Assembly: GCF_002727185.1 (NCBI RefSeq)
Contig: NZ_NIZW01000009.1
Coordinates: forward strand, 1 to 64,000
Length of the DNA stretch: 64,000 bases
Origin: Rhodopirellula bahusiensis
Lineage (GTDB): Bacteria; Planctomycetota; Planctomycetia; Pirellulales; Pirellulaceae
Direction: 5' to 3'
A model generated the notes under the pieces. That model was not told where the DNA came from. It saw only the letters and a list, made by a program, of their open reading frames with translations, and searched no databases. Position numbers and translations under genes: made by a program. Below, piece by piece: positions 1 through 64,000 of this stretch; positions within the stretch are counted from its first letter, which is position 1, and each line of letters starts with the position of its first letter.

Positions 1-2
1 TC

Positions 3-80
3 CAGAGCACCTGGATTGCCGATATTGACAGCGCAAATGCCGCGCCAAATCTGCCAAAAATTGACCCGACTTACGTATAA
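3..80 (+). CDS. C-terminal end of an unidentified protein (5' partial)
   Basis: Reading from base 3 gives 25 residues ending in LPKIDPTYV and a TAA stop at 78-80. The composition (Trp, Asp, Pro, Asn) looks like an ordinary soluble protein tail, and the other two forward frames close with less protein-like sequence. The rest of the gene lies outside the window, so no family can be named. This is a judgement from composition alone. Confidence 0.35.
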   Translation, partial: QSTWIADIDSANAAPNLPKIDPTYV

Positions 81-442
81 CTGACAGCCTACTAGACTCG
101 AGGCTTCCACTCCGAGCCATCAACGAGGACTCCTTCAGAGCCTTTGTTTGGAATTTCACCGGACGTGGGTGCGGTGGAGGACGGTGCGCGGCGTAGCTAG
201 TTTTTCGGAGTTTGTCAGCCAACAGCCCTGGATGAAGTTCTGGAGCCAGGCGGTTGCATTTTGAGCGTTCCCCTCTTTAGAATGGTGCGGTTGTTCCACC
301 GCCGTTCAGAGCCCTGAAGGGAGCCTTGATGACCGCTGCAAGATGTTCGCGTTCGAATGCCACTGAGGAAGCAGCGGAGTTTGAAATGGTGGGGGCGTTT
401 CATCTGCCGAACAAAGACGAGTCGACAAGATGGGATCGTCGA
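81..442. other. Intergenic stretch with no recognised feature
   Basis: This 362-base stretch lies between the truncated upstream gene and the chosen start of the exported protein at 443. I see no RNA gene, strong hairpin or repeat-family member. An in-frame ATG at 326 exists, but the residues it would add are not a credible N-terminus because they precede the signal peptide. Confidence 0.5.
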
Positions 443-1576
443 ATGGTTCGCTCGTGCGTCAGAGTCCTCCAAGCGAGCCTGTTTTTACTCGCGTTTCTTT
501 GCCTTTCACCGGCTAGTTCGCTAGCTCAGTCGTCTAGCGCGGATGACCGGCTATTGAGTGCTGACGAACTGCGTCGCGTGAAGGGGGAGCCTCGCACCTA
601 TTTCTACGGCAAAGAGTTTCGCTACAAGATCGAAACTGAAAGCCGCACCGAGCACGGTGGCGCGACGTTTTTCTCGGGGCACTTGGACATCGCTGCTAAT
701 GGCGTGCGGACGCTCGCCATTGGCAAGCCAACTCCAGATCGCTCCTACATTCCGGTTCGTTTGATGCACTATCAGAAGAACCAAGGCGAACCTCACATCG
801 ATGACGATCCGTTGCTGACCTATTTTGAGGGCACCAACGGACGGGCCAGCCACAGTTTTCTTCGGAAGTTGCTATTCGACTGTGAAGGCAGGAAAGCAGT
901 GACTTCTTTTGGCAATGCTTCCGTTGGCCATCTCTTACCTGCTTTTCATCAAGACCCACTCGTCAGCCTTCTTGTTAACGATGTTGCTTTGATCAATGGA
1001 ACTGAACGAACGAATGACGTTGAGTTCGTTCCAATGGGCGACAAGCTTCAAACCGAATGGTTCGAACACAAGGCCGATCCAAAAGCAATTCGAATGTCAG
1101 CAACCGACCCAGGGGATCAATCCTACGTCGTGTTCACTTCGCAACCGGAACTCCTGCTCCTTGAGAGACGGGAAAGCTATCCCGATGGTCCACTGCAGGT
1201 CGACATCTCAGAGTTGATGACGTTCGATGGTTTTCGATACCCCAAGAAGGCAACGTACCGGGCTGTCACTCCCGATGGAAAATCGGGTTACATCTGCTCG
1301 ATCGAAATGCTCGACATTAGTGAGATCGACGTTGACAGCTTTGAGTGGATTCCGCCCTGGCCGGCTGGTACTGAGTGGGCGCGTCATAAAGATAGGAAAC
1401 GATTTCTTGTTCCCTATTCCGATGCGCAACTTGCCAAGATTCAACAGCACGGTTTGGCCAATGCTCGAGCGGATGCACCGTCGCCAGAGTCACCCAAGTT
1501 CTTCTATCTCAATGCCGGGTTGGTGGTTCTGATCTTCGGGTTGGTCGCCTACCGATTCTGGCCACGATCCAATTAG
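443..1576 (+). CDS. Exported, C-terminally membrane-anchored hypothetical protein
   Basis: I do not recognise a family. Starting at the ATG at 443 gives about 377 residues that open with a basic n-region, a hydrophobic core and a plausible cleavage site after SSLAQ, so a Sec signal peptide is likely. A hydrophobic segment near the C-terminus (LNAGLVVLIFGLVAYRF) followed by basic residues would anchor it with the bulk outside the cytoplasm. The middle is mixed polar sequence with many charged residues and no metal-binding or catalytic motif I can name. The ATG at 326 would bury the signal peptide behind 39 residues, so I prefer 443. The next gene on this strand encodes a DUF1559 protein. Planctomycetes encode many such lineage-specific exported proteins. 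Confidence 0.75.
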   Translation: MVRSCVRVLQASLFLLAFLCLSPASSLAQSSSADDRLLSADELRRVKGEPRTYFYGKEFRYKIETESRTEHGGATFFSGHLDIAANGVRTLAIGKPTPDRSYIPVRLMHYQKNQGEPHIDDDPLLTYFEGTNGRASHSFLRKLLFDCEGRKAVTSFGNASVGHLLPAFHQDPLVSLLVNDVALINGTERTNDVEFVPMGDKLQTEWFEHKADPKAIRMSATDPGDQSYVVFTSQPELLLLERRESYPDGPLQVDISELMTFDGFRYPKKATYRAVTPDGKSGYICSIEMLDISEIDVDSFEWIPPWPAGTEWARHKDRKRFLVPYSDAQLAKIQQHGLANARADAPSPESPKFFYLNAGLVVLIFGLVAYRFWPRSN

Positions 1577-1670
1577 AAGAGGGATTCAACCATGCGCACG
1601 CAAGCTTCGATTCCGCGCGACGGCCAATTTCTGGACGGCATGGTGCCGTTGATTATGTCCACCCGACGAC

Positions 1671-1791
1671 GTAGGCCAGGTCCTACCTGGCATGGTGACA
1701 GGAAGAAGCCATGTGAACTCGAGAACGCAGGTCAAACCTCCTCGCTTTGTTCCAAAGCATCGGCGGGGGTGCCAGGTAAAACCTGGCCTAC
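1671..1791. repeat. Dispersed inverted repeat, module B, copy 1
   Basis: The element starts with GTAGGCCAGGT and ends with its reverse complement ACCTGGCCTAC, enclosing about 100 bases. Inside it carries CCTCGCTTTGTTCCAAAGCA, which recurs in the copy at 2813-2933 and, reverse-complemented, in the copies at 61186-61310 and 61427-61551. It fills most of the 311-base gap between two plus-strand genes. No transposase is present, so it behaves like a MITE- or REP-type element. Confidence 0.85.
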
Positions 1792-1887
1792 GTTGCTCCC
1801 AGCGGAGCCCATCGAATCCATCGGCGCAAGCCACCTTCTGTACCGAGTCGACCACTGATCCGTTCCGCCAATCCGATAGGACTCGCC

Positions 1888-2796
1888 ATGAACCAATCTC
1901 TTTCCGAACCGGGACGCATCATGACCATTCGTCGCGGTTTTACCATGATCGAATTGCTGATCGTATTGGCGATCATGGGGTTACTGGTGTCATTGTTCAC
2001 CGGTGCTGTTCAGAATGCACGCGAGTCAGCCCGGCGGACTCAGTGCATGAATCAACAGCGACAACTTGCGCTCGGCATCCAAATGCACGCTGCCAAGCAT
2101 GAGTACCTTCCCAGCAATGGCGGTGATGATGGCAAGTGCACCGTCACCTCTGCATCGGGCAAACCGATTCGGATTGGAACTTATACCTTTGCGGTTGACC
2201 ATCAGTTTTGGTGGGGAGTCGGCCAACCGGGAGCCTCACCGCCGCAGCAAACGGGGTGCTGGGCCTATGCGATTCTGCCATCGCTGGAACAAGGGGAAGC
2301 GTACCAGAACGTTCAGGTCGAATCCGCTGGGCCGCTCTTCCGTTGCCCCAGTCGCTCGCGAGGAGAACCACTGGTCCCGCGAGATGATTCGTACGGCAGA
2401 TATTCCGCGGGCGGTCGGGCGTGGGCCAAGACGGATTACGCTGGCAACCGCCGGGTGATGTTGAACTTCCCTGACGCTCAGCGACTCAGTGCGATTGCGG
2501 ACGGACTGAGCAACACGTTAGGGACGGGTGAGAAAGCATTCGACCCGATCATTCAAACGGAAACGAGTTGGTATTACGACGAACCGATCTTCAGTGGTGG
2601 CAGCAATGGTACCGTGCGAAGTGGTTTGTTGATCGAACGAGATGGTCCCGGCGCCCGTTACATGGACAACTGGGGATCGGCTCATCTAGGCGGCGCGCTG
2701 TTTTCACGTTTGGATGGATCGACGGAGTTCCTCACGTCCAGCGTCGATGGCGAGTTGTTCCGCAGTCTGATCGACCCGAAAGACGGGGCCCCTTGA
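1888..2796 (+). CDS. DUF1559 protein with prepilin-type N-terminal signal
   Basis: The first 40 residues carry a type IV prepilin-like signal: a basic stretch, then GFTMIELLIVLAIMG, a hydrophobic helix with the conserved Glu five residues after the cleavage Gly. Next comes the planctomycete N-methylation/DUF1559 body, with 'NARESARRTQCMNQQRQLALGIQ' split over residues about 50-70, a GxxxLPS segment, and a C-terminal stretch ending in LDGSTEFLTSSVDGELFRSL, matching the usual MLDGSVHFL... ending of the family. TAGGA seven bases before the ATG at 1888 supports that start; the ATG at 1921 is an alternative. The family is very abundant in planctomycetes and is presumed to be a pseudopilin-like envelope protein of unknown function. 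A second member lies at 45620-46675. Confidence 0.9.
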   Translation: MNQSLSEPGRIMTIRRGFTMIELLIVLAIMGLLVSLFTGAVQNARESARRTQCMNQQRQLALGIQMHAAKHEYLPSNGGDDGKCTVTSASGKPIRIGTYTFAVDHQFWWGVGQPGASPPQQTGCWAYAILPSLEQGEAYQNVQVESAGPLFRCPSRSRGEPLVPRDDSYGRYSAGGRAWAKTDYAGNRRVMLNFPDAQRLSAIADGLSNTLGTGEKAFDPIIQTETSWYYDEPIFSGGSNGTVRSGLLIERDGPGARYMDNWGSAHLGGALFSRLDGSTEFLTSSVDGELFRSLIDPKDGAP

Positions 2797-2812
2797 TTCG
2801 AGATCGGTCGAC

Positions 2813-2933
2813 GTAGGCCAGGTTCCAACTGGCTGGGTGACTGGACGGAGCCTCGCGAACTCGCGGATGAATGCTAAATCGCCTCGCTTTGTTCCAAAGC
2901 ATCGGCTTGGTCGCCAGGTGAGACCTGGCCTAC
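2813..2933. repeat. Dispersed inverted repeat, module B, copy 2
   Basis: The boundaries are the same as in the copy at 1671-1791 (GTAGGCCAGGT and ACCTGGCCTAC), as is the inner motif CCTCGCTTTGTTCCAAAGCA. The middle has diverged. It sits just 3' of the DUF1559 gene, and a module A element follows about a dozen bases later, giving the same B-A order as in the tandem array near 61.1-61.7 kb. Confidence 0.85.
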
Positions 2934-2945
2934 GTGAATGCATGT

Positions 2946-3012
2946 GGCTGGATTCGCCAGAATTCAGTTGTCCCAGTTAATTCACGTCCGAATTCTTGGC
3001 GAATCCGGCTAC
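2946..3012. repeat. Dispersed inverted repeat, module A
   Basis: The arms GGCTGGATTCGCCAGAATTC and GAATTCTTGGCGAATCCGGC are near-perfect inverted complements around a short loop. The same palindrome is found three times near 61.1-61.7 kb and as a half-copy at 53215-53241. It ends 11 bases before the stop codon of the minus-strand DUF1552 gene, so it could form a hairpin just past that gene. Confidence 0.85.
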
Positions 3013-3023
3013 GCTGCGTGGAA

Positions 3024-4415
3024 TCAGGCCCCTGCCAATTCAGTCATTTCGGTTTCGCTGTCGCCGAATCGTTCGAGATCCAATCCGTAGCGTTTGGCCA
3101 TCGACAAATACAAGTTGCAGACGGGGACTTGGCCTTTGGCAGCGATGTGACGACCGGGCTGGATCGTGCCGCCGCCGCGACCGGCCAGCAACAACGGCAG
3201 GTTGTCTGGGTCGTGACGGTTGCCGTCGGAGAAGCTGCTCCCGAACATGATCATGCTGTTGTCGAGCAATGTCGACTCGCCTTCCTTGACCGCTTTCATC
3301 TTCCGCAACATCCGAGCGAATTGTTCGGTGTGCCAACGGTTGATGAGTTGATACTGAGCGATCTTTTCTTCTTTGTTCTCGTGGTGTGATAGTTCATGGT
3401 GACCACCATGAACTCCGTCGAGAAAGCTGAACGAGCGACCGGACACATCATTGGCAAACATGAACGTGGCGACGCGAGTCGAATCGGTTTGGAAGGCCAA
3501 CACCATCATGTCCAGCATCAAATCGATGTGCTGGCGGAAGTCACCCGGCGTTCCCGTTTCTGGGATCTCCAGTGCGTGACCGCTGGCAATGCGATCCCGT
3601 TCTGCTTCGTAGCGTGCTCGGTGGCTTTGGTCACGGGTGGCAAACTCAATCCGTTTCTCCACTTCGCGGACCGAATCCAGGTACTCGTCCATCTTGAACT
3701 GATCGTCGCGGCTGAGTTTGCCGCGAACCAAACGAGCGTCTTCCAAAACGTAGTCCAGCAAGTTCTGGTAGGACTTTGCTTCCGGAGTGCTGGTCTTCAT
3801 CCGTTTGCCAAACAGACGCTCGTAGACCACGCGAGGGTTGATGGCTTTCGCGATGGGCCGAGTGGGTGACTGCCACGAAATGTGCGAACCATACAATCGT
3901 GTGTAGCCGACGTTGCTGTCGATGCCGCTGATCACAGGATCAACCCCAAGTTCCAGCGAAGGCAGCGGCGTTTGGTCGCCCACCTTCGCAGCGATCAATT
4001 GATCGATCGAAACGCCGCCGCTGCTGATGTCTTTCCCGGTGGTCTTCGCAACGGGCATCCCGGTCAGGTAGTTTGCGGTCTTGGCGTAGTGACCATCGCC
4101 ACCGTGCGAGTGTTTCTTGTCGAGCCCAGACAGCACGAGAAAGTCATCCTTCAAATCCGCAAGCGGTTCGAGTGAAGGCGACAGTTCGTAGCCGGCTCCT
4201 TCGGACTCAGGAACCCAATCTTTCTCCCAGACTCCATTGGGGAAATAGAGGAACGCGGTGCGAAGCGGCGGTTGCGGATCGCCATTTTGCGAACCCGATG
4301 CGTCCGGTTTGGCAGCGGCCATGGTATCCGCCATGGAGGCCATCCAAGGCAGTCCCAACACGGCTCCGCTGCCACGCAGGAAGCGACGACGAGGAATGGG
4401 CTTTTGCATGATCAA
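3024..4415 (-). CDS. DUF1552 family secreted protein
   Basis: The 463-residue product opens with a twin-arginine-like signal, PRRRFLRGSGAVLGLPWM at residues about 8-25, typical of DUF1552 proteins. The body has the family's recognisable blocks: AFLYFPNGVW, FLVLSGLDKKHSHGGDGHY, SIDQLIAAKVG and a C-terminal IMFGSSFSDGNRHDPDNLP. The biochemical role is unknown; the family is confined largely to planctomycetes, verrucomicrobia and some myxobacteria and is almost always encoded beside a DUF1592 protein. That is the case here: the DUF1592 gene ends nine bases upstream on the same strand, so the two are almost certainly co-transcribed. By its similarity to sulfatase/DUF1501-like folds it may act on an extracytoplasmic substrate, but that is inference. 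Confidence 0.92.
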   Translation of the reverse strand: MIMQKPIPRRRFLRGSGAVLGLPWMASMADTMAAAKPDASGSQNGDPQPPLRTAFLYFPNGVWEKDWVPESEGAGYELSPSLEPLADLKDDFLVLSGLDKKHSHGGDGHYAKTANYLTGMPVAKTTGKDISSGGVSIDQLIAAKVGDQTPLPSLELGVDPVISGIDSNVGYTRLYGSHISWQSPTRPIAKAINPRVVYERLFGKRMKTSTPEAKSYQNLLDYVLEDARLVRGKLSRDDQFKMDEYLDSVREVEKRIEFATRDQSHRARYEAERDRIASGHALEIPETGTPGDFRQHIDLMLDMMVLAFQTDSTRVATFMFANDVSGRSFSFLDGVHGGHHELSHHENKEEKIAQYQLINRWHTEQFARMLRKMKAVKEGESTLLDNSMIMFGSSFSDGNRHDPDNLPLLLAGRGGGTIQPGRHIAAKGQVPVCNLYLSMAKRYGLDLERFGDSETEMTELAGA

Positions 4416-4424
4416 CCTAACGGT

Positions 4425-6371
4425 CTATGGGTTGGCAGGTTTGAAATAACGATTGCGAAACGGATAACTGGTCACGATTGTTTCCAGGATCACTCTGGCA
4501 CGCTGGTCGTTGGCATCCAATGCTTCCAACGATTCATCGACGACACACTTGTCGAACTTATTGAGCGATCGGCCCAGAGCGAATCCGTACAACTTCTTGA
4601 CGAAGTGCTTTTTGAATTCACCACTGCGCCGCAACAACAATTGTTTGAGTTCTTCGGGACCGGAGAACGTTTCCCCTGAAGGAAGCTTGCCGCTGGAGTC
4701 GATCGATTGGCCGTCTTGTTCAGTTCGCCAGCGACCGATCGCGTCAAAGTTTTCGAGTCCAAAACCGATTGGATCCATGCGGTTGTGACACGCGGCACAT
4801 TGAGGATCCTTGCGGTGAATTTCCAGTTGTTCGCGAAGCGTTGCCGCGTGGTCGGCTTCGGCCTCTTCCAAAGCGGGAACCCCTGGAGGTGGCGGTGGCA
4901 CTCGCCCGCCGAGTACTTCTTCCAAAACCCAACGGCCGCGCAACACGGGGCTGGTTCGGTGTCCATACGATGACCTTGTCAGGACGGCGGCGAGTGTGAT
5001 CACACCACCGCGACGACGATCCGAGAGTGGGATGCGTTTCCAAGTTTCTGAGTCATCGGTTTGTGTCAGGCCTTGTTCGGAAGCATCCAGACCGTAGTAC
5101 GACGCCAGAGTCGAGTTGGCATGGATGGAGTCCGCATCGATCAATTCCATCAACGGGCGATCATCTTTAAAAACGTTCCAAACCGTTCGCACGGCTTCTT
5201 CACGCATGTCGGCGGCCAAGCGTTCGTCAAAGTCTGGGAAGAGTGTCGTATCGGGTTTGGACTCACCTTCGAATTGCGAGAGCCCCAACCATTGCAAACC
5301 AAAGTTCTCTCCCAACGCCCGCGAACGGTCATCGGCGAGCATGCGGTGCATTTGCGATATGATCTGTTCGTCGGTTGCCAGTTCGTTTGCGTCCGCAGCC
5401 AACATCAATGTTTCGTCTGGGATGGATGACCACAGGAACAAGGCCAACCGAGTTGCCATCTGATGCGGCGTCAGTGGTTGCACGCCACCGGCTTCGGATT
5501 CGGTTTCGACGACAAACAAGAAATTCGGTGACACCAAGATCGCTTTGAATGCATCAGCGGTCGCTTCGCGGATTGGCATTCCCGATTGCTGGGAGGCGTT
5601 CATCAACGTCATCAATCGGTCGACTTCAGAACCATCGACGGGGCGTCGCCACGCGCGGCGGGCGAATTGGTTGATCGCCTCTCGTGCATCGACCTCGCTG
5701 GCGATGTTCGTCAGCAAACTGCCAGCCAAAGAAGACTGTCCGCCCGAATTCAAAGCATCTGTGATGACTTGGTTGGACACCGCCAAGTACTGTTCGATGT
5801 GCAACGCCGATGTGAAGAGTGCGTCGCCAGCGGTATCGAATCCTTCGCCGCCGGCCCCGTCCGAAGGAACTTGCAACGATTCATCAACGGGCATTCCCAC
5901 CAGGTCTCGAATTGCGTTGAGATATTCCGTTCGAGTGAGCCGGCGGCTCATCACGACGCCACGGTACCAAGCCTGGGTCTCTTCGTTGGCCAGTCGTTCG
6001 CACTCGTTGTCATCCGGTCGTGAATCGAACCATCGATGAACGAGTGCCTTTTGTTCGTCGTTGAGTTGCGGACTGCCTTCAGGTGGCATCTCGTTCAGTC
6101 GCACGCGTTTGGCGACTTCTTCCCAAACGGTGGCATTTTTTTGCAGCTTTTCGCTCGCACCGAATTGTTCTAGATCAAAACCTTCGGCATCCGCGCCCCG
6201 ATGGCACTCCGAACAGGCCTGATCCAAAATCGGATAGATTGCGTCTTCGTATTCTTTCCGCCAGGCCGCGAATGGATCGTCATCCGCGATCGACAAAATT
6301 GGCGCAGCAACACAGGCGGCAAAAACGACGCAGCGGAACAGAAAACAGGCGAGTGGCATCGCGGGGAACAT
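4425..6371 (-). CDS. DUF1592 multidomain protein with cytochrome c-type heme motifs
   Basis: The protein carries the order typical of this planctomycete family: N-terminal signal peptide (MFPAMPLACFLF and on), a planctomycete cytochrome c (PSCyt) motif CSECH near residue 53, then DUF1587, DUF1595, DUF1592 ('FLFVVETE', 'RLALFLWSSIPDE'), DUF1588 with a second heme-like motif CAACH near residue 523 followed by RMDPIGFGLENFD, and DUF1585 at the C-terminus (FVKKLYGFALGR). It is probably a periplasmic c-type heme protein or redox-linked enzyme; the substrate is unknown. It leads a two-gene operon with the DUF1552 gene. The start at 6371 was chosen for the signal peptide; ATGs at 6404 and 6356 are alternatives. 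Confidence 0.92.
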   Translation of the reverse strand: MFPAMPLACFLFRCVVFAACVAAPILSIADDDPFAAWRKEYEDAIYPILDQACSECHRGADAEGFDLEQFGASEKLQKNATVWEEVAKRVRLNEMPPEGSPQLNDEQKALVHRWFDSRPDDNECERLANEETQAWYRGVVMSRRLTRTEYLNAIRDLVGMPVDESLQVPSDGAGGEGFDTAGDALFTSALHIEQYLAVSNQVITDALNSGGQSSLAGSLLTNIASEVDAREAINQFARRAWRRPVDGSEVDRLMTLMNASQQSGMPIREATADAFKAILVSPNFLFVVETESEAGGVQPLTPHQMATRLALFLWSSIPDETLMLAADANELATDEQIISQMHRMLADDRSRALGENFGLQWLGLSQFEGESKPDTTLFPDFDERLAADMREEAVRTVWNVFKDDRPLMELIDADSIHANSTLASYYGLDASEQGLTQTDDSETWKRIPLSDRRRGGVITLAAVLTRSSYGHRTSPVLRGRWVLEEVLGGRVPPPPPGVPALEEAEADHAATLREQLEIHRKDPQCAACHNRMDPIGFGLENFDAIGRWRTEQDGQSIDSSGKLPSGETFSGPEELKQLLLRRSGEFKKHFVKKLYGFALGRSLNKFDKCVVDESLEALDANDQRARVILETIVTSYPFRNRYFKPANP

Positions 6372-6592
6372 CGAGGGATGCTCAGTCGGCTGGAGGTGGG
6401 GCAAATCGCGGCACTGGTAGAATTGTCCGCGGGCGGGAACCTCAGTCTAGCCAATCCGGTCCCAACGTCCAACTTGAATGAGCCAGTCGATTCGACAATC
6501 CCCCGAAGATTTTTTCTCACCCACACTGCTACGAAGATCAACGCACGGAGTTGCCATGAAGGCGACTCGCCCCCCGAAAGCGACATCACCCG

Positions 6593-7258
6593 ATGAACAC
6601 CGAGCCCGCTCCAAACGCCAACGAGGAAACGATCACAGAGGGCGAACCAGTTGTTCTAAGTGAGACGTCTGGCTCGACCGAAACGAACGCAACAGAAGTC
6701 CTCTCGACCAACGAAGCAGCCACCCAAGCTCCGTTGCCGACTGATTCGACGTCTTATCAATCGTTGCCGATCGAGGCACTCAAGTTGGACCGATTCCAGG
6801 GCGGGATTGTGATTGCCGTCGTGCTGGTGGGTTGTCTTGTTGGCTTGATCGTTCCAATGTTCTTTGCGTCAGCCACGCTTGACGTATGGGCGTGGGCTGT
6901 GGCTGGTTGCTTGCTGCTTCTCGGCCTAGTCGTTTACGCGGCATGGTTTTATCCAAAGGCCGCGCACCGGTGTGCGGCGTGGAGAATCAGCGAACACGGC
7001 TTGGAAATCCGGCGAGGCGTATGGTGGCGTCACCGAATCGTGATCCCACACTCTCGAATGCAGCACAGCGACATCGAACAAGGCCCCCTGCAGCGGATGT
7101 ATTCGCTCGCAACCCTGGCCATTCACACAGCGGGAACAAAGAACTCATCGGTCCAACTTGAAAACTTGAAATCGGAAACCGCCGAGCAATTGCGAGACGC
7201 TTTGACTGGCGGTCGCTGGGACATGAACACACCGCCTGAATCGCCGGTGACACCATGA
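6593..7258 (+). CDS. Membrane PH-domain protein, YdbS-like
   Basis: The first 60 residues are acidic, Thr/Ser-rich and probably disordered. Two transmembrane helices follow (residues about 75-95 and 100-122), then a bacterial PH (bPH2) domain with 'RISEHGLEIRRGVWWR' and IPHSRMQHSDIEQGPLQR, the hallmark of the YdbS family. The stop codon overlaps the start of the next gene in ATGA, so the pair is translationally coupled. In Bacillus the equivalent YdbS/YdbT pair is linked to resistance to membrane-active compounds, but the molecular role is unknown. The acidic N-terminal extension is longer than in most homologues I know. Confidence 0.85.
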   Translation: MNTEPAPNANEETITEGEPVVLSETSGSTETNATEVLSTNEAATQAPLPTDSTSYQSLPIEALKLDRFQGGIVIAVVLVGCLVGLIVPMFFASATLDVWAWAVAGCLLLLGLVVYAAWFYPKAAHRCAAWRISEHGLEIRRGVWWRHRIVIPHSRMQHSDIEQGPLQRMYSLATLAIHTAGTKNSSVQLENLKSETAEQLRDALTGGRWDMNTPPESPVTP

Positions 7259-8883
7259 GTCCAGAGCCGAAACCGCTGCATCCGATTTCGATTGTTTTTC
7301 AAGCCGTCGCAATTTCAAAGCACACCATCATTCCACTCGCACTTGTCGCCTGGAATGGATCTCAATCGAATTGGTTGGGGTTCATTGGTGCCTGGGGCTT
7401 TCTCGGCATGACGATGGCGGTGTTCGCCGTAATCGGATTCGTTCGGTACTGGTTCTATCGTTACCAGTTGGCGGATGGAGAGTTGGTTGTGACGTCGGGC
7501 GTGTTCTTCAAATCCAAACGCAACGTTCCGGTTGCTCGCATACAAAATGTCGATCTCGTCCAAAACCTATTTCATCGCATCTTTGGCGTGGCGGAGGTTC
7601 GAGTTGAAACGGCCAGCGGCACAGAACCCGAAGCGATTCTGAAAGTTCTTTCTCTAAGCGAAGTCGAATTACTGCGAGAGCAGATCGAATCGGCTCGCAA
7701 AGGCGTGTCTTCTGAGGCGGCAAGCCAAGCTGCGATGGGGACGGGGGCCATCCCCGAATCAGCGACTTCGACAAACGGACCGTCGGCAGCGACCACGGCG
7801 CCAGTCTCCGCATCGACAACCTTGCTGCAGATTCCGCTGAAGTGGTTGGTTCAAGCGGGATTGGCCAGCAACCGCGGTTTCGTGATGGTCGGGATCGTCA
7901 TCGGGATCCTCTCGCAGCAGATGGGCAATGACAACCGGTTTGTTCTCCGGATCGTGAGAAACATACCGTCCAGTCGCGAAATGGAGATCGCTCGATCACA
8001 GGCCAACTGGTGGGAATCTTGGCTGGTTTGGGTTGGAGCGTTGGTTCTCGTCCTCGTGTTGATCCGTTTGCTGGGGATCGCTTGGTATGTGCTTCGGTTC
8101 TATGGGTACCGTTTAGAACTGCGCGACGAAAACTTGCATCTGTCATGTGGATTGCTGACGAAAGTTTCGGCCACGGTTCCGCGACGTCGCATTCAGTGGA
8201 TCAGCATCCATCGCTCGCCGTTGCTGCGATGGATGAAACTCGCGTCGATCCGAATTGAAACCGCCGGAGGTGCCGGCAAGCAAAACGAAGACGCGGCGAC
8301 GACGGTCACACGTCGCTGGTTCGTACCAGTCATCCCCGAGTCACTTCTGGATGAATTGGTGGAGCAACTGCGACCGGGACTGGAATGGTCGGAGAGTTCG
8401 CTTGAGTGGCAATCGCTCGACCGACGGGCGCTCAAACGGATGCGGCGGAAATCCAGTCTACGGGCTCAGGGCATCAGCATCCTCGCCGGTGGTTTGGCGT
8501 TTTTATTGTTTGATTTTTCGTATGCTTGGACGCTGGGGGTGCTGGTCGCCGTGGTTCTGATCCCGCTGAACATTTGGGTTGCTCAGCGTCGACATCGTCA
8601 CTTTGGATTCGCTGAATTGCCATCGGGAGAAGGCGTCGTCATTCGCGAAGGATTTTGGGATCGAAAGGTGAGTTGCACGTTCTACGATCGAATCCAATCC
8701 GTCAGTTGTTCGGAAACGCCATTTGATCGCCGCTGGGACATGCAAACGCTTCGAATCGACACCGCGGCGGCTGGTCCAGCGGACCACGTTTACAGACTGC
8801 CCATGTTGTCGCGTCCAATCGCCAGCGAATTGTTTGATCGCTTGTCGAGCAAAACGTCGCGAATCGAGATGGTTTGGGACTGA
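7255..8883 (+). CDS. Membrane protein with repeated PH domains, YdbT-like
   Basis: This 542-residue protein has paired transmembrane helices followed by bPH2 domains, in three repeats: VTSGVFFKSKRNVPVARIQN with VDLVQNLFHRIFGVAEV (residues about 80-115), LHLSCGLLTKVSATVPRRRI (about 295-315) and VVIREGFWDRKVSCTFYDRI (about 460-480). That layout matches YdbT. A low-complexity Ala/Thr/Ser linker (residues about 158-190) separates the first PH domain from the next helices. It overlaps the preceding YdbS-like gene by four bases, and the two products probably form one membrane complex. Confidence 0.88.
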   Translation: MSPEPKPLHPISIVFQAVAISKHTIIPLALVAWNGSQSNWLGFIGAWGFLGMTMAVFAVIGFVRYWFYRYQLADGELVVTSGVFFKSKRNVPVARIQNVDLVQNLFHRIFGVAEVRVETASGTEPEAILKVLSLSEVELLREQIESARKGVSSEAASQAAMGTGAIPESATSTNGPSAATTAPVSASTTLLQIPLKWLVQAGLASNRGFVMVGIVIGILSQQMGNDNRFVLRIVRNIPSSREMEIARSQANWWESWLVWVGALVLVLVLIRLLGIAWYVLRFYGYRLELRDENLHLSCGLLTKVSATVPRRRIQWISIHRSPLLRWMKLASIRIETAGGAGKQNEDAATTVTRRWFVPVIPESLLDELVEQLRPGLEWSESSLEWQSLDRRALKRMRRKSSLRAQGISILAGGLAFLLFDFSYAWTLGVLVAVVLIPLNIWVAQRRHRHFGFAELPSGEGVVIREGFWDRKVSCTFYDRIQSVSCSETPFDRRWDMQTLRIDTAAAGPADHVYRLPMLSRPIASELFDRLSSKTSRIEMVWD

Positions 8884-9015
8884 TTCACCCCGTTGATGAG
8901 GGATTGCTGAAAGCGTGTTCAATCAGGGTGGGTGCCGCCTCGCGGGATTGCAAACTGTCCTTACAATGGCCGGTTTTTGCGACCGATATCGCACCTCTTC
9001 CCGCAAGTCCAACTC

Positions 9016-10035
9016 ATGTCGATCATCGAAGTCCGCGATTTGACAAAGAAGTACCGCGTTTACCAAAAACGCGAAGGAATCGGCGGCAGCATTCGCGGAT
9101 TGTTCAAGCGAGAATTCCGAGAAGTCACCGCCGTTCGTGGGATCGATTTACAAGTCGACCAGGGTGAGTTCGTCGCTTTTCTGGGGCCGAATGGTGCTGG
9201 CAAAACGACGACGCTGAAGTTATTGAGCGGCGTCATCCAACCAACGTCGGGCACCGCCAGCGTGATGGGGTACGTTCCCTGGGAACGAAAAGACGGTTAC
9301 CGACGCCGGTTTGCTTTGGTGATGGGGCAAAAGAATCAACTTTGGTGGGATTTGCCCGCCCGCGAATCTTATCGCTTGCATCAGCACATCTACGGGATTC
9401 CCGAAGGCGAGTTCAAAACGCGTTTGGATGAGATCAGCGATCTGCTCGACGTGACTCGTTTACTCGATCAACCCGTTCGAGAATTGTCGCTCGGGGAACG
9501 CATGAAGATGGAACTGATCGCGGCTTTGTTGCACAGTCCCGAAGTGTTGTTCTTGGATGAACCGACGATCGGTTTGGACGTGATCGCACAGCACAACATT
9601 CAGAAGTTCCTGCGGTACTACCAAGAGAAACGCAAGATCACGATCTTGCTCACCAGCCACTACATGAAAGACGTCGCGGCGCTGTGCCGTCGCGTCGTCG
9701 TGATCGCTCAAGGCACGATTCAGTACGACGGATCGCTGTCGGGAATCGTTGACAAATTCAGTGGCTACAAATTGGTCACGTTGCAGTTCGCGGCGTCCGA
9801 GAACCTGACGCGACCTGAACGTCTCGGCGAAGTCGTCGACGAAAATTGGCCGAAGCTGACCTATCGCGTTCCCCGAGCCGACGTTCCCCGATTGCTCGCT
9901 GAAACGCTACGAGACCACGCGATCGAGGACGTGGTTGTCGAAGACCCGCCACTCGAAGACGTGATCGCAGACCTGTTCCGTGAATCCATGGACGATTCCA
10001 CCAACGACGCTACCGAAAGCACCGCGACAGTATGA
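9016..10035 (+). CDS. ABC transporter ATP-binding protein, COG4586-like
   Basis: This is a complete nucleotide-binding domain: Walker A GPNGAGKTTT near residue 57, the family-specific stretch FALVMGQKNQLWWDLPA, signature LSLGERMKME near 157, Walker B VLFLDEPTIGLD near 177 and the H-loop TSHYMKD. The QKNQLWWDLPA block points to the COG4586 group of uncharacterised ABC-2-type exporters. Members normally sit beside two membrane permease genes (COG4587 and COG3694), and neither is here. The ATG at 9016 was chosen because the domain begins at once (MSIIEVRDLTKKY); the upstream GTG at 8932 would add 28 unlikely residues. The stop overlaps the next ATG (ATGA), coupling it to an ABC-F gene. Confidence 0.92.
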   Translation: MSIIEVRDLTKKYRVYQKREGIGGSIRGLFKREFREVTAVRGIDLQVDQGEFVAFLGPNGAGKTTTLKLLSGVIQPTSGTASVMGYVPWERKDGYRRRFALVMGQKNQLWWDLPARESYRLHQHIYGIPEGEFKTRLDEISDLLDVTRLLDQPVRELSLGERMKMELIAALLHSPEVLFLDEPTIGLDVIAQHNIQKFLRYYQEKRKITILLTSHYMKDVAALCRRVVVIAQGTIQYDGSLSGIVDKFSGYKLVTLQFAASENLTRPERLGEVVDENWPKLTYRVPRADVPRLLAETLRDHAIEDVVVEDPPLEDVIADLFRESMDDSTNDATESTATV

Positions 10036-11909
10036 TTTCACTGGATGATTTGACCATCGGTTTTCGCGGTCCGGCTTTGCTGGACGGGGTTTCCGCACGC
10101 ATCGAACGAGGGCAGCGAATTGGTTTGCTCGGCCGGAACGGTGCGGGCAAGACAACCTTGCTGAAGATGTTGTCTGGCGATGTCACGCCGGACAACGGGC
10201 AAGTGATCTTGGATGCGAATGTGCGTTTGGCGCGGCTGACTCAGGACGTTCCTCAAAACGTCAAGGGAACCGTCCAAGACATCATGACGTTGCCAGCGGA
10301 AGAGTTCTCGAAAATGGGAACGACCGCCGGGCTGGGAACCGCTCTTGGGCCGACCGATCACGGCACGTGGGAACCTTGGGAGATCGAACAGAAAATCGAG
10401 GAAACGCTCACGCGAATGAACCTCGATCCGCAGACAGAATTCGAAAGTCTTTCCAGCGGAATGCGACGTCGTGTTTTGTTGGCACGAGCGATCGCCAGCG
10501 AACCAGACATGTTGCTGCTCGACGAGCCAACGAACCACTTGGACATTCAGTCGATTCTATGGCTCGAAGACTTCTTGAGCCGTTGGTCCGGAACGTTGAT
10601 GTTCATCACTCACGACCGGTCGTTCTTGCAATCGCTCGCCAATCGCATCTGGGAAATCGACCGCGGACGCTTGTTCGATTGGACGTGCGATTACCAAACG
10701 TTTCTGAAACGCAAAGCCGCGGCATTGGACGCCGAAGAAAAGCAGAACGCTTTGTTCGACAAACGACTGGCGGAAGAAGAGGTTTGGATTCGGCAAGGCA
10801 TCAAGGCTCGAAGAACCCGCAACGAAGGACGTGTGCGAGCGCTGAAGGCGATGCGAAATGAGGCCAACCAGCGTCGCAGCGTCGAGGGCAAAGCCAAACT
10901 GAATCTGCAAGTCGCTGAGCGCGGCGGTGCTTTGGTCACCAAGCTCGACGATGTCTCGTTCACTTACCCGGGCACGGACCGAGTGATCATTCGCGATCTG
11001 TCGTCGCTGATCATGCGAGGTGACAAGATTGGCATCATCGGTCCCAACGGAGCGGGCAAGTCGACTTTGCTGAAGTTGATCTTGGGCAAACTCGAACCGA
11101 CAACGGGTTCGGTCAAGTTGGGCACCAACCTGAAGATTGCTTACTTCGACCAATTGCGAGACACGTTGGATCCAGAACTCACGGTTCAGGAGAACGTGGG
11201 CGAGGGCAGCGACAAAATCCAGGTTGGCAATGCGACCAAGCACATCATGGGTTACTTGCAAGATTACTTGTTCACTCCCGAGCGTGCACGAACCCAAGTC
11301 AAGTTCCTTTCTGGTGGTGAACGCAATCGAGCGTTATTGGCCAAACTGATGACCCAGCCCGCCAATGTCATCGTGCTGGACGAACCGACGAACGACTTGG
11401 ACGCCGAGACGTTGGAACTGCTCGAAGACCAATTGGTCGGTTTCGATGGCACGCTGCTGATGGTCAGCCACGACCGAACGTTCTTGAACAACGTCGTGAC
11501 CAGCACGTTGGTCTTCGATGATGATTCGGACCCCGGTATCGTGAATGAATACGTCGGTGGCTACGACGAATGGGAAACGGTCGCCAAACGACGACGCGCA
11601 GAAGCAGGTGCGACCAAAACGAGCGAGAAGAAGACCACGTCGAAGCCACCTTCCAGCAACAGTGTCGGCAACGAGACCAGCGTGAAGCCGGTCAAGTTGT
11701 CTTACAACGACCAACGCGAATTGAAATTGTTGCCGGGCAAGATCGAAAAGCTCGAAGCGGAAATCGCTGCAATCCACGAAGAGATGGCCGCACCGGAGTT
11801 CTACCAATCCGGCGGCGATGTGATCGCGACCAAGAGCGATGAACTCAAAGCGAAGGAAGCCGAACTCGCCGATTCTTACGAACGTTGGGAAGCCCTCGAA
11901 GCTCACTGA
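10032..11909 (+). CDS. uup: ABC-F family ATPase, Uup-like
   Basis: Two ATP-binding cassettes lie in one soluble polypeptide: Walker A GRNGAGKTTLLK near residue 35, signature LSSGMRRRVLLA near 140, Walker B LLLDEPTNHLD; then a charged linker (residues about 230-300), second Walker A GPNGAGKSTLLK near 337, signature FLSGGERNRALLAKL and LDEPTNDLD. There is no membrane segment. The C-terminal 90 residues are Lys/Glu-rich with heptad character (LKLLPGKIEKLEAEIAAI), the coiled-coil domain of Uup, which separates it from EttA. ABC-F proteins act on ribosomes; Uup is also linked to DNA structure and transposon excision. It overlaps the upstream ABC gene by four bases, an unusual pairing since ABC-F proteins have no transporter partner. 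Confidence 0.93.
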   Translation: MISLDDLTIGFRGPALLDGVSARIERGQRIGLLGRNGAGKTTLLKMLSGDVTPDNGQVILDANVRLARLTQDVPQNVKGTVQDIMTLPAEEFSKMGTTAGLGTALGPTDHGTWEPWEIEQKIEETLTRMNLDPQTEFESLSSGMRRRVLLARAIASEPDMLLLDEPTNHLDIQSILWLEDFLSRWSGTLMFITHDRSFLQSLANRIWEIDRGRLFDWTCDYQTFLKRKAAALDAEEKQNALFDKRLAEEEVWIRQGIKARRTRNEGRVRALKAMRNEANQRRSVEGKAKLNLQVAERGGALVTKLDDVSFTYPGTDRVIIRDLSSLIMRGDKIGIIGPNGAGKSTLLKLILGKLEPTTGSVKLGTNLKIAYFDQLRDTLDPELTVQENVGEGSDKIQVGNATKHIMGYLQDYLFTPERARTQVKFLSGGERNRALLAKLMTQPANVIVLDEPTNDLDAETLELLEDQLVGFDGTLLMVSHDRTFLNNVVTSTLVFDDDSDPGIVNEYVGGYDEWETVAKRRRAEAGATKTSEKKTTSKPPSSNSVGNETSVKPVKLSYNDQRELKLLPGKIEKLEAEIAAIHEEMAAPEFYQSGGDVIATKSDELKAKEAELADSYERWEALEAH

Positions 11910-12253
11910 GCACAATTGCAGTTCACTTGCTCTGGCCTGTTAAGCCGCAAGGTGAGCGGACCCGGCTGAGGGTGCTCGCCCGATAAGTTTGCTGTCCACT
12001 GCCACCTCTCCCCCGACGGGGGTCGTGCAGTTTTAACTGCTGTATTGCCGGGCATTTTTCATCACCCTCCCTCTGGGAGGGTCGAGCGAAGCGAGGGGAG
12101 GGCTCAGCATTGGATCCAGCGCGTAACCCTCCCCGGCCCGAAGCGGGCCGACCCTCCCAAAGGGAGGGTGAAATAGAACTGCACGACCTCGACGTTCGTC
12201 GGGGGGAGAGGTAGGTGGATGAAAACAGATTTCGAATTGCTTGGTCTGCCTCG
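11910..12253. repeat. Nested inverted-repeat element (module D), core 12002-12218
   Basis: The outer arms CCACCTCTCCCCCGACG (from 12002) and CGTCGGGGGGAGAGGTAGGTGG (to 12218) are inverted. Inside them lie GTCGTGCAGTT and AACTGCACGAC, and inside those CACCCTCCCTCTGGGAGGGT and ACCCTCCCAAAGGGAGGGTG. Two further local hairpins (GTCGAGCGAAGCGAGGGGAG and CGGCCCGAAGCGGGCCG) sit within. The preceding 90 bases carry another palindrome-prone motif, AAGCCGCAAGGTGAGCGGAC. It lies between the ends of two converging genes. No open frame here looks real. A related fragment is at 52131-52270. Confidence 0.85.
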
Positions 12254-13177
12254 CTACATCCTCGGCAAGTAATTCCGAAGGTAGTCGTGGCTTTGTTTGA
12301 GAGCTCGAATTCGGTTCTCGATCGAACCTTCGTAGGACCGGTCTTCGACTTCGACGCAGACCGGTCCGCTGTACCCGGTGTCGGTGAGGATTGAAAAGAA
12401 CTGACCCCAGTCGACTTGTCCAAGGCCCGGTAGCTTCGGAGTGTGCCACTCATTCGGATTGGCAAACACTCCGACTTGATCCAGCATGACTTGGTCAACG
12501 CGAACGTCTTTCGCATGAACATGGACCAATCGATCGGCGAAGGCTCGCATTGGTGTCAGGTAATCCATGTGCATGAACACTGGATGTGAGGGATCGTAGT
12601 TCAGGCCGAAGTGTTCACTTGGGAATGTTTCAAACATTCGTCGCCACACCGCCGGGCTGATCGCCAAGTTCTTTCCGCCAGGCCATTCGTCGTCACCGAA
12701 GAACATGGGGCAATTTTCGATGCCGATCCGAACATCAAACTTTTCTGCCGCTTCGATGATTGGTCCCCACACGTTTTCAAATCGGGGCCAGTTGTCATCG
12801 ATTGTTTTCTTCCAATCTCGACCAATGAACGTGGTCACACGTCCGATCCCCAGTCGCGAAGAGGCCTCGATCAATCGAATCAAATGTTCCGCTGCGACCT
12901 TGGATTCGGACTCATCGGGTGACAACGGGTTGGGGTAATAGCCGAGCGAACTGATCGCGACGTCGTATCGTTGACAGAGCGACTGAATCTCGTCGATGCG
13001 TTCGTCGGAAAGATCGGTGACGTCAATGTGCGTCGTTCCCGCATACCGCCGCTCCGCTTTTCCCGGCGGCCAACACATGACTTCCACGCACTCGTAGCCA
13101 CACTGGCTCGCGACCGCGAAGACTTCCTCCAAGTTGTATTCCGGCAAGATGGCACTGACAAAACCAAGTTGCATCAT
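12254..13177 (-). CDS. Sugar phosphate isomerase/epimerase (xylose isomerase-like TIM barrel)
   Basis: The roughly 307-residue product starts [20 protein letters not shown] and shows the AP-endonuclease-2 superfamily pattern of COG1082: [13 protein letters not shown] early, LGYYPNPL, then [39 protein letters not shown] and [13 protein letters not shown]. The Glu, His and Asp residues in these blocks are the expected metal ligands. The specific sugar cannot be read from sequence. Longer in-frame extensions reach 13576 but would overlap the divergent flavoprotein gene and are arginine-rich non-protein-like sequence, so the MM start is preferred. The TAG stop is at 12254-12256. Confidence 0.9.
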
Positions 13178-13389
13178 GAGAAACGCTCGCGAAGGAGGCT
13201 GACGGTTGAAACAAACGGGGATCCGAAAAGACATTCGAACCAGCCCGAATTTTGCTAGAATATAACGAGTTTGATCGCCACCGGATCTTTCGCTTCCCGC
13301 GATATTGCCGCCCGACGAAAATGACTTGTTCAAGCTCGCTAGTGCGATGCATGTGATTCCAACCCAATCGTTCCACCACCCGCTGATTC

Positions 13390-14520
13390 GTGAAACCGAC
13401 TGAACCCAACGCCGCGGCACCGCATGAACCCAATCGCGTTTGCGACGTGGTGGTGGTCGGTGGCGGCCCGATTGGAATCGAAACCGCGATCGAAATGCGG
13501 CGAAATGGAATTGATGCGATCGTGGTTGAGGCTGGTCCGCTCGGTCACACGATCTCTTGGTGGGCACCTCAAACACGTTGGTTCAGCAGCAACGACCGGA
13601 TCTCGATCGCCGGCGTTCCTCTCAACACGGTTGATCAAGCCAAAGCGAGCCGGGAAGAGTACCTGACCTACCTGCGCTGCGTCGTTGACCAATTCAAAGT
13701 TCCGGTGGAGACGTTTTCAAGAGTCGAAAAGATCGAACCTCGTCCGGACGAGCCTCGCCGTTGGCAGGTTCGAGTCCAATCAAAGTGGATCGAAGCGTCG
13801 GCGGTTGTGCTGGCCATTGGCGGAACGGATCACCCCAACCGGTTGAACATTCCCGGCGAAGACCTACCGCACGTCGATGGTTATCTCCGCGAGGCTCACC
13901 ACTACCACGGGCGTCGCGTGTTGATTGTCGGTGGTCGCAACAGTGCAGTGGAAGCGGCGATTCGGTTGCATCGCGTCGGCGCCAATGTCACGCTCAGCTA
14001 CCACCGGGAAGAACTGCCCACGACGAGCATCAAGTACTGGCTGCGACCCGAGATCGATGGCCTGATCCGCAGCAAGGCGATCGAAGCGTTGTTCGAAAGC
14101 CGCGTGACCGCGATCACACCTGAACGAGTTGACTTGGAGCAAACGCTGCCCGATGGGCGGCATCACACTTTGCACATGCATTTCGATGATGTGCTGACCT
14201 TGATCGGGTACGACCAAGACAAGACGTTGTTCAAACAACTTGGGATTGCGATGGAAGATCCCGGCGGCAAACCAGTCCACGACGACGCGACGATGGAAAC
14301 GGCATTGCCCGGGATTTATGTCGCTGGAACCGCAGTCGGAGGCACCCAAAGCAGCAAGTATCAAGTGTTCTTGGAAAATTGCCACGACCACGCGACGAAG
14401 ATCACCAAGCACCTTTTGGAAAACGGCATTGGCCGATCTGAACCCAGCGATGAAGCTCAGACGGATTCGTCGTCCGACACGGCTCTCAATCGCCAAATTG
14501 AGATGAATCCCGAGAGCTGA
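13390..14520 (+). CDS. YpdA-like FAD/NAD(P)-dependent disulfide reductase
   Basis: A Rossmann FAD motif, [16 protein letters not shown], starts near residue 19, and a second dinucleotide-binding motif, [16 protein letters not shown], lies near residue 177. The intervening block [19 protein letters not shown] and GIPLNT-like VPLNT resembles the YpdA family (Bdr), which reduces bacillithiol disulfide in Firmicutes. No CxxC redox pair is present, as expected for YpdA rather than thioredoxin reductase. It starts at a GTG with no obvious Shine-Dalgarno site. The 212-base gap to the divergent isomerase gene should hold both promoters. No bacillithiol synthesis gene is nearby, so the natural disulfide substrate is open. 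Confidence 0.82.
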
Positions 14521-14577
14521 TCCTTCGACGGACAAGCTCTCTTTCGAAAACCGTTTTCAATCAACTAGCGACGTGAG

Positions 14578-16191
14578 TCACTCGCCCGCGACGGCTGCTG
14601 CGAGTTGTTCGTAGGTGCGTTGATTGTTGACACGAGCCCCACGATTGTCGCAAGCGATCTGGTACAGATGCTGGCCGATCGGCGTGGGGTACTTGCCCGT
14701 CACGCAGGCCTGACACAAATGCTCTTCCGGCAAATTGATGGCTCGTGCGATCGCTGATACAGGCAAGTACTGCAGCGAATCCGCACCGAGATCGTCAGCC
14801 ATTCGTTGCTGTGATTCTTCGTCCAACTCGCCGGTCAACGAGAAGTACTTGGGCGCGATCAGCTGATCAATCGTACTCATGTCGATTCCGTAGAAACACG
14901 GAGCAACAATCGGTGGACAAGCCACACGAACGTGGATCTCCTTCGCACCGCCAACGTCACGGATTCGATCCAAGAGAGCGTTCATCGTTGTGCTTCGAAC
15001 GATCGAATCCTCCACCAGGATGACTCGTTTGCCCTGCAAGACCTCACGAAGCGGTGTGTATTTCGCGGCCGCTTTGGCTTTGCGAGCACGTCCGCCTTCG
15101 ATAAAAGTTCGTCCTGCGTATCGGTTGCGGATCAAACCTTCACGGCAAGGAATCGACAACTCGTAGGCCATCGAGTCCGCAGCTGCTTTGCTGGTGTCCG
15201 GAACGGGAACGATGATCGTGTCAGGATCATCCAAAGGAACTCGACCAAACTCACGTTCCGCATCGGCCAGTTCACGTCCCAGATTGGTTCGCGAAAGGTA
15301 GACACTTCGGTCGTCCAACGTGCTGGCGACATTTGCGAAGTAGATCCACTCAAAGAAGCAGTGCTTGGGCGTTTCGGGTTCCGCGAATCGTTCCATTCGG
15401 AATCCTTCGTCTGGATCGATCAGAATCGCGTGACCAGGCGGCAAAGATCGAATCTGATCCGGCTCGAAACCAAGGTTCAAAAGCGCGACGCTTTCACTGG
15501 CACAGGCAAACAGCGGGCCTTCGTGGATGTAGCACATCGGCTTGATGCCCAACGGATCGCGAGCGACCAACATCTCGCCTTCCGCGGTCAACAGTGCCAT
15601 CGAGTAGGCACCATCGAAACCGGCCGTGACTTGTTTCAAGACATCAATCCAGTCGACTCGTTCTTGCGACTGCGACAGCAATCGAGCGATCTCGTGAAGA
15701 ATGATCTCTGTGTCGGTATCGAGTGCCAGATGGTGGTCGCCATCGGCGAGCAACCGTTGCTTCAGAAGCGTGTAGTTCGCCAATTGCCCGTTGAAGCAGA
15801 AGCTGAACCATTTGCGTTTGTGGATGTGCCGACGCTCGAACGGTTGAGCGTAATTCCGGTCGTCTGCTCCGCAGGTCGCGTAGCGAACGTGACCGATCGC
15901 GGCGCGTCCCGCCAGCGATTTCATCAGTGATTCCGCTTTCGCCCGATGGTTTAGGCGGAAGACTTCGGTCACCGTTCCAACGTCGCGACGCGTTTTCAGT
16001 AGCGCGGGACGATCAGGGTCGAAGGTGGACATCCCAGCGGCGAGTTGCCCGCGATTTTGGATGTCGAGCAACATGCGGGGCAACAGACGCGAAATTTGTC
16101 GCGGTCCATCGTCCGTGCACACGGGGCTGCGCCCGCGACCAGAGAGGTGGTAGATCGCGGCAACGCCGCATTCGTGATTCAATTCAGCCAT
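14578..16191 (-). CDS. purF: Amidophosphoribosyltransferase, Fe-S type
   Basis: This is the first enzyme of purine synthesis, transferring glutamine nitrogen to PRPP. The N-terminal class II glutaminase begins MAELNHECGVAAIYH, so the nucleophile Cys8 would be exposed by removal of a short propeptide, as in Bacillus PurF. The C-terminal phosphoribosyltransferase domain carries the PRPP loop VILVEDSIVRSTTM near residue 392. Cysteines in HCFFEWIYFA, CPPIVAPCFYGID and LCQACVTGKYPT match the positions of [4Fe-4S] ligands in the Bacillus type. At 537 residues it is slightly longer than Bacillus PurF. It appears monocistronic; the next gene upstream (16327-17811) is on the same strand but unrelated. 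Confidence 0.92.
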   Translation of the reverse strand: MAELNHECGVAAIYHLSGRGRSPVCTDDGPRQISRLLPRMLLDIQNRGQLAAGMSTFDPDRPALLKTRRDVGTVTEVFRLNHRAKAESLMKSLAGRAAIGHVRYATCGADDRNYAQPFERRHIHKRKWFSFCFNGQLANYTLLKQRLLADGDHHLALDTDTEIILHEIARLLSQSQERVDWIDVLKQVTAGFDGAYSMALLTAEGEMLVARDPLGIKPMCYIHEGPLFACASESVALLNLGFEPDQIRSLPPGHAILIDPDEGFRMERFAEPETPKHCFFEWIYFANVASTLDDRSVYLSRTNLGRELADAEREFGRVPLDDPDTIIVPVPDTSKAAADSMAYELSIPCREGLIRNRYAGRTFIEGGRARKAKAAAKYTPLREVLQGKRVILVEDSIVRSTTMNALLDRIRDVGGAKEIHVRVACPPIVAPCFYGIDMSTIDQLIAPKYFSLTGELDEESQQRMADDLGADSLQYLPVSAIARAINLPEEHLCQACVTGKYPTPIGQHLYQIACDNRGARVNNQRTYEQLAAAVAGE

Positions 16192-16326
16192 GAAATCTGC
16201 AATGAGGTGATCGCTGGGGCGAGGAAGCTACAGTCTACCGATGACAGGCGAGAACGCAATTCGCTGAACTGCCTGGATTGCCAAACCCGCCACCAATCGG
16301 GCGGGGAAAACGACGGTTTCGAAGGG

Positions 16327-17811
16327 TCAAATGGATCGTCTCGATCGAATCCCCAGAACGATCAACACCACCAGCAAAGTCGCCAGCAAGAGGGCTGGCC
16401 AGGCGATCGAAATTCGCGAAAGCACGACCAGGGGCATCGCAACGGTGATCATCCCACCGCCAACGAAGGGTGCCGACAGAGGCGCCGCCAACGCGTAATC
16501 CTCCGCCGCACCGGTTTTCAGTTCTGGGTCAACGACACGCAGCAAAACGAATCCGGTCGCGGTCGTGCCGGTGGACATTCCGAAATTGATCAGCCCCAGC
16601 GGGAACCATTTGTCAGCCGGCAAAATCTTTCGAGACAAAAACAACAAACAGAATGTCGACCAGATCGATCCGGCCACAAAGAGAATGGCCAAAGGCACCC
16701 ACAAAGACGCCACCGCGGCCAAATTCAGTGTCGCGACGGCGGCGACGACCAATAGATCCATCGAAGCACCCGAAATCCGATGGATCGTTGTTTCGTCAAT
16801 CAAACGGACTTGCCCGATCGCTCGCAACGCCATTCGCACGATCGCTCCGCCGAACAACGTGTATATAAACAACGGGAATGATCCAACGATGCTGGCCAGC
16901 GTCAAACGCGAACGCAATTGAGACTCGCCAGCGTCCGCAACTTCGCTGGTCTCGGCTGCATCCACCTCAGCAGACGCAACGCTCGCATCGGCCCCGATCG
17001 CTTCCGCGACCCAGCCAACGCCGGACTGCATCGCGACACCGATGCCCATGGCGAGAGCCAGCCAAATGATTTGCAACAACAGCGGATCAATCACACTTCC
17101 GTCGATGCGTGCTCGGCCGATCGAAGCTGGTTCGGATTGCGTTTCCGCCCGTGGCTCGTTGGATTCGTTTTCGATTCGAGGTGTGTCAGCGTTCGAATCC
17201 TCGGTGGAACTTTCAACTTGGATCCATCCCAACCGAACGGCCAATTGGATCCAAACGATGCCCGAAACCAATCCGTAGACCAAGCCACCGGTCGCCATCA
17301 TGACGCCCAAATCCAATCCTTCATCCCAACCGATCGAAGCGTGCTTGAATACGTCGCCCATTGCCGCGGCGGTGCCATGTCCGCCAGCGAAGCCGGTTTC
17401 GATCAACATTCCGGCCGAAGATGGCAAATCGAATTGTGGCCCGACCCACAACCAAGTCACCCAGAGTCCCACCACGGTCTGGCCGAGCACGATGATCCAA
17501 ACCATCAGGCCTTGCTGCATAACGTCACGAACTAAATGACGGTTCGATGACGACGGGTCCTGATCGCTTTTGCCCAACAACATCGCCGCGAAAACGACAG
17601 CGATGAGAATCGATGGCCACGGACCGAGGGCCGCCACGATAGGCTCCAGCGTTTCGCGTTCATTCCAGCGGAACCACTGGACGAACGCCAACCCCAAGAA
17701 ACCCGCGATCAACGACGCGGGGATCAATCCCAACCGGAACCATGCGACTTGTTGACGCAACCAAACGCCAATCAGCAGAAGAGCGCAAACAAAAACGATG
17801 GCGTGAAGCAT
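16327..17811 (-). CDS. GltS-like sodium:glutamate symporter family protein
   Basis: The 494-residue membrane protein has about ten to twelve hydrophobic helices and the GltS motif FAGGHGTAAAMG near residue 142, repeated in inverted-topology form as GLINFGMSTGTTATGFVLLR near the C-terminus. That fits the ESS (GltS) family of sodium-coupled glutamate carriers. Two cytoplasmic or periplasmic loops are unusually acidic and Ser/Glu-rich (residues about 215-255, with SSTEDSNADTP, and about 275-300, with AEVDAAETSEVADAGE). The actual substrate is not certain because distant members of this family carry other anions. Confidence 0.88.
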   Translation of the reverse strand: MLHAIVFVCALLLIGVWLRQQVAWFRLGLIPASLIAGFLGLAFVQWFRWNERETLEPIVAALGPWPSILIAVVFAAMLLGKSDQDPSSSNRHLVRDVMQQGLMVWIIVLGQTVVGLWVTWLWVGPQFDLPSSAGMLIETGFAGGHGTAAAMGDVFKHASIGWDEGLDLGVMMATGGLVYGLVSGIVWIQLAVRLGWIQVESSTEDSNADTPRIENESNEPRAETQSEPASIGRARIDGSVIDPLLLQIIWLALAMGIGVAMQSGVGWVAEAIGADASVASAEVDAAETSEVADAGESQLRSRLTLASIVGSFPLFIYTLFGGAIVRMALRAIGQVRLIDETTIHRISGASMDLLVVAAVATLNLAAVASLWVPLAILFVAGSIWSTFCLLFLSRKILPADKWFPLGLINFGMSTGTTATGFVLLRVVDPELKTGAAEDYALAAPLSAPFVGGGMITVAMPLVVLSRISIAWPALLLATLLVVLIVLGIRSRRSI

Positions 17812-17892
17812 GGTCCTCGATCCGGTAGTTTCGGGCTCGGTTGATACCGACGCCGCGAGCGTTTGTTTAGCACCGCTGGTCCTCGATCTTGG

Positions 17893-17970
17893 CTCGCACC
17901 GAAGGCGTCGCCACAGTGTCGCGGGTCACCGAGAGCACGCAAGGTGACGCGAACCGTTTCGGGGTGCGAG
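17893..17970. repeat. Imperfect inverted repeat between divergent genes
   Basis: The outer arms CTCGCACCGAA and TTCGGGGTGCGAG enclose a second, smaller pairing (GGGTCACCGAGAGC against GCAAGGTGACGCG). The CGCAAGGTGA core resembles the motif at 11947-11957 beside module D, so this is probably another relic of the dispersed palindromic repeats. It lies in the 261-base gap between the GltS-like and metallo-hydrolase genes, where it may overlap their promoters. Confidence 0.55.
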
Positions 17971-18072
17971 ATGGGCAGTGACAAAGTCCGGCATTCGTCC
18001 TACAACATTCAGTCCGGAGTCCGCCTCGGCGACCGCTTTTCTCCGTCCGCCTCCGTCTTTTCGCAACCCACC

Positions 18073-18876
18073 ATGCTCGCAAGAAAACCCCTGTTTCCCG
18101 GCGTCATCGAGTTGAACTTCCAAGCCGGCGAAGTGCTCGGGTGCAACGTCTACTTGGTCCACGATTCCGATGAGTGGATCCTGATCGACATTGGCTACGA
18201 AGAGACCGTCGATGACTTCATCGAAATCATTCGCGGATTGGACTTTCCGCTGTCTCGCTGCAAGACGTTGGTCGCAACGCACGCGGACGTCGACCACATT
18301 CAGGGACTGGCCAAAGCCAAGCAGATTCTGAAGACCACGATCTCGGCGCATCCCAACGCAGTGGAGCCGCTGACGACCGGCGACACGCTGAAGACGTTGG
18401 CGGTCATTGAGGCTCAAGATTTGAGGATGGCGATGCCTCCCGTCGAGATTGAAAACCAGATCAACGACGGTGACATCATCACCGTCGGCAAGAAAGAAAT
18501 CGAAGTCTGGCACACGCCCGGGCACACCGACAGCCAACTGGCGTTCCGCATCGGCGATGTGCTTCTGTCCGGTGACAACCTCTACCGAGACGGTTGCATC
18601 GGCGCGATCGACGCTCACCACGGAAGCGATATCCGATCGTTCATCAAATCACTCACGCGAATTCGCGACAGCGATGTGAAGTGGTTGGCACCCAGCCACG
18701 GCCCAGTGTTCGCGAAAGACAACGCGATGCTGGACAAAGTCATCGAGCGGGTCAGTGGCTACCTGCACATGGCCGATTTCGGAACGCTCGCGGAAGATTG
18801 GCCCTTAATGAACGAGTGGGATGAAGAAGTCGAGCAAGGCATCTTGCCCGAGGGACTTCAAGCTCCGACGGAATGA
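18073..18876 (+). CDS. Metallo-beta-lactamase-fold hydrolase
   Basis: The 267-residue protein has the full metal-ligand set of the glyoxalase II-like group: THADVDHIQG (HxxxDH-type motif; the first ligand pair is His/Asp rather than HxH), HTPGHTDSQ, LSGDNLYRDG and APSHGPVF. The start MLARKPLFPGVIELN at 18073 was preferred because upstream residues in this frame come from the repeat-containing intergenic region. Its stop overlaps the ATG of the GMC oxidoreductase gene (ATGA), so the two are co-translated and may act in one pathway. The substrate is unknown. Confidence 0.88.
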   Translation: MLARKPLFPGVIELNFQAGEVLGCNVYLVHDSDEWILIDIGYEETVDDFIEIIRGLDFPLSRCKTLVATHADVDHIQGLAKAKQILKTTISAHPNAVEPLTTGDTLKTLAVIEAQDLRMAMPPVEIENQINDGDIITVGKKEIEVWHTPGHTDSQLAFRIGDVLLSGDNLYRDGCIGAIDAHHGSDIRSFIKSLTRIRDSDVKWLAPSHGPVFAKDNAMLDKVIERVSGYLHMADFGTLAEDWPLMNEWDEEVEQGILPEGLQAPTE

Positions 18877-20384
18877 CACCGATGGAGGTCGAACGACCCG
18901 ACCTGTTTTCGAATGGGACCGTGATCTTGGGCGGCGGTTTGTGCGGCCTGATCTTGGCGCACGAACTGGCTCAGTCGCTCGAATCAAAATACGGGGCCAA
19001 TGCACCCTGTGTTTGGGTGATTGAAGCTCCGTCGGGACCAGTTCCCACGCGCGACCAGCATCGTCCCGCTCGTTGGTTGCGATTACTCGGTGGCGAAGCG
19101 GACTACCAGTTGCAAACGCAACCCTCGACTGCGTTGGCTGGTCGGTCGATCCATTGGCCACGAGGGAAAGGCTTGGGAGGCAGCGGACGGATCAACTCGA
19201 TGATCTGGTTCCCACCCACCGACGCCGACCGTCAATCGTTGACGAAATTGCTCCTGCCTGAGCAGCGTCCGAACGCTGAGTTTCCGAGCGCTGAGTCGCA
19301 GGCCGAGATCAAGCTGCAACTTCTAAAAGCCTTTGATCGCGCGCTCGAAATTGTTCGTCCCGAGCGTCCTCGCTGGCTCAGCCCCACCAGCACGGCTTTT
19401 TTGGAGTCAGTATCAAAACTACCGAGCGGTTGCTTTCACGCCTACGATCGACTGAATCGAAACGGTCGTCGGTGGACAGCCGCGGATCTGCTCGCGGATC
19501 TGCAGCAAAGCAATCCCGACGCAGCCAAGCGAATTCGCATCGTTCGCGCGAGCGTGTCATCCTTGAGAATCGACAACGATGCAGTCATAGGCATCCGTTG
19601 GTCTGATGGCCGAACGAGCCAAATTGCAAATGGCGTTGAATTGGTTTCGTCACTTGGTGCAATTGGCTCACCGACGCTGCTTCATCGAAGCGGTCTGACT
19701 CATCCTCAGATCGGTCAAAACTTGCACGATCATTTGATCATGCCAGTCATCCATTCTCACGAAGGTCACGCATTCTCAGACTCAACCTCTGACACGCGTG
19801 AGCTGGCTCGATGGCAACACAGCGGTGGCGGACCAATCGCTTGCAACATCGCCGAGTGTGGTGGAATCGACGAAGACCAACGTTGGCAACTGCACGTGAC
19901 TCCGACTGACTACCTTCGATTCCCCAAGGACACTCGCCGTCCCGCGATGACCATCGGAGTCAACGTGACGTGTCCACGTTCGCGCGGAAGCATGAGTTGG
20001 ACGGAGGACGAAACCATCATCGATGCTGGTTACTGGAGTGACGATCGAGACCGGATCGAGTTGCTCGACGGAGTTCGTTGGGTGCGAGAACTGGTGAAGC
20101 AATCCGGATTCGATCGGCGGCTACGGTCCGAACTAATTCCGGGTTCCAAGCGACAAACGGACGAAGCCATTTGCGCCGCGATGGCTCGCTACACACAAAC
20201 GCTTTACCACCCCGCCGGCACCTGTGCACTCGGCGATGTCGTCAACCCAAATTTTCGCGTTCGCGGGCTGGCGAACTTGCGAGTGGTCGATGCGTCATTG
20301 TTGGCCGAACCGACCACGGGGAATCCCACCGCAACACTTGCGATGTTGGCTTGCTACGCCGCTGCCCAACTGAGCCGCGAGTAG
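18873..20384 (+). CDS. GMC-type FAD oxidoreductase
   Basis: The N-terminus has the FAD-binding turn VILGGGLCGLILAHELA near residue 17, followed by RSIHWPRGKGLGGSGRINSM, the GMC signature 1 region. The C-terminal GMC domain is complete, with TLYHPAGTCALGD carrying the catalytic His and NLRVVDASLLAEPTTGNP. At 503 residues it is in the normal range for choline dehydrogenase or glucose oxidase-like enzymes. The electron acceptor and alcohol substrate are not identifiable. It overlaps the metallo-hydrolase gene by four bases. No signal peptide is visible, so it is probably cytoplasmic. Confidence 0.9.
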   Translation: MTPMEVERPDLFSNGTVILGGGLCGLILAHELAQSLESKYGANAPCVWVIEAPSGPVPTRDQHRPARWLRLLGGEADYQLQTQPSTALAGRSIHWPRGKGLGGSGRINSMIWFPPTDADRQSLTKLLLPEQRPNAEFPSAESQAEIKLQLLKAFDRALEIVRPERPRWLSPTSTAFLESVSKLPSGCFHAYDRLNRNGRRWTAADLLADLQQSNPDAAKRIRIVRASVSSLRIDNDAVIGIRWSDGRTSQIANGVELVSSLGAIGSPTLLHRSGLTHPQIGQNLHDHLIMPVIHSHEGHAFSDSTSDTRELARWQHSGGGPIACNIAECGGIDEDQRWQLHVTPTDYLRFPKDTRRPAMTIGVNVTCPRSRGSMSWTEDETIIDAGYWSDDRDRIELLDGVRWVRELVKQSGFDRRLRSELIPGSKRQTDEAICAAMARYTQTLYHPAGTCALGDVVNPNFRVRGLANLRVVDASLLAEPTTGNPTATLAMLACYAAAQLSRE

Positions 20385-20428
20385 GCTGACTCCATGAATC
20401 CGGCCGTGCTCAACCAGCAAAGTTAGAT

Positions 20429-21004
20429 TTAGCGGGGCTTGCTGCGGTAGCGTTTGTTGGAGGCAACCAAGGTGACAAACTTGCCTTGTTGCAGCGTTCG
20501 CCCATCGTCGCTGACAAGTTGTCGATGCCAAGTGATTTTCGCAGCGCGACGTCCGTGAGGCTCGGTCGACTCGACCGACGTCACCACGCGAACTCGTTCG
20601 CCGAAGAAGACGGGGTTCTCAAAGTTCCAATCGCTAACAGACACCAAAGCCAAAGTCGCTGCACGTGGGTACTCGGTCGACAGCCCCGCCAAAACGCTCA
20701 GCCCAAGCAGCCCGTGCGCGACCGGTCGACCGAAAGGCGATTTTGGCAGAAGGCTCTCGCCATTCTCATCTTCATCGTGCAAAGGATCGAAGTCACCGGT
20801 CAGATCGGAAAATGCTCGAACATCATCCGCGGTGATGTTCCGCCACGGACTCAGCCATTTCTCGCCGACGCAGAGGTCCTCGCAGTACAGAGTCTCGGTG
20901 GGCTCAGGGGCATCCTTCGCGATGACGACGGGATCCGGGCGAGTCGCATTCTGCGAAGAGAGGATCGCATTCTGAATTGGCATCGAATCGGACATACGCG
21001 TCAT
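20429..21004 (-). CDS. MaoC-like hotdog-fold dehydratase
   Basis: The 191-residue product has a variable 45-residue N-terminus, then the MaoC pattern: ITADDVRAFSDLTGDFDPLH with the Asp/His catalytic pair of (R)-specific enoyl-CoA hydratases, FGRPVAHGLLGLSVLAGLS, and NPVFFGERVRV. The family hydrates enoyl-acyl thioesters; the chain length is unknown. It converges on the GMC gene with a 44-base gap. Several in-frame ATGs (21004, 20995, 20986) could be the start. Confidence 0.87.
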   Translation of the reverse strand: MTRMSDSMPIQNAILSSQNATRPDPVVIAKDAPEPTETLYCEDLCVGEKWLSPWRNITADDVRAFSDLTGDFDPLHDEDENGESLLPKSPFGRPVAHGLLGLSVLAGLSTEYPRAATLALVSVSDWNFENPVFFGERVRVVTSVESTEPHGRRAAKITWHRQLVSDDGRTLQQGKFVTLVASNKRYRSKPR

Positions 21005-21383
21005 TCCTTGTTGAGTAGCACTCCACCGTGAACCCGCTCAGGTCAATGAGCATCGGTTGGCCCCGCGTCAGCAGCAGCCGGTGAAGGTCGTTCAGGCCTC
21101 GCAACCATGCGAGTCGAACCCGTGGTTCGCCTAGGCGGCACTTTGGCCAAAAGAATTCCACGAAGCAATTCAGGGACCAGGCATTCGCTTAGAATATGCC
21201 AAACGCTGCTCGAGGCAATCTACCTGCGGCGATTGGGCGAACTATACCGGCCGCATTTTGCGGTTTGTATCAGATCGAAACGGCGTTTTTCGACCACAAA
21301 TGCTTCGATGGTTGGCGACGGCGTTTCGTTCAATCATACTCTCGTCTGATCGAAATACGATCTTTGCCCACCCTTCCCTTCCT
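21005..21383. other. Intergenic stretch with no recognised gene
   Basis: This 379-base stretch separates the divergent MaoC and DUF1080 genes, so it should contain two promoters. I see no convincing hairpin, RNA or repeat. Short open frames in it lack protein-like composition. Confidence 0.5.
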
Positions 21384-22175
<792 letters not shown>

Positions 22176-22360
22176 GACAGCCAACATCGCAAGCCGTACG
22201 TCGATCGTTCTGAAGACGATGTCACACTGGGGAACTTGCAGAAACAAACAGTCTCTGCGACCCGATCATTTTTGAACGAATTGCTGTCCGCGGGGTGTCA
22301 ATTTCGCATCACCACCATTTCGTTCGCGGATGTGGGGTAAGCTAGACACCTGCGGAAGTC

Positions 22361-25300
22361 GTGCACAACGCCTTCCCTGGTTTGCTGGGCTTTCCGTGGT
22401 TTGCTGGCACTTTCAATGAGGATGAAGGTTTGACTTCCGATTCGGACCTTCCAAGCGGTACTCAACCGGGCAACACACAGCGTCCTTCCGAGACGTCACA
22501 GCTGGACGCGACAGTTGCATCCGGCAAAGCGATTCCTGTTATCGAGACGCCCGACTGGATCGGGCGCTACCGGGTCGTTCGGCGAATCGGAAGTGGTGGC
22601 TTTGGTTCTGTTTTTCATGCCAAAGACGAATCGCTCAATCGTGACGTCGCAATCAAGATTCCGCTGCGTACACTGGACGACGTCAACGATGAGTTCCAGT
22701 GGACGTCCGAAGCTCGGATGGTCGCCAAGTTGGATCATCCCAACATTGTTCCGGTCTACGACGTTGGAAACTCGGACAAGTTTCCATTTTTCGTCGTTTC
22801 CCGATTCATCCAGGGCGTCGATCTTCGCGAGAGATTTCAGAAGTCGAAACCGTCACTCGAAGAAGGTCTGGCCTGGGTCGCTTCCATCGCCGACGCCTTG
22901 GACCATGCTCATGCGAACGGCTTGGTCCACCGCGATGTCAAACCAAGCAACATTCTGATCGACAATCAAAATCGTGCTTGGCTGACCGATTTCGGATTGG
23001 CAATGAGCGACGATGCGCCGCGACCGACTCGAGCCGGGTTGCTGATCGGGACGTATTCCTACATGAGCCCCGAACAGGCTCGTGGCGAAGGTCACTTGGT
23101 CGACGGTCGCGCCGACATCTTTGCATTGGGAATCGTGCTGTATGAGTTATTGGTCGGACGACGTCCGTTCAGTGGCGGGTCCAGTCAACAGTTGCTGCAG
23201 GATATCGTCCGCGCGGAACCAACACCGCTTCGCCAGTTCGACCCAAAAATTCCAATCGAACTGGAACGAATTTGTTTGAAGGCGTTGGCTCAACGGGTCT
23301 CCGATCGCTACGAGCGGGCGGCGACGATGGCCACCGAGCTTCGCACGTACCAATTGGAAGAGAGCACGGTCGATTACACCGATGATCTGTCCGCTGCGTT
23401 TGTTCCCGTCGACAATCAATGGGCACCGCCGGGGGTGAAGGAAAACGCGCAGGGCAATGAAGCAGAGTCACGCGTGATCCCGAAGGGTCTGCGAGCGTTT
23501 GACAAACACGATCGCAGGTTCTTCTTGCAACTTGTCCCCGGTGCGCGAGACGCTCGTGGGATCCCCGAAGTTCTTCGCCAACTGAAGATCCGGATCGACT
23601 CTCGCGAGTCCGACGACGCTTTCCGAGTGGCACTGATTTATGGTCCCTCTGGATCAGGCAAATCGTCCCTGATGCAGGCCGGTTTGGTTCCTCTGTTGGA
23701 CCCTTCGGTTGAAGTTATCTCAGTGGAAGCCAACGCGAAGCACACGGAATCGCGGTTGCTTTCGACACTACAAAACCTTGATTCGCACACCGCCGCCGAG
23801 TCCACGCTGATCGGGGCGATGTCGTCCATCCGAAAGAATGGCGTCAGCGGCGGAAAAAAAGTGTTGGTAGTCGTCGACCAATTCGAGCAATGGTTGCACG
23901 CGCATCCCAAGATGCGAGACGAAGTGCTTGTCGATGCAATTCGACAGTGCGACGGTGGAAACTTGCAATGTTTGTTGCTGATTCGCGATGACTTCTGGAT
24001 GCCCGCCACACAGTTCTTCCACGAACTGGATGTGCGTTTGGTCCAAGACGTCAACAGCATCGCCGTGGACCGTTTTGATCTTCGGCACGCACGCTATGTC
24101 TTGACGGAATTTGGACGAGCGTATGGCTGCCTCCCTGATGATTTGAGCGGGATCACCAACGAACAGAACAAGTTCATCTCCAGTATCGTCGAAGCTGTTC
24201 AAGAGAATGGCAAAGTCATTTCGATCCATCTGGCCGTCTTGGCTCAGATGTTGAAGGGACGCACTTGGAACCTCAAAACGCTGGCTGAGTTTGGTGGTAC
24301 CGAAGGCATCGATATCGGTTACCTGCAATCAACCTTTGAAGGCTCCAATGCCTCGCCTCATCACCGAAGTCTTCGTGATCCTGCGAAAGCGGTCTTGGCC
24401 GAACTGTTGCCCGATCGTGGGACCAAGATCAAAGGCCAGATGAAAGACATCGATCGACTGCAGCAAGTGACCGGGCTCGACGATTCAACCTTCGATGAAT
24501 TGATCGCTGCTCTGGACGGAGAGCTTCGTTTGATCACGCCCACCGCTGCAATGGACGGCCTCAATTCGGATTCGTCCCTGCGAAGCTATCAACTAACGCA
24601 CGACTTTCTAGTGGAACCAATTCGCGATTGGTTGACACAAAGCGATCGCCAAACCGTTCGAGGACGCGCGAAAATCCGGTTGAACGAACTATCGGAGTAT
24701 TGGAAGAACAATCGCGAAAATCGCTTCCTACCCAGCGGATTGGAATTTCTTCGCTTCCTAGCGTTGACCCAGGCGGCTCAGCGAACGGAAGACCAATCCA
24801 AACTGATGGCGGCATCGGCTCGCTATCACGGGACCCGGTGGGCCATCGCCGCCGTGATGCTTTTGATCGCGGGACTCGCCGTTGCTGCGATCAACAAAGA
24901 CGTCGCAAATCGGATGGCGGAACAGGAAACGGATTCAACCGTGTCTCGTTTGCTTGCCGCCGACATCGGAATGATGCCCGACGTGCTTGAAAAGATTCAA
25001 ACCGTTCAAGAAGAAGCTCACCCACGTTTGCGATCCGTGCTGACGGATCCAACCAAAACGTCTCGTGAAGTGTTGGCTGCGCGACTGGCGTTGGTGGAGA
25101 ACAATCCCGAACAAGTCGAACCGTTGGTGGATGCGATTCCTTTTTCAGATCCAGAAACCCTCGAATTGATTGCGGAACGTCTTCGACTTCAATCCGAGAT
25201 TGCAACTCCTTTGATTTGGTCGCGGTATCAATCCAACACTTTGGATGAAGACCAACAACTGCGTTTCGCCTGGGTGCTCGCGCAGCTGGACGCAGTGAAT

Positions 25301-27862
25301 CTACGTTGGAAACACCATGCCTCGCAATTAGTCAGAGCCATCGTCAACCAAAACCCGACTCGAGTCGGTGAGCTGACTCCCGGTTTCACCCGCATCGCCG
25401 AACAGATCATCGATCCCGCAGCAAAGTATTTTGCAACTTCAACCGATGGCATCCGATCCGAAACAGAAAGTGATGTTCGCCTGAACGCTGCGTTCCTACT
25501 TTCGCAGTGCATCGCTCCCGCGGATCCGGTTTTGAAGGAATTGCTAGTCGTCGCTGACAAAGATGAATTTGAATTGCTGCTGGCTGTTGCTTTGGAAGAT
25601 CCCAGTGCTGTTTCTCGATTGCTTCAAGACGAGCTGAAACGGGAGGCGAAACCAGAATGGGACGAATCCAATTTGACATATACATTTCCGTCAGTTGATT
25701 CGACACTGAAAGCGCAAGTTGCTTCGATGCACGGTTTCGTCGACCAGAACTTCGTGATGATTCAACAGTGTCCACTCGAAGAATTCGAATCGGTCGCACG
25801 ATTACTGCAACCTTTCGGATACTGCCCCGAATGCGTTCGTGCCTACACCAAAGACAACCGCCAATTTCTCGCCGCTGCTTTCCAACGGAATGGGCTGGAT
25901 TGGAAGTTCACTCTCGACGTCAATCGAGAGTCTGTGGAAGCATTCCAACAAAGCATGCGGGCGGAAGAATTCTATCCTTGCGATGTGACTGCCATCCCCA
26001 CACTGTCAGATTCCGATGAAATTGAAGCGTCGGATAGCTTGCAGGAATACGGTGTTCTGTGGACCGAACTACCAACCGGAACGATTGACTCCAGAATTTA
26101 TCTGGGGCTGACCGAGTCGGAACATCAACCGAAAGGTTGGGAACCGCTGATTCAAATTGGCTTTGTTCCAAAGACGAATTTGAAACGGAGGCATCCGAGC
26201 GGAAGCGATCGCTACAGTTCCGTCCGTCATCGCTTGGTATCACCTCCAATGGCCGAGGACACATGGAACGATAGCCCCTACAGTTTTCAATCACGCATTT
26301 TGCTTGCGAAGTATCAGGCCGACATTCGTTTGAACCCACCCGGTGAATTCGACGAAGACACAATCAGCTACTCAGCAGTCTGGTGGAATGGTGGAACCCA
26401 CGAGTCAAAAACACTTGAGCGACTCCCTTTCGCGGAGCATCTGACAGAATCAAAACAATTGGCAGCAGATGATTTCCGGCTGATCAGTTTGTCTTTGGTG
26501 GAAGACGGCGATGAAATTGTTGCCGCTTCAGTGTGGCACCGCCCAATTGTTTCGGATGAACAGAAAGATCATGTTGCAAGCCGCAAGGCCAACGCGACGA
26601 TCGCGTTGACGCGACTGGGATCCACCGAGCAACTCTGGAAGTCACTCGAGGACACCACTGGTCCTCGACTACGATCCTATTTGATCGACCGAATGGCATC
26701 ACTGAATGTTCCGCCATCAGTTTTACTCCAACGACTGCGAGTCGAAAGCGATGTGTCGCGACGAGTCGCGCTGATCGCGTCGATGGCCCGATACCGGCCC
26801 GAACAATTGCCCGCCGACGAACTGCTCGGTTTAAAAGAAATGATTGGTGATTGGGGAACACAACATCCACAGGCATCCGTGCACTCCATTTGCCGCTATC
26901 TCGCGAATCGTTGGGAATGGAGTGCCGTCGTCGAAAAGATCGATCAAGCGGACACACCCGATCGGGACTCTTTCATTCGATCAGAGGAAAAAGCCAATGA
27001 ACTCGAACCGACCTGGGATCGAAATGGACAAGGGCAAACAATGGTCCACATCCCAGGTCCAGTCGAATTCACAATGGGATCGCCCGGTCACGAGTCGTTC
27101 CGAGATCATTCTCTGGAGGTGCCCATTCGAACCAAGATCCCACGCGCATTTGCGATCTCCGATTCGGAAGTCACTCTGGAACAGTATCAGCGTTTTGACC
27201 CAGACGCACACTATGCGACTCAGTACACACCCCATCCCGATTGTCCGAAAACCTCGGCTGGATGGTTCGAGGCTATCAAGTATTGCCGCTGGTTAAGTGA
27301 GCAGGAAGGCATACATGAATCGCAGATGTGCTATCCGACAATCAAAGAGATTGAGCGAGATGCTGAGTCACCAGAGGGTATCATACGACCCAAGAATTTT
27401 CTGGAACGCACGGGCTATCGATTGCCAACAGAAGCAGAATGGGAATTTGCCTGCCGTGCAGGAACGGACACACCTCGCTACTACGGGTATGCTCCCGAAT
27501 TGCTCCCGCAATATGCCTGGACTACAGGGAGCTCTGCCCAAGCGTCCCAGGTGTTGTTCCGTCCGGTGAAACAGCTTCTGCCCAATTCGTTCGGCTTGTT
27601 CGACACGCTTGGTAACGTCATGGAATGGTGCGAAACACACGATCCAGCACGGCGTCACAACAAAACTAAGATCGTCGACACCTCGAATGGAATGATCGAC
27701 AGCCAATCCATCTATCGAAATGCTCGAGGAAGCGCCTTGTTCTACGTCCCGACGACGATGCGCGCCGCCAAACGAGAACAAGAGAAGACGTACACATTTC
27801 ACCCCTACCTTGGATTCCGTATCGCTCGGACGTTGACGCCAGCGGAGGAAACGAGCGATTGA
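22361..27862 (+). CDS. Giant Ser/Thr kinase - nSTAND NTPase - FGE-sulfatase-domain protein
   Basis: The 1833 residues are organised as follows. A Hanks-type kinase (about 66-330) has GSGGFGSVFHA, DVAIK, HRDVKPSNIL and DFGLA, so it looks active. A STAND-like NTPase (about 380-780) has Walker A YGPSGSGKSS near 427 and Walker B KVLVVVDQFEQW near 500. One transmembrane helix (WAIAAVMLLIAGLAVAAI) lies near 826. A long helical, HEAT-like stretch (about 850-1150) is followed by a region with PFGYCPECV and NGLDWKFTL resembling bacterial tandem-repeat (BTRD1-like) units. A C-terminal formylglycine-generating-enzyme/SUMF1-type domain (about 1560-1820) has FTMGSPGHESF, YRLPTEAEWEFACRAGTDTP, LFDTLGNVMEWC and LGFRIART. 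The kinase and NTPase are cytoplasmic and the FGE end probably external. The GTG at 22361 has poor spacing; a TTG at 22430 preceded by GAGGATGAAGG is an alternative start. Confidence 0.9.
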   Translation: MHNAFPGLLGFPWFAGTFNEDEGLTSDSDLPSGTQPGNTQRPSETSQLDATVASGKAIPVIETPDWIGRYRVVRRIGSGGFGSVFHAKDESLNRDVAIKIPLRTLDDVNDEFQWTSEARMVAKLDHPNIVPVYDVGNSDKFPFFVVSRFIQGVDLRERFQKSKPSLEEGLAWVASIADALDHAHANGLVHRDVKPSNILIDNQNRAWLTDFGLAMSDDAPRPTRAGLLIGTYSYMSPEQARGEGHLVDGRADIFALGIVLYELLVGRRPFSGGSSQQLLQDIVRAEPTPLRQFDPKIPIELERICLKALAQRVSDRYERAATMATELRTYQLEESTVDYTDDLSAAFVPVDNQWAPPGVKENAQGNEAESRVIPKGLRAFDKHDRRFFLQLVPGARDARGIPEVLRQLKIRIDSRESDDAFRVALIYGPSGSGKSSLMQAGLVPLLDPSVEVISVEANAKHTESRLLSTLQNLDSHTAAESTLIGAMSSIRKNGVSGGKKVLVVVDQFEQWLHAHPKMRDEVLVDAIRQCDGGNLQCLLLIRDDFWMPATQFFHELDVRLVQDVNSIAVDRFDLRHARYVLTEFGRAYGCLPDDLSGITNEQNKFISSIVEAVQENGKVISIHLAVLAQMLKGRTWNLKTLAEFGGTEGIDIGYLQSTFEGSNASPHHRSLRDPAKAVLAELLPDRGTKIKGQMKDIDRLQQVTGLDDSTFDELIAALDGELRLITPTAAMDGLNSDSSLRSYQLTHDFLVEPIRDWLTQSDRQTVRGRAKIRLNELSEYWKNNRENRFLPSGLEFLRFLALTQAAQRTEDQSKLMAASARYHGTRWAIAAVMLLIAGLAVAAINKDVANRMAEQETDSTVSRLLAADIGMMPDVLEKIQTVQEEAHPRLRSVLTDPTKTSREVLAARLALVENNPEQVEPLVDAIPFSDPETLELIAERLRLQSEIATPLIWSRYQSNTLDEDQQLRFAWVLAQLDAVNLRWKHHASQLVRAIVNQNPTRVGELTPGFTRIAEQIIDPAAKYFATSTDGIRSETESDVRLNAAFLLSQCIAPADPVLKELLVVADKDEFELLLAVALEDPSAVSRLLQDELKREAKPEWDESNLTYTFPSVDSTLKAQVASMHGFVDQNFVMIQQCPLEEFESVARLLQPFGYCPECVRAYTKDNRQFLAAAFQRNGLDWKFTLDVNRESVEAFQQSMRAEEFYPCDVTAIPTLSDSDEIEASDSLQEYGVLWTELPTGTIDSRIYLGLTESEHQPKGWEPLIQIGFVPKTNLKRRHPSGSDRYSSVRHRLVSPPMAEDTWNDSPYSFQSRILLAKYQADIRLNPPGEFDEDTISYSAVWWNGGTHESKTLERLPFAEHLTESKQLAADDFRLISLSLVEDGDEIVAASVWHRPIVSDEQKDHVASRKANATIALTRLGSTEQLWKSLEDTTGPRLRSYLIDRMASLNVPPSVLLQRLRVESDVSRRVALIASMARYRPEQLPADELLGLKEMIGDWGTQHPQASVHSICRYLANRWEWSAVVEKIDQADTPDRDSFIRSEEKANELEPTWDRNGQGQTMVHIPGPVEFTMGSPGHESFRDHSLEVPIRTKIPRAFAISDSEVTLEQYQRFDPDAHYATQYTPHPDCPKTSAGWFEAIKYCRWLSEQEGIHESQMCYPTIKEIERDAESPEGIIRPKNFLERTGYRLPTEAEWEFACRAGTDTPRYYGYAPELLPQYAWTTGSSAQASQVLFRPVKQLLPNSFGLFDTLGNVMEWCETHDPARRHNKTKIVDTSNGMIDSQSIYRNARGSALFYVPTTMRAAKREQEKTYTFHPYLGFRIARTLTPAEETSD

Positions 27863-27900
27863 GCGTGGACCATGCTGACCCTTCCGATATTCGCGTCACT

Positions 27901-29418
27901 TCAGGGCAAAATCCGCGTCAGTTCACCCCACTCACCATTCGACGTTTTTTGAAAGACAGTTCCTTTGTCCGTGATCACACGCATTTGGTTGTTGATGGTT
28001 CTTAGATCGATCGGCTTCAGATCGTTTTGTGGCAAAGGAACAATCGACCAATCTGCAGAGGCGATATCGAATTTGTAAAGCGTCTGATTCTCAGTCAAGA
28101 CGTGAAGCATTTTGGAATCAACAGCAGCCATCATGCAAACTTTCTCGTCATCCAGTGGGTCACGACTCAGGTGAGACCAGCTCACCCCTGACGGTTCTTC
28201 TCTCATTTGATAGACGGTTTGATCGCGAGCGAGCAGAAACAAATTTTTGTTATTGCATGCCACACCGTCGACTTTCCATGAGGCGGGCGAGATGACCTGA
28301 TTGTTCTCATAAACTTTCCGGTCGTTCTTGAGAGAAAAGTGTCGCCAGACGGCCGGCGGTGGAGGCAAGAATGGATTGGGAGTTCCATTCGCGATGCTTT
28401 GTTGCATCCACACATCGAAGGGTGCACTCCCTTTCACTTTCAAAACATGAGCTTCTACACACCAGTGGTCTTTATCAACGGAAGTGAAGTTGTCGTAGGA
28501 CGCCCAGCAACACCCTTCGTCTTTCCACTGTGTCCCCCACGAATTCATCAGCAACAAAGCCTGTTTCTCATCGTCGTATCCGACGGCAGCAATGGCATGG
28601 TAATTCACATCGTCTGAAGAGCTTTCTGTCCAAACGTACGGCATTTCAATCGCATCATCGGCACGAAAATCACCCTTCATACGGACGACCAAAATGACCG
28701 GATATCCCTCGTGCAAATAGAGCTTGATATCGTCCAGGTTTCGGGCCCTCGCGTTGTCCAACAACTTGAACGAGTTTGCTTCCACGGCGGCGTTTGATGA
28801 GATTTGGCCGTTCACTGGATTCAGACATGCTCGCGATGCACAGCCATTGAGTTTTAGAAAGTCCACGGCTTGAAGGATCGTCAAACCACCCCCGTCACTG
28901 GATAGTTGGTTGTAAACATACTCGGGACTGAATTGATCGCTGGCGAAGGTTGGCTTCCGCCGTCGTTCTTGACCGATTTGGCAGGAATAGGCGGCGTAGG
29001 CAGCGGCCCAAGCCACACAATCATTCTGAGTTTGCTTGCCCGGAGTCGGAAGAAATTCTCGCAAGTCAACTATGTTGGGCAACACGACGGAATCGTTCGG
29101 GCCCCAATTCTGATCGATTCCGGGAACCGAGCTTTGCACCGTTTCGAAACTGGGAACCGTCGTGATCGAGTCCGTGCCGTATGGAACGGAAGAAGGAAGT
29201 GCAACGTCGCCGGACCGCTGCGTCTCACGGTGAACATCAACCGTTGCCGCCGCTGAATCAGGAGGCGCACCGAGATCCGCTCTCGTCGCAATTTGTTCGT
29301 AGACTTCATCCGGTACCAAGAGCACGCCCGGGTTATCGGCAGTTTGGGCAATCAAGTCACTTTGGTGAAAGAAACCAAAGGCTAAGACATGCCAGGTCAA
29401 CCAGAAAGACAATCGCAT
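27901..29418 (-). CDS. Exported papain-family (C1) peptidase with propeller-like C-terminus
   Basis: Starting at the ATG at 29418 gives a signal peptide (MRLSFWLTWHVLAFGFF to IAQ). The C1 peptidase core follows: Cys in QTQNDCVAWAAAYAAYSC near residue 132, His in VNYHAIAAVGYDD near 272 and Asn in LLMNSWGTQWKDEG near 291, the expected catalytic order. The last 160 residues hold short repeats such as NNKNLFLLARDQTVYQMRE and MLHVLTENQTLYKFD and MRVITDKGTVFQK, which look like tectonin-type beta-propeller blades. A longer start at 29475 would put 19 residues before the signal. It converges on the giant kinase gene and diverges from the small-protein/glycosyltransferase operon. The substrate is unknown. 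Confidence 0.85.
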   Translation of the reverse strand: MRLSFWLTWHVLAFGFFHQSDLIAQTADNPGVLLVPDEVYEQIATRADLGAPPDSAAATVDVHRETQRSGDVALPSSVPYGTDSITTVPSFETVQSSVPGIDQNWGPNDSVVLPNIVDLREFLPTPGKQTQNDCVAWAAAYAAYSCQIGQERRRKPTFASDQFSPEYVYNQLSSDGGGLTILQAVDFLKLNGCASRACLNPVNGQISSNAAVEANSFKLLDNARARNLDDIKLYLHEGYPVILVVRMKGDFRADDAIEMPYVWTESSSDDVNYHAIAAVGYDDEKQALLLMNSWGTQWKDEGCCWASYDNFTSVDKDHWCVEAHVLKVKGSAPFDVWMQQSIANGTPNPFLPPPPAVWRHFSLKNDRKVYENNQVISPASWKVDGVACNNKNLFLLARDQTVYQMREEPSGVSWSHLSRDPLDDEKVCMMAAVDSKMLHVLTENQTLYKFDIASADWSIVPLPQNDLKPIDLRTINNQMRVITDKGTVFQKTSNGEWGELTRILP

Positions 29419-29579
29419 AAGTCGACCAACATGAAGATCAATGGAAAGAATTGAAAAACGTTGGATCGTTATCACTCGATACGAGTTCGCAAACTTGCGT
29501 GTGGCGCCGAAAAGGAATAGCCTTCCATTCCCGTGGGGCTAACGAACCATCCGCCAGCATTCTAACCGAGGTCACCATC

Positions 29580-30047
29580 ATGAGTAAAAGTCCAGAGCAA
29601 CTTCGCGCGATGGCTTTGTCGGGAACTGTCTCCATTCCACCTCGGTTCCCTGACCTCGCCATTATCTCATTTGAAACCTGCGACAATTCGACCTCACCGT
29701 TTGTGGTTGTGGCCTATCAAAAGCTATCACCCAAGCTATCAATCAAGCGGACGTTTTTTCCATCCGATTTGAAATGCTTCTTCGTACCGGAGTCAACTTC
29801 GCATGTTGACTTGGAGAATGGCGAATGGTTCGAGGGCAACCAGCTATTGAAAAAGGCTCAGTTGATGCTTGATAGCACGAAAGTGGAAGGCATTCTCTAT
29901 GTTCGCGAACAAGCACAATCGTTGCTTGAGATGGAAGCTGGCATGACCGCCGCCGAAAGCGCAGAGTTCTATCCACCGCTGCCTGATGACCGTTCGGTCA
30001 ATCACTACAACATGAATCCATCGGGAGTCTCGGCGGGTTGTGACTGA
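29580..30047 (+). CDS. Small uncharacterised protein heading a glycosyltransferase operon
   Basis: I do not recognise a family. The ATG at 29580 has GAGGT eight bases upstream and gives 155 residues. The N-terminus MSKSPEQLRAMALSGTVSIP is hydrophilic with no signal peptide. The centre alternates strand-like stretches (LAIISFETC, FVVVAYQKL) with charged segments, and a helix-like region (GILYVREQAQSLLEMEAGM) precedes a short, flexible, Asn/Ser/Gly-rich tail ending VSAGCD. There are three cysteines. Its stop is nine bases before the bifunctional glycosyltransferase ATG, and a GT25 gene follows, so the three form one operon. It could be the acceptor of the glycosyltransferases or a peptide-like precursor; both are inference. 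Confidence 0.72.
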   Translation: MSKSPEQLRAMALSGTVSIPPRFPDLAIISFETCDNSTSPFVVVAYQKLSPKLSIKRTFFPSDLKCFFVPESTSHVDLENGEWFEGNQLLKKAQLMLDSTKVEGILYVREQAQSLLEMEAGMTAAESAEFYPPLPDDRSVNHYNMNPSGVSAGCD

Positions 30048-30056
30048 GGTGGCTCG

Positions 30057-31430
30057 ATGAATTCATCGCCATCAATCGACCTCGCGTTGCTAACACGAGA
30101 CGAAAACTCATTGCAAGATTCGGTCTGCAACGCAATCGAATCGCAGGTCGGCGTCCGCCTGAATATTCATCGCATTGTCGGTGAACCACAGGTCGGTGAT
30201 GCCAATCGACTCGCAACGATCGTCCGTTCGCGAAATGAGGCGGTCCGTCGCTCGCGATCCGACTACCTAATGTTTTTGGATGATGACGTGGTCCTGGCCA
30301 AGGACTGCATCGCTCGTTTGCACCATGGACTGAACGCGCGAACAAACTTCGGGGCTTTTGCGGCGGACTACTTGGGTGAATCTTCTCCGCATCGTGATTC
30401 GCGGCATGTGGCGATGGGTGCGACGCTCTTTCGTAGCTCCGTGCTGCGACGCGACTCGTTTCGGTGGGAGCCTGCGAAGTGCGAATGCCTTTGTCGATGC
30501 GAAGATCTGCGCCGAAGCGGGGCTCGGATCGATTACCTTCGCGGCGCGAAGGCTTGGCATTTGTCAAAGAGCCAAAACCGGCGAGTATGCAATACGGCCG
30601 ACCTGTCGCTCGGAGATACTCCTCCACATTCTGCTGATCCGGAGACCGTCACGAATGCGAAAATCCTAGTGGCGTTCAACCGCCGTGACGTCCGTCGATT
30701 TCAGGACGTCTTCTTACGAACCCTGCGAGCAACCGGAAACACTCAGGAAGTCATTGTCGTCGGGTACGGGTTGTATCCCAGCGAGATTCAGCAACTCAAA
30801 AACTTGCCCAACGTTCGTTTCATTCGCCGGCCCTTCAACGGACAGCTGCCGCCGGTCCGGCGATTAGAGGACTTTCGCCAGATCGTTTCTCAACTTCCGG
30901 CGGATACATCGGTGGCTTACTGGGATGCGGGGGACATGTTGTTCCAAGGGCGACTCGACTCGCTTTGGCAACAAACGCAACAACATCCCGACAAGATTTT
31001 GGCAGTCAGAGAACCTCTCGGCTTTCCTCACAACAATGCGATTCGCGGATGGACGCGAACCATCGAGGCCCCTTCGATGCAGCGACGGGCGTTCGAACTG
31101 TTCGCATCCAACCCGTTCCTCAACAGTGGCTTCGGTGCGGGAACGGCTCGATCGATGCGCCGCTACTTTGACGAAGCGGTACGGTTGCGAGCCACGGCGC
31201 TTCGTGGAACGACCGACTGGGGTGACCAAACCGCACTCAATCTGTACTGCCACAGCGACCCGACGCGTTGGGTCGAAGCCTCCGAACACTGGAACTTCTG
31301 CGTGCATGATCGACGGCGAGGCGAAGTTCGCGTCACTCCCGATGGTCATGTGGTCAATCGATCCGGTCAATTGATCCCCGTTGTGCACGGGAACGCTCGT
31401 TCGTTGACTCAACTCGCGATAGTCCGATGA
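30057..31430 (+). CDS. Putative bifunctional glycosyltransferase (GT2-like plus second nucleotide-sugar domain)
   Basis: Residues 1-180 look like a GT-A glycosyltransferase: IDLALLTRDENSLQDSVCNA, then VRSRNEAVRRSRSDYLMFLDDDVVLA with the DxD-type motif near residue 80, AMGATLFRSSVLRRDSFRW and a cysteine-bearing CECLCRCEDLRRSG. From about residue 200 a second domain begins (KILVAFNRRDVRRFQ), with VAYWDAGDMLFQGRLDSLW and GWTRTIEAPSMQRRAFELF, resembling a second nucleotide-diphospho-sugar transferase. It has no signal peptide or membrane helix. Its ATG overlaps a GAGG from the end of the preceding small gene, and the GT25 gene starts seven bases later. The sugar donor and acceptor are unknown. 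Confidence 0.8.
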   Translation: MNSSPSIDLALLTRDENSLQDSVCNAIESQVGVRLNIHRIVGEPQVGDANRLATIVRSRNEAVRRSRSDYLMFLDDDVVLAKDCIARLHHGLNARTNFGAFAADYLGESSPHRDSRHVAMGATLFRSSVLRRDSFRWEPAKCECLCRCEDLRRSGARIDYLRGAKAWHLSKSQNRRVCNTADLSLGDTPPHSADPETVTNAKILVAFNRRDVRRFQDVFLRTLRATGNTQEVIVVGYGLYPSEIQQLKNLPNVRFIRRPFNGQLPPVRRLEDFRQIVSQLPADTSVAYWDAGDMLFQGRLDSLWQQTQQHPDKILAVREPLGFPHNNAIRGWTRTIEAPSMQRRAFELFASNPFLNSGFGAGTARSMRRYFDEAVRLRATALRGTTDWGDQTALNLYCHSDPTRWVEASEHWNFCVHDRRRGEVRVTPDGHVVNRSGQLIPVVHGNARSLTQLAIVR

Positions 31431-31437
31431 GCCCTTC

Positions 31438-32127
31438 ATGATCGGTATCAACGAGGACACACCGACGTTTGTCATCAGCACGCTCGACGAGCAATCGTGT
31501 GATCGAGTCAGCCAAGTCAAGCAACATCTGCAGCGTGCAGGCTTTCGGCATTGGCAAATCATTCAAGCCAAGACGCCCGAAACGGAAAATTTTGAAGGAG
31601 TTGGGCTGCCTCCGATTTTACAGGGGCGTTGGCGAACCGATCTTCAGCACATGTGGGGCTCCGCCGCCTGCACGCTATCGCACATCCAGTTCTACGATCG
31701 GCCTGACAGTGAATTGCCAATCATTGTGTTGGAGGACGATGTCACGATTCATCCCAATTTCTTTCAAATATTGGATGCCGTGAATTTCCCAGACCAGATC
31801 CAGTGGGATCTCTGCCACCTTTCGTACTTCAACTCTCAACTTGGAAGTCAGAAAAACCCAACTCGGGTCGTCGCACCACACCTGATTCAGTGTGCACCAA
31901 ACCAAGTCGCCGGAGCATACAGCTACATCGTGAATCGCTCGTTCCTAGAGCGTTTCACGCCGTTGGTGGAAGAAGTCGACTGCCAATTGGCCCACCTCAC
32001 CGACGAGATCGCGAGCTACGTCATCGAGCACGAACCGAAGCTGACGGCTCCCGATTTCCGTTTGGATAGCGTACGAATGTCGCTTGATCACGTGTCCTGG
32101 CACCAAAACAATCCGACGACCGATTGA
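31438..32127 (+). CDS. Glycosyltransferase family 25 protein
   Basis: The 229-residue product matches the GT25 pattern: an N-terminal PTFVISTLDEQSCDRVSQVKQ segment, HMWGSAACTLSHIQFYDR (the conserved S/A-C-xx-SH block), PIIVLEDDVTIHPNF (ED-D motif), and AGAYSYIVNRSFLERFTPL. GT25 enzymes transfer galactose or glucose to lipooligosaccharide or, in eukaryotes, collagen. It is third in an operon behind a small protein and a bifunctional glycosyltransferase. No terminator is obvious in the 215-base gap after it. Confidence 0.87.
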   Translation: MIGINEDTPTFVISTLDEQSCDRVSQVKQHLQRAGFRHWQIIQAKTPETENFEGVGLPPILQGRWRTDLQHMWGSAACTLSHIQFYDRPDSELPIIVLEDDVTIHPNFFQILDAVNFPDQIQWDLCHLSYFNSQLGSQKNPTRVVAPHLIQCAPNQVAGAYSYIVNRSFLERFTPLVEEVDCQLAHLTDEIASYVIEHEPKLTAPDFRLDSVRMSLDHVSWHQNNPTTD

Positions 32128-32342
32128 TCGCTCGTCGGCGACACTTCATCACCTAGCTTCCACAGCCCCCTTATTTACCTTCGCAGTTTGCCCTGGCTGC
32201 CAAATTCTTTGCAAATATTCGGAACGGAATTTCGTCTTGGTGCGGTCAAAGGGTTCTGCTAATTTCCCTTTCATCGCCGGTGAGCCAGGACGGCCCCCAC
32301 AAACGGCGATGCGATCTTCACAGAACCGGAAGGGAGTCCGAC

Positions 32343-32879
32343 GTGGAAAACACGCAAAAAACTGGCCTGAGTTCGACTGGGCAGGCCGCACATATCCGCT
32401 GGATGATTCGCCGGGATATGCCGGATGTCTTGGGGATCGAGACCAACTGCTTTGAGTTTGCTTGGTCCGAGGATGACTTCATCCGCTGCCTCCGCCAGCG
32501 CAATTGCATCGGCATGGTGGCCGAGTGCGACGAACGCGTCGCCGGCTTCATGATCTATGAACTGCACAAGAACCGACTGCACATCCTGAACTTCGCCGTT
32601 CACAGCGATTACCGTCGCAACGGCATTGGCAACACGATGATGCGAAAGTTGCTGGGCAAATTGTCCCAAGAACGCCGCAACCGAATCATGCTGGAAGTTC
32701 GCGAAACGAACCTGGAAGCTCAACTGTTCTTCAAGTCGCTTGGATTCAAAGCCATCTCGGTGCTACGAGACTTCTATGACGATGCGACGGAAGACGCTTA
32801 CCTGATGCAATTCCGCTACCAACCCACCGCGGAAGAATTGGCGGCTCCCCACAACCGCATCACACGCATGGCGGGCTGA
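32343..32879 (+). CDS. rimI: Ribosomal protein-alanine N-acetyltransferase
   Basis: The GNAT domain shows IRWMIRRDMPDVLGIETNCF, the acetyl-CoA loop HSDYRRNGIGNTMMRKLL (R/QxxGxG/A type), and EVRETNLEAQLFFKSLGFKA, the RimI-specific C-terminal block, with the DFYDDATEDAYLM tail. It acetylates the N-terminus of ribosomal protein S18 in E. coli. The GTG at 32343 is preceded by GGAAGGGAG at a good distance and was preferred over upstream in-frame codons. A strong intrinsic terminator follows. Confidence 0.88.
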   Translation: MENTQKTGLSSTGQAAHIRWMIRRDMPDVLGIETNCFEFAWSEDDFIRCLRQRNCIGMVAECDERVAGFMIYELHKNRLHILNFAVHSDYRRNGIGNTMMRKLLGKLSQERRNRIMLEVRETNLEAQLFFKSLGFKAISVLRDFYDDATEDAYLMQFRYQPTAEELAAPHNRITRMAG

Positions 32880-32914
32880 GCCAAACCCAGGTTTCAGCTC
32901 TACGAATTCATAGA

Positions 32915-32948
32915 GGGCATCGGCAATTGCAAGCCGATGCCCTTTTTT
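32915..32948 (+). terminator. Intrinsic terminator after rimI
   Basis: A perfect 10-bp stem, GGGCATCGGC and GCCGATGCCC, with an 8-base loop, is followed directly by six T residues. It lies 35 bases after the rimI stop and points along the plus strand; the opposite strand has no T-run after the stem, so it terminates rimI, not the converging GH16-like gene. Confidence 0.92.
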
Positions 32949-32955
32949 CGTGGCA

Positions 32956-34164
32956 TCACTTGCGTGGGCTGATCGTCCAAGCACGAATGCTTCGAACACG
33001 CACTTCGTCTCGCCCCGCTTTGATCAGGTCACGGTTCGCTGGCGTGGCAACGTTTCTACCGTACAGTCCCGCGTCGACGGGAATGCGTTCGCCGTCGGCT
33101 CGAAGGTTTTGGTGGTCACTTGAGAGCCCCGCGCCTGAGTTCGCCTCCCGCGAAACGATCAGATACATCGGAACAGTCGGCACGAGCTTGGAATCGCGAA
33201 CCACCGCCTTACCATCAACAAACCAGATCAGAGCCTTTTCGCTCCAGAACAGTCCGATCTTGTGCCAGCCTTCGTTGATGCCGGGAATCTCAATCGAGGT
33301 CTTGCCATCTTCGCGAAGTTCATTGAGGGTTGTTGGCGGGTCGGTTTTTCCGCCGATGCACTTCATGAGCAAAATGTTGTTGCGTGATTCGGCTTCGGGC
33401 GACTCCTTTTCGACAACCATCTCGTGCTCGTAGATGTCGATCTCCAGCCCATTGGATGGATCATCATCGTATGCACTGCTTTGCTCCGACGCCGGCATCA
33501 ACCAGAACGAATGTCGGTGTGCGAGCGCTTCCATGCCCTCAAAATTCACCTCAATCTCAAAGAATGTCCCTGGTTCGAACGTGACATTGGGTGACGACGT
33601 GTCGGTCTTACCAGGTTGCCCCCAGAACTGATCCTTCGCGACCAATTGATCCGTGCTTTCGACCGGCACCTGCTGACCATTCACACTTTTCAACGCGAAG
33701 GTATCAAACCAGGAGGTGTGGATTTCGAAATCGGCAAAGTTGACTTCACCACGAGCTGCGTCTTTCGGATCCGGATCAACGTACGGGAAGTTACGAGGAG
33801 AATTGCCCGAGTCGCGGCTGGAAAATCCGTCGATGTCCGAATCAGCAACGTAGCCTCGCTGGACCAAAACACCGTCCTCAATCGATGCGGTTTTCTCGTG
33901 ATACCGGTCATACCAGGCGGCGTGCCGGCGCCCCTTTGCCTGTCGGTGCTGGCCCGCGTTGTTGCTGACGCCCATGTCTTCCTGACGCAGCATCCCCGCC
34001 TCCGGTTCGAGCACGCCAGGGACCGAGAAATCGACATCGTACGTCAGCTTAAACTCAAATCGCTCGTTCGCACGACTGTCATTGATCGTCGGCAATTCGT
34101 CCGCGATCGCCGGAGCCCAGCATGCGAAAACGAGACCGATGACGAGGGAAGTTCGATTGCACAT
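32956..34164 (-). CDS. Exported GH16-like glycoside hydrolase or carbohydrate-binding protein
   Basis: The ATG at 34164 gives a signal peptide (MCNRTSLVIGLVFACWAPAIA). The mature protein has a jelly-roll composition, and near residue 238 the sequence NGLEIDIYEHEM carries the ExDxxE arrangement of GH16 catalytic residues, the usual basis for calling agarases, carrageenases and beta-glucanases. Downstream, GWHKIGLFWSEKALIWFVDGK is the conserved GH16 WHxYxxxWxxxxIxFYVDG strand pair. Marine planctomycetes degrade algal polysaccharides, so the assignment fits, but the substrate cannot be read off. It is encoded in line with a GH5-like gene. Confidence 0.82.
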   Translation of the reverse strand: MCNRTSLVIGLVFACWAPAIADELPTINDSRANERFEFKLTYDVDFSVPGVLEPEAGMLRQEDMGVSNNAGQHRQAKGRRHAAWYDRYHEKTASIEDGVLVQRGYVADSDIDGFSSRDSGNSPRNFPYVDPDPKDAARGEVNFADFEIHTSWFDTFALKSVNGQQVPVESTDQLVAKDQFWGQPGKTDTSSPNVTFEPGTFFEIEVNFEGMEALAHRHSFWLMPASEQSSAYDDDPSNGLEIDIYEHEMVVEKESPEAESRNNILLMKCIGGKTDPPTTLNELREDGKTSIEIPGINEGWHKIGLFWSEKALIWFVDGKAVVRDSKLVPTVPMYLIVSREANSGAGLSSDHQNLRADGERIPVDAGLYGRNVATPANRDLIKAGRDEVRVRSIRAWTISPRK

Positions 34165-34350
34165 TCTGTCTATCCTGTTGCCACTTCGAGCGAGCGTTGG
34201 CACCCTAACTGGCTGCGTTACACGGACGCCAATCGCGGTTCGCGACGTCCAGTTCGATGATAATCACGTGTGAACATTTGCAACCCCCTCGTCCGGTCAG
34301 CTGCGCAGCAGGCAGCCGGCTTAGACAGCCTTCAAAACCGACAGAGATGC

Positions 34351-35532
34351 TCACGGCTCGGTCGAGACTTCCAGCTCGCTTGGCAGCCCCTGAAATGCAT
34401 CCAGCCAATCTGCCGTGATGGCTTCAGCGATGCCAGCGTCCTCTCGGGCACGAAGTTCCGCCGCGGTGGCTCCCCAGTAGAAGCTGACCCAACCGTCCGC
34501 GTGCGTTTGTGATTGCAGAACAAAGGCTGACAATTCTTCGGTGCTGCACTTCAAAGGAAACATCTCTTCAATGACCAACGGCTTGCCAACCTCATAGGCC
34601 TTCAGTGAATTCAACGCGTCCTGAACTTCACCTTTCTTGGGATAGAAATGGACAGAAACGAAGTCGAGTCGCTTGCCCACCGTGGGCGAATAGAACAGGG
34701 GTTTTCCACCACCGAACGCGAAAACCCACGGGATCACTCCAACGGTGACCATGGTCTGCGAATCCTGTTCGCGGATCGCGTCAACCATTTGATTCACCCA
34801 AGCTTCCGCAATCTCCTCGCGGCTTCGCTCGCCCCGACGAAGCGCCAAACGCTGCACAAAAAATTTGCCACCAAGCTCACCCGCCAGCCAATCCGACTCA
34901 GGTTTTTCACCCGGCAAGATCGGCTCGTTCATCAAGTCATAGCAAAAGACCGCTGGACAGCCCGAGCAAACCTTCGCGACCTCCGACCAAAACCTCGCCT
35001 GCGCCTTCCAACGTTCTGCTTCGTTCAGCTCATTCAGCCAATCCGGAACGTTGGATTTGTGATAGCAAGCCAATCCGGTGATGTCCAAATACAAACGCTT
35101 TGACTCAGCTAGCTTCAGCAGCCGCTTGAGTTGGTTCACCTGAGCGACTGAAGCTTTCTCGGGAGTCTCCATCCAGAGACCGATCTGCAGATGGATGCGA
35201 ACACAGTTGGCACCGAGTTGCTTGATCTCGTCAAAGTCTTCAACGACCTTGTTCCATTCGTCAATCCAGTACTCATCGAGTAGCCGCCCCGACTCATCGT
35301 GGTCGTAGTTCACTCCCCAGATGACGAATGGCTCGTCTGAGTCGCTTTTCACAAACGAGTGGCCATCCGAACTGACCCCAACACGCTGCAAAGGCTCTTC
35401 AGCCTGGCCAACGACTGCACAAATCCAGATGAGGGAAATTGCAAAACAAACGCTCGAACGGCAAAGCTCCCGAGCTCGAGGTGCGCTGAAAGCAAGATTT
35501 TTGTAGCAAAGAGCTCGCTTCAAAGCAGCCAT
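34351..35532 (-). CDS. Exported GH5-like glycoside hydrolase
   Basis: An N-terminal signal (VCFAISLIWICAVVGQA near residues 28-44) leads into a TIM barrel. WGVNYDHDE, GANCVRIHLQIGLWM, YLDITGLACYHKSNVPDWL, then FCYDLMNEPILPG with the acid/base Glu near residue 203, and KPLVIEEMFPL with the nucleophile Glu near residue 320, are the GH5 hallmarks. The start is at 35532 with a long basic n-region; a shorter signal could begin later. It is on the same strand as, and upstream of, the GH16-like gene with a 186-base gap. Confidence 0.85.
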   Translation of the reverse strand: MAALKRALCYKNLAFSAPRARELCRSSVCFAISLIWICAVVGQAEEPLQRVGVSSDGHSFVKSDSDEPFVIWGVNYDHDESGRLLDEYWIDEWNKVVEDFDEIKQLGANCVRIHLQIGLWMETPEKASVAQVNQLKRLLKLAESKRLYLDITGLACYHKSNVPDWLNELNEAERWKAQARFWSEVAKVCSGCPAVFCYDLMNEPILPGEKPESDWLAGELGGKFFVQRLALRRGERSREEIAEAWVNQMVDAIREQDSQTMVTVGVIPWVFAFGGGKPLFYSPTVGKRLDFVSVHFYPKKGEVQDALNSLKAYEVGKPLVIEEMFPLKCSTEELSAFVLQSQTHADGWVSFYWGATAAELRAREDAGIAEAITADWLDAFQGLPSELEVSTEP

Positions 35533-35621
35533 GGCACCTTAGATCCTTTCGCGGGGAAAGGCGATGATACCATCCTCAGCTTGCTGTGAACAATTTCGCA
35601 GAGCAACCGAGACCGGAAGGC

Positions 35622-35969
35622 TCAGATGGCTTCTCCACCACGCTCGCCGGTTCGGATTCGGACGCAATCGTCCATTGGGAGGACAAAGATTTTGCCGTCA
35701 CCGATTTCGCCGCTCTCACCGCTGCGGCCGCCTTCCAAGATTGCGTCGATCGTTGGCTGAACAAACTCCTCGTTCACACCAATTTGCAACTGCACCTTGC
35801 GAAGCAAGCTGACGCCGTAATCACGGCCACGCATGGAACCGGTTTGACCACGTTGCCGCCCAAACCCTTGGCAATCCACCACGGTCAAACGGTGCACCTC
35901 CACGCGAGTCAACGCCTCTTTGATGGCGTCCAATTTGGAAGGCTGAACGATGGCAATGATCAATTTCAT
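35622..35969 (-). CDS. glnB: P-II family nitrogen regulatory protein
   Basis: The 115-residue protein aligns by eye with GlnB/GlnK from end to end: T-loop VVDCQGFGRQRGQT at residues 30-43, then RGRDY ending at Tyr51, the uridylylation site, and IGDGKIFVLPMDDCVRIRTGERG at the C-terminus for ATP/2-oxoglutarate binding. Tyr51 is conserved but the T-loop Tyr46 of E. coli is Met, and Lys9 is Gln. It senses 2-oxoglutarate and energy and probably controls the neighbouring Amt transporter. A terminator separates it from amt, so it may have its own promoter. GlnB and GlnK cannot be separated safely by sequence alone. Confidence 0.92.
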   Translation of the reverse strand: MKLIIAIVQPSKLDAIKEALTRVEVHRLTVVDCQGFGRQRGQTGSMRGRDYGVSLLRKVQLQIGVNEEFVQPTIDAILEGGRSGESGEIGDGKIFVLPMDDCVRIRTGERGGEAI

Positions 35970-36371
35970 GAACGGTAACAGTCAGAAGTCGCGAACGGGC
36001 GATTCAAGCGAGCCAATCGTGCGGGCAAAGACCAGCCCATTCTGCGTTCAGGTCCGCACCTGATCGCCAATTGAAAACTGATGGGCTCGATCGCCTGCCA
36101 GGAATTTAGACGATCCAAAGATTTTCGCGTAGACCCGGTGGCTTGCACAAACATCAAAAGCCAGCTGGCCTCAGTCGTCTGCACCGGCAAAGCCATCACC
36201 ACCGACAGCGCAAAAAAAAGACCCCGATCCGCGACAGGTGAGGCGGACACCTGTCACGGACCATTGGGGCTTCTTCTGGCCCAGGCAAGAGCCGAGAAGT
36301 TCAAAGCACCGCGCTGCGACGCCGCCGAGTGTGTAACGGCACAACCGGCGACATCACTGCGGTGGGTAGAA
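35970..36371. other. Gap between amt and the P-II gene: amt terminator and probable P-II promoter
   Basis: This 402-base stretch holds the intrinsic terminator at 36212-36269 for the amt transcript. The remaining 240 bases before the P-II start should carry its promoter, but I cannot point to a -35/-10 or sigma-54 pair. An open frame at 35966-36250 (minus) reads through the hairpin and is not credible. Confidence 0.6.
36212..36269 (-). terminator. Intrinsic terminator after amt
   Basis: On the minus strand a long stem ending in GATCGGGGTC is followed by eight T residues (AAAAAAAA at 36212-36219 on the plus strand). The core arms GACAGGTG and CACCTGTC pair perfectly and the outer arms CCCC and GGGG extend the stem with a few mismatches. 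It starts about 100 bases past the amt stop. Confidence 0.9.
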
Positions 36372-37865
36372 CTAGACCACCGAGCCGCCGGAAACGGCGT
36401 CTGATGGGTAAGCGTGCATTCCGTGCTCGCTGATATCCAAACCTGCTTGCTCTTCTTGTGGCGAGACTCGCAGCATGCCTACAGCTTTGAGTACACCGAA
36501 GACGACCGACATGGTGATGAAGGCCCAAGCACAGATCGAAACGGTTCCGATCAACTGAATCATGAAGCTGGTTGAACCAGATTCCAAGTGAGCGTTTGGC
36601 AAGATGCCGAGAGCCATGCAGCCCCAAACACCGCAAACGCCGTGGACAGGGAAAGCACCGACGGGATCGTCGATTTTGATTTTGTCCAGAACAACAATGC
36701 TGAGAACAACCAAGGCACCTGCAACAGCACCGACAACGATCGACATCGAGTTGCTCATTGCGTCACAGCAAGCCGTGATGCCAACCAATCCACCAAGAGC
36801 ACCGTTCAGGCCCATGGTCAAGTCAGGTTTGCCGAACAAGCCCCACGAGACAGCGGTTGCAACGATCACGCCAGCAGCTGCGGCGAGGGTGGTGTTCACA
36901 GCGATGAAGACGGTTGCGTCAATGTCGCCAGCAGATTGGAATGCCAATTGGCTACCAGGGTTGAATCCGTACCACCCCACCCACAGGATGAACACACCCA
37001 GAGCAGCGAAAGCAACGTTGTGACCTGGCAATGGAACGCTCTTGCCTTCGGCGGTGTAACGACCCAAGCGAGGGCCGAGGAAGATCGCACCAGCCAAGCC
37101 AGCGAAACCGCCGACTGCGTGAACAACTGCTGAACCAGCGAAGTCTTGGAAGCCCATGGCGTACTCGCCGTCGACCAAGTCGCCGAACTGCATCAACCAT
37201 CCGCCGCCCCATTTCCAGTAACCGCTGATTGGATAAATCAATCCAGTCAGGATGGCACTGTAAACCAAGTAAGCGTTGAATTTCATACGGCCAGCAACAG
37301 CACCCGAAACGATGGTTGCGGCGGTCGCGGCGAAGACGGCTTGGAAGAACCAATCGACTTGTGGCGAGAATGTTTGATCAGGACTGGATTCATAAATCCC
37401 AGTGCCACCGAAGGCGAAGTAACCGTTTTCGACGTCACCATAGCTGCCCGGATACATCAATCCGAAGCCGATGAAGAAGAACAGCAACGCCCCGACGGAC
37501 AAATCCATCAAGTTCTTAGACAGAATGTTGATGGTGTTCTTGGAGGAGTTCAGCCCCACTTCGACCATGGCGAAGCCGGCCTGCATGAAGAGAACCAAAA
37601 CGGCACAGAGGAACAGGAAGCCATTGTCGAAGGCGTACCCTACTCCCGCGTCCGCCGCGGGCTCCTCTGAATCAGCGTCACCCGCGTCGGCGACTTCTGC
37701 AGTATCCGTTGCAGCCGCTGGCTCATCCTGAGCCGAAGCTACCGACGCGAGTGAACCGCCGATCCCCATCATCCCCACAAGGAGAACCATAGTGAGCCAA
37801 GCGAAACGGAAACCTGTCCGTCCGCCGCCAAGCTCTTGTGTTGTAAATGCTGAGATCGAACTCAT
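36372..37865 (-). CDS. amt: Ammonium transporter
   Basis: The 497-residue protein has about eleven transmembrane helices after a cleavable signal (FAWLTMVLLVGMMGIGGSLASVASAQ). An acidic low-complexity segment (DEPAAATDTAEVADAGDADS) precedes the first core helix. Amt blocks are clear: QAGFAMVEVGLNSSKNT, FFIGFGLMYPG, GSAVVHAVGGFAGLAGA, FILWVGWYGFNPGSQ, GLVGITACCD and FPVHGVCGVWGCMALG with the second conserved His. The ATG at 37865 is preceded by AAGGAAG. It is upstream of the P-II gene, the classical amt-glnK arrangement. Confidence 0.95.
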   Translation of the reverse strand: MSSISAFTTQELGGGRTGFRFAWLTMVLLVGMMGIGGSLASVASAQDEPAAATDTAEVADAGDADSEEPAADAGVGYAFDNGFLFLCAVLVLFMQAGFAMVEVGLNSSKNTINILSKNLMDLSVGALLFFFIGFGLMYPGSYGDVENGYFAFGGTGIYESSPDQTFSPQVDWFFQAVFAATAATIVSGAVAGRMKFNAYLVYSAILTGLIYPISGYWKWGGGWLMQFGDLVDGEYAMGFQDFAGSAVVHAVGGFAGLAGAIFLGPRLGRYTAEGKSVPLPGHNVAFAALGVFILWVGWYGFNPGSQLAFQSAGDIDATVFIAVNTTLAAAAGVIVATAVSWGLFGKPDLTMGLNGALGGLVGITACCDAMSNSMSIVVGAVAGALVVLSIVVLDKIKIDDPVGAFPVHGVCGVWGCMALGILPNAHLESGSTSFMIQLIGTVSICAWAFITMSVVFGVLKAVGMLRVSPQEEQAGLDISEHGMHAYPSDAVSGGSVV

Positions 37866-38183
37866 GTGGTCTTCCTTCTCGTAAGACAGTTGGTGTGACA
37901 CGACACGTTGCCTTCGGCACCCATTGCCAAAGTGAATCATTCACCATGCCGAGTCGTTTCGAACCAAGTGCTGCGCCGCCGTCCACCGTCCAACTCCTGC
38001 CCGGGCCATCCTGAATCGCTCGTGAGTCGTGCGTTGTCCTTTTGGGAAGCACTTCTTTTCGAAGGATGGCTACTGGCACACTTTGGACCAAAAGCAAAAA
38101 CGGACTTCCGCAAATTCTCGCAAGACACTGAAGACAAACGACTTAAAACTTCCAGAATTACAACACCCTGCAATCCGAGCCCC
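37866..38183. other. Divergent intergenic region between amt and the DNA glycosylase gene
   Basis: This 318-base stretch should contain the nitrogen-regulated amt promoter. I looked for a sigma-54 GG-N10-GC pair on the minus strand and found only a near-miss (TTGGCAATGGGTGCC, with spacing two bases short). No RNA or repeat is evident. Confidence 0.5.
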
Positions 38184-38903
38184 ATGCCAACACCCTCCGT
38201 GCCTAAGTCGCAGGCATCGCCCGGCAACCGCCGCCTAAAAACAAGGCAGGCGGTTTCACCCGCGGAGGGAGAGCGTAAAGCAGCGCTCGACTACCTGGGA
38301 AAGAAGGACGCTGCACTCCGACTGGTGAAGCATCGATTGGGCAGCCCACCGTCGTGGCGACGTCCCGCCGGCTTCGAAACGCTCGCTCGAATCATCCTGG
38401 AGCAGCAGGTGTCGCTGCGATCGGCGGAGTCGACCTTCCTGAAGTTGCAACACCTGCTCGCTGGACCACTCACCGCCGAAGGCATTGTCTCGCTTTCATC
38501 GGTGCAGACTCGAGCGTGCGGAGTCAGTCGACAAAAGCACCGCTATCTGCACCAACTGGCCGATGATGTTGTCCGAGGCCGTTTTCAGCTGGATCGCTTG
38601 GCCGAAATGCCTGATCAACAGGCCCTGCCTCAACTGACCGCTAGGCTGGGGATCGGCCGCTGGAGCGCGGAGGTTTACCTGATGTCCGCGCTCGATCGCC
38701 CCGACATTCTTCCCTTCGGCGACCTGGGTCTCCTCAAAGGCCTCGAGGAATTGGACGGGGGACAATACGAAAGCTTCGAAGCGGTGGTCGAACGTGCCAA
38801 ACAGTGGCGCCCGTACCGTTCGACGGCAACTCGATTGGTATGGGCGTTGTACCTGGACAACCGTGGACTTCTGAACCCGATGGCCGCATCGAGTGTCACT
38901 TAG
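38184..38903 (+). CDS. DNA-3-methyladenine glycosylase, AlkA-type HhH-GPD protein
   Basis: The 239-residue product carries the helix-hairpin-helix and Gly/Pro-rich loop LPQLTARLGIGRWSAEVYLMS near residues 150-170, followed by ILPFGDLGLLKGLEEL with the catalytic Asp in GDLG. ETLARIILEQQVSLRSAESTFL is the typical N-terminal helix pair. There is no Cys cluster at the C-terminus, so it is AlkA-like rather than Nth- or MutY-like. It excises alkylated purines from DNA. The ATG at 38184 was chosen; the 92 residues upstream in frame lie in the amt divergent region. Confidence 0.88.
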   Translation: MPTPSVPKSQASPGNRRLKTRQAVSPAEGERKAALDYLGKKDAALRLVKHRLGSPPSWRRPAGFETLARIILEQQVSLRSAESTFLKLQHLLAGPLTAEGIVSLSSVQTRACGVSRQKHRYLHQLADDVVRGRFQLDRLAEMPDQQALPQLTARLGIGRWSAEVYLMSALDRPDILPFGDLGLLKGLEELDGGQYESFEAVVERAKQWRPYRSTATRLVWALYLDNRGLLNPMAASSVT

Positions 38904-39012
38904 GGTGCTGCATCGACGGACGGGACCACAACCGAATACCTCCGCCAAACCACCTAAGGCGAACAAGCGACCGAAGCCGATGCGGTGCGGTGTTTGTGAC
39001 GCCATCTTCACG

Positions 39013-39042
39013 GCCCCCTCATAATTCCGCCTGACAGGGGGC
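39013..39042 (+). other. Hairpin in the rho leader
   Basis: GCCCCCT and AGGGGGC form a perfect 7-bp stem with a 16-base loop between the glycosylase and rho genes. No T-run follows, so it is either a weak terminator or a structured rho leader. Confidence 0.4.
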
Positions 39043-39155
39043 ATGCATTCGTCTAAACTAAGTTCTGTGGCGTTGGCAATCTGGCGTCGCACCCCTCCCG
39101 GATGGCTCTCATCCGTCCTCCTCTCTTTTCATCCTACCGATTTGGTTCTCTCCTC

Positions 39156-40631
39156 ATGGAACCTTCCTCCACGCCGGGTCCGGCGCGCAATGCTCGTCGT
39201 AGCAATCGCCGTATGCGCCACCCAGACAAAGATGTTGATAAACGTGTTCGCGAGCTTGATGCCGAACGCGATCCGCTCTCGTTGCCCGAAGAGATCGTCA
39301 GTGAAGTGACACGCGCGGGCGGCCGAGTTGGCATCCCCGCGAAAGATCAACCGCCCAAGCAAGCGTTGAACATCAACGACTTGCAAAAGCTCGAACATGA
39401 CGAGTTGCTCGCTCTTGCCGAAACGGAAGGGTTGCAAGAGATCGCTGCGCTGCCGCGACAGGAACTTGTCTTCCGCTTGCTCAAAGCGCGGATGAGTGCG
39501 AATGGTCTGATGTACGGCGAAGGCACGCTTGAAATCCTTCCCGATGGATTTGGATTCCTGCGGAGCGCGCAGTACCACTACTTGTCTTGCCCCGACGACA
39601 TCTATGTCTCCCCCAGCCAAATCCGTCGATTTGGACTGCACACGGGTTCGCATGTTGCCGGGCAAATTCGTCCGCCGAAGGAAAACGAACGCTACTTCGC
39701 TTTGCTGCGAATCGAAGCGATCAATCATGCGGACCCGATGCAGCGACAACGCCAAAAGCCGTTCGATGATCTCACGCCACTGCACCCGCGCTCGCGAATT
39801 GTGACCGAGCATGATGCGCAGGAACTCAGCACACGTGTGGTGGACTTGTTCACCCCAATTGGATTTGGACAACGAGGTCTGATTGTCAGTCCACCGCGTG
39901 CCGGCAAAACCATGTTGATGCAGAGCCTCGCCCGCGGCGTTCTCAACAACTACCCCAACGCCTATGTCGTGGTCTTGTTGATCGATGAACGTCCCGAAGA
40001 AGTGACGGACATGGAGCGTGAGATCCAATCGCCTCAATGCGAGGTGATCAGCAGCACGTTTGACGAACCACCGGCGAGACACATTCAAGTCGCTCAGATG
40101 GTGGTTGAAAAAGCCAAGCGAATGGTGGAATCGGGAACCGACGTTGTCATCTTCCTCGACTCGATCACCCGGCTCGCCCGAGCGTTCAACAGCGACAGCG
40201 ATTCGGCAACGGGCAAGCTACTGACCGGCGGCCTGGACGCCGGTGCGATGCAGAAACCCAAGTCGATTTTCGGGTCCGCTCGAAAGGTCGAAGAAGGCGG
40301 TTCGCTCACGATCTTGGCAACCGCTTTGGTCGACACCGGAAGTCGCATGGACGACGTGATCTTTGAAGAATTCAAAGGCACCGGCAATTTGGAGATTGTT
40401 CTCGACCAAGACCTCGTCGCTCGCCGAGTTTGGCCAGCGATCGACCTGACACGCAGCGGCACACGTCGCGAAGAAATGTTGCTCGATCAGGAAGAACATC
40501 GCAGGATTGAAACCCTGCGTCGCGAATTGGCGGAACACTCGCCAGTCGATTCCATGACGGAACTGACCAAGCGAATGCGAAAAACACAAAACAACGCTGA
40601 GTTTCTCATGAGTGTTCAACCGCAAGACTGA
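39156..40631 (+). CDS. rho: Transcription termination factor Rho
   Basis: The 491-residue protein has a basic N-terminal extension of about 75 residues, a Rho N-terminal domain ([19 protein letters not shown]), the RNA-binding cold-shock-like domain [17 protein letters not shown] and the ATPase: [21 protein letters not shown] near residue 246, [29 protein letters not shown] near 330, and the Q- and R-loops [19 protein letters not shown] and [13 protein letters not shown]. It is a hexameric RNA helicase that ends transcription. The ATG at 39156 was chosen; a frame open from 39102 adds 18 residues. Confidence 0.95.
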
Positions 40632-40692
40632 ATGGCCGCACGCGGCATTCCCCCCACCTCCTTCACCCTCCAATTCTTTCCCGAGAATTTGA

Positions 40693-41160
40693 ATGCCTTC
40701 CATCGATGGAACCACCGGAAATTTGCCCAGCGGACGTGTTGCAATCATCGCGAGCCGCTACAACGCCAACATCTGCGACTCGATGGTGCAGGCCGCTTTG
40801 CAATCACTGACTGACGCTGGCATCCCGGAAGACAAACACTGGCTGATCCGTGTGCCTGGTGCATGGGAATTGTGCTGGGCGGTGGAGCAAGCCTTCCAAC
40901 ACGCTGACGTCATTGGTGCGATCACGCTGGGATGCGTGATCAAAGGCGAGACGACTCACGACGAACACATCAATCGCGCCGTCAGCGACACGCTGATGGA
41001 GCAATCAGTACGAACGGGCCGTCCCGTTGGCTTTGGCTTGCTGACTTGCAACACCGTCGAACAAGCGATCCAGCGCAGCGGTGGAACGGTCGGAAACAAA
41101 GGCCACGAAGCCGCCGATGCAATGCTGGAAATGCTGCGATTGCAAACCAAAATGCGATAG
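40693..41160 (+). CDS. ribH: 6,7-dimethyl-8-ribityllumazine synthase
   Basis: The 155-residue enzyme for the penultimate step of riboflavin synthesis has VAIIASRYNANICDSMVQAA at the N-terminus, VPGAWELCWAVEQA, ALGCVIKG-like TLGCVIKGETTHDEHIN with the catalytic His, and GFGLLTCNTVEQAIQRSG. The length and motif order fit the family. It follows rho by 61 bases; no other rib gene is in the window. Confidence 0.93.
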   Translation: MPSIDGTTGNLPSGRVAIIASRYNANICDSMVQAALQSLTDAGIPEDKHWLIRVPGAWELCWAVEQAFQHADVIGAITLGCVIKGETTHDEHINRAVSDTLMEQSVRTGRPVGFGLLTCNTVEQAIQRSGGTVGNKGHEAADAMLEMLRLQTKMR

Positions 41161-41245
41161 CGTTTGCGGCCGAGTCCACGTCACGCCAAACGAGTTTGCG
41201 TGGCGTTCGCACTGATTGAAATCACCGCTGCATCCGGAGCCCTGC

Positions 41246-42565
41246 ATGACTCGTTTGTTCATCCAGTTCTACTGCGGCGTTCTATTGATCCTGCTCATCG
41301 CCTGGATCATCCAAGCCTACGTGTTTCGCGGAACGACGGAGGCCCAGAACATCTCGGTGATCGAGAACGCGCTCAGTGGCGGCGCCTTGCTGGCCCGCGA
41401 CGAGATTGCCGCCGGTGGAATGCAAAACATCGACGAAACCGTCGCCAGCATTCAATCACGATTCACCTATCCCGTCGGCGTGGTGAATCGCTCCGAACGG
41501 TCATTGTCGAAGACACTGTTGCAACGCCTCGACGATGGCGAGGCCGTACTTTCCGGCGATAGCATCGAAGTGGCACTCACGGGAACACCGCTGTTGGTCG
41601 AACTCGGACCGCTCCCGCGTTTCGCCGGGCCGCGACGCAGCGACATTCTGCTCGGACTGACCAGCGTCTTTCTATTGGTCGCATTGGCGATCGCGATTTT
41701 AATGCGTCCCATCGCCAGGCAGTTTCGGATCGTTGAGCGTACTGCATTGGCGATCGCGGACGGTGACTTCGCCGCACGGATCGTGGACACCGGTCGAAGA
41801 CGAAGCTTTCCAATCGTCGACGCATTCAATACCATGGCCGATCGAGTCGAATCATTGCTTCGCTCGCAAAAGGAATTGCTGCAGGCGGTCTCGCATGAGT
41901 TCCGAACGCCGCTCGCTCGCATCAAATTCGCAACCGAATTGGTGCGTTCCGCTGACACGGATGAGAAACGAAACCAACGAGTCGACTCGATCGATGACGC
42001 CACTGACAAACTCGATGACTTGGTCGCGGAACTACTCAATTACACTCGCACCGATGAGCAATCTCAGGTCGCACCTCGTGAGCGAGTCTCGGCTCAAGAC
42101 ATTGCGATGGATGCGATCGGGCAACATGCCCCTCTGCATCCCAATATCATCTTCGATGGTCCAACGGAATCCGACAACATCGACTTGGTGACCTATGAAG
42201 CCGGTCTAGTTCGAGCAATTGGCAACCTGGTCGGCAACGCTGGAAAATACGCCAATTCCAAGGTTCGCGTCACCATCACCAACGATTCCAATCGGGTTTG
42301 CTTCTTAGTCGAGGACGATGGCCCCGGGATCCCAGTGACTGATCGTCGTTTTGTTTTCGATCCCTTCCACCGACTCTCTGGCGATTCCCAGCCTGGCACG
42401 GGACTCGGGCTGGCGCTCGTCCATCGGATATGCCAGCGTCTGGGCGGCAAAGTCACGATCGACGACAGCCCACTCGGTGGAGCTGCGTTCTTGGTGGATC
42501 TGCCGCAGAGCTTGCTGCCTATGCCCAGCCATCCATTGCCTCCTGCGTCAGCGGAACGCGATTGA
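41246..42565 (+). CDS. Sensor histidine kinase
   Basis: Two transmembrane helices (residues about 7-27 and 134-154) enclose a periplasmic sensor of about 105 residues. A HAMP linker follows (MRPIARQFRIVERTALAIADGDFAARI), then the H-box AVSHEFRTPLARIKFATEL near residue 217, N-box LVGNAGKYAN, G1 VEDDGPGIP and G2 GTGLGLALVHRI. The layout is close to CpxA or RstB, suggesting an envelope or membrane-stress input, but that is inference. No response regulator is adjacent, so the partner is elsewhere. The ATG at 41246 was chosen over 41216 because it puts the first helix at the N-terminus. Confidence 0.9.
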   Translation: MTRLFIQFYCGVLLILLIAWIIQAYVFRGTTEAQNISVIENALSGGALLARDEIAAGGMQNIDETVASIQSRFTYPVGVVNRSERSLSKTLLQRLDDGEAVLSGDSIEVALTGTPLLVELGPLPRFAGPRRSDILLGLTSVFLLVALAIAILMRPIARQFRIVERTALAIADGDFAARIVDTGRRRSFPIVDAFNTMADRVESLLRSQKELLQAVSHEFRTPLARIKFATELVRSADTDEKRNQRVDSIDDATDKLDDLVAELLNYTRTDEQSQVAPRERVSAQDIAMDAIGQHAPLHPNIIFDGPTESDNIDLVTYEAGLVRAIGNLVGNAGKYANSKVRVTITNDSNRVCFLVEDDGPGIPVTDRRFVFDPFHRLSGDSQPGTGLGLALVHRICQRLGGKVTIDDSPLGGAAFLVDLPQSLLPMPSHPLPPASAERD

Positions 42566-42650
42566 TCAGGCTAAGATGGAAGAAGAGGAACGCGTTTTCG
42601 CGGCGACCGCTCGTCGCCTCAAAACATCCAACTTCTCCTGAGGCGAAATC

Positions 42651-43670
42651 ATGAACAAGAAGATTTCCTCGTTGCAACTTCGGCGACGCCTCCTGTTCAT
42701 CGTCGCGTTAGCCGTCTTCATCGGCGTCCCAGCTTACCTGGAATTCAAGCTTCGTCGTCCGGTCGGAGAAGGGCCCGCTGGTCCGGTGATCGATATTGAG
42801 CCGTTCGAAACCGCTTGGACTCAACACCAAGTTCATTTGCTCGGGATCGGCGACAGCGTCACTCGAGGCCTTGGTGCAAAATCGAAGTCACACTCCTACT
42901 TTGAACGTCTGCGAGAGAACCCCAAGGACGAATGGCTCGACATGCGGGGAAAGCACTTGGCAGCGGTCCTGCCAAACCTGACCGCCTCCAATGTTGCTGT
43001 TTCCGGTTCGACTTCTTTGGACCACGAACGCGTCATCGAGGCTGAAATCGAAACCTTTGACGATGACGTATTTGGATTGGTGGTGATGACCACCGGCGGA
43101 AACGATTTGATCCACAGTTACGGTCGCCGACCGCCCGAAGAAGGTGCCATGTACGGCGCGTCGTTGGAACAAGCCCAGCCTTGGATCGAGGCGTTCGAAT
43201 CAAGGTTGAACAAAATGCTACGTCTGACCAGCGATCGTTTCCCGGCGGGTTGCCAAATTTTCTTGGGCGACATTTACGACCCGACCGACGGCGTCGGCGA
43301 TGCACCCAGCATTTTCCTCCCCGACTGGCCCGATGGTTTGGCTATCCATGCGGAATACAACCGTGTCATTCGCCGGGTTGCGAATCAGTTCGGGCATGTC
43401 CATGTCGTGCCGCTGCATGAGACTTTCTTGGGACACGGATCGCATTGCCGCCAATTCTGGCGAAGCACGTACGATTGGGACGATCCCACTTACTGGTTCT
43501 ACACCAATATCGAAGACCCAAACGACCGCGGCTACGACGCGATCCGCCGAGTCTTCTTGCAGGCCATCGTCGATCAACGCCGATCCCTCGAATCCCTCCC
43601 CGCGACCAAAATGTTGCAAGAAGGGATGAAAGACCATAGCCCACCACAGAATCATCTCAGCACCCGCTAA
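42651..43670 (+). CDS. Membrane-anchored SGNH/GDSL hydrolase
   Basis: An N-terminal signal anchor (LLFIVALAVFIGVPAYL) leads to an SGNH hydrolase: block I LLGIGDSVTRG with the nucleophile Ser, block II SNVAVSGSTS, block III MTTGGNDLIH, and DPTYW/CRQFW segments toward the C-terminus where the His should lie (GHGSHCRQFW). SGNH enzymes are esterases or lipases on sugars, lipids or peptidoglycan acetyl groups. It begins about 85 bases after the histidine kinase gene on the same strand. Confidence 0.87.
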   Translation: MNKKISSLQLRRRLLFIVALAVFIGVPAYLEFKLRRPVGEGPAGPVIDIEPFETAWTQHQVHLLGIGDSVTRGLGAKSKSHSYFERLRENPKDEWLDMRGKHLAAVLPNLTASNVAVSGSTSLDHERVIEAEIETFDDDVFGLVVMTTGGNDLIHSYGRRPPEEGAMYGASLEQAQPWIEAFESRLNKMLRLTSDRFPAGCQIFLGDIYDPTDGVGDAPSIFLPDWPDGLAIHAEYNRVIRRVANQFGHVHVVPLHETFLGHGSHCRQFWRSTYDWDDPTYWFYTNIEDPNDRGYDAIRRVFLQAIVDQRRSLESLPATKMLQEGMKDHSPPQNHLSTR

Positions 43671-43852
43671 GCAGGTTTCGTTGGGTAGATCAGCCGATTG
43701 GCGTTCGCCAAGGTTCCCACGCCTAAGCAGTTAACGAAATACAACTTGACCTTCCTGCTTGCCTGCTTTGCCTGACAAACGGCCGCAAGCAGAAACGAAG
43801 CCACAACTGCAACTTCGCTCCTGCTTTGTCTGCGACAAGAGTTGCTCCAGCC

Positions 43853-45193
43853 TCAATCCGAGATGGAAGCGAGGCTTGTTGGCATCCCTTCGCAATCGAA
43901 CTTGGCTTGCACCGATTGATCCGTCAGCGAAATCACCCAAATGCTCGCGTCACCTGGGTTGGTGATTGCGATCTGGCGTCCTCGCGGCAGGAACACGGCG
44001 TCGTGATGACCGAAGTGACCTTCGATCTGGCTCCGTCCGACCGAGATCGGTTCACGCGTCTTCGCGTCGGAGAATTCACCGTTCCCGTCGGGATCCAAAT
44101 CGACCACGAAAAGCTGATCGTTCTCGGGAGCCTCTTTCGACTCCGCAAAACACAATGCGACCGGGCGTCCGCCCGATCCTTTGCCCACGATTGGCGTTCG
44201 CAACGATTGATCGCTCTTCAATTCCATCGGCATCGATTGAATTTGGGGTTCATCGCTCGATGCGTCAACGACACACAGCAACGATTGATCTGCTTTGCCG
44301 CTCGTGAAGACCACGGTGTCATCGAGATTCGCGAACGCTCCGGTGCGCAGCGGCTTGCCTTCGGGATCCGAGCCAATTTCCAGGTGATTGACCTGCACTG
44401 AATCGGCAGCATCGTCGGCCTCCATGTCAGCCGCAACCCAACAAATGCCGTCAGCCGGAGCGAAGAAAACTTTGCCTCCGCAGTAAGTTGCACCGTGCAA
44501 GACACCGGTGGGGCAATCGATGCGATATCCCTTGCCCGCGTTTTCATCCAAACCGACCACATCGACTCGGCCCGCGTTTTCCCCTTCGCCATGGATCCAA
44601 GTGCTGTATGCAACCTTGTCGTCGGCGACCGCCAGCGTGATGTGGCCACCACCGCCCTCGTAGAACATCCCCGCCTCGGTTGCCGACTTGGCTTCCCGAA
44701 CACCGTTGGCATCCATCACCGTGAATCCATTGCGTTGGTCGTTCGCCATCACAAACGACTTGCCGTAGCGATAGAGGTGAGCGGGATTGCCTTGTCCGTC
44801 GTCAATCAATTTCGACTGCACCGAAGGCGTCTTCGTAAAACGCCAATGAAAGTGATCGCCATGGGCTTCTTGAGTTGCACCGGATTCGATCGCAACCCAT
44901 CCGCTGCCGATGTCGCCGTTCGCTTCGTCACGCACGCCTACCACGAGCAACCCGTCGTCGATCTGCATCTGAACGAGCATTTGGTCGTCCACGTCGAGTT
45001 CCGGAAAGCCCTGCACGGATTCTTCCGCGAGAGCGTAGCCGTCCTTGGATTTCCGAAGGTCCGCCCACTTCAGCGCGGCACTTTGGTGATCCTGCCAAAA
45101 CAATCGGGCGATCGTGCGCCCTTCTGCGTGCACGTTGGAACTACCCAGCAAGCTGAGAGCAGCAAAAGTGAATAAGAGTCTTTGAATGGTCAT
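43853..45193 (-). CDS. Exported propeller-like protein with a His-rich motif
   Basis: A clear signal peptide (MTIQRLLFTFAALSLLGSSNVHA) precedes a 420-residue body of short repeats rich in Gly, Asp and aromatic residues (ALAEESVQGF, HLYRYGKSFVMANDQRNG, VAYSTWIHGEGENAG, ASIWVISLTDQSV), which looks like a beta-propeller. TQEAHGDHFHWRF near residue 113 is a potential metal-binding cluster. The appearance recalls the AztD-type periplasmic zinc chaperones, but I cannot confirm homology. It closes a minus-strand group that includes a Cys/His-rich exported protein, so a metal-related role is plausible. Confidence 0.7.
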   Translation of the reverse strand: MTIQRLLFTFAALSLLGSSNVHAEGRTIARLFWQDHQSAALKWADLRKSKDGYALAEESVQGFPELDVDDQMLVQMQIDDGLLVVGVRDEANGDIGSGWVAIESGATQEAHGDHFHWRFTKTPSVQSKLIDDGQGNPAHLYRYGKSFVMANDQRNGFTVMDANGVREAKSATEAGMFYEGGGGHITLAVADDKVAYSTWIHGEGENAGRVDVVGLDENAGKGYRIDCPTGVLHGATYCGGKVFFAPADGICWVAADMEADDAADSVQVNHLEIGSDPEGKPLRTGAFANLDDTVVFTSGKADQSLLCVVDASSDEPQIQSMPMELKSDQSLRTPIVGKGSGGRPVALCFAESKEAPENDQLFVVDLDPDGNGEFSDAKTREPISVGRSQIEGHFGHHDAVFLPRGRQIAITNPGDASIWVISLTDQSVQAKFDCEGMPTSLASISD

Positions 45194-45209
45194 GTTTGTG
45201 TTTCAGAAT

Positions 45210-45623
45210 TCAATGTTTGGATGAAAGTGATTGAACGGCCTGACGTGGCAGCTCAATTTTCTGGTGAGGTGTTTCGGAAAATGGTTTCAGTCGCAGAGAG
45301 TCGCAAAACTTCTCCATCACGGATGGCTTCAACATCCAACCGCCATCGCTGATCGATTCCATCGCAACGACATAGCTCTCCGGTTCAGGAGATGGCAAAT
45401 TGCTAAAATGAGCCAAGCCACGCTCGTTCGTGATGGCTCGGGCAAGTGAGCCGCCGTCGGAGGTTTGCTTCAACAAAACCTGCACATTCGCGAGCGGTTT
45501 GCCGTCGTAGATAACCTCAACGAACGTATTTGACTCAGGCGTTGACGACTGCGAAGTCGCATCGCATCCAGTCGAACCAATGACTACGCAAGCCAGCAAC
45601 AACGCCGACGCTCGAGCACTCAC
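45210..45623 (-). CDS. Small lipoprotein with a carboxypeptidase-regulatory-like fold
   Basis: The start is a GTG at 45623 that overlaps the TGA stop of the upstream DUF1559 gene (GTGA), giving 137 residues and tight translational coupling. The N-terminus is a lipoprotein signal: [19 protein letters not shown], with Cys20 the lipidation candidate although the -3 residue is unusual. The rest, [19 protein letters not shown], then [17 protein letters not shown] and [10 protein letters not shown], has the strand pattern of transthyretin-like domains found in planctomycete proteins encoded next to DUF1559. No enzymatic residues are visible. Confidence 0.8.
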
Positions 45624-46675
45624 GGCCACTGGACCACCTCCCGGCCGTCGCGTGAAAACAACGCGTGGTACGTCGTTCGATCGATGGAATCGGTCATGAA
45701 ATGAACGCTGCCATCCAACATCGCGTGCATGGAACCGCCGGTGTGATACGACCGCGAGGAATAGAATCCCCGACCATGAATTCCGATGTCGGGGATCGAT
45801 GAATTCGGCGTCATGTAGCCGTTGATCACCGTCGCATAAGGCACGCCTCGAATCCAACACGACCCACGATTCCCGGAGTAAGAGCTGATCTTTGCGGGGA
45901 AAACGGTCTCCAAATCAGGGTTCTGGATCAGCGCCCCACCCTCTACGAACCCCGGGTTGGGAGCAGTGTTCCCACTCGTGCCACTCCAGTTTGCAATCCG
46001 ACGATGCGGGCCAGCGGGTGTGGGTTCGGTCAGTCCACTGGTCTGATCGCCCATGATCGTTTCCGCCATCAAGACCGTCTGGCTGGTCCCATCCAAGCAG
46101 TCGCGAAATTTGGCCCAGGAGTTCTCCCAAACCATTCCATCGGTTCGATAGCGGTCGTCGTAGTTGGTGTCCGTTCCGCTGCCGTAGCTATACATGTAGC
46201 TCAGTCCACCGGAGAAGCCGGTCGCTCCATCGGCAAATGTGGTGCTGAACCTTGGGTCGCCAACGTCGCTGGGACAAAGGAAGGTCGGAACCACTTTTTC
46301 GACGGCTTCGCGAAGAACCGGATTGAAGCTCGCTGCCCATGGAGGGCCGATCAAGAGCGGTTGTTCGAAGTTGATCAGTTCGCTCAGCCCAGCCTGCTCG
46401 ATGTATGGCAATACGCGAGCTTGGACGGAGAAACTGCTTGATCCCGTCATCGCCGGGATGCACTTGAACGAACTCTCGTAGTTGTGAGTCGCCAAGGCAA
46501 TCTGTTTCATATTGTTGCTGCACTGCATGCGGCGTGCAGCTTCACGAGCGGCTTGAACGGCCGGTAAAAGCAAGCCGACCAAGATGCCGATGATCGCAAT
46601 GACCACCAGCAACTCGACCAGGGTGAACGCTTCGCGAAAACGCGTTTGCCGCATCCGCGGTACTGTAAATTTCAT
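45620..46675 (-). CDS. DUF1559 protein with prepilin-type signal
   Basis: The 351 residues open with [13 protein letters not shown] and the prepilin signal [31 protein letters not shown]-type block (residues about 15-45), followed by [22 protein letters not shown], the strongest DUF1559 hallmark. The C-terminal block [23 protein letters not shown] is also typical. The stop overlaps the lipoprotein start. The family is of unknown function but is linked in planctomycetes to envelope or secretion-like structures. It has a longer body than the copy at 1888. Confidence 0.92.
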
Positions 46676-46985
46676 GGGATTTCAATTGAGTGCGCGTAGA
46701 GAGATAGAGGTTGCCCCGCGCGGCGCGCACGTCGATCGACACAGGTTAGGTCGGACCGAGCGCCGATCGTCCGCGAACGCACACGCGAGGCAATGGTTGA
46801 GGTCAAATCGTTGTATGAATCCACAGTCATTCCGTGCACGCTCATCCATCCGTCAACGGATGACATGGCGATCCTGCCTCGCCGCGGATGATTCGTTGCC
46901 AAATCCAGATTGGCTACAACGAACGATCAGCGCGCATCGCCAGCGTGGATGCGGACGAATTCAGCAAGTACGAAGTGACAGTGAC
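46676..46985. other. Intergenic stretch upstream of the DUF1559 operon
   Basis: This 310-base stretch is between the DUF1559 gene and the end of the Cys/His-rich gene on the same strand, so it could be an internal promoter region. I looked for a Zur-like AT-rich palindrome and did not find one. Confidence 0.45.
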
Positions 46986-47456
46986 TCAGACTCGAATCGC
47001 AGGTGGGCCACGCAGAGGAGGCCAAGAGATAGACGGATCAACATCCGCTGAAAGGCATGTCGGCCAAGCCGCAAATTCAATCCATTCGCAAGTGATCGAC
47101 GCTTGATCTTGATCGACAAAACCACCGGGAGCCGCGAGCGATTGGCAGATCCAGCACGAATGAGAATCGTGTGGGGAATGCGATTCGCCCTCGAACTCCG
47201 TCGCATTCGCGAGTGAGTCTTGCGAACAAGCACTCGACGCTGTTTCCTCGCACGCTTGCGAATGACAGCCATGGTCGTCTGCACAGCATTCGTGCACGTT
47301 TCCATTGTGCTGACACGCGGAATGTCCATGATCGCAACCAGCATGGCCGCTGGCACCGTGATCGCACGTCGCGACGTGCAACCATGCCGGTGCATGGCCG
47401 AGCAACAGCGTGAAGCTGAGCAAGAAAGTCGTTAATGGACGGATCGACGGGACCAA
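46986..47456 (-). CDS. Exported Cys/His-rich protein, possible metal-binding
   Basis: The 156 residues start with a hydrophobic signal-like segment (RPLTTFLLSFTLLLGHAPAW). Residues about 30-75 are extremely rich in Cys and His: HVATCDHGASGHAGCDHGH, then SACQHNGNVHECCADDHGCH and SQACEE, after which HSPHDSHSCWICQSL follows. Such a composition is typical of exported zinc or copper binders. No close family is recognised. It heads a minus-strand group of a DUF1559 protein, lipoprotein and propeller-like protein, and the grouping suggests envelope metal handling, which is inference. Confidence 0.7.
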   Translation of the reverse strand: MVPSIRPLTTFLLSFTLLLGHAPAWLHVATCDHGASGHAGCDHGHSACQHNGNVHECCADDHGCHSQACEETASSACSQDSLANATEFEGESHSPHDSHSCWICQSLAAPGGFVDQDQASITCEWIEFAAWPTCLSADVDPSISWPPLRGPPAIRV

Positions 47457-47830
47457 TGTTCACTCAAACGAGAAATAGCTGAATTGGAAATGCAGGTCCG
47501 ACCAAAGACTCGAAGCTAGCATACGCAATTCTCGCATTTTTGGTTTAGCCCTAATCCAGAAATTTCGCCAAACGATTCTGTCGACTTCCCGCTAGTCGCC
47601 CGGTAAAGGAACCCAACCCGCCCGCGTAAAAGCTGACCTCCGAACAGTCGAACATACAGGAAGTTCCTGCACCGTGATTGCGTTCGTGATCGACCCACGA
47701 TGGTAATTTGGGCTCCAACTCGCGATATTCATGGGTCCTCGATGCTGCCAGTGCTCGACGGCCTCGATGCTCGAAGGATTCGGGCTGCACTGCATTCAAT
47801 CAACCGACAACTTTTCACTCGATTTCGACT
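47457..47830. other. Divergent intergenic region with no recognised feature
   Basis: These 374 bases separate the Cys/His-rich gene and the deacylase-like gene, which point away from each other. The centre is more AT-rich than the flanks (GCATACGCAATTCTCGCATT near 47519), as expected of promoters, but I can assign no element. Open frames here are short and not protein-like. Confidence 0.5.
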
Positions 47831-48913
47831 ATGCCATCTTCCAAACAGTTCCCCGAAATCGAACCTGGACCCGGCGAGCGGCTGAACACCGAGATGGTCA
47901 TTTCGGAATCTTACAGCAGTCGTGAGATCACAATTCCTCTTCACATTCGCCGGGGCCTTCAAGATGGTCCACGCGTATTCGTCACCGCCGCGTTGCACGG
48001 GGACGAACTCAACGGAACGGGAGCCATTCGTCAATTGCTTTCCGATTCGTCTTGGGACCTGCACTCGGGAACATTGATCTTGGCGCCAGTTCTCAACATC
48101 CTTGGATACGAACGTCACTCGCGATACCTGCCTGACCGTCGCGACTTGAACCGTTGTTTCCCTGGATCAAAAACGGGCAGCATGTCGTCACGAATGGCCC
48201 GAACCATCTTTGATCAATTGATCGAACCCTGTGACTACGGAATTGACCTGCACACCGCAGCCGTGCGTCGCACCAACTACCCGAATGCTCGAGCTGATCT
48301 AAGCAATCCAAAGTGCGCTGAGATGGCCGAAGCTTTTGGAGCTGGCATCATTCTGGATGCTCCCGGGCCGGAATGCTCCCTCCGTCGTTCCGCGACCGAC
48401 CACGGGGTGCCAACGATCGTTGTCGAAGGCGGTGAGGTCTGGCGGATGGAATCTGCAGTCATTGACTGCATGACTCGCGGGGTTCTCAATGTGCTCCGCA
48501 AACTTCAGATGGTCGATGGCGAAATTGATGTTCCGATCAAGCAGACCGTGATCAGTCACACGAAATGGATCCGGGCCGAACGAGGTGGACTGATGCAAAT
48601 GCATGTCGCACCCGGAGAAACGGTCAAAAAAGACCAAGCCCTGGCAACGAACTGCAGTTTGCTCAACGAAGGCCAGAACCAATTGCTCGCACCATTTTCA
48701 GGCGTGGTGCTTGGCGCCAGCACACTGCCATCTGTCAAACCCGGAGAGCCCGTCGTTCACATCGGCAAACTCGGAACTCGCAAACAGACAAACGCCTACG
48801 AAAAACGTTCGGGGAACGATTCCATCCAACAAGATGCAATCGAGCAATTCTCATCAAGCGTCCACGTCACGGCTCCAGAACCAATCACTGATTTCGATGA
48901 CGTCGATTCGTGA
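47831..48913 (+). CDS. Succinylglutamate desuccinylase/aspartoacylase family zinc hydrolase
   Basis: The 360-residue product carries the M14-like zinc site: TAALHGDELNGTGAIRQLL (HxxE ligands), DRRDLNRCFPG, and YGIDLHTAAVRRTNYPN with the third His. The C-terminal region (RAERGGLMQMHVAPGETVKK, SGVVLGASTLPSVKPGEPV) is a barrel-like domain usual in this family. Members cleave acyl groups from amino acids; many are encoded next to RimK ligases, which is not the case here. The ATG at 47831 was chosen; the frame is open upstream to 47708 without a better start. Confidence 0.88.
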   Translation: MPSSKQFPEIEPGPGERLNTEMVISESYSSREITIPLHIRRGLQDGPRVFVTAALHGDELNGTGAIRQLLSDSSWDLHSGTLILAPVLNILGYERHSRYLPDRRDLNRCFPGSKTGSMSSRMARTIFDQLIEPCDYGIDLHTAAVRRTNYPNARADLSNPKCAEMAEAFGAGIILDAPGPECSLRRSATDHGVPTIVVEGGEVWRMESAVIDCMTRGVLNVLRKLQMVDGEIDVPIKQTVISHTKWIRAERGGLMQMHVAPGETVKKDQALATNCSLLNEGQNQLLAPFSGVVLGASTLPSVKPGEPVVHIGKLGTRKQTNAYEKRSGNDSIQQDAIEQFSSSVHVTAPEPITDFDDVDS

Positions 48914-49015
48914 TTGAATCCTTCGTTCTTTCCGCTCGGAACACTTGCGTCAATAGTATGTTGCCCGCGAGCGTCAAAGGTAGACCGACTCTGCCTGATT
49001 TCCTCGAACATGTTG

Positions 49016-49071
49016 GCCGTTTGGGCGTTCGCCCCGGTTTTGCGCCGGAACCGTGGCTAACGCCAAGCGGC
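49016..49071. repeat. Palindromic repeat, module E
   Basis: GCCGTTTGGGCGTTCGCCCC and the downstream CCGTGGCTAACGCCAAGCGG are imperfect inverted arms of about 23 bases around a GC-rich loop. A half-copy (AGCCGATTGGCGTTCGCC) is at about 43697-43714. It lies in the 188-base gap between converging genes and may act as a bidirectional transcription block. Confidence 0.7.
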
Positions 49072-49101
49072 TGACATACCCGATGTCACCGGCCCACCCG
49101 C

Positions 49102-50490
49102 TTAGAACCAGATTTCGCTCAGCTCGCCCGATTCGAGTTCGTTGGCGTAGCTGAGGTAGTAGTTTCGGTTAGGGGCGTTGTATTCCTGGGCCGCCAGACC
49201 TCGCAGTGCAGCGATCTTGACTTTGCGAGCAAGTGGTCGGTCGGCGCCATCGAGCCATTTCATATGGTCGGAAAGTTCCAACGCCCACTGGTAGTCTTGC
49301 TTGTCCAAAGCAGCCTGCATTTGCTGAGACAGTTGCTGCGTGCCGCCGGCAAGCTCGGCGATCTTTTGGGCTTTGATTTTGGGTTCCAATGGATTCAGTG
49401 TCGTTGGGTTTCCATCGAACCAACCGAGCAGTCCCGAGTAAATTGCACGTGTGGCGTGCGGGACCGAACCGTAGAACTCGATCAGGTACGGTTCGTCTCT
49501 CAGGTCGGCAGGCAGTTTGACCTCATGAGCGATCTGGTCGGGTCCCTTTCCCGCATTGATTCCGCGAACGGTTTGGTCGTACACGCTGCGGATCGCTCGG
49601 CTGTAATCCGTCAATGCGGTCACGGCAGCTTCGGCGTCCAAGATCGGCATCGTGTGCCCAGGAACCAGATGGCTCGGCCGGAACTCAGCCATCTTCGCGA
49701 CGCTTTCGGACCAGCTCCGCACGTCTCGATAGGCCGTTCCGCGAATCGCGTAGAGGTTTGGGAACGAACTGTAGAAGTTGTCACCAGAGAACAAGACTTT
49801 CCCCTCGGGCAACCAAATGAACATCGCATCGTCGGTTTCACCAGGAGCGACGTGCATCTCAAGCTTGATGCCAGCAATCGTCGTCTTCAATCCGTCGTCT
49901 GGGACTTGGATCGTCGGCGGTACAAAACCGTTTCCACCGTCGTGATCAGCGGTCAGCGCCGGGGCGACGCCGCGATTCGTGCTCTCCATGGGCGAGAGCT
50001 TCCGTCCGAATTGACGCACGTTCCGTTTTTGCTTGACCGGTCCAGCGGCTTTGGTCGTGCCTTCGGCCGATCCGAAGTTTTCGGTCCCGTAAATGTCTGG
50101 CATTTCTTCGCCAACAAATGCACTCGCGCCGCCGATATGGTCGCCATGACTGTGGGTGTAGATGATTGCTTTGACAGGCTTGTCGCTGTGAACGCGGAGA
50201 GCTTCGAAAGCCTCCTTGGCGCTCTGAGGTCCTTTCAACGTGTCGATGATGATGACTCCGTCCTTGCCAACAATCATCGACGTGTTCGCGCCGTGAAATC
50301 CAACGGCGGTGAAAACGTTGTCCGTGACTTGGACGACACCTTTCTGAAACTGCTGCTGTTGCGAATTCAGCATTTTCAACGCCGTCTGCGGATCAACTTG
50401 GGTGTCGCTGTGGGCGATTCCTGGCGAGACGATTGCTGGCGCGACAAAGGATGCGAACACCAGAGCGATTGATTTGAGTGGGATCGACAT
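49102..50490 (-). CDS. Alkylsulfatase-like metallo-beta-lactamase hydrolase
   Basis: A signal peptide (LKSIALVFASFVAPAIVSPGIAHS) is followed by the MBL-fold core with IIYTHSHGDHIGGASAFVG near residue 118, giving the HxHxDH zinc motif, and FSGDNFYSSFPNLYAIRGT and LVPGHTMPI. The C-terminal half carries the alkylsulfatase dimerisation region (YSGLLGWFDGNPTTLNPLEP). It resembles SdsA1 or Bds1-type enzymes that hydrolyse primary alkyl sulfates such as SDS; the sulfated substrate here is unknown. The ATG at 50490 was chosen because it puts the signal at the N-terminus. It is exported. Confidence 0.88.
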   Translation of the reverse strand: MSIPLKSIALVFASFVAPAIVSPGIAHSDTQVDPQTALKMLNSQQQQFQKGVVQVTDNVFTAVGFHGANTSMIVGKDGVIIIDTLKGPQSAKEAFEALRVHSDKPVKAIIYTHSHGDHIGGASAFVGEEMPDIYGTENFGSAEGTTKAAGPVKQKRNVRQFGRKLSPMESTNRGVAPALTADHDGGNGFVPPTIQVPDDGLKTTIAGIKLEMHVAPGETDDAMFIWLPEGKVLFSGDNFYSSFPNLYAIRGTAYRDVRSWSESVAKMAEFRPSHLVPGHTMPILDAEAAVTALTDYSRAIRSVYDQTVRGINAGKGPDQIAHEVKLPADLRDEPYLIEFYGSVPHATRAIYSGLLGWFDGNPTTLNPLEPKIKAQKIAELAGGTQQLSQQMQAALDKQDYQWALELSDHMKWLDGADRPLARKVKIAALRGLAAQEYNAPNRNYYLSYANELESGELSEIWF

Positions 50491-50608
50491 GTGGTACGTT
50501 CCTCGGATGAAGGGCTGGTTCTGCTTGGCGAAGTGGTTTTGTCGGTGCGGTGCGAACCATCCGGTGAGCAATCCGAGGGCCCGCGTCCTTGTGGTCGTCA
50601 GGGGACGA

Positions 50609-51466
50609 TCATGCGAGCGAGTGCGACTTCAAAGAATCGAAATACGCTTCCCAGCTCTGGTGCTCGCGGCCGGCTGCCTCAACAAAGTGGCTTTCGTTGT
50701 CCACCGCACCGGTGCGAATGCCTTCGTAGATGCCAGCGATGATGTTGCCCAGGAATTCGCCAAGTTCTTGCGTGCGGTCGTCGCGATATTCTTCGACGGA
50801 CATGGAACGAAAGGTAAGTTGGGTTCCAAACGCGTCGTTCAAGGAGTCCGTCAATTGCTGTTGAGTGATCGCGTCACCGTGCAGGTTGTAAGTGTGCCCG
50901 TTGTGTTTTGATTCCGTCAACATTTTCGCATAGGCAAACGCGAGTTCAGGACGCGTTGTGTACCCGCATTTTCCATCCCCGGCGCAGCTTGCGATCTCGC
51001 CTCGTTGTTGGTAATTGTCGATGTATTCCACGTCGGGCTCGATGTAGATGCCGTTGCGACCGATCACCCAATCCAGACCACTTTCACGGATGTCCGTTTC
51101 GGTTTGCCGGTTGCTTTGCACCACGGGTGAGAACGCAGTGCCGTCCTCCGCACCTTGAATGCTGGTGTAAACGATCTTGCGGACACCCGCCTGCTTGGCC
51201 GCTTCGATGACGTTGCGTTGTTGTTCGATGCGTTTCTCGGGAGCATCCATTCCGGACACCAGCAAGACGTGGTCGATGCCTTCGAGCGAGCTGGCAAGGT
51301 CGGATCGCGAGTTGTAATCGCCCGGTCGGATTTCAATCCCGAGCGAGCGGGCTTTGCTGGGAGTCCGAGCCAGTCCGATGACGTTTTCCTGGCCCACGAT
51401 TGGAAGCGCTGCGTTGACTACTGCGCCACCCAGGTGGCCGCTGGCGGAAGTGATTGCGACTTTCAT
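50609..51466 (-). CDS. NmrA-like NAD(P)-binding SDR
   Basis: The 285-residue protein begins MKVAITSASGHLGGAVVNAAL, the atypical SDR Gly-rich loop, and continues with GIDHVLLVSGMD, VRKIVYTSIQGAED and WVIGRNGIYIEPDVEYIDNY. There is no Tyr-xxx-Lys catalytic pair in the classical place, as in NmrA/HSCARG-like redox sensors or NAD(P)H:quinone oxidoreductase QOR2. It is divergent from the MarR gene and may be regulated by it. The ATG at 51466 was preferred over upstream codons. Confidence 0.87.
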   Translation of the reverse strand: MKVAITSASGHLGGAVVNAALPIVGQENVIGLARTPSKARSLGIEIRPGDYNSRSDLASSLEGIDHVLLVSGMDAPEKRIEQQRNVIEAAKQAGVRKIVYTSIQGAEDGTAFSPVVQSNRQTETDIRESGLDWVIGRNGIYIEPDVEYIDNYQQRGEIASCAGDGKCGYTTRPELAFAYAKMLTESKHNGHTYNLHGDAITQQQLTDSLNDAFGTQLTFRSMSVEEYRDDRTQELGEFLGNIIAGIYEGIRTGAVDNESHFVEAAGREHQSWEAYFDSLKSHSLA

Positions 51467-51630
51467 GATCGAATTCCTCGTCGGTGGGGGATGGCGAATT
51501 GCATCGTCGTGCGACTGGGAAAACTTGTCCCGTGCCGCCGTTAAGTGTATGATGCACATAAAGGCAATGCAACCGCCGCCAAATGGCGGCGTTTCGTTGC
51601 TTTTCAGTGCGACTACCTATGAGAGCATTC

Positions 51631-52071
51631 ATGTCAAAACCTGAGCGACCCGGCTTTTTGATCAGTCGACTCGCCTACCTCTTCCGCGCACGAATCGAAT
51701 CGGTGCTGGCGGAAAATGGTTCCACGCTGTCCCCCGAAGAATCCGCCTTGCTGATGGTCTTGGTGGAGTCAGAGCAACCGCTGCGCCGTGGAGAATTCGC
51801 GGAGATCATGTTGCGAGACAAGACCACCATCACGCGTCAGCTTGATGGGCTGGAGGCGAAGGGGCTGGTGCGAAGAAAACCGGATCCATCCGACGCTCGT
51901 GCGGTTCTGATATCACCGAGTCCGAAGGGAACTCGCCAGATCAAGAAACTGCTGCCGCACTTTCAAACGCTTCGAGAGAGCCTTCAGGACGGGCTGACGG
52001 CGGAAGAGTGGGCGACCGGGATGAAAGTCATGCGTCAGATGAAAGACAATCTGATCGCAATCGAATCGTAA
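51631..52071 (+). CDS. MarR family transcriptional regulator
   Basis: The 146-residue product has the MarR winged helix: helix pair LISRLAYLFRARIESVLA, recognition region LRRGEFAEIMLRDKTTITRQLDGLEAKGLVRRKPDPSDARAV (written here in two parts, up to and after LDGL), with the wing DPSDARAVLISPSPKG, and a dimerisation helix at the end. MarR proteins usually repress a divergent neighbour and respond to phenolics or oxidants. The neighbour 165 bases away on the other strand is the NmrA-like gene. A hairpin follows the stop. Confidence 0.88.
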   Translation: MSKPERPGFLISRLAYLFRARIESVLAENGSTLSPEESALLMVLVESEQPLRRGEFAEIMLRDKTTITRQLDGLEAKGLVRRKPDPSDARAVLISPSPKGTRQIKKLLPHFQTLRESLQDGLTAEEWATGMKVMRQMKDNLIAIES

Positions 52072-52076
52072 GACTT

Positions 52077-52106
52077 GTGCGAACCGAAGTGACTCCAGGT
52101 TCGCAC
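52077..52106 (+). other. Hairpin just after the MarR gene
   Basis: GTGCGAACC and GGTTCGCAC form a perfect 9-bp stem with a 12-base loop starting six bases after the MarR stop. There is no T-run, so it is not a classical intrinsic terminator; it may protect the mRNA end or belong to the repeat families. Confidence 0.5.
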
Positions 52107-52130
52107 GATGTGACCTTCCTCGATCAGGAC

Positions 52131-52270
52131 GTCGTGCCGCTTCCCATGCTCGGCCCCCTCCCTCACGTACGCCTGAACGGCGTCACTCGACCTCCCAAAA
52201 ACTTCGTTCGGGAGAGGTTCTCAATTGCTGAAACCCGCTAAAGCGCCGCCTCGATCAACTGCACGACCTC
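52131..52270. repeat. Fragment related to the module D nested repeat
   Basis: CTCGGCCCCCTCCCTCACGT, ACTCGACCTCCCAAAAACTT and AACTGCACGACCTCGATC share their order and motifs with the inner and right arms of the module D element at 12002-12218. The opposing outer arm is missing or degenerate, so this is a decayed copy. It fills the gap between the converging MarR and SDR genes. Confidence 0.5.
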
Positions 52271-52272
52271 GA

Positions 52273-53061
52273 TCAAGCGATCGTGGGGACGATGCCGCCG
52301 TCGCTTCGCAGAGCAGCGCCGTTGATCGCTGAGGACAGTGGGCTGGCGACAAACGCGACCAAGTTCGCAATCTCTTCTGGCTCGATCAAACGCTGGATCA
52401 AGGAGGTCGGCCGGTTCTCTTGCATGAACCGTTTCTCTGCGGATTCGAAGGGTTCGCCAGGGAACAGATTGCCCACAAAGTCACGCACGCCGGGAGTTGC
52501 GGTGGAACCTGGCAGCACAGAGTTGACGGTCACCTTGGTGCCTTGAGTCAACTGAGCCAGGCTTCGCGAAAGTGCGAGTTGGGCGGTCTTGGTCATCGCG
52601 TAGTGAGGCATTTCTGGTGATGGAACCAGTCCTGACTCGCTGCTGATGAACACGATCCGTCCCGAGTTTTGGTCGAGCATTTGTTTGAGGTAGTGACGTG
52701 CGAGTCGCACGCCGCTCATCACGTTGACCTCAAAGATTTCATTCCATTGCTCGTCCGTCAGATCGAAGAAGTCAACCGCTTCAAAGACGCCAAGGTTGTT
52801 GATCAGGATATCGACCTGGGGATGTTCTTCAATCGTCTTGGCGATCCCGTCGGTAGTGCCATTGTCGGCGACCAACCCCACCAGTTTTGCCTCCGGGAGT
52901 TCTTTGCGAATTTCACCGATCGCCTTTTCAACGCTTGCTTCGCTGCGAGCATTGATGATCGTCGTCGCACCGTCAGCTGCGATGCGTTTCGCGATTGCCA
53001 TCCCGATTCCGCCCGAGGATGCGGTGATCAGTGCGGTTTTGTCGTTCAGTCGTAGGTCCAT
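52273..53061 (-). CDS. Short-chain dehydrogenase/reductase
   Basis: This is a classical SDR of 262 residues: [20 protein letters not shown] (TGxxxGxG-like, with the first Gly changed to Ala-Ser), [17 protein letters not shown] (NNAG-like), SSESG with the catalytic Ser, and [13 protein letters not shown] with the YxxxK pair. The C-terminal GGIVPTIA is short. The substrate is not identifiable. It is the last of a run of oxidoreductase-like genes around a MarR regulator. Confidence 0.9.
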
Positions 53062-53405
53062 GAGTCTGCTTCTTTTCGTTTCATAGCTTCGGTTAGGTGA
53101 CTCGAGTCACCTGTCAACGTGAGATGTTCGTTCAGCATGGACGTCCGCACGGTGTTCGCCATCCGGCTCGCACAAACAACTACGCGTGCGTCACAACCCG
53201 CCACATAGCAAAACGGTAGCCGGATTCGCCAAGAATTCGGACGCTCACCGCTTCGCATTCGTCGTAGGATTGCCGTGCTTCCAAGAAGAGATTTGAGATT
53301 TCTCTACAATCCTTGATGGAAATGTCAGCCGGACGACGCACTGATGTTCATCACAAATTCCAAGCCCAAGTGACGGGCTGACATCTATGGATTACGTAGA
53401 AGCAC
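53062..53405. repeat. Intergenic region with a degenerate B-A repeat junction (53187-53241)
   Basis: Within this 344-base gap, GGTAGCCGGATTCGCCAAGA from 53215 is the left arm of module A, and the 25 bases before it (GCGTCACAACCCGCCACATA) correspond to the junction between modules B and A of the 61.1-61.7 kb array (CCGTCACAACCAGCCACGTT). The right arm is missing, so this is a truncated copy. The remaining part before the kinase start has no feature I recognise. Confidence 0.65.
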
Positions 53406-55613
53406 ATGAAAACGGAAGAGTCAATCTTTGTCGATGCCATCGAGCGGCCTGCTGAGGAAAGGATTGCGTTCATTCAACAGGAATGTGGCGAAAATGAGGC
53501 CTTGCGCCGGCGAGTGGAAGCTCTGGTGGCGGCGCATGAGAAAGAAGACGGATTCCTCGATTTCGATCCCGCTGAGACCACGGACACGACGTGGAGCGTA
53601 GACGTCGGGCAAGACATTGGTCCCTATCGACTGCTACAGAAGCTGGGGAAAGGCGGGTTCGGCGTGGTCTTCATGGCCGAACAACGGCACCCGATTCGAC
53701 GCAAAGTCGCTCTGAAAGTCATCAAGCCGGGGATGGATTCGAAGGTCGTCGTGGCGCGCTTTGAAGCCGAGCGGCAAGCTCTCGCGATGATGGACCATCC
53801 AAACATCGCGCGAGTGTTTGATGGCGGAGCGATCGCGGCGGGCGATCGGCCTTACTTCGTGATGGAGTTGGTCAAAGGCGTTCCGATCACGGAGTTCTGC
53901 GATGCAAATTCATTGTCCACTGCGGAGCGGTTGCGGTTGTTCATTTCGGTTTGCAACGCGGTTCATCACGCACACCAAAAAGGCATCATTCACCGCGATA
54001 TCAAACCGTCCAACGTGATGGTCACGCTGCACGACGGCCAACCCGTGGTCAAGGTGATCGACTTCGGCGTCGCCAAAGCACTGCATCAACGACTGACAGA
54101 AAAAACGTTGTTCACGCAGTACGGGATGATGGTCGGCACGCCCCAATACATGAGCCCCGAGCAGGCGGAGATCAGCGGTCTGGACGTCGACACTCGCAGC
54201 GACGTGTACTCGCTCGCTGTGTTGCTGTACGAGTTGATGACGGGAACGACGCCGTTGCAGACGGAATCTCTGCGCGAAGCCGGGTACCAAGAACTGCAGC
54301 GAATGATTCGCGAGGAAGAGGCGGTGAAACCAAGCCAACGCCTCAGCTCGTCAGGGCAAAAGTTGACCGTGCTGGCGAAGCATCGAAGCATCAGCCCGGA
54401 TCGCTTGCCCCGAGAAATTCGCGGCGATTTGGACTGGATCGTGATGAAAGGGTTGGAAAAGGATCGCCGCCGACGATACGACTCCGCCAACGATTTCGCG
54501 ACCGATATTCAACGTGCACTCGATCAAGAACCCGTCAACGCGGGACCGCCGTCGCTGGTTTATCGCTCGAAGAAATTTGTGGTCCGCAACCGAAGTCGGG
54601 TTGGCTTTGCAGTGGCGGCAGCCACCGTTCTCGCGGTCGCTGCATTCGCGTTTGGTGCGCATCAATACCAAACGCTGGCGGTGCAGCAACAGGATGAAGC
54701 TCGTTTGATCAATGCGGTGGATGAAGCGACCTCCGCAATGGTTGCGGTCGTCGACGCGTCTCCCGCCGATGAGCGTTGGGCGAGCACCGATTTCCTGGTT
54801 TCTCGCGTGCAGGATTTGGTCAGCGAATCCAACGCGGGAAGACCGACGTTGAATCGGGCAACGTCGTTTCTCGATCGCTATGAAGCCGCTCGTCGCGACC
54901 GAATGTTCGCTCTCGCGATGGAAGACGTGCTGATCGAACGAGGCACGAATCGTGATCTCGAAAGCTGGGAAATGATGGAGCAAGAACTGCGTCGGATCCT
55001 GCGAGCACGCGGGTATGACGTCGATGTGCTGGATCCAGAGGTGATGGGGCAACAAGTCCATCAGGATCGCGCCAACGTTTTTGTCACCGATGCGTTGGAG
55101 CTTTGGATTTCCACCCGCAATCATCTGGCGGAACTGGGAGGCGAGGAATTGACGTCGGATGAACTGCAGGCGTGGACCGAGGCGATGTGCGTCGCGGATC
55201 CCGACCCGTTGCGAATCGCGATTCGCAAGGTGATCTACGCAACTCAACCACCCAGTAAATCAGAATTGGAACACGTGGTGGAGCAATGTGACTTGGCGGC
55301 GAAATGCCCGCGGAAACTGTCTTGGTTGGCTGAGTCGTTCAAAATGTTGGGGGATCGGGAAAGGGCCGACGAGATTCAGCGTTTTGCGTTGATGCAGCAT
55401 CCCAGCGACTTGATGTTGAATTTCGACTACGCGACAACGCTGATGAATGAAGAACAATGGAACCTGGCGATTCGATACTACATGCGATGCACCGCAATTC
55501 GTCCGCAGGTTCCTGGTGTCTGGACTGGATTGGCAGAAGCCTATCGACGCAACGGCGAATTGGGAGCGGCCGAGAATGCCGTGAAAATCGCGATAGAATT
55601 GGAACGCAGTTAA
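53406..55613 (+). CDS. Membrane Ser/Thr protein kinase with TPR region
   Basis: The 735 residues begin with an acidic helical N-terminus, then a kinase domain (about 74-360) with [37 protein letters not shown] near 198 and [12 protein letters not shown], all consistent with activity. A transmembrane helix ([20 protein letters not shown]) lies near residue 400. The C-terminal half is helical and ends with two tetratricopeptide-like units ([40 protein letters not shown]). An ECF sigma gene starts 85 bases later on the same strand, so the kinase may regulate that sigma factor, a pairing well known in planctomycetes. Confidence 0.92.
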
Positions 55614-55697
55614 AATGCGGAGCTCGCGGTCATTCATCATGTTAAACAAGGTGAATAGAATGCTTGGCCGCCGGTTTCCCACAGACGCGAGGGTTCC

Positions 55698-56255
55698 TTG
55701 AAACAGCTCACTGAAATTCTCGACGCGCTCGATTCAGGAGACACCGCCGCAGCGAGGGATCTGTTGCCGCTCGTGTACGACGAACTTCGCCGTTTGGCTG
55801 CTGCGAAGTTGAGCCATGAACGGCCGGACCATTCGCTGCAAGCAACCGCGTTGGTGCATGAGGCTTGGATGAGAGTGGCCGGCGACGGTCGCGACGACCA
55901 ACGAAAGTGGAATTCGCGTGGTCATTTCTTTGGTGCCGCTGCGGAGGCGATGCGCCGAATCTTGATCGACCACGCCCGTGCGGCTCAGGCCGAAAAACGC
56001 GGTGGCGGACGTGCCAAGATCGAACTCGATACATGGAACCATCCCGCCGCCTCGCAGCCCGAGAAGCTGATCGCATTGGACGATGCGTTGGCCAAACTTC
56101 AGGAGCTCGATCCGGTCAAAGCGGAGTTGGTCAAACTGCGGTTCTTCGCCGGCTTGACCAATCAGAAAGCCGCCGCCGCACTGGAAATCTCGACGGCGAC
56201 AGCCGAGCGTTACTGGGCCTACGCTCGAGCGTGGCTGCAAACGGAAATGCAGTAA
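55698..56255 (+). CDS. ECF-type RNA polymerase sigma factor
   Basis: The 185-residue protein of the planctomycete sigma-70 ECF (PF07638-like) type has region 2 ([52 protein letters not shown]) and region 4 ([31 protein letters not shown]). It starts at a TTG at 55698 preceded by GAGGG. No anti-sigma factor is adjacent; the kinase gene just upstream is the likely controller. ECF factors direct RNA polymerase to stress or envelope promoters; the regulon is unknown. Confidence 0.9.
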
Positions 56256-56521
56256 AACGCTCGAACGCCAGCATCTTCTTGGGCGATTTGCGAACCCAAG
56301 GCAGATCGGTTTTGCGCAAGCACCTCGCTGTTGCGTTTAGCCTGTTCCGCCTGGCAACAGCCACGGGAAGCAGTTGCGATTCTCTTGCGCCGGAGGTCTG
56401 TCCCGTGATTTGCGGGCCAAATGGCGATTTTGATTTTCTTTGAGTTTTCTTGATGGAGTTGGGGCTGAGCCTACGCACTGGAGTGCAAACCCAGCCCACA
56501 AATCCTTTTGGAGAAAGCCTG

Positions 56522-57418
56522 ATGTCCATTTTTCGTCATTCAAAGAACGTCGCTGCCTGCCTGTCGTTCACCTTCGTGTCTTTGGCACCTTTGTTTGCTT
56601 GGTCCATCGAGCCGATTGTGTCATCCAAAGTGACAACCCCGTCGAACACGACCACCGAAGTGGTGCTGGCGTCGGAAGTCCAGTGGCAATCACTCAATCC
56701 GCTGCGTGGTGACCAGGCACCTCAAGCAGGAACGCTTTGGGGCGACCAAAACAAAGACGAATCGTCAGGGTTCCTGGTCAAGTTCCGCGATGGATTTTCG
56801 TCGCCGCCACACATTCACAACATCACCTATCGAGGCGTCGTCATTGGCGGTGGGTTGTTCAACGACGATCCCAGTGCCGAACCCATGTGGATGCCCGCCG
56901 GTTCGTATTGGATGCAACCGGCAGGGGAAGTCCACATCACTGCGGCCCGTGGTGCCAGCATCGCTTTCTTGGAAATTCAATCGGGCCCGTATCTTGTGAT
57001 GCCGCCCAAAGAAGCATTTGACGAAGGCGAGCGGCCGCTGAATCTCGACGCTTCCAACATGGTCTGGCTCGATTCTTCCACCACGAATTGGATTGACGCG
57101 TCGGCACAAACCATTTCTGGCGGTGGTCCGAAATTGTCTTTCCTCTGGGGCAACCCCGATGCCGGTCAAGTCAACGGAACGCTCGTCAAGCTGCCCGCAG
57201 GATTCGTTGGCAAGTTGACCAACGACAGCGAAACGTTTCGGGCGGTCGTGATCCAAGGCCAAGCCAAACTCTATGACGCAACGGCTTCCGACATCACACC
57301 GCTGACGACTGGCAGCTACTTCGGATCCAGGGGATCGGTCGAGCACACCATTTCGACAGACGAAGAAGCCCTGCTCTACATCCGCACTGAAGGCGACTTC
57401 GGAATCGTCTCCAAGTAG
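56522..57418 (+). CDS. Exported cupin-like DUF4437 protein
   Basis: After a signal peptide ([20 protein letters not shown] to AWS) two cupin-like repeats follow: [60 protein letters not shown], then the second, [20 protein letters not shown] and [14 protein letters not shown], with [20 protein letters not shown]. His residues in PHIHN, EVHIT and VEHTI are potential metal ligands. This matches DUF4437. It is followed by an SDR gene and a TauE/SafE gene on the same strand. Confidence 0.85.
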
Positions 57419-57466
57419 CTCCAATCGATCGTTCAATCTTTCTCCCAACCAAGACTTGTTGAAATC

Positions 57467-58270
57467 ATGACAGACAAAATACGCAATAAGACCATGTTGA
57501 TCACCGGAGCCAATCGGGGCATCGGAAGAGTGATCCTTGACGATGCCATTGAACGAGGGGCGAAGAAGGTCTACGCCGCGGTCCGCGATCCACGAACCGT
57601 TTCACCGCTCATCGAAATGCACGGGGACCGAGTCGTGCCGATTCGGCTGGATCTTGAAGAGCCGAATTCGATTGTCGAGGCAGCGGAAGTGGCGACGGAT
57701 GTCGAAATCGTGATCAACAACGCCGGCGTGATGAACATGAAGAGCTCGCTGGAGCCAGATGCGATCGAAGCTCTGCAACAGGAAATGAACATCAACGTTT
57801 ATGGATTGATGCGAGTGGCCCAAGCATTCGCGCCGGTCCTCCAGGCAAATGGCGGTGGTGTGCTCGTGCAGCTCAACAGTGTCGCATCGGTGAGAGCATC
57901 TGCCAGTTTCGCGACCTACTGCGCCTCGAAAGCGGCAGCGTACTCCATCACCCAAGGGCTGAAGGATTTGTTGGGGGAACAGGGGACTCGCGTGATCAGC
58001 GTTCATCCCGGTCCCACGCAGACGGACATGGGCTGTGCCGCCGGTTTCGGCGATTTCGCATCCTCCCCATCGCTCGTTTCCAATTCAATTTTTGATGCGA
58101 TCAACGACGGCCAGTTCCACTCGTGGGTTGGTCCGCTCGCCGAATTGGTTCGCCAACCCTACCAGCCATTTTCTGACAACGTGATCGAAGGCGACATGAA
58201 AGCCTTGCGTGAACGTGCCTTCGAAAACGAATCAACCACCGCGCATTCAATAGAAAACCTTTCACGATGA
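57467..58270 (+). CDS. Short-chain dehydrogenase/reductase
   Basis: This is a classical SDR of 267 residues: [20 protein letters not shown] (TGxxxGIG), [18 protein letters not shown] (NNAG), [11 protein letters not shown] with the catalytic Ser, and [18 protein letters not shown] with the YxxxK pair; PGPTQTDMG follows. The N-terminus resembles the fungal-type 'short-chain dehydrogenase of unknown specificity' branch. Its stop overlaps the TauE start by four bases, so it is co-translated with the transporter. Confidence 0.9.
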
Positions 58271-59205
58271 ATCTCTGCAAAATCTTGCTCGTGTTGTTGT
58301 CCTTGGCATTCGGTGCTGGGTTGGGTGACATGTCGCTCGCCGCGGCGGACGACTCAATCGGTCAACTAGCGAGCGATTCAGAATCCGTTGGCGGCGAGAT
58401 CGGTTTCGATGAAGGCTGGATCGTCGTGATCGGTCTGGTGGCTGCCATCGCCTTTTCAGCAGGCTTTGTTCACAGCGGGATCGGTTTTGGGTTTGGAATT
58501 GTCGCCATTGGATTGATGCCCTTGGTCATCGACGCCCGGCACACTCATTTGCTGGTCAGCCTTTGTGCGGTTCCAGTTCAGATGGGGACTGTCTGGGCCT
58601 ATCGTCGTGGTGTTGTTTGGCGTCCGCTGTTGTTTGCACTGGGAGGAGCTTTGGTTGGGTTGCCGCTGGGGCTTTGGTTGTTCAACTCAATCAATCTGGA
58701 TTGGCTGACACGTGGCACCGGTGTCGCACTGCTGATGATGATCGCGTACTCGTTCTACAACCGAGGCGCGGCACGCAAGCGGACGGAGGAAACGACGGAT
58801 GTGTTTGACGAAAGCGAAGTCGCTCCCTCGGAAGAAAAGGACGATGTTGCGGGCTCGACGACAATTGGGATCGCGTCGGGATTCCTGATGGGCGCCGTCA
58901 CGATGCCCGGGCCTCCCGTCGTCGCGTTCGCGTTGCAGCAGGACTGGGATCAAGAACAATTCAAAGCCTTTGTGAATCAGTTTCTGTTGGCCTTGTCAGT
59001 ATTCAAAGTGGTCGGACTTCTTGCGACCGCTGATATTTCCCAGCAATCAGCAATCGAGTCTGCATTGATCATTCCGGCCGCCCTTTTCGGAATCGCAGTG
59101 GGCAAACGATTCAGCACCCGACTTTCTGCCGGCGGATTCCGGACGTTGGTCGCAGTGGGTTTGGCCGTGGTCGCTGTGCTACTGGTTGTCAAAGGTTCCG
59201 GCTGA
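58267..59205 (+). CDS. TauE/SafE-family anion exporter
   Basis: The 312-residue membrane protein has a signal-like N-terminus and about eight helices in two halves: [62 protein letters not shown], then [22 protein letters not shown] and [20 protein letters not shown], the pattern of the family. Members export sulfite, sulfoacetate or related organosulfonates, but the substrate is not clear. It is translationally coupled to an SDR gene. A charged linker ([19 protein letters not shown]) joins the two halves. Confidence 0.88.
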
Positions 59206-59240
59206 CTCGGGCGGCATCACGGGGATGCGATTCCATCGAA

Positions 59241-60722
59241 TCATTTGCCCAATGATTCGATGGTGTGTCCGGAATGGATCGCACCGCGAAGAAGGTTTGT
59301 GATTTGGGTGAGCGTTATCTTTCGATCCGCCGGGGCCGGCGCAAGCGTTGCTTCCATGATTTGGTGCAGAGCAGGCGGGACGCCGGTTGGCGGTCGAAAG
59401 AATCGTTCTTCCGAGTGGAGAGTTCGCGACATCATCTCCACCGCCGATGCACCGGACTGGGGCGGTTGCTTGAACAGATGCCAGTGGACTAAACCGCCGA
59501 TCGCGTGGAGATCGGTGGGAATGCCGATCGCACCGAAAGACGGATCGATTTGTTCCGGGGCAGCAAAACCCAAAGTGCCACCGAGAACAGACGTCGGGCC
59601 AGAATCCGAGGCTTGTGAGAATCCAAAGTCGGTGATCGTGATTCGGTCGTGCGAGTCAACGAGAACGTTGCTCGGTGTGAGATCGCCATGAACCAGTCCG
59701 GCTTGATGCACCGCCTCGAGCGTCTCGCAGATTTGCAATAACCAGCCGATGAACTGCGCTGCCGTGACGCGATCGAGCGCGTGCACTGGCCGACCGTCGA
59801 TCCATTCACTGATGACGTACGGACCACCGTGTGGAGATTCGCCGTGGGCGACGTATCGAATGATGCCGGGATGATGGATTTGCGAGGCGATGTTGATTTC
59901 GCGAAGGAACGAGTGCCGGGCAGGATCGTTTTGCCAGTACGTTTTTCGCAAGAATTTGACGGCAACGCCGCGATCGTCTGACTGCATCCTCGCGTGATAG
60001 ACCTTTCCGAAACCGCCGCTGCCAATCAACTTTCCCAGCACGAACTCGTTGTAGCCCACGCGAGGCAAGGAAGAGGACGCGGCAACGGGGCTGTTCGCGA
60101 CAGGCTCATGCCGAGATTTCCCTTCCAGCTTTTGGCGAATTCTCACGAGACGGCGGCGCACCGTCCGCTCGTCAATTCCGAGTGAGTTCGCGATGTCACG
60201 CTGCGACCGATCTGCTAGCAGGCCCTCCACAATCGCGAACAGATCACTGGAAAGTTCTGTGTTCAAGGAGCTGAGAAACGTGTCCACGTGCTCGCCCGCT
60301 TCAGATGTTTCTTCGCTGGCGAGATGTGTTGATGCTTCCTCCAGCGTCACACGGTTCTGGTTCCCACCTCGCTTGGCAGCAGAAAGCCTTTCGATCGATC
60401 GGGACATTTTCAGGCGAGCGAACGTTGCCAAGAGTCGCCAGAGCGAAACATTGCTGCTGACCTGCACGCGGCTGTGTTTTGCCGCGTCAAAGAAGCTTCC
60501 CATCGCCGACTGGACGACTTCGTCCGGATCAATGGAGGATCGGTAGCGACGGTTCAGGCGGCTGGCGACCAACGCGACCAATCGGATTGCGTAACGATCG
60601 AACAACACTTCGGCGGCTTGTTCGTTTCCAGATTTCCACTCACGCAGCAGCCATCCGTCGGGTCGATCCATGATCGACTCAAAGAGGTTCTGATTTTTTT
60701 CGCGACTGCTGTCCGGTTCCAA
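59241..60722 (-). CDS. ECF sigma factor - Ser/Thr kinase fusion protein
   Basis: One uninterrupted 493-codon frame holds two modules. Residues about 20-115 are sigma-70 region 2 (LLREWKSGNEQAAEVLFDRY, DEVVQSAMGSFFDAAK) and about 160-205 region 4 with a helix-turn-helix (DRSQRDIANSLGIDERTVRR). From about 228 a Hanks-type kinase begins: LIGSGGFGKVYHARM, GVAVKFLRK, VHGDLTPSNVL near 344 (HGD replaces HRD), ITDFGFSQAS and GTLGFAAPEQ. The catalytic Asp, the ATP Lys and DFG are present. No membrane helix is seen, so it is cytoplasmic. Start 60722 is preferred; MDRPDGW at 60671 is an alternative. A fused sigma-kinase contrasts with the usual two-gene planctomycete arrangement. Confidence 0.9.
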   Translation of the reverse strand: MEPDSSREKNQNLFESIMDRPDGWLLREWKSGNEQAAEVLFDRYAIRLVALVASRLNRRYRSSIDPDEVVQSAMGSFFDAAKHSRVQVSSNVSLWRLLATFARLKMSRSIERLSAAKRGGNQNRVTLEEASTHLASEETSEAGEHVDTFLSSLNTELSSDLFAIVEGLLADRSQRDIANSLGIDERTVRRRLVRIRQKLEGKSRHEPVANSPVAASSSLPRVGYNEFVLGKLIGSGGFGKVYHARMQSDDRGVAVKFLRKTYWQNDPARHSFLREINIASQIHHPGIIRYVAHGESPHGGPYVISEWIDGRPVHALDRVTAAQFIGWLLQICETLEAVHQAGLVHGDLTPSNVLVDSHDRITITDFGFSQASDSGPTSVLGGTLGFAAPEQIDPSFGAIGIPTDLHAIGGLVHWHLFKQPPQSGASAVEMMSRTLHSEERFFRPPTGVPPALHQIMEATLAPAPADRKITLTQITNLLRGAIHSGHTIESLGK

Positions 60723-60748
60723 CGTTGGTTTCTCACTTCCCTGGTGGC

Positions 60749-60796
60749 ATAGGCATCCTGCCTGTGATCGACATTCATGACAGGCTGGAAGCCTAT
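60749..60796. repeat. Palindromic repeat, module C
   Basis: ATAGGCATCCTGCCTGT and ACAGGCTGGAAGCCTAT are inverted arms around 14 bases. It lies between the divergent sigma-kinase fusion and ferredoxin genes, 21 bases before the ferredoxin ATG, so it overlaps both probable promoter regions. The motif ATAGGC...GCCTAT looks like another dispersed planctomycete palindrome family, by recollection only. Confidence 0.7.
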
Positions 60797-60817
60797 CCCA
60801 CTGGAGGAGACACGAAA

Positions 60818-61072
60818 ATGACGATGGTGGTTACACAACCTTGCATTGGTTGCAAAGACAAAGCGTGCTTGCCGGTTTGCCCGGTCGAATGCTTTCACGA
60901 AGACGACAGAATGGTTTACATCGACCCCGACGAGTGCATCGACTGCGGAGCCTGCGTGCCTGAATGCCCCACCGAAGCCATCTTCTACAAAGACGATGTC
61001 CCGGAACAGTGGAAGGGATTCATCGAGCTGAATGCAACGAAATCGCAAGAATGCCCGTCAGCACACGAGTGA
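60818..61072 (+). CDS. fdxA: Ferredoxin, 7Fe (FdxA) type
   Basis: The 84-residue product begins MTMVVTQPCIGCKDKACLPV with Cys at a C-x2-C-x4-C-x3-C spacing, and carries a second C-x2-C-x2-C-x3-CP set, CIDCGACVPECP, near residue 45. The short C-terminal helix is acidic and the length is typical. One cluster is 3Fe-4S or 4Fe-4S and one is 4Fe-4S. The role is electron transfer in the cytoplasm. GGAGGAGAC lies just upstream of the ATG at 60818. The gene is divergent from the sigma-kinase fusion gene. Confidence 0.9.
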   Translation: MTMVVTQPCIGCKDKACLPVCPVECFHEDDRMVYIDPDECIDCGACVPECPTEAIFYKDDVPEQWKGFIELNATKSQECPSAHE

Positions 61073-61095
61073 AGTCGTTCACCCAAGCAATCGCT

Positions 61096-61704
61096 ACGTT
61101 CGCAAGACGGTAGCCGGATTCGCCAAGAATTCGGAGGCCCACAACTCGCGCCTCTGAATTCTGGCGAATCCAGCTACCAAGTTCTGTAGGCCAGGTTCCA
61201 CCTGGCACCGCGCCGATGCTTGGGAACCAAGCGAGGCGTCCAGACAACCTGCCGTGGCGAAGGCGATGTCCTCCGGCATAGCACCCGCGCCAGTTGGGAC
61301 CTGGCCTACACAACAACGGGTCCGTCACAACCAGCCACGTTCGCAAGACGGTAGCCGGATTCGCCCAGAATTCGGAGGCCCACAACTCGCGCCTCTGAAT
61401 TCTGGCGAATCCAGCTACCAAGTGCTGTAGGCCAGGTTCCACCTGGCACCGCGCCGATGCTTGGGAACCAAGCGAGGCGTCCAGACAACCTGCCGTGGCG
61501 AAGGCGATGTCCTCCGGCATAGCACCCGCGCCAGTTGGGACCTGGCCTACACAACAACGGGTCCGTCACAACCAGCCACGTTCGCAAGACGGTAGCCGGA
61601 TTCGCCCAGAATTCGGAGGCCCACAACTCGCGCCTCTGAATTCTGGCGAATCCAGCTACCAAGTTCTGTAGGCCAGGTTCCACCTGGCATCGCGCCGATG
61701 CTTG
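61096..61704. repeat. 241-bp tandem repeat, about 2.5 copies, each of modules A and B
   Basis: The unit begins at ACGTTCGCAAGACGG (61096, 61337 and 61578) and is 241 bases long in both full copies, with only a few mismatches. Each unit holds palindromic module A (61109-61178, 61350-61419, 61591-61660) and palindromic module B (61186-61310, 61427-61551; the third is truncated near 61704). The copies differ at few positions, implying recent amplification or frequent gene conversion. No gene lies inside. The array sits between a plus-strand ferredoxin and a minus-strand ADP-ribosylglycohydrolase gene. Confidence 0.95.
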
Positions 61705-61744
61705 ACAGCCCACTTCATTCCTGTTCTCACCACGACGCCAATGA

Positions 61745-62812
61745 TCAGTAAGGTGGTGCAAGTCGGCGGAAGCCGTGAAAGAGAACAACGATTAGAAAAA
61801 ACGAATTGCGAAGCAAGACAGCGATCGGATTGATTGTCGGAGTTTCGACGGACGCCTCACCGGCAACGGAACGAGCCAGCGAATCACCGAGTCGCTCCAT
61901 CCACGCTGTGCTGCGAGGCCATTCGCAAATGCCGTGGATCCATTCCGCTGGGATCCCTTCGCGACCAACCCCGGCACCGACAATGCCGCCAACGATCGCG
62001 GCGGTTGTGTCAGCGTCGCCTCCGCAGCGAATCATCTCAGTCACGGCTTGGCGAAAATCCTTCGGATGCGATAGCCACGCATGAATCGCAACCGGAACGG
62101 TGTGATACGTGTAGCCGGTGACTCCATTGCCGAGCCCCAGCGAATCGGCAAACGTGTTCGTGGACTCTCTCTCACCGACGCTCTCGATTGCTTTTCGAAG
62201 CAGTTCAACCAACTCGGTGCCGGCTTCTCCGACCGCATCGACGACTTGATCGAGCCATTGGTTTGCATTGATCGTTGGGTGTTGGCGCGAATGTTTCGCA
62301 GCCAACGCCACCGCGATCGCTCCGTATTCGGCTTTGGGATCGCTGTGTGTCAGCCGCGAGGAGGCTCGCACCATTTTCAACAGCGATGGCACATCGACGA
62401 TCGCGGCACCGAAGATCGCAGCTCGCATTGCCGGTCCGTTTCCAGCAGAGAACACACCCGCGTTTTCTGGCTTGGCGCCCAACCACAGTTTGACTCCGGC
62501 CCGAGCCGTTGCTTTGCCAACTCCCGCTGGCAAGGCCAAGATCCACCAACGCAGCCGACTTGCAAAACGGTTGGTGAACACATTGACATCGCCGCGCGCT
62601 TTGATCAGCGACTGAGCCACCATGCACATGTGCTCCGTATCGTCCGAGATCATCCCCCGCCGAAAGAAAAACCGGTAGCGATCCGCCGGTCCAAGCAAAC
62701 GCTCGGCTCTCTGCGGCGAAACACCTTCGTAGGGAAGCCCCAACGCATCGCCAACCGCGGTCCCCAAAAGGCATCCAACGATCGCGTCGCATGTCATTGC
62801 ATTCGTGCTCAT
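61745..62812 (-). CDS. ADP-ribosylglycohydrolase family protein
   Basis: The 355-residue product has the DraG-fold metal ligands: DALGLPYEGV near the N-terminus, RRGMISDDTEHMCMV with the DDT motif, AGNGPAMRAAIFGA, and RCGGDADTTAAIVGGIVGAG with the GGDxDT motif. It removes ADP-ribose from proteins, nucleic acids or ADP-ribose derivatives. The last 25 residues include a hydrophobic stretch (FFLIVVLFHGF) that could be a membrane tail or a buried helix. Its ATG at 62812 overlaps the stop of the RNA 2'-phosphotransferase gene (ATGA), so the two are co-translated. Confidence 0.9.
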   Translation of the reverse strand: MSTNAMTCDAIVGCLLGTAVGDALGLPYEGVSPQRAERLLGPADRYRFFFRRGMISDDTEHMCMVAQSLIKARGDVNVFTNRFASRLRWWILALPAGVGKATARAGVKLWLGAKPENAGVFSAGNGPAMRAAIFGAAIVDVPSLLKMVRASSRLTHSDPKAEYGAIAVALAAKHSRQHPTINANQWLDQVVDAVGEAGTELVELLRKAIESVGERESTNTFADSLGLGNGVTGYTYHTVPVAIHAWLSHPKDFRQAVTEMIRCGGDADTTAAIVGGIVGAGVGREGIPAEWIHGICEWPRSTAWMERLGDSLARSVAGEASVETPTINPIAVLLRNSFFLIVVLFHGFRRLAPPY

Positions 62813-63363
62813 CTTGGAAACGCCAAGTATTTCGTCGGCACGGAATCGACCAGCCACACGCCGTTGGCGGAGAGGAAGAATTCCTGACCGTCTTCGTGCA
62901 TCATCCCGGCAGCGACACGAAGGATGATCGGTTTGCCTCGCCGCGAACCAACTTTCGTGGCCGTCGTTTCATCGCCGGACAAATGAACGTGGTTTCGAGC
63001 ACGCTTTTGCAATCCGCCTTCACGGATGCTGTCGAGAAACGCGGCCACAGTCCCATGATAAAGCGTTGCGGGAGGCGTCTGCTTCTCAAGCTTCAAATCC
63101 ACGCCTGACACAGAGTGACCTTGGCTGGCGCGAATTCGCAAACCATCTTCGCTAAGTGCGAAACGTCGTTTGTCGTTCGTGGCAATGACTTCGTGCACCA
63201 ATTCCAAAGTCAGCTTCTTGCCGCGGGCATTGGCACTCGCAATCAAATCATCGATCTCGAGCCAGCCTTCTTCGTCCAACTTCATTCCAATGACGTCCGG
63301 TTGGTGCCGCAGAACAAGGCTGAGGAACTTGCTGGTCGAGATGAGTGTTTGGCTGGCTTTCAT
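62809..63363 (-). CDS. kptA: RNA 2'-phosphotransferase, Tpt1/KptA family
   Basis: The 184-residue protein has FLSLVLRHQPDVIGMKLDEE (family's LRHxP block), ANDK-like ATNDKRRFALSEDGLRIRASQGHS, then TLYHGTVAAFLDSIREGGL, NHVHLSGDE and VGSRRGKPIILRVAAGMMH with the Arg-His-Arg-Arg set of active-site residues. In yeast the enzyme moves a 2'-phosphate from tRNA splice junctions to NAD+, releasing ADP-ribose 1'',2''-cyclic phosphate. In bacteria its role is unknown. The ATG at 63363 (MKASQTLIST) is preferred over 63420. It is translationally coupled to an ADP-ribosylglycohydrolase gene. Confidence 0.93.
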   Translation of the reverse strand: MKASQTLISTSKFLSLVLRHQPDVIGMKLDEEGWLEIDDLIASANARGKKLTLELVHEVIATNDKRRFALSEDGLRIRASQGHSVSGVDLKLEKQTPPATLYHGTVAAFLDSIREGGLQKRARNHVHLSGDETTATKVGSRRGKPIILRVAAGMMHEDGQEFFLSANGVWLVDSVPTKYLAFPR

Positions 63364-63437
63364 AGCACCAATGTAGTGGATGAGGGAACGAATGGATTGC
63401 AGCGGGACTCGTTGCCTCATCCACTACGAACGAAAAA

Positions 63438-63467
63438 TGCCCGCGACAGATCACTCCGCCGCGGGCA
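63438..63467 (-). terminator. Intrinsic terminator after the SPFH gene
   Basis: On the minus strand TGCCCGCG and CGCGGGCA form a perfect 8-bp stem with a 14-base loop, followed by TTTTT (AAAAA at 63433-63437 on the plus strand). It lies just past the stop of the SPFH gene and before the KptA start, so it separates the two transcripts. Confidence 0.88.
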
Positions 63468-63475
63468 CTCTTGTT

Positions 63476-64000
63476 TTACAGCAAATTCACAACGCGATCG
63501 GCGAGTCCTTTGTCGCCCAGCACGATGTTCATGTTGCCGGTGGAGGCAATCTTTTCAAGCACCTCCAATTCTCGCAGTCGCATCAGCGTTGGGTTGTCCG
63601 CCAGCAACTTTGCCGTGTTGGCTTGGCTGCGCATGGCAGCCGTTTCTTCACGACGTGCGATCAAGTTGGCCTCGGCCGCTTTCTTGGCCTCCGTCACCTT
63701 GTTCATCAAGTCCTTCATGTCGCCAGGCAGGATGACGTCGCGGATGCCAATCGAAATGACTTCCAACCCGAGCACGCTGGCTCGGTCTCGGACGTTGGTT
63801 TCGAGTTCTTCGATCAAATCATCCTTCTCGCTGCCTGCTTGTCCCGATAGGAACACATCCAGGTCTCGATTGCCAACCGCGGACCGCAACGCGAGTTGTG
63901 TTTCGCGGTAGATCGATTGACGCGCGTCTTCCGATGCACTCACGGCGCGGCGAGCATCCTTCACCACATAAGTGATCATCGCGTTGATTCGCAGGCTCAC
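63476..64000 (-). CDS. SPFH/band 7 (slipin-like) protein, 5' end outside the window
   Basis: The frame is open to the window edge, so the N-terminus is missing. The 174 visible residues have the band 7 signature RINAMITYVVKDARRAVS, IYRETQLALRSAVGNRDLDV, SVLGLEVISIGIRDVILPGD and KDLMNKVTEAKKAAEANLIA (the coiled-coil part), followed by SQANTAKLLADNPTLMRLRE, as in slipin- and HflK-like SPFH proteins. These form oligomeric scaffolds in the membrane. An intrinsic terminator follows the stop. Confidence 0.9.
   Translation of the reverse strand: MSLRINAMITYVVKDARRAVSASEDARQSIYRETQLALRSAVGNRDLDVFLSGQAGSEKDDLIEELETNVRDRASVLGLEVISIGIRDVILPGDMKDLMNKVTEAKKAAEANLIARREETAAMRSQANTAKLLADNPTLMRLRELEVLEKIASTGNMNIVLGDKGLADRVVNLL

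Follow-up and report, generated by a model that had tools for sequence, protein, structure and literature searches.

A gene joining an ECF sigma factor to a Hanks-type kinase, and its divergent ferredoxin partner, in Rhodopirellula bahusiensis and related planctomycetes

Near one end of a 64,000-nucleotide stretch of the Rhodopirellula bahusiensis genome (contig NZ_NIZW01000009.1, positions 1 to 64,000; hereafter the window), one continuous frame seems to encode an ECF sigma factor and a Hanks-type kinase in a single polypeptide. Is this a genuine fused gene, how widely does it occur, and what might it control? We examined the frame itself, its homologues across the genus, family, class and phylum, and the genes and intergenic DNA that accompany it.

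The fused gene and its two halves

The gene occupies 59,241–60,722 on the minus strand and encodes 493 amino acids from a TTG start, with no internal stop over the 493 codons and a stop-to-stop length of 529 codons. Pfam finds a sigma domain (Sigma70_ECF, PF07638; regions 2 and 4) at residues 25–202 (60,117–60,650, minus strand; E = 5.6e-16, 59.4 bits against a gathering score of 21.1) and a kinase domain (Pkinase, PF00069) at residues 229–474 (59,301–60,038, minus strand; E = 4.2e-35, 121.8 bits against 31.7). The linker between them, bounded by these two matches, spans residues 203–228 (60,039–60,116, minus strand). The uninterrupted frame and both domains bear out the sequence-only reading, which had described a single 493-codon frame with sigma and kinase parts. 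In an alignment of the window protein with 14 homologues (one of them, L014, truncated by a contig end), identity to the window protein is 51–64%. The TTG start is shared by the window and 13 of the 14 homologues, the remaining one (L036) having ATG one codon upstream instead, and it follows a GGAAGTGAG-like Shine-Dalgarno sequence at a near-constant distance. Note that five other loci (L107–L111) have CTG after GGAGGTGAGAAT where the window's close relatives read TTG after the Shine-Dalgarno sequence; this CTG is possibly a weak start codon, and other starts are also allowed.

The kinase half looks intact, judging by its conserved residues. The motifs GSGGFGKV, AVK256, E275, H345-G-D347, N352, D365-F-G and A388-P-E can all be read, and an alignment of 25 diverse family members shows no variation at K256, E275, H345, D347, N352, D365, F366, G367, A388, P389 or E390. 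With Gly loop, Lys, Glu, catalytic Asp, Asn, DFG and APE all present, this is by sequence a Hanks-type Ser/Thr kinase. Its catalytic loop reads HGD (residues 345–347; 59,682–59,690, minus strand) and lacks the Arg before the catalytic Asp that defines RD kinases. This non-RD motif had been pointed out at the start, and it proves to mark the entire lineage. We compared 103 rows (93 fused and 10 split forms, the interrupted copies L110, L119 and L271 being omitted), and all 103 are non-RD (HGD, HCD or HAD), as opposed to HRD in all five comparison kinases. The fused rows divide into 50 HGD, 39 HCD and 4 HAD, and the 10 split rows are all HCD; a Cys thus adjoins the catalytic Asp in 49 of the 103. 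The catalytic Lys is retained in every row.

Within the sigma half, one residue is nearly constant. Ser72 (codon at 60,507–60,509, minus strand) lies in region 2.2 at the position of the last Glu of the DxxDxxQE motif, as that motif is quoted in the relevant part of PMC13147305. Of the 103 rows, 102 have Ser at this position and one has Thr; the equivalent residue is Ser in four of five comparison sigma factors as well. Ser72 is, we infer, the best single candidate phosphosite. The acidic residues of region 2.2 are kept (DPDE in the window protein), and because they are kept a need for phosphorylation is not forced. An AlphaFold2 model built from 12 sequences (mean pLDDT 65.3, pTM 0.50) is too weak for the arrangement of sigma and kinase domains; its kinase part retrieves PknB-like structures.

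Fused and split forms across the Planctomycetia

The fusion is patchy yet widespread in the class. Within the genus it occurs in 5 of 13 genomes, R. bahusiensis included; the other eight, searched again, gave kinase matches without the sigma part, together with a relic in G006. In the family, 51 of 241 genomes match our profile at E 1e-60; in 45 the match covers both the sigma and the kinase part, and in 6 it is cut or partial. In the class, every one of 397 genomes has some kinase match under a broader profile, and 69 have a near-full-length match. Near-full-length here means a match that starts at profile position 45 or earlier and ends at 410 or later (36 and 420 for the family list), counted from match tables; one stop falls within the matched range in 2 of the 45 family genomes and 5 of the 69 class genomes. 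Thirteen of 392 genomes in a phylum sample match the profile. Such fusions had been thought uncommon. The 45 family and 69 class genomes contradict that view and indicate that the fusion is genuine rather than a sequencing error. The loci analyzed below are a subset of the family, phylum and class profile matches.

In R. bahusiensis itself, the window gene is the only fused one among the PF07638 matches examined. The genome has 26 such matches; the one on contig C13 was left out of the 24 others examined. For eight of these 24, a kinase frame lies on the same strand no more than about 150 bases away, and a ninth match (C35) also has a kinase frame nearby. Among long frames examined for further fusions in this genome, three (L213–L215) are kinases without a sigma domain, and the fourth (L216) is a sigma gene after a long open stretch.

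A search for the same architecture elsewhere, suggested by the sequence-only reading, returned fused homologues in many genomes and unfused ones at 10 loci (L316, L317, L319–L325 and L327; L315, L318, L326 and L328 stand outside this count). That reading had also reasoned that two separate genes in close relatives would speak against a real fusion; the close relatives in our 15-row alignment are all fused, and the split forms lie elsewhere. At 8 of the 10 split loci, an ATG in another frame begins 4–14 bases before the end of the sigma stop codon. In 97 fused frames, found with our own profiles and a few of which share a genome, the linker measures 3–61 amino acids (median 19). Each of the 10 split kinases has, in addition, some 150 or more N-terminal amino acids, and this region includes a conserved EEYRxRxRWGDRP-like stretch. 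A profile of this region, searched against 2981 frames, matches the 10 split kinases and, more weakly, L217, L326 and L328, and it has no match in any fused protein among these frames. Pfam returned nothing for the region in the three proteins scanned. As the split kinases carry this region and the fused proteins do not, its probable role is to bring kinase and sigma factor together when they are separate proteins.

A tree of the fused and split forms suggests that sigma and kinase parts became fused on more than one occasion. It was built from 54 of the 93 fused rows (L269 upward plus every fourth earlier row), the 10 split rows and 3 outgroup rows, and on it the fused or split state needs at least five changes, with the starred branches forcing five. 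This tree comes from a quick search with no bootstrap and does not give the direction of change; it omits the interrupted copies L110, L119 and L271 as well as L328 and L218, and a 93% similarity cut had reduced 115 rows to 111. We infer that the changes of state were repeated fusions, each with loss of a docking region.

The divergent ferredoxin gene and the element between the genes

Divergent from the fusion gene lies its conserved partner, an 84-amino-acid ferredoxin gene at 60,818–61,072 on the plus strand. By sequence the product is a 7Fe ferredoxin: over residues of about 2–75 it matches known 7Fe ferredoxins, including ferredoxin I, in phmmer searches (PDB 2v2k, 1h98, 1bc6 and others; E down to 7e-29). 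It differs from them in being an 84-residue further paralogue, and another ferredoxin occurs in all 13 genomes of the genus. Directly 3' of the gene, at 61,096–61,704, is a tandem repeat with a period of 241, 2.5 copies and 98% matches.

The association is close to constant. A divergent ferredoxin adjoins 56 of the 58 first-fetched homologous loci (L082–L135 and L138–L141), and the two lacking it (L138 and L139) both begin at contig ends. Of the loci fetched later, the 46 fused ones include 42 with the ferredoxin and the 10 split ones include 9. The one split locus without it (L320) starts where its contig does, and the four fused exceptions (L272, L290, L303 and L305) show no ferredoxin within about 1.5 kb upstream. 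Besides the ferredoxin, the largest clusters of neighbor families are antisense frames of the sigma-kinase and ferredoxin genes themselves, and genuine neighbor genes recur at no more than 13 of 54 loci. Two genomes of the genus without the fusion (G002 and G003) retain a ferredoxin 75–76% identical to that of the window, and its neighbor there, as in the window, is an ADP-ribosylglycohydrolase gene. The counterpart in G006 is missing its N-terminal part. In addition, R. bahusiensis and G006 share a relic (L137 and L136) that runs on from the middle of a ferredoxin gene into the middle of the kinase part. From the fusion-free ferredoxins and these relics, our reading is that the module was lost in part of the genus. 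Elsewhere, in G041 (L174: 1979–2617), a ferredoxin gene with 65% identity faces away from another ECF sigma gene, one that is not fused, and no kinase was seen in that stretch.

A promoter-like element points from the fusion gene toward the ferredoxin gene. It consists of TGTCCG (or TGRCCR), 16–17 bases, and then a box resembling GCATCTAC, GCATTCAC or TCACTTCC. In the window, the putative −35 box TGTCCG (60,710–60,715, plus strand) lies over codons 3–5 of the fusion gene, and 17 bases separate it from the putative −10 box TCACTTCC (60,733–60,740, plus strand), which overlaps the fusion's Shine-Dalgarno sequence on the opposite strand. Because the boxes overlap the first codons and Shine-Dalgarno sequence of the fusion gene in close relatives, conservation of the element among them is confounded, and the distant loci therefore carry the promoter argument. 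The element is found upstream of 48 of 56 linked ferredoxins (21 of 23 close, 27 of 33 distant; shuffle means 0.15–0.20), most of these loci having also served to design the pattern; at the other eight, the element as written is missing. It was found at 0 of 49 ferredoxins taken as unlinked, a set made up mostly of other ferredoxin paralogues. At loci outside the pattern design, it occurs at 22 of 42 later fused loci (shuffle mean 0.22, largest 2), being absent as written from the other 20, and at 6 of 10 later split or partial loci (shuffle mean 0.11, largest 3). We take the element to be a likely promoter for the fused sigma factor.

A strict form of the pattern occurs once in the 7.8-Mb R. 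bahusiensis genome, at the window site. The genus as a whole (13 genomes) contains 12 matches: five ferredoxin sites beside a fusion and seven elsewhere, with none in G011, in which the fusion is present. Six of the seven matches elsewhere are in genomes without an intact fusion (a control reading gave one match). We do not claim a wider regulon. We also dropped covariation between the −35 base and residues of the sigma half as evidence. Over 180 columns, the top mutual information falls at the residue after ERTVRR in region 4, with many columns nearly equal, and a tree-based test limited to three usable pairs gave no signal.

The remaining intergenic DNA holds an inverted-repeat element (60,737–60,809, plus strand) that lies between the −10 box and the ferredoxin Shine-Dalgarno sequence, is predicted to form a long hairpin and belongs to a repeat family. 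The stretch 60,733–60,830 has strong predicted folding (z = −4.8), and a 20-base arm is present 11 times in the R. bahusiensis genome when one mismatch is allowed, the window copy counted. Several relatives have different palindromes at this position.

A proposed one-protein switch, its alternatives and its setting

We propose that the gene encodes a self-contained switch, sigma factor and kinase in one, that serves the divergent ferredoxin gene specifically, and we give this reading a probability of about 0.55. The fusion probably switches on the ferredoxin gene. Its sigma half would recruit core RNA polymerase to the bipartite ECF-type promoter just upstream of the ferredoxin, and the tethered non-RD kinase would control this promoter step by phosphorylating the sigma half, with Ser72 the best candidate target. 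Phosphorylation would be coupled directly to promoter choice, as had been suggested from the sequence. Fusion would replace docking, making the N-terminal region of the split kinases superfluous in the fused protein. A natural guess at the signal is redox or iron-sulfur status. More tentatively, and with more doubt than confidence, we can picture a complete one-gene circuit, in which a sigma factor with a built-in kinase sensing the redox or iron-sulfur state serves the promoter of a single accessory 7Fe ferredoxin, having arisen by several fusions from a two-gene operon with the N-terminal region discarded each time. The Cys next to the catalytic Asp in 49 of the 103 rows would suit such sensing through the kinase.

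Other explanations account for parts of these data. The kinase half could be an inhibitor, acting as an internal anti-sigma factor that keeps hold of the sigma domain until autophosphorylation or ligand binding releases it. Covalent attachment through a short linker (3–61 residues, median 19) and the retained acidic residues of region 2.2 would suit such a role, and IutY, as presented in part of PMC8999054, offers a fused regulator that restrains its sigma factor. A purely steric inhibitor, however, would not need the conserved catalytic residues, and the model, with its mean pLDDT of 65.3 and pTM of 0.50, cannot show a docked interface; we regard this account as rather unlikely. It is unlikely, too, that the element is the promoter or operator of the fusion gene itself, with the ferredoxin working alongside the fusion (as a redox signal donor, for example) instead of being its target. 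The genes are divergent and one element could serve either, and at some distant loci the conserved fusion frame begins well downstream of the element. In close relatives, however, the element spans the TTG start and the Shine-Dalgarno sequence, and therefore a promoter in the fusion direction would start inside the gene. A distance of 16–17 bases between boxes also fits ECF promoters and suits one directed toward the ferredoxin.

We consider it improbable that the kinase targets other proteins, with the sigma domain merely positioning it at promoters or RNA polymerase. This would be compatible with a kinase intact by sequence, and the missing N-terminal region of the fused forms is consistent with a docking role. 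Yet in the ECF43 precedents, as covered in parts of PMC8999054 and PMC13147305, the kinase phosphorylates the sigma factor itself. That a sequencing or assembly error joined two genes can be practically dismissed. Split two-gene forms do exist elsewhere, but there are 97 fused frames, a few of which share a genome, and a single stop loss would not yield the fused protein because the split kinases carry the extra N-terminal region.

The switch that we propose has its closest precedent in the kinase-controlled ECF43 factors, represented in section 3.4 of PMC8999054 and in parts of PMC13147305 by EcfP/PknT of Vibrio parahaemolyticus and EcfK/PknS of Xanthomonas citri. In both cases a Hanks-type kinase governs, or would govern, an ECF sigma factor. 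In these accounts, however, the ECF43 sigma factor and kinase come from separate genes and PknS is transmembrane, whereas the window system is one polypeptide. ECF43 proteins lack the acidic residues of region 2.2 and have Thr as the target, whereas the window protein keeps DPDE and has Ser as the last residue. The window protein therefore shows neither ECF43 hallmark, that is, the lost acidic motif with Thr or the separate neighboring kinase gene, and the ferredoxin partner is a feature of the window system. Planctomycete groups with predicted kinase control (ECF59, ECF61, ECF62 and ECF217) appear in a table of PMC8999054 under phosphorylation, not under regulatory extensions. Conversely, ECF41, ECF42, ECF57 and IutY also combine a regulatory part and the sigma domains in one covalent chain, but their extensions, as far as the available descriptions go, are SnoaL-like, protein-interaction, WD40 or anti-sigma, not kinase. 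The parts consulted of seven papers (PMC8999054, PMC8103513, PMC13147305, PMC8567305, PMC8195603, PMC2754498 and PMC7406223) deal with separate sigma-kinase pairs and other fused extensions. Within the literature searched we found no description of the fusion or of its ferredoxin link, either of which may have been cataloged earlier.

Documented kinase control of ECF sigma factors, in the parts of the literature covered here, concerns separate gene pairs, whereas the type found in the window is one protein present in many genomes. With a nearly constant candidate target next to the gene, the way in which a kinase switches a sigma factor could be examined using a single purified protein and a single promoter. 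The repeated change between fused and split forms, always tied to the absence or presence of the N-terminal region, is a natural experiment on how a kinase finds its sigma factor. If true, the one-gene circuit would mean that in planctomycete kinases linked to sigma factors it is this region that docks onto the sigma factor.
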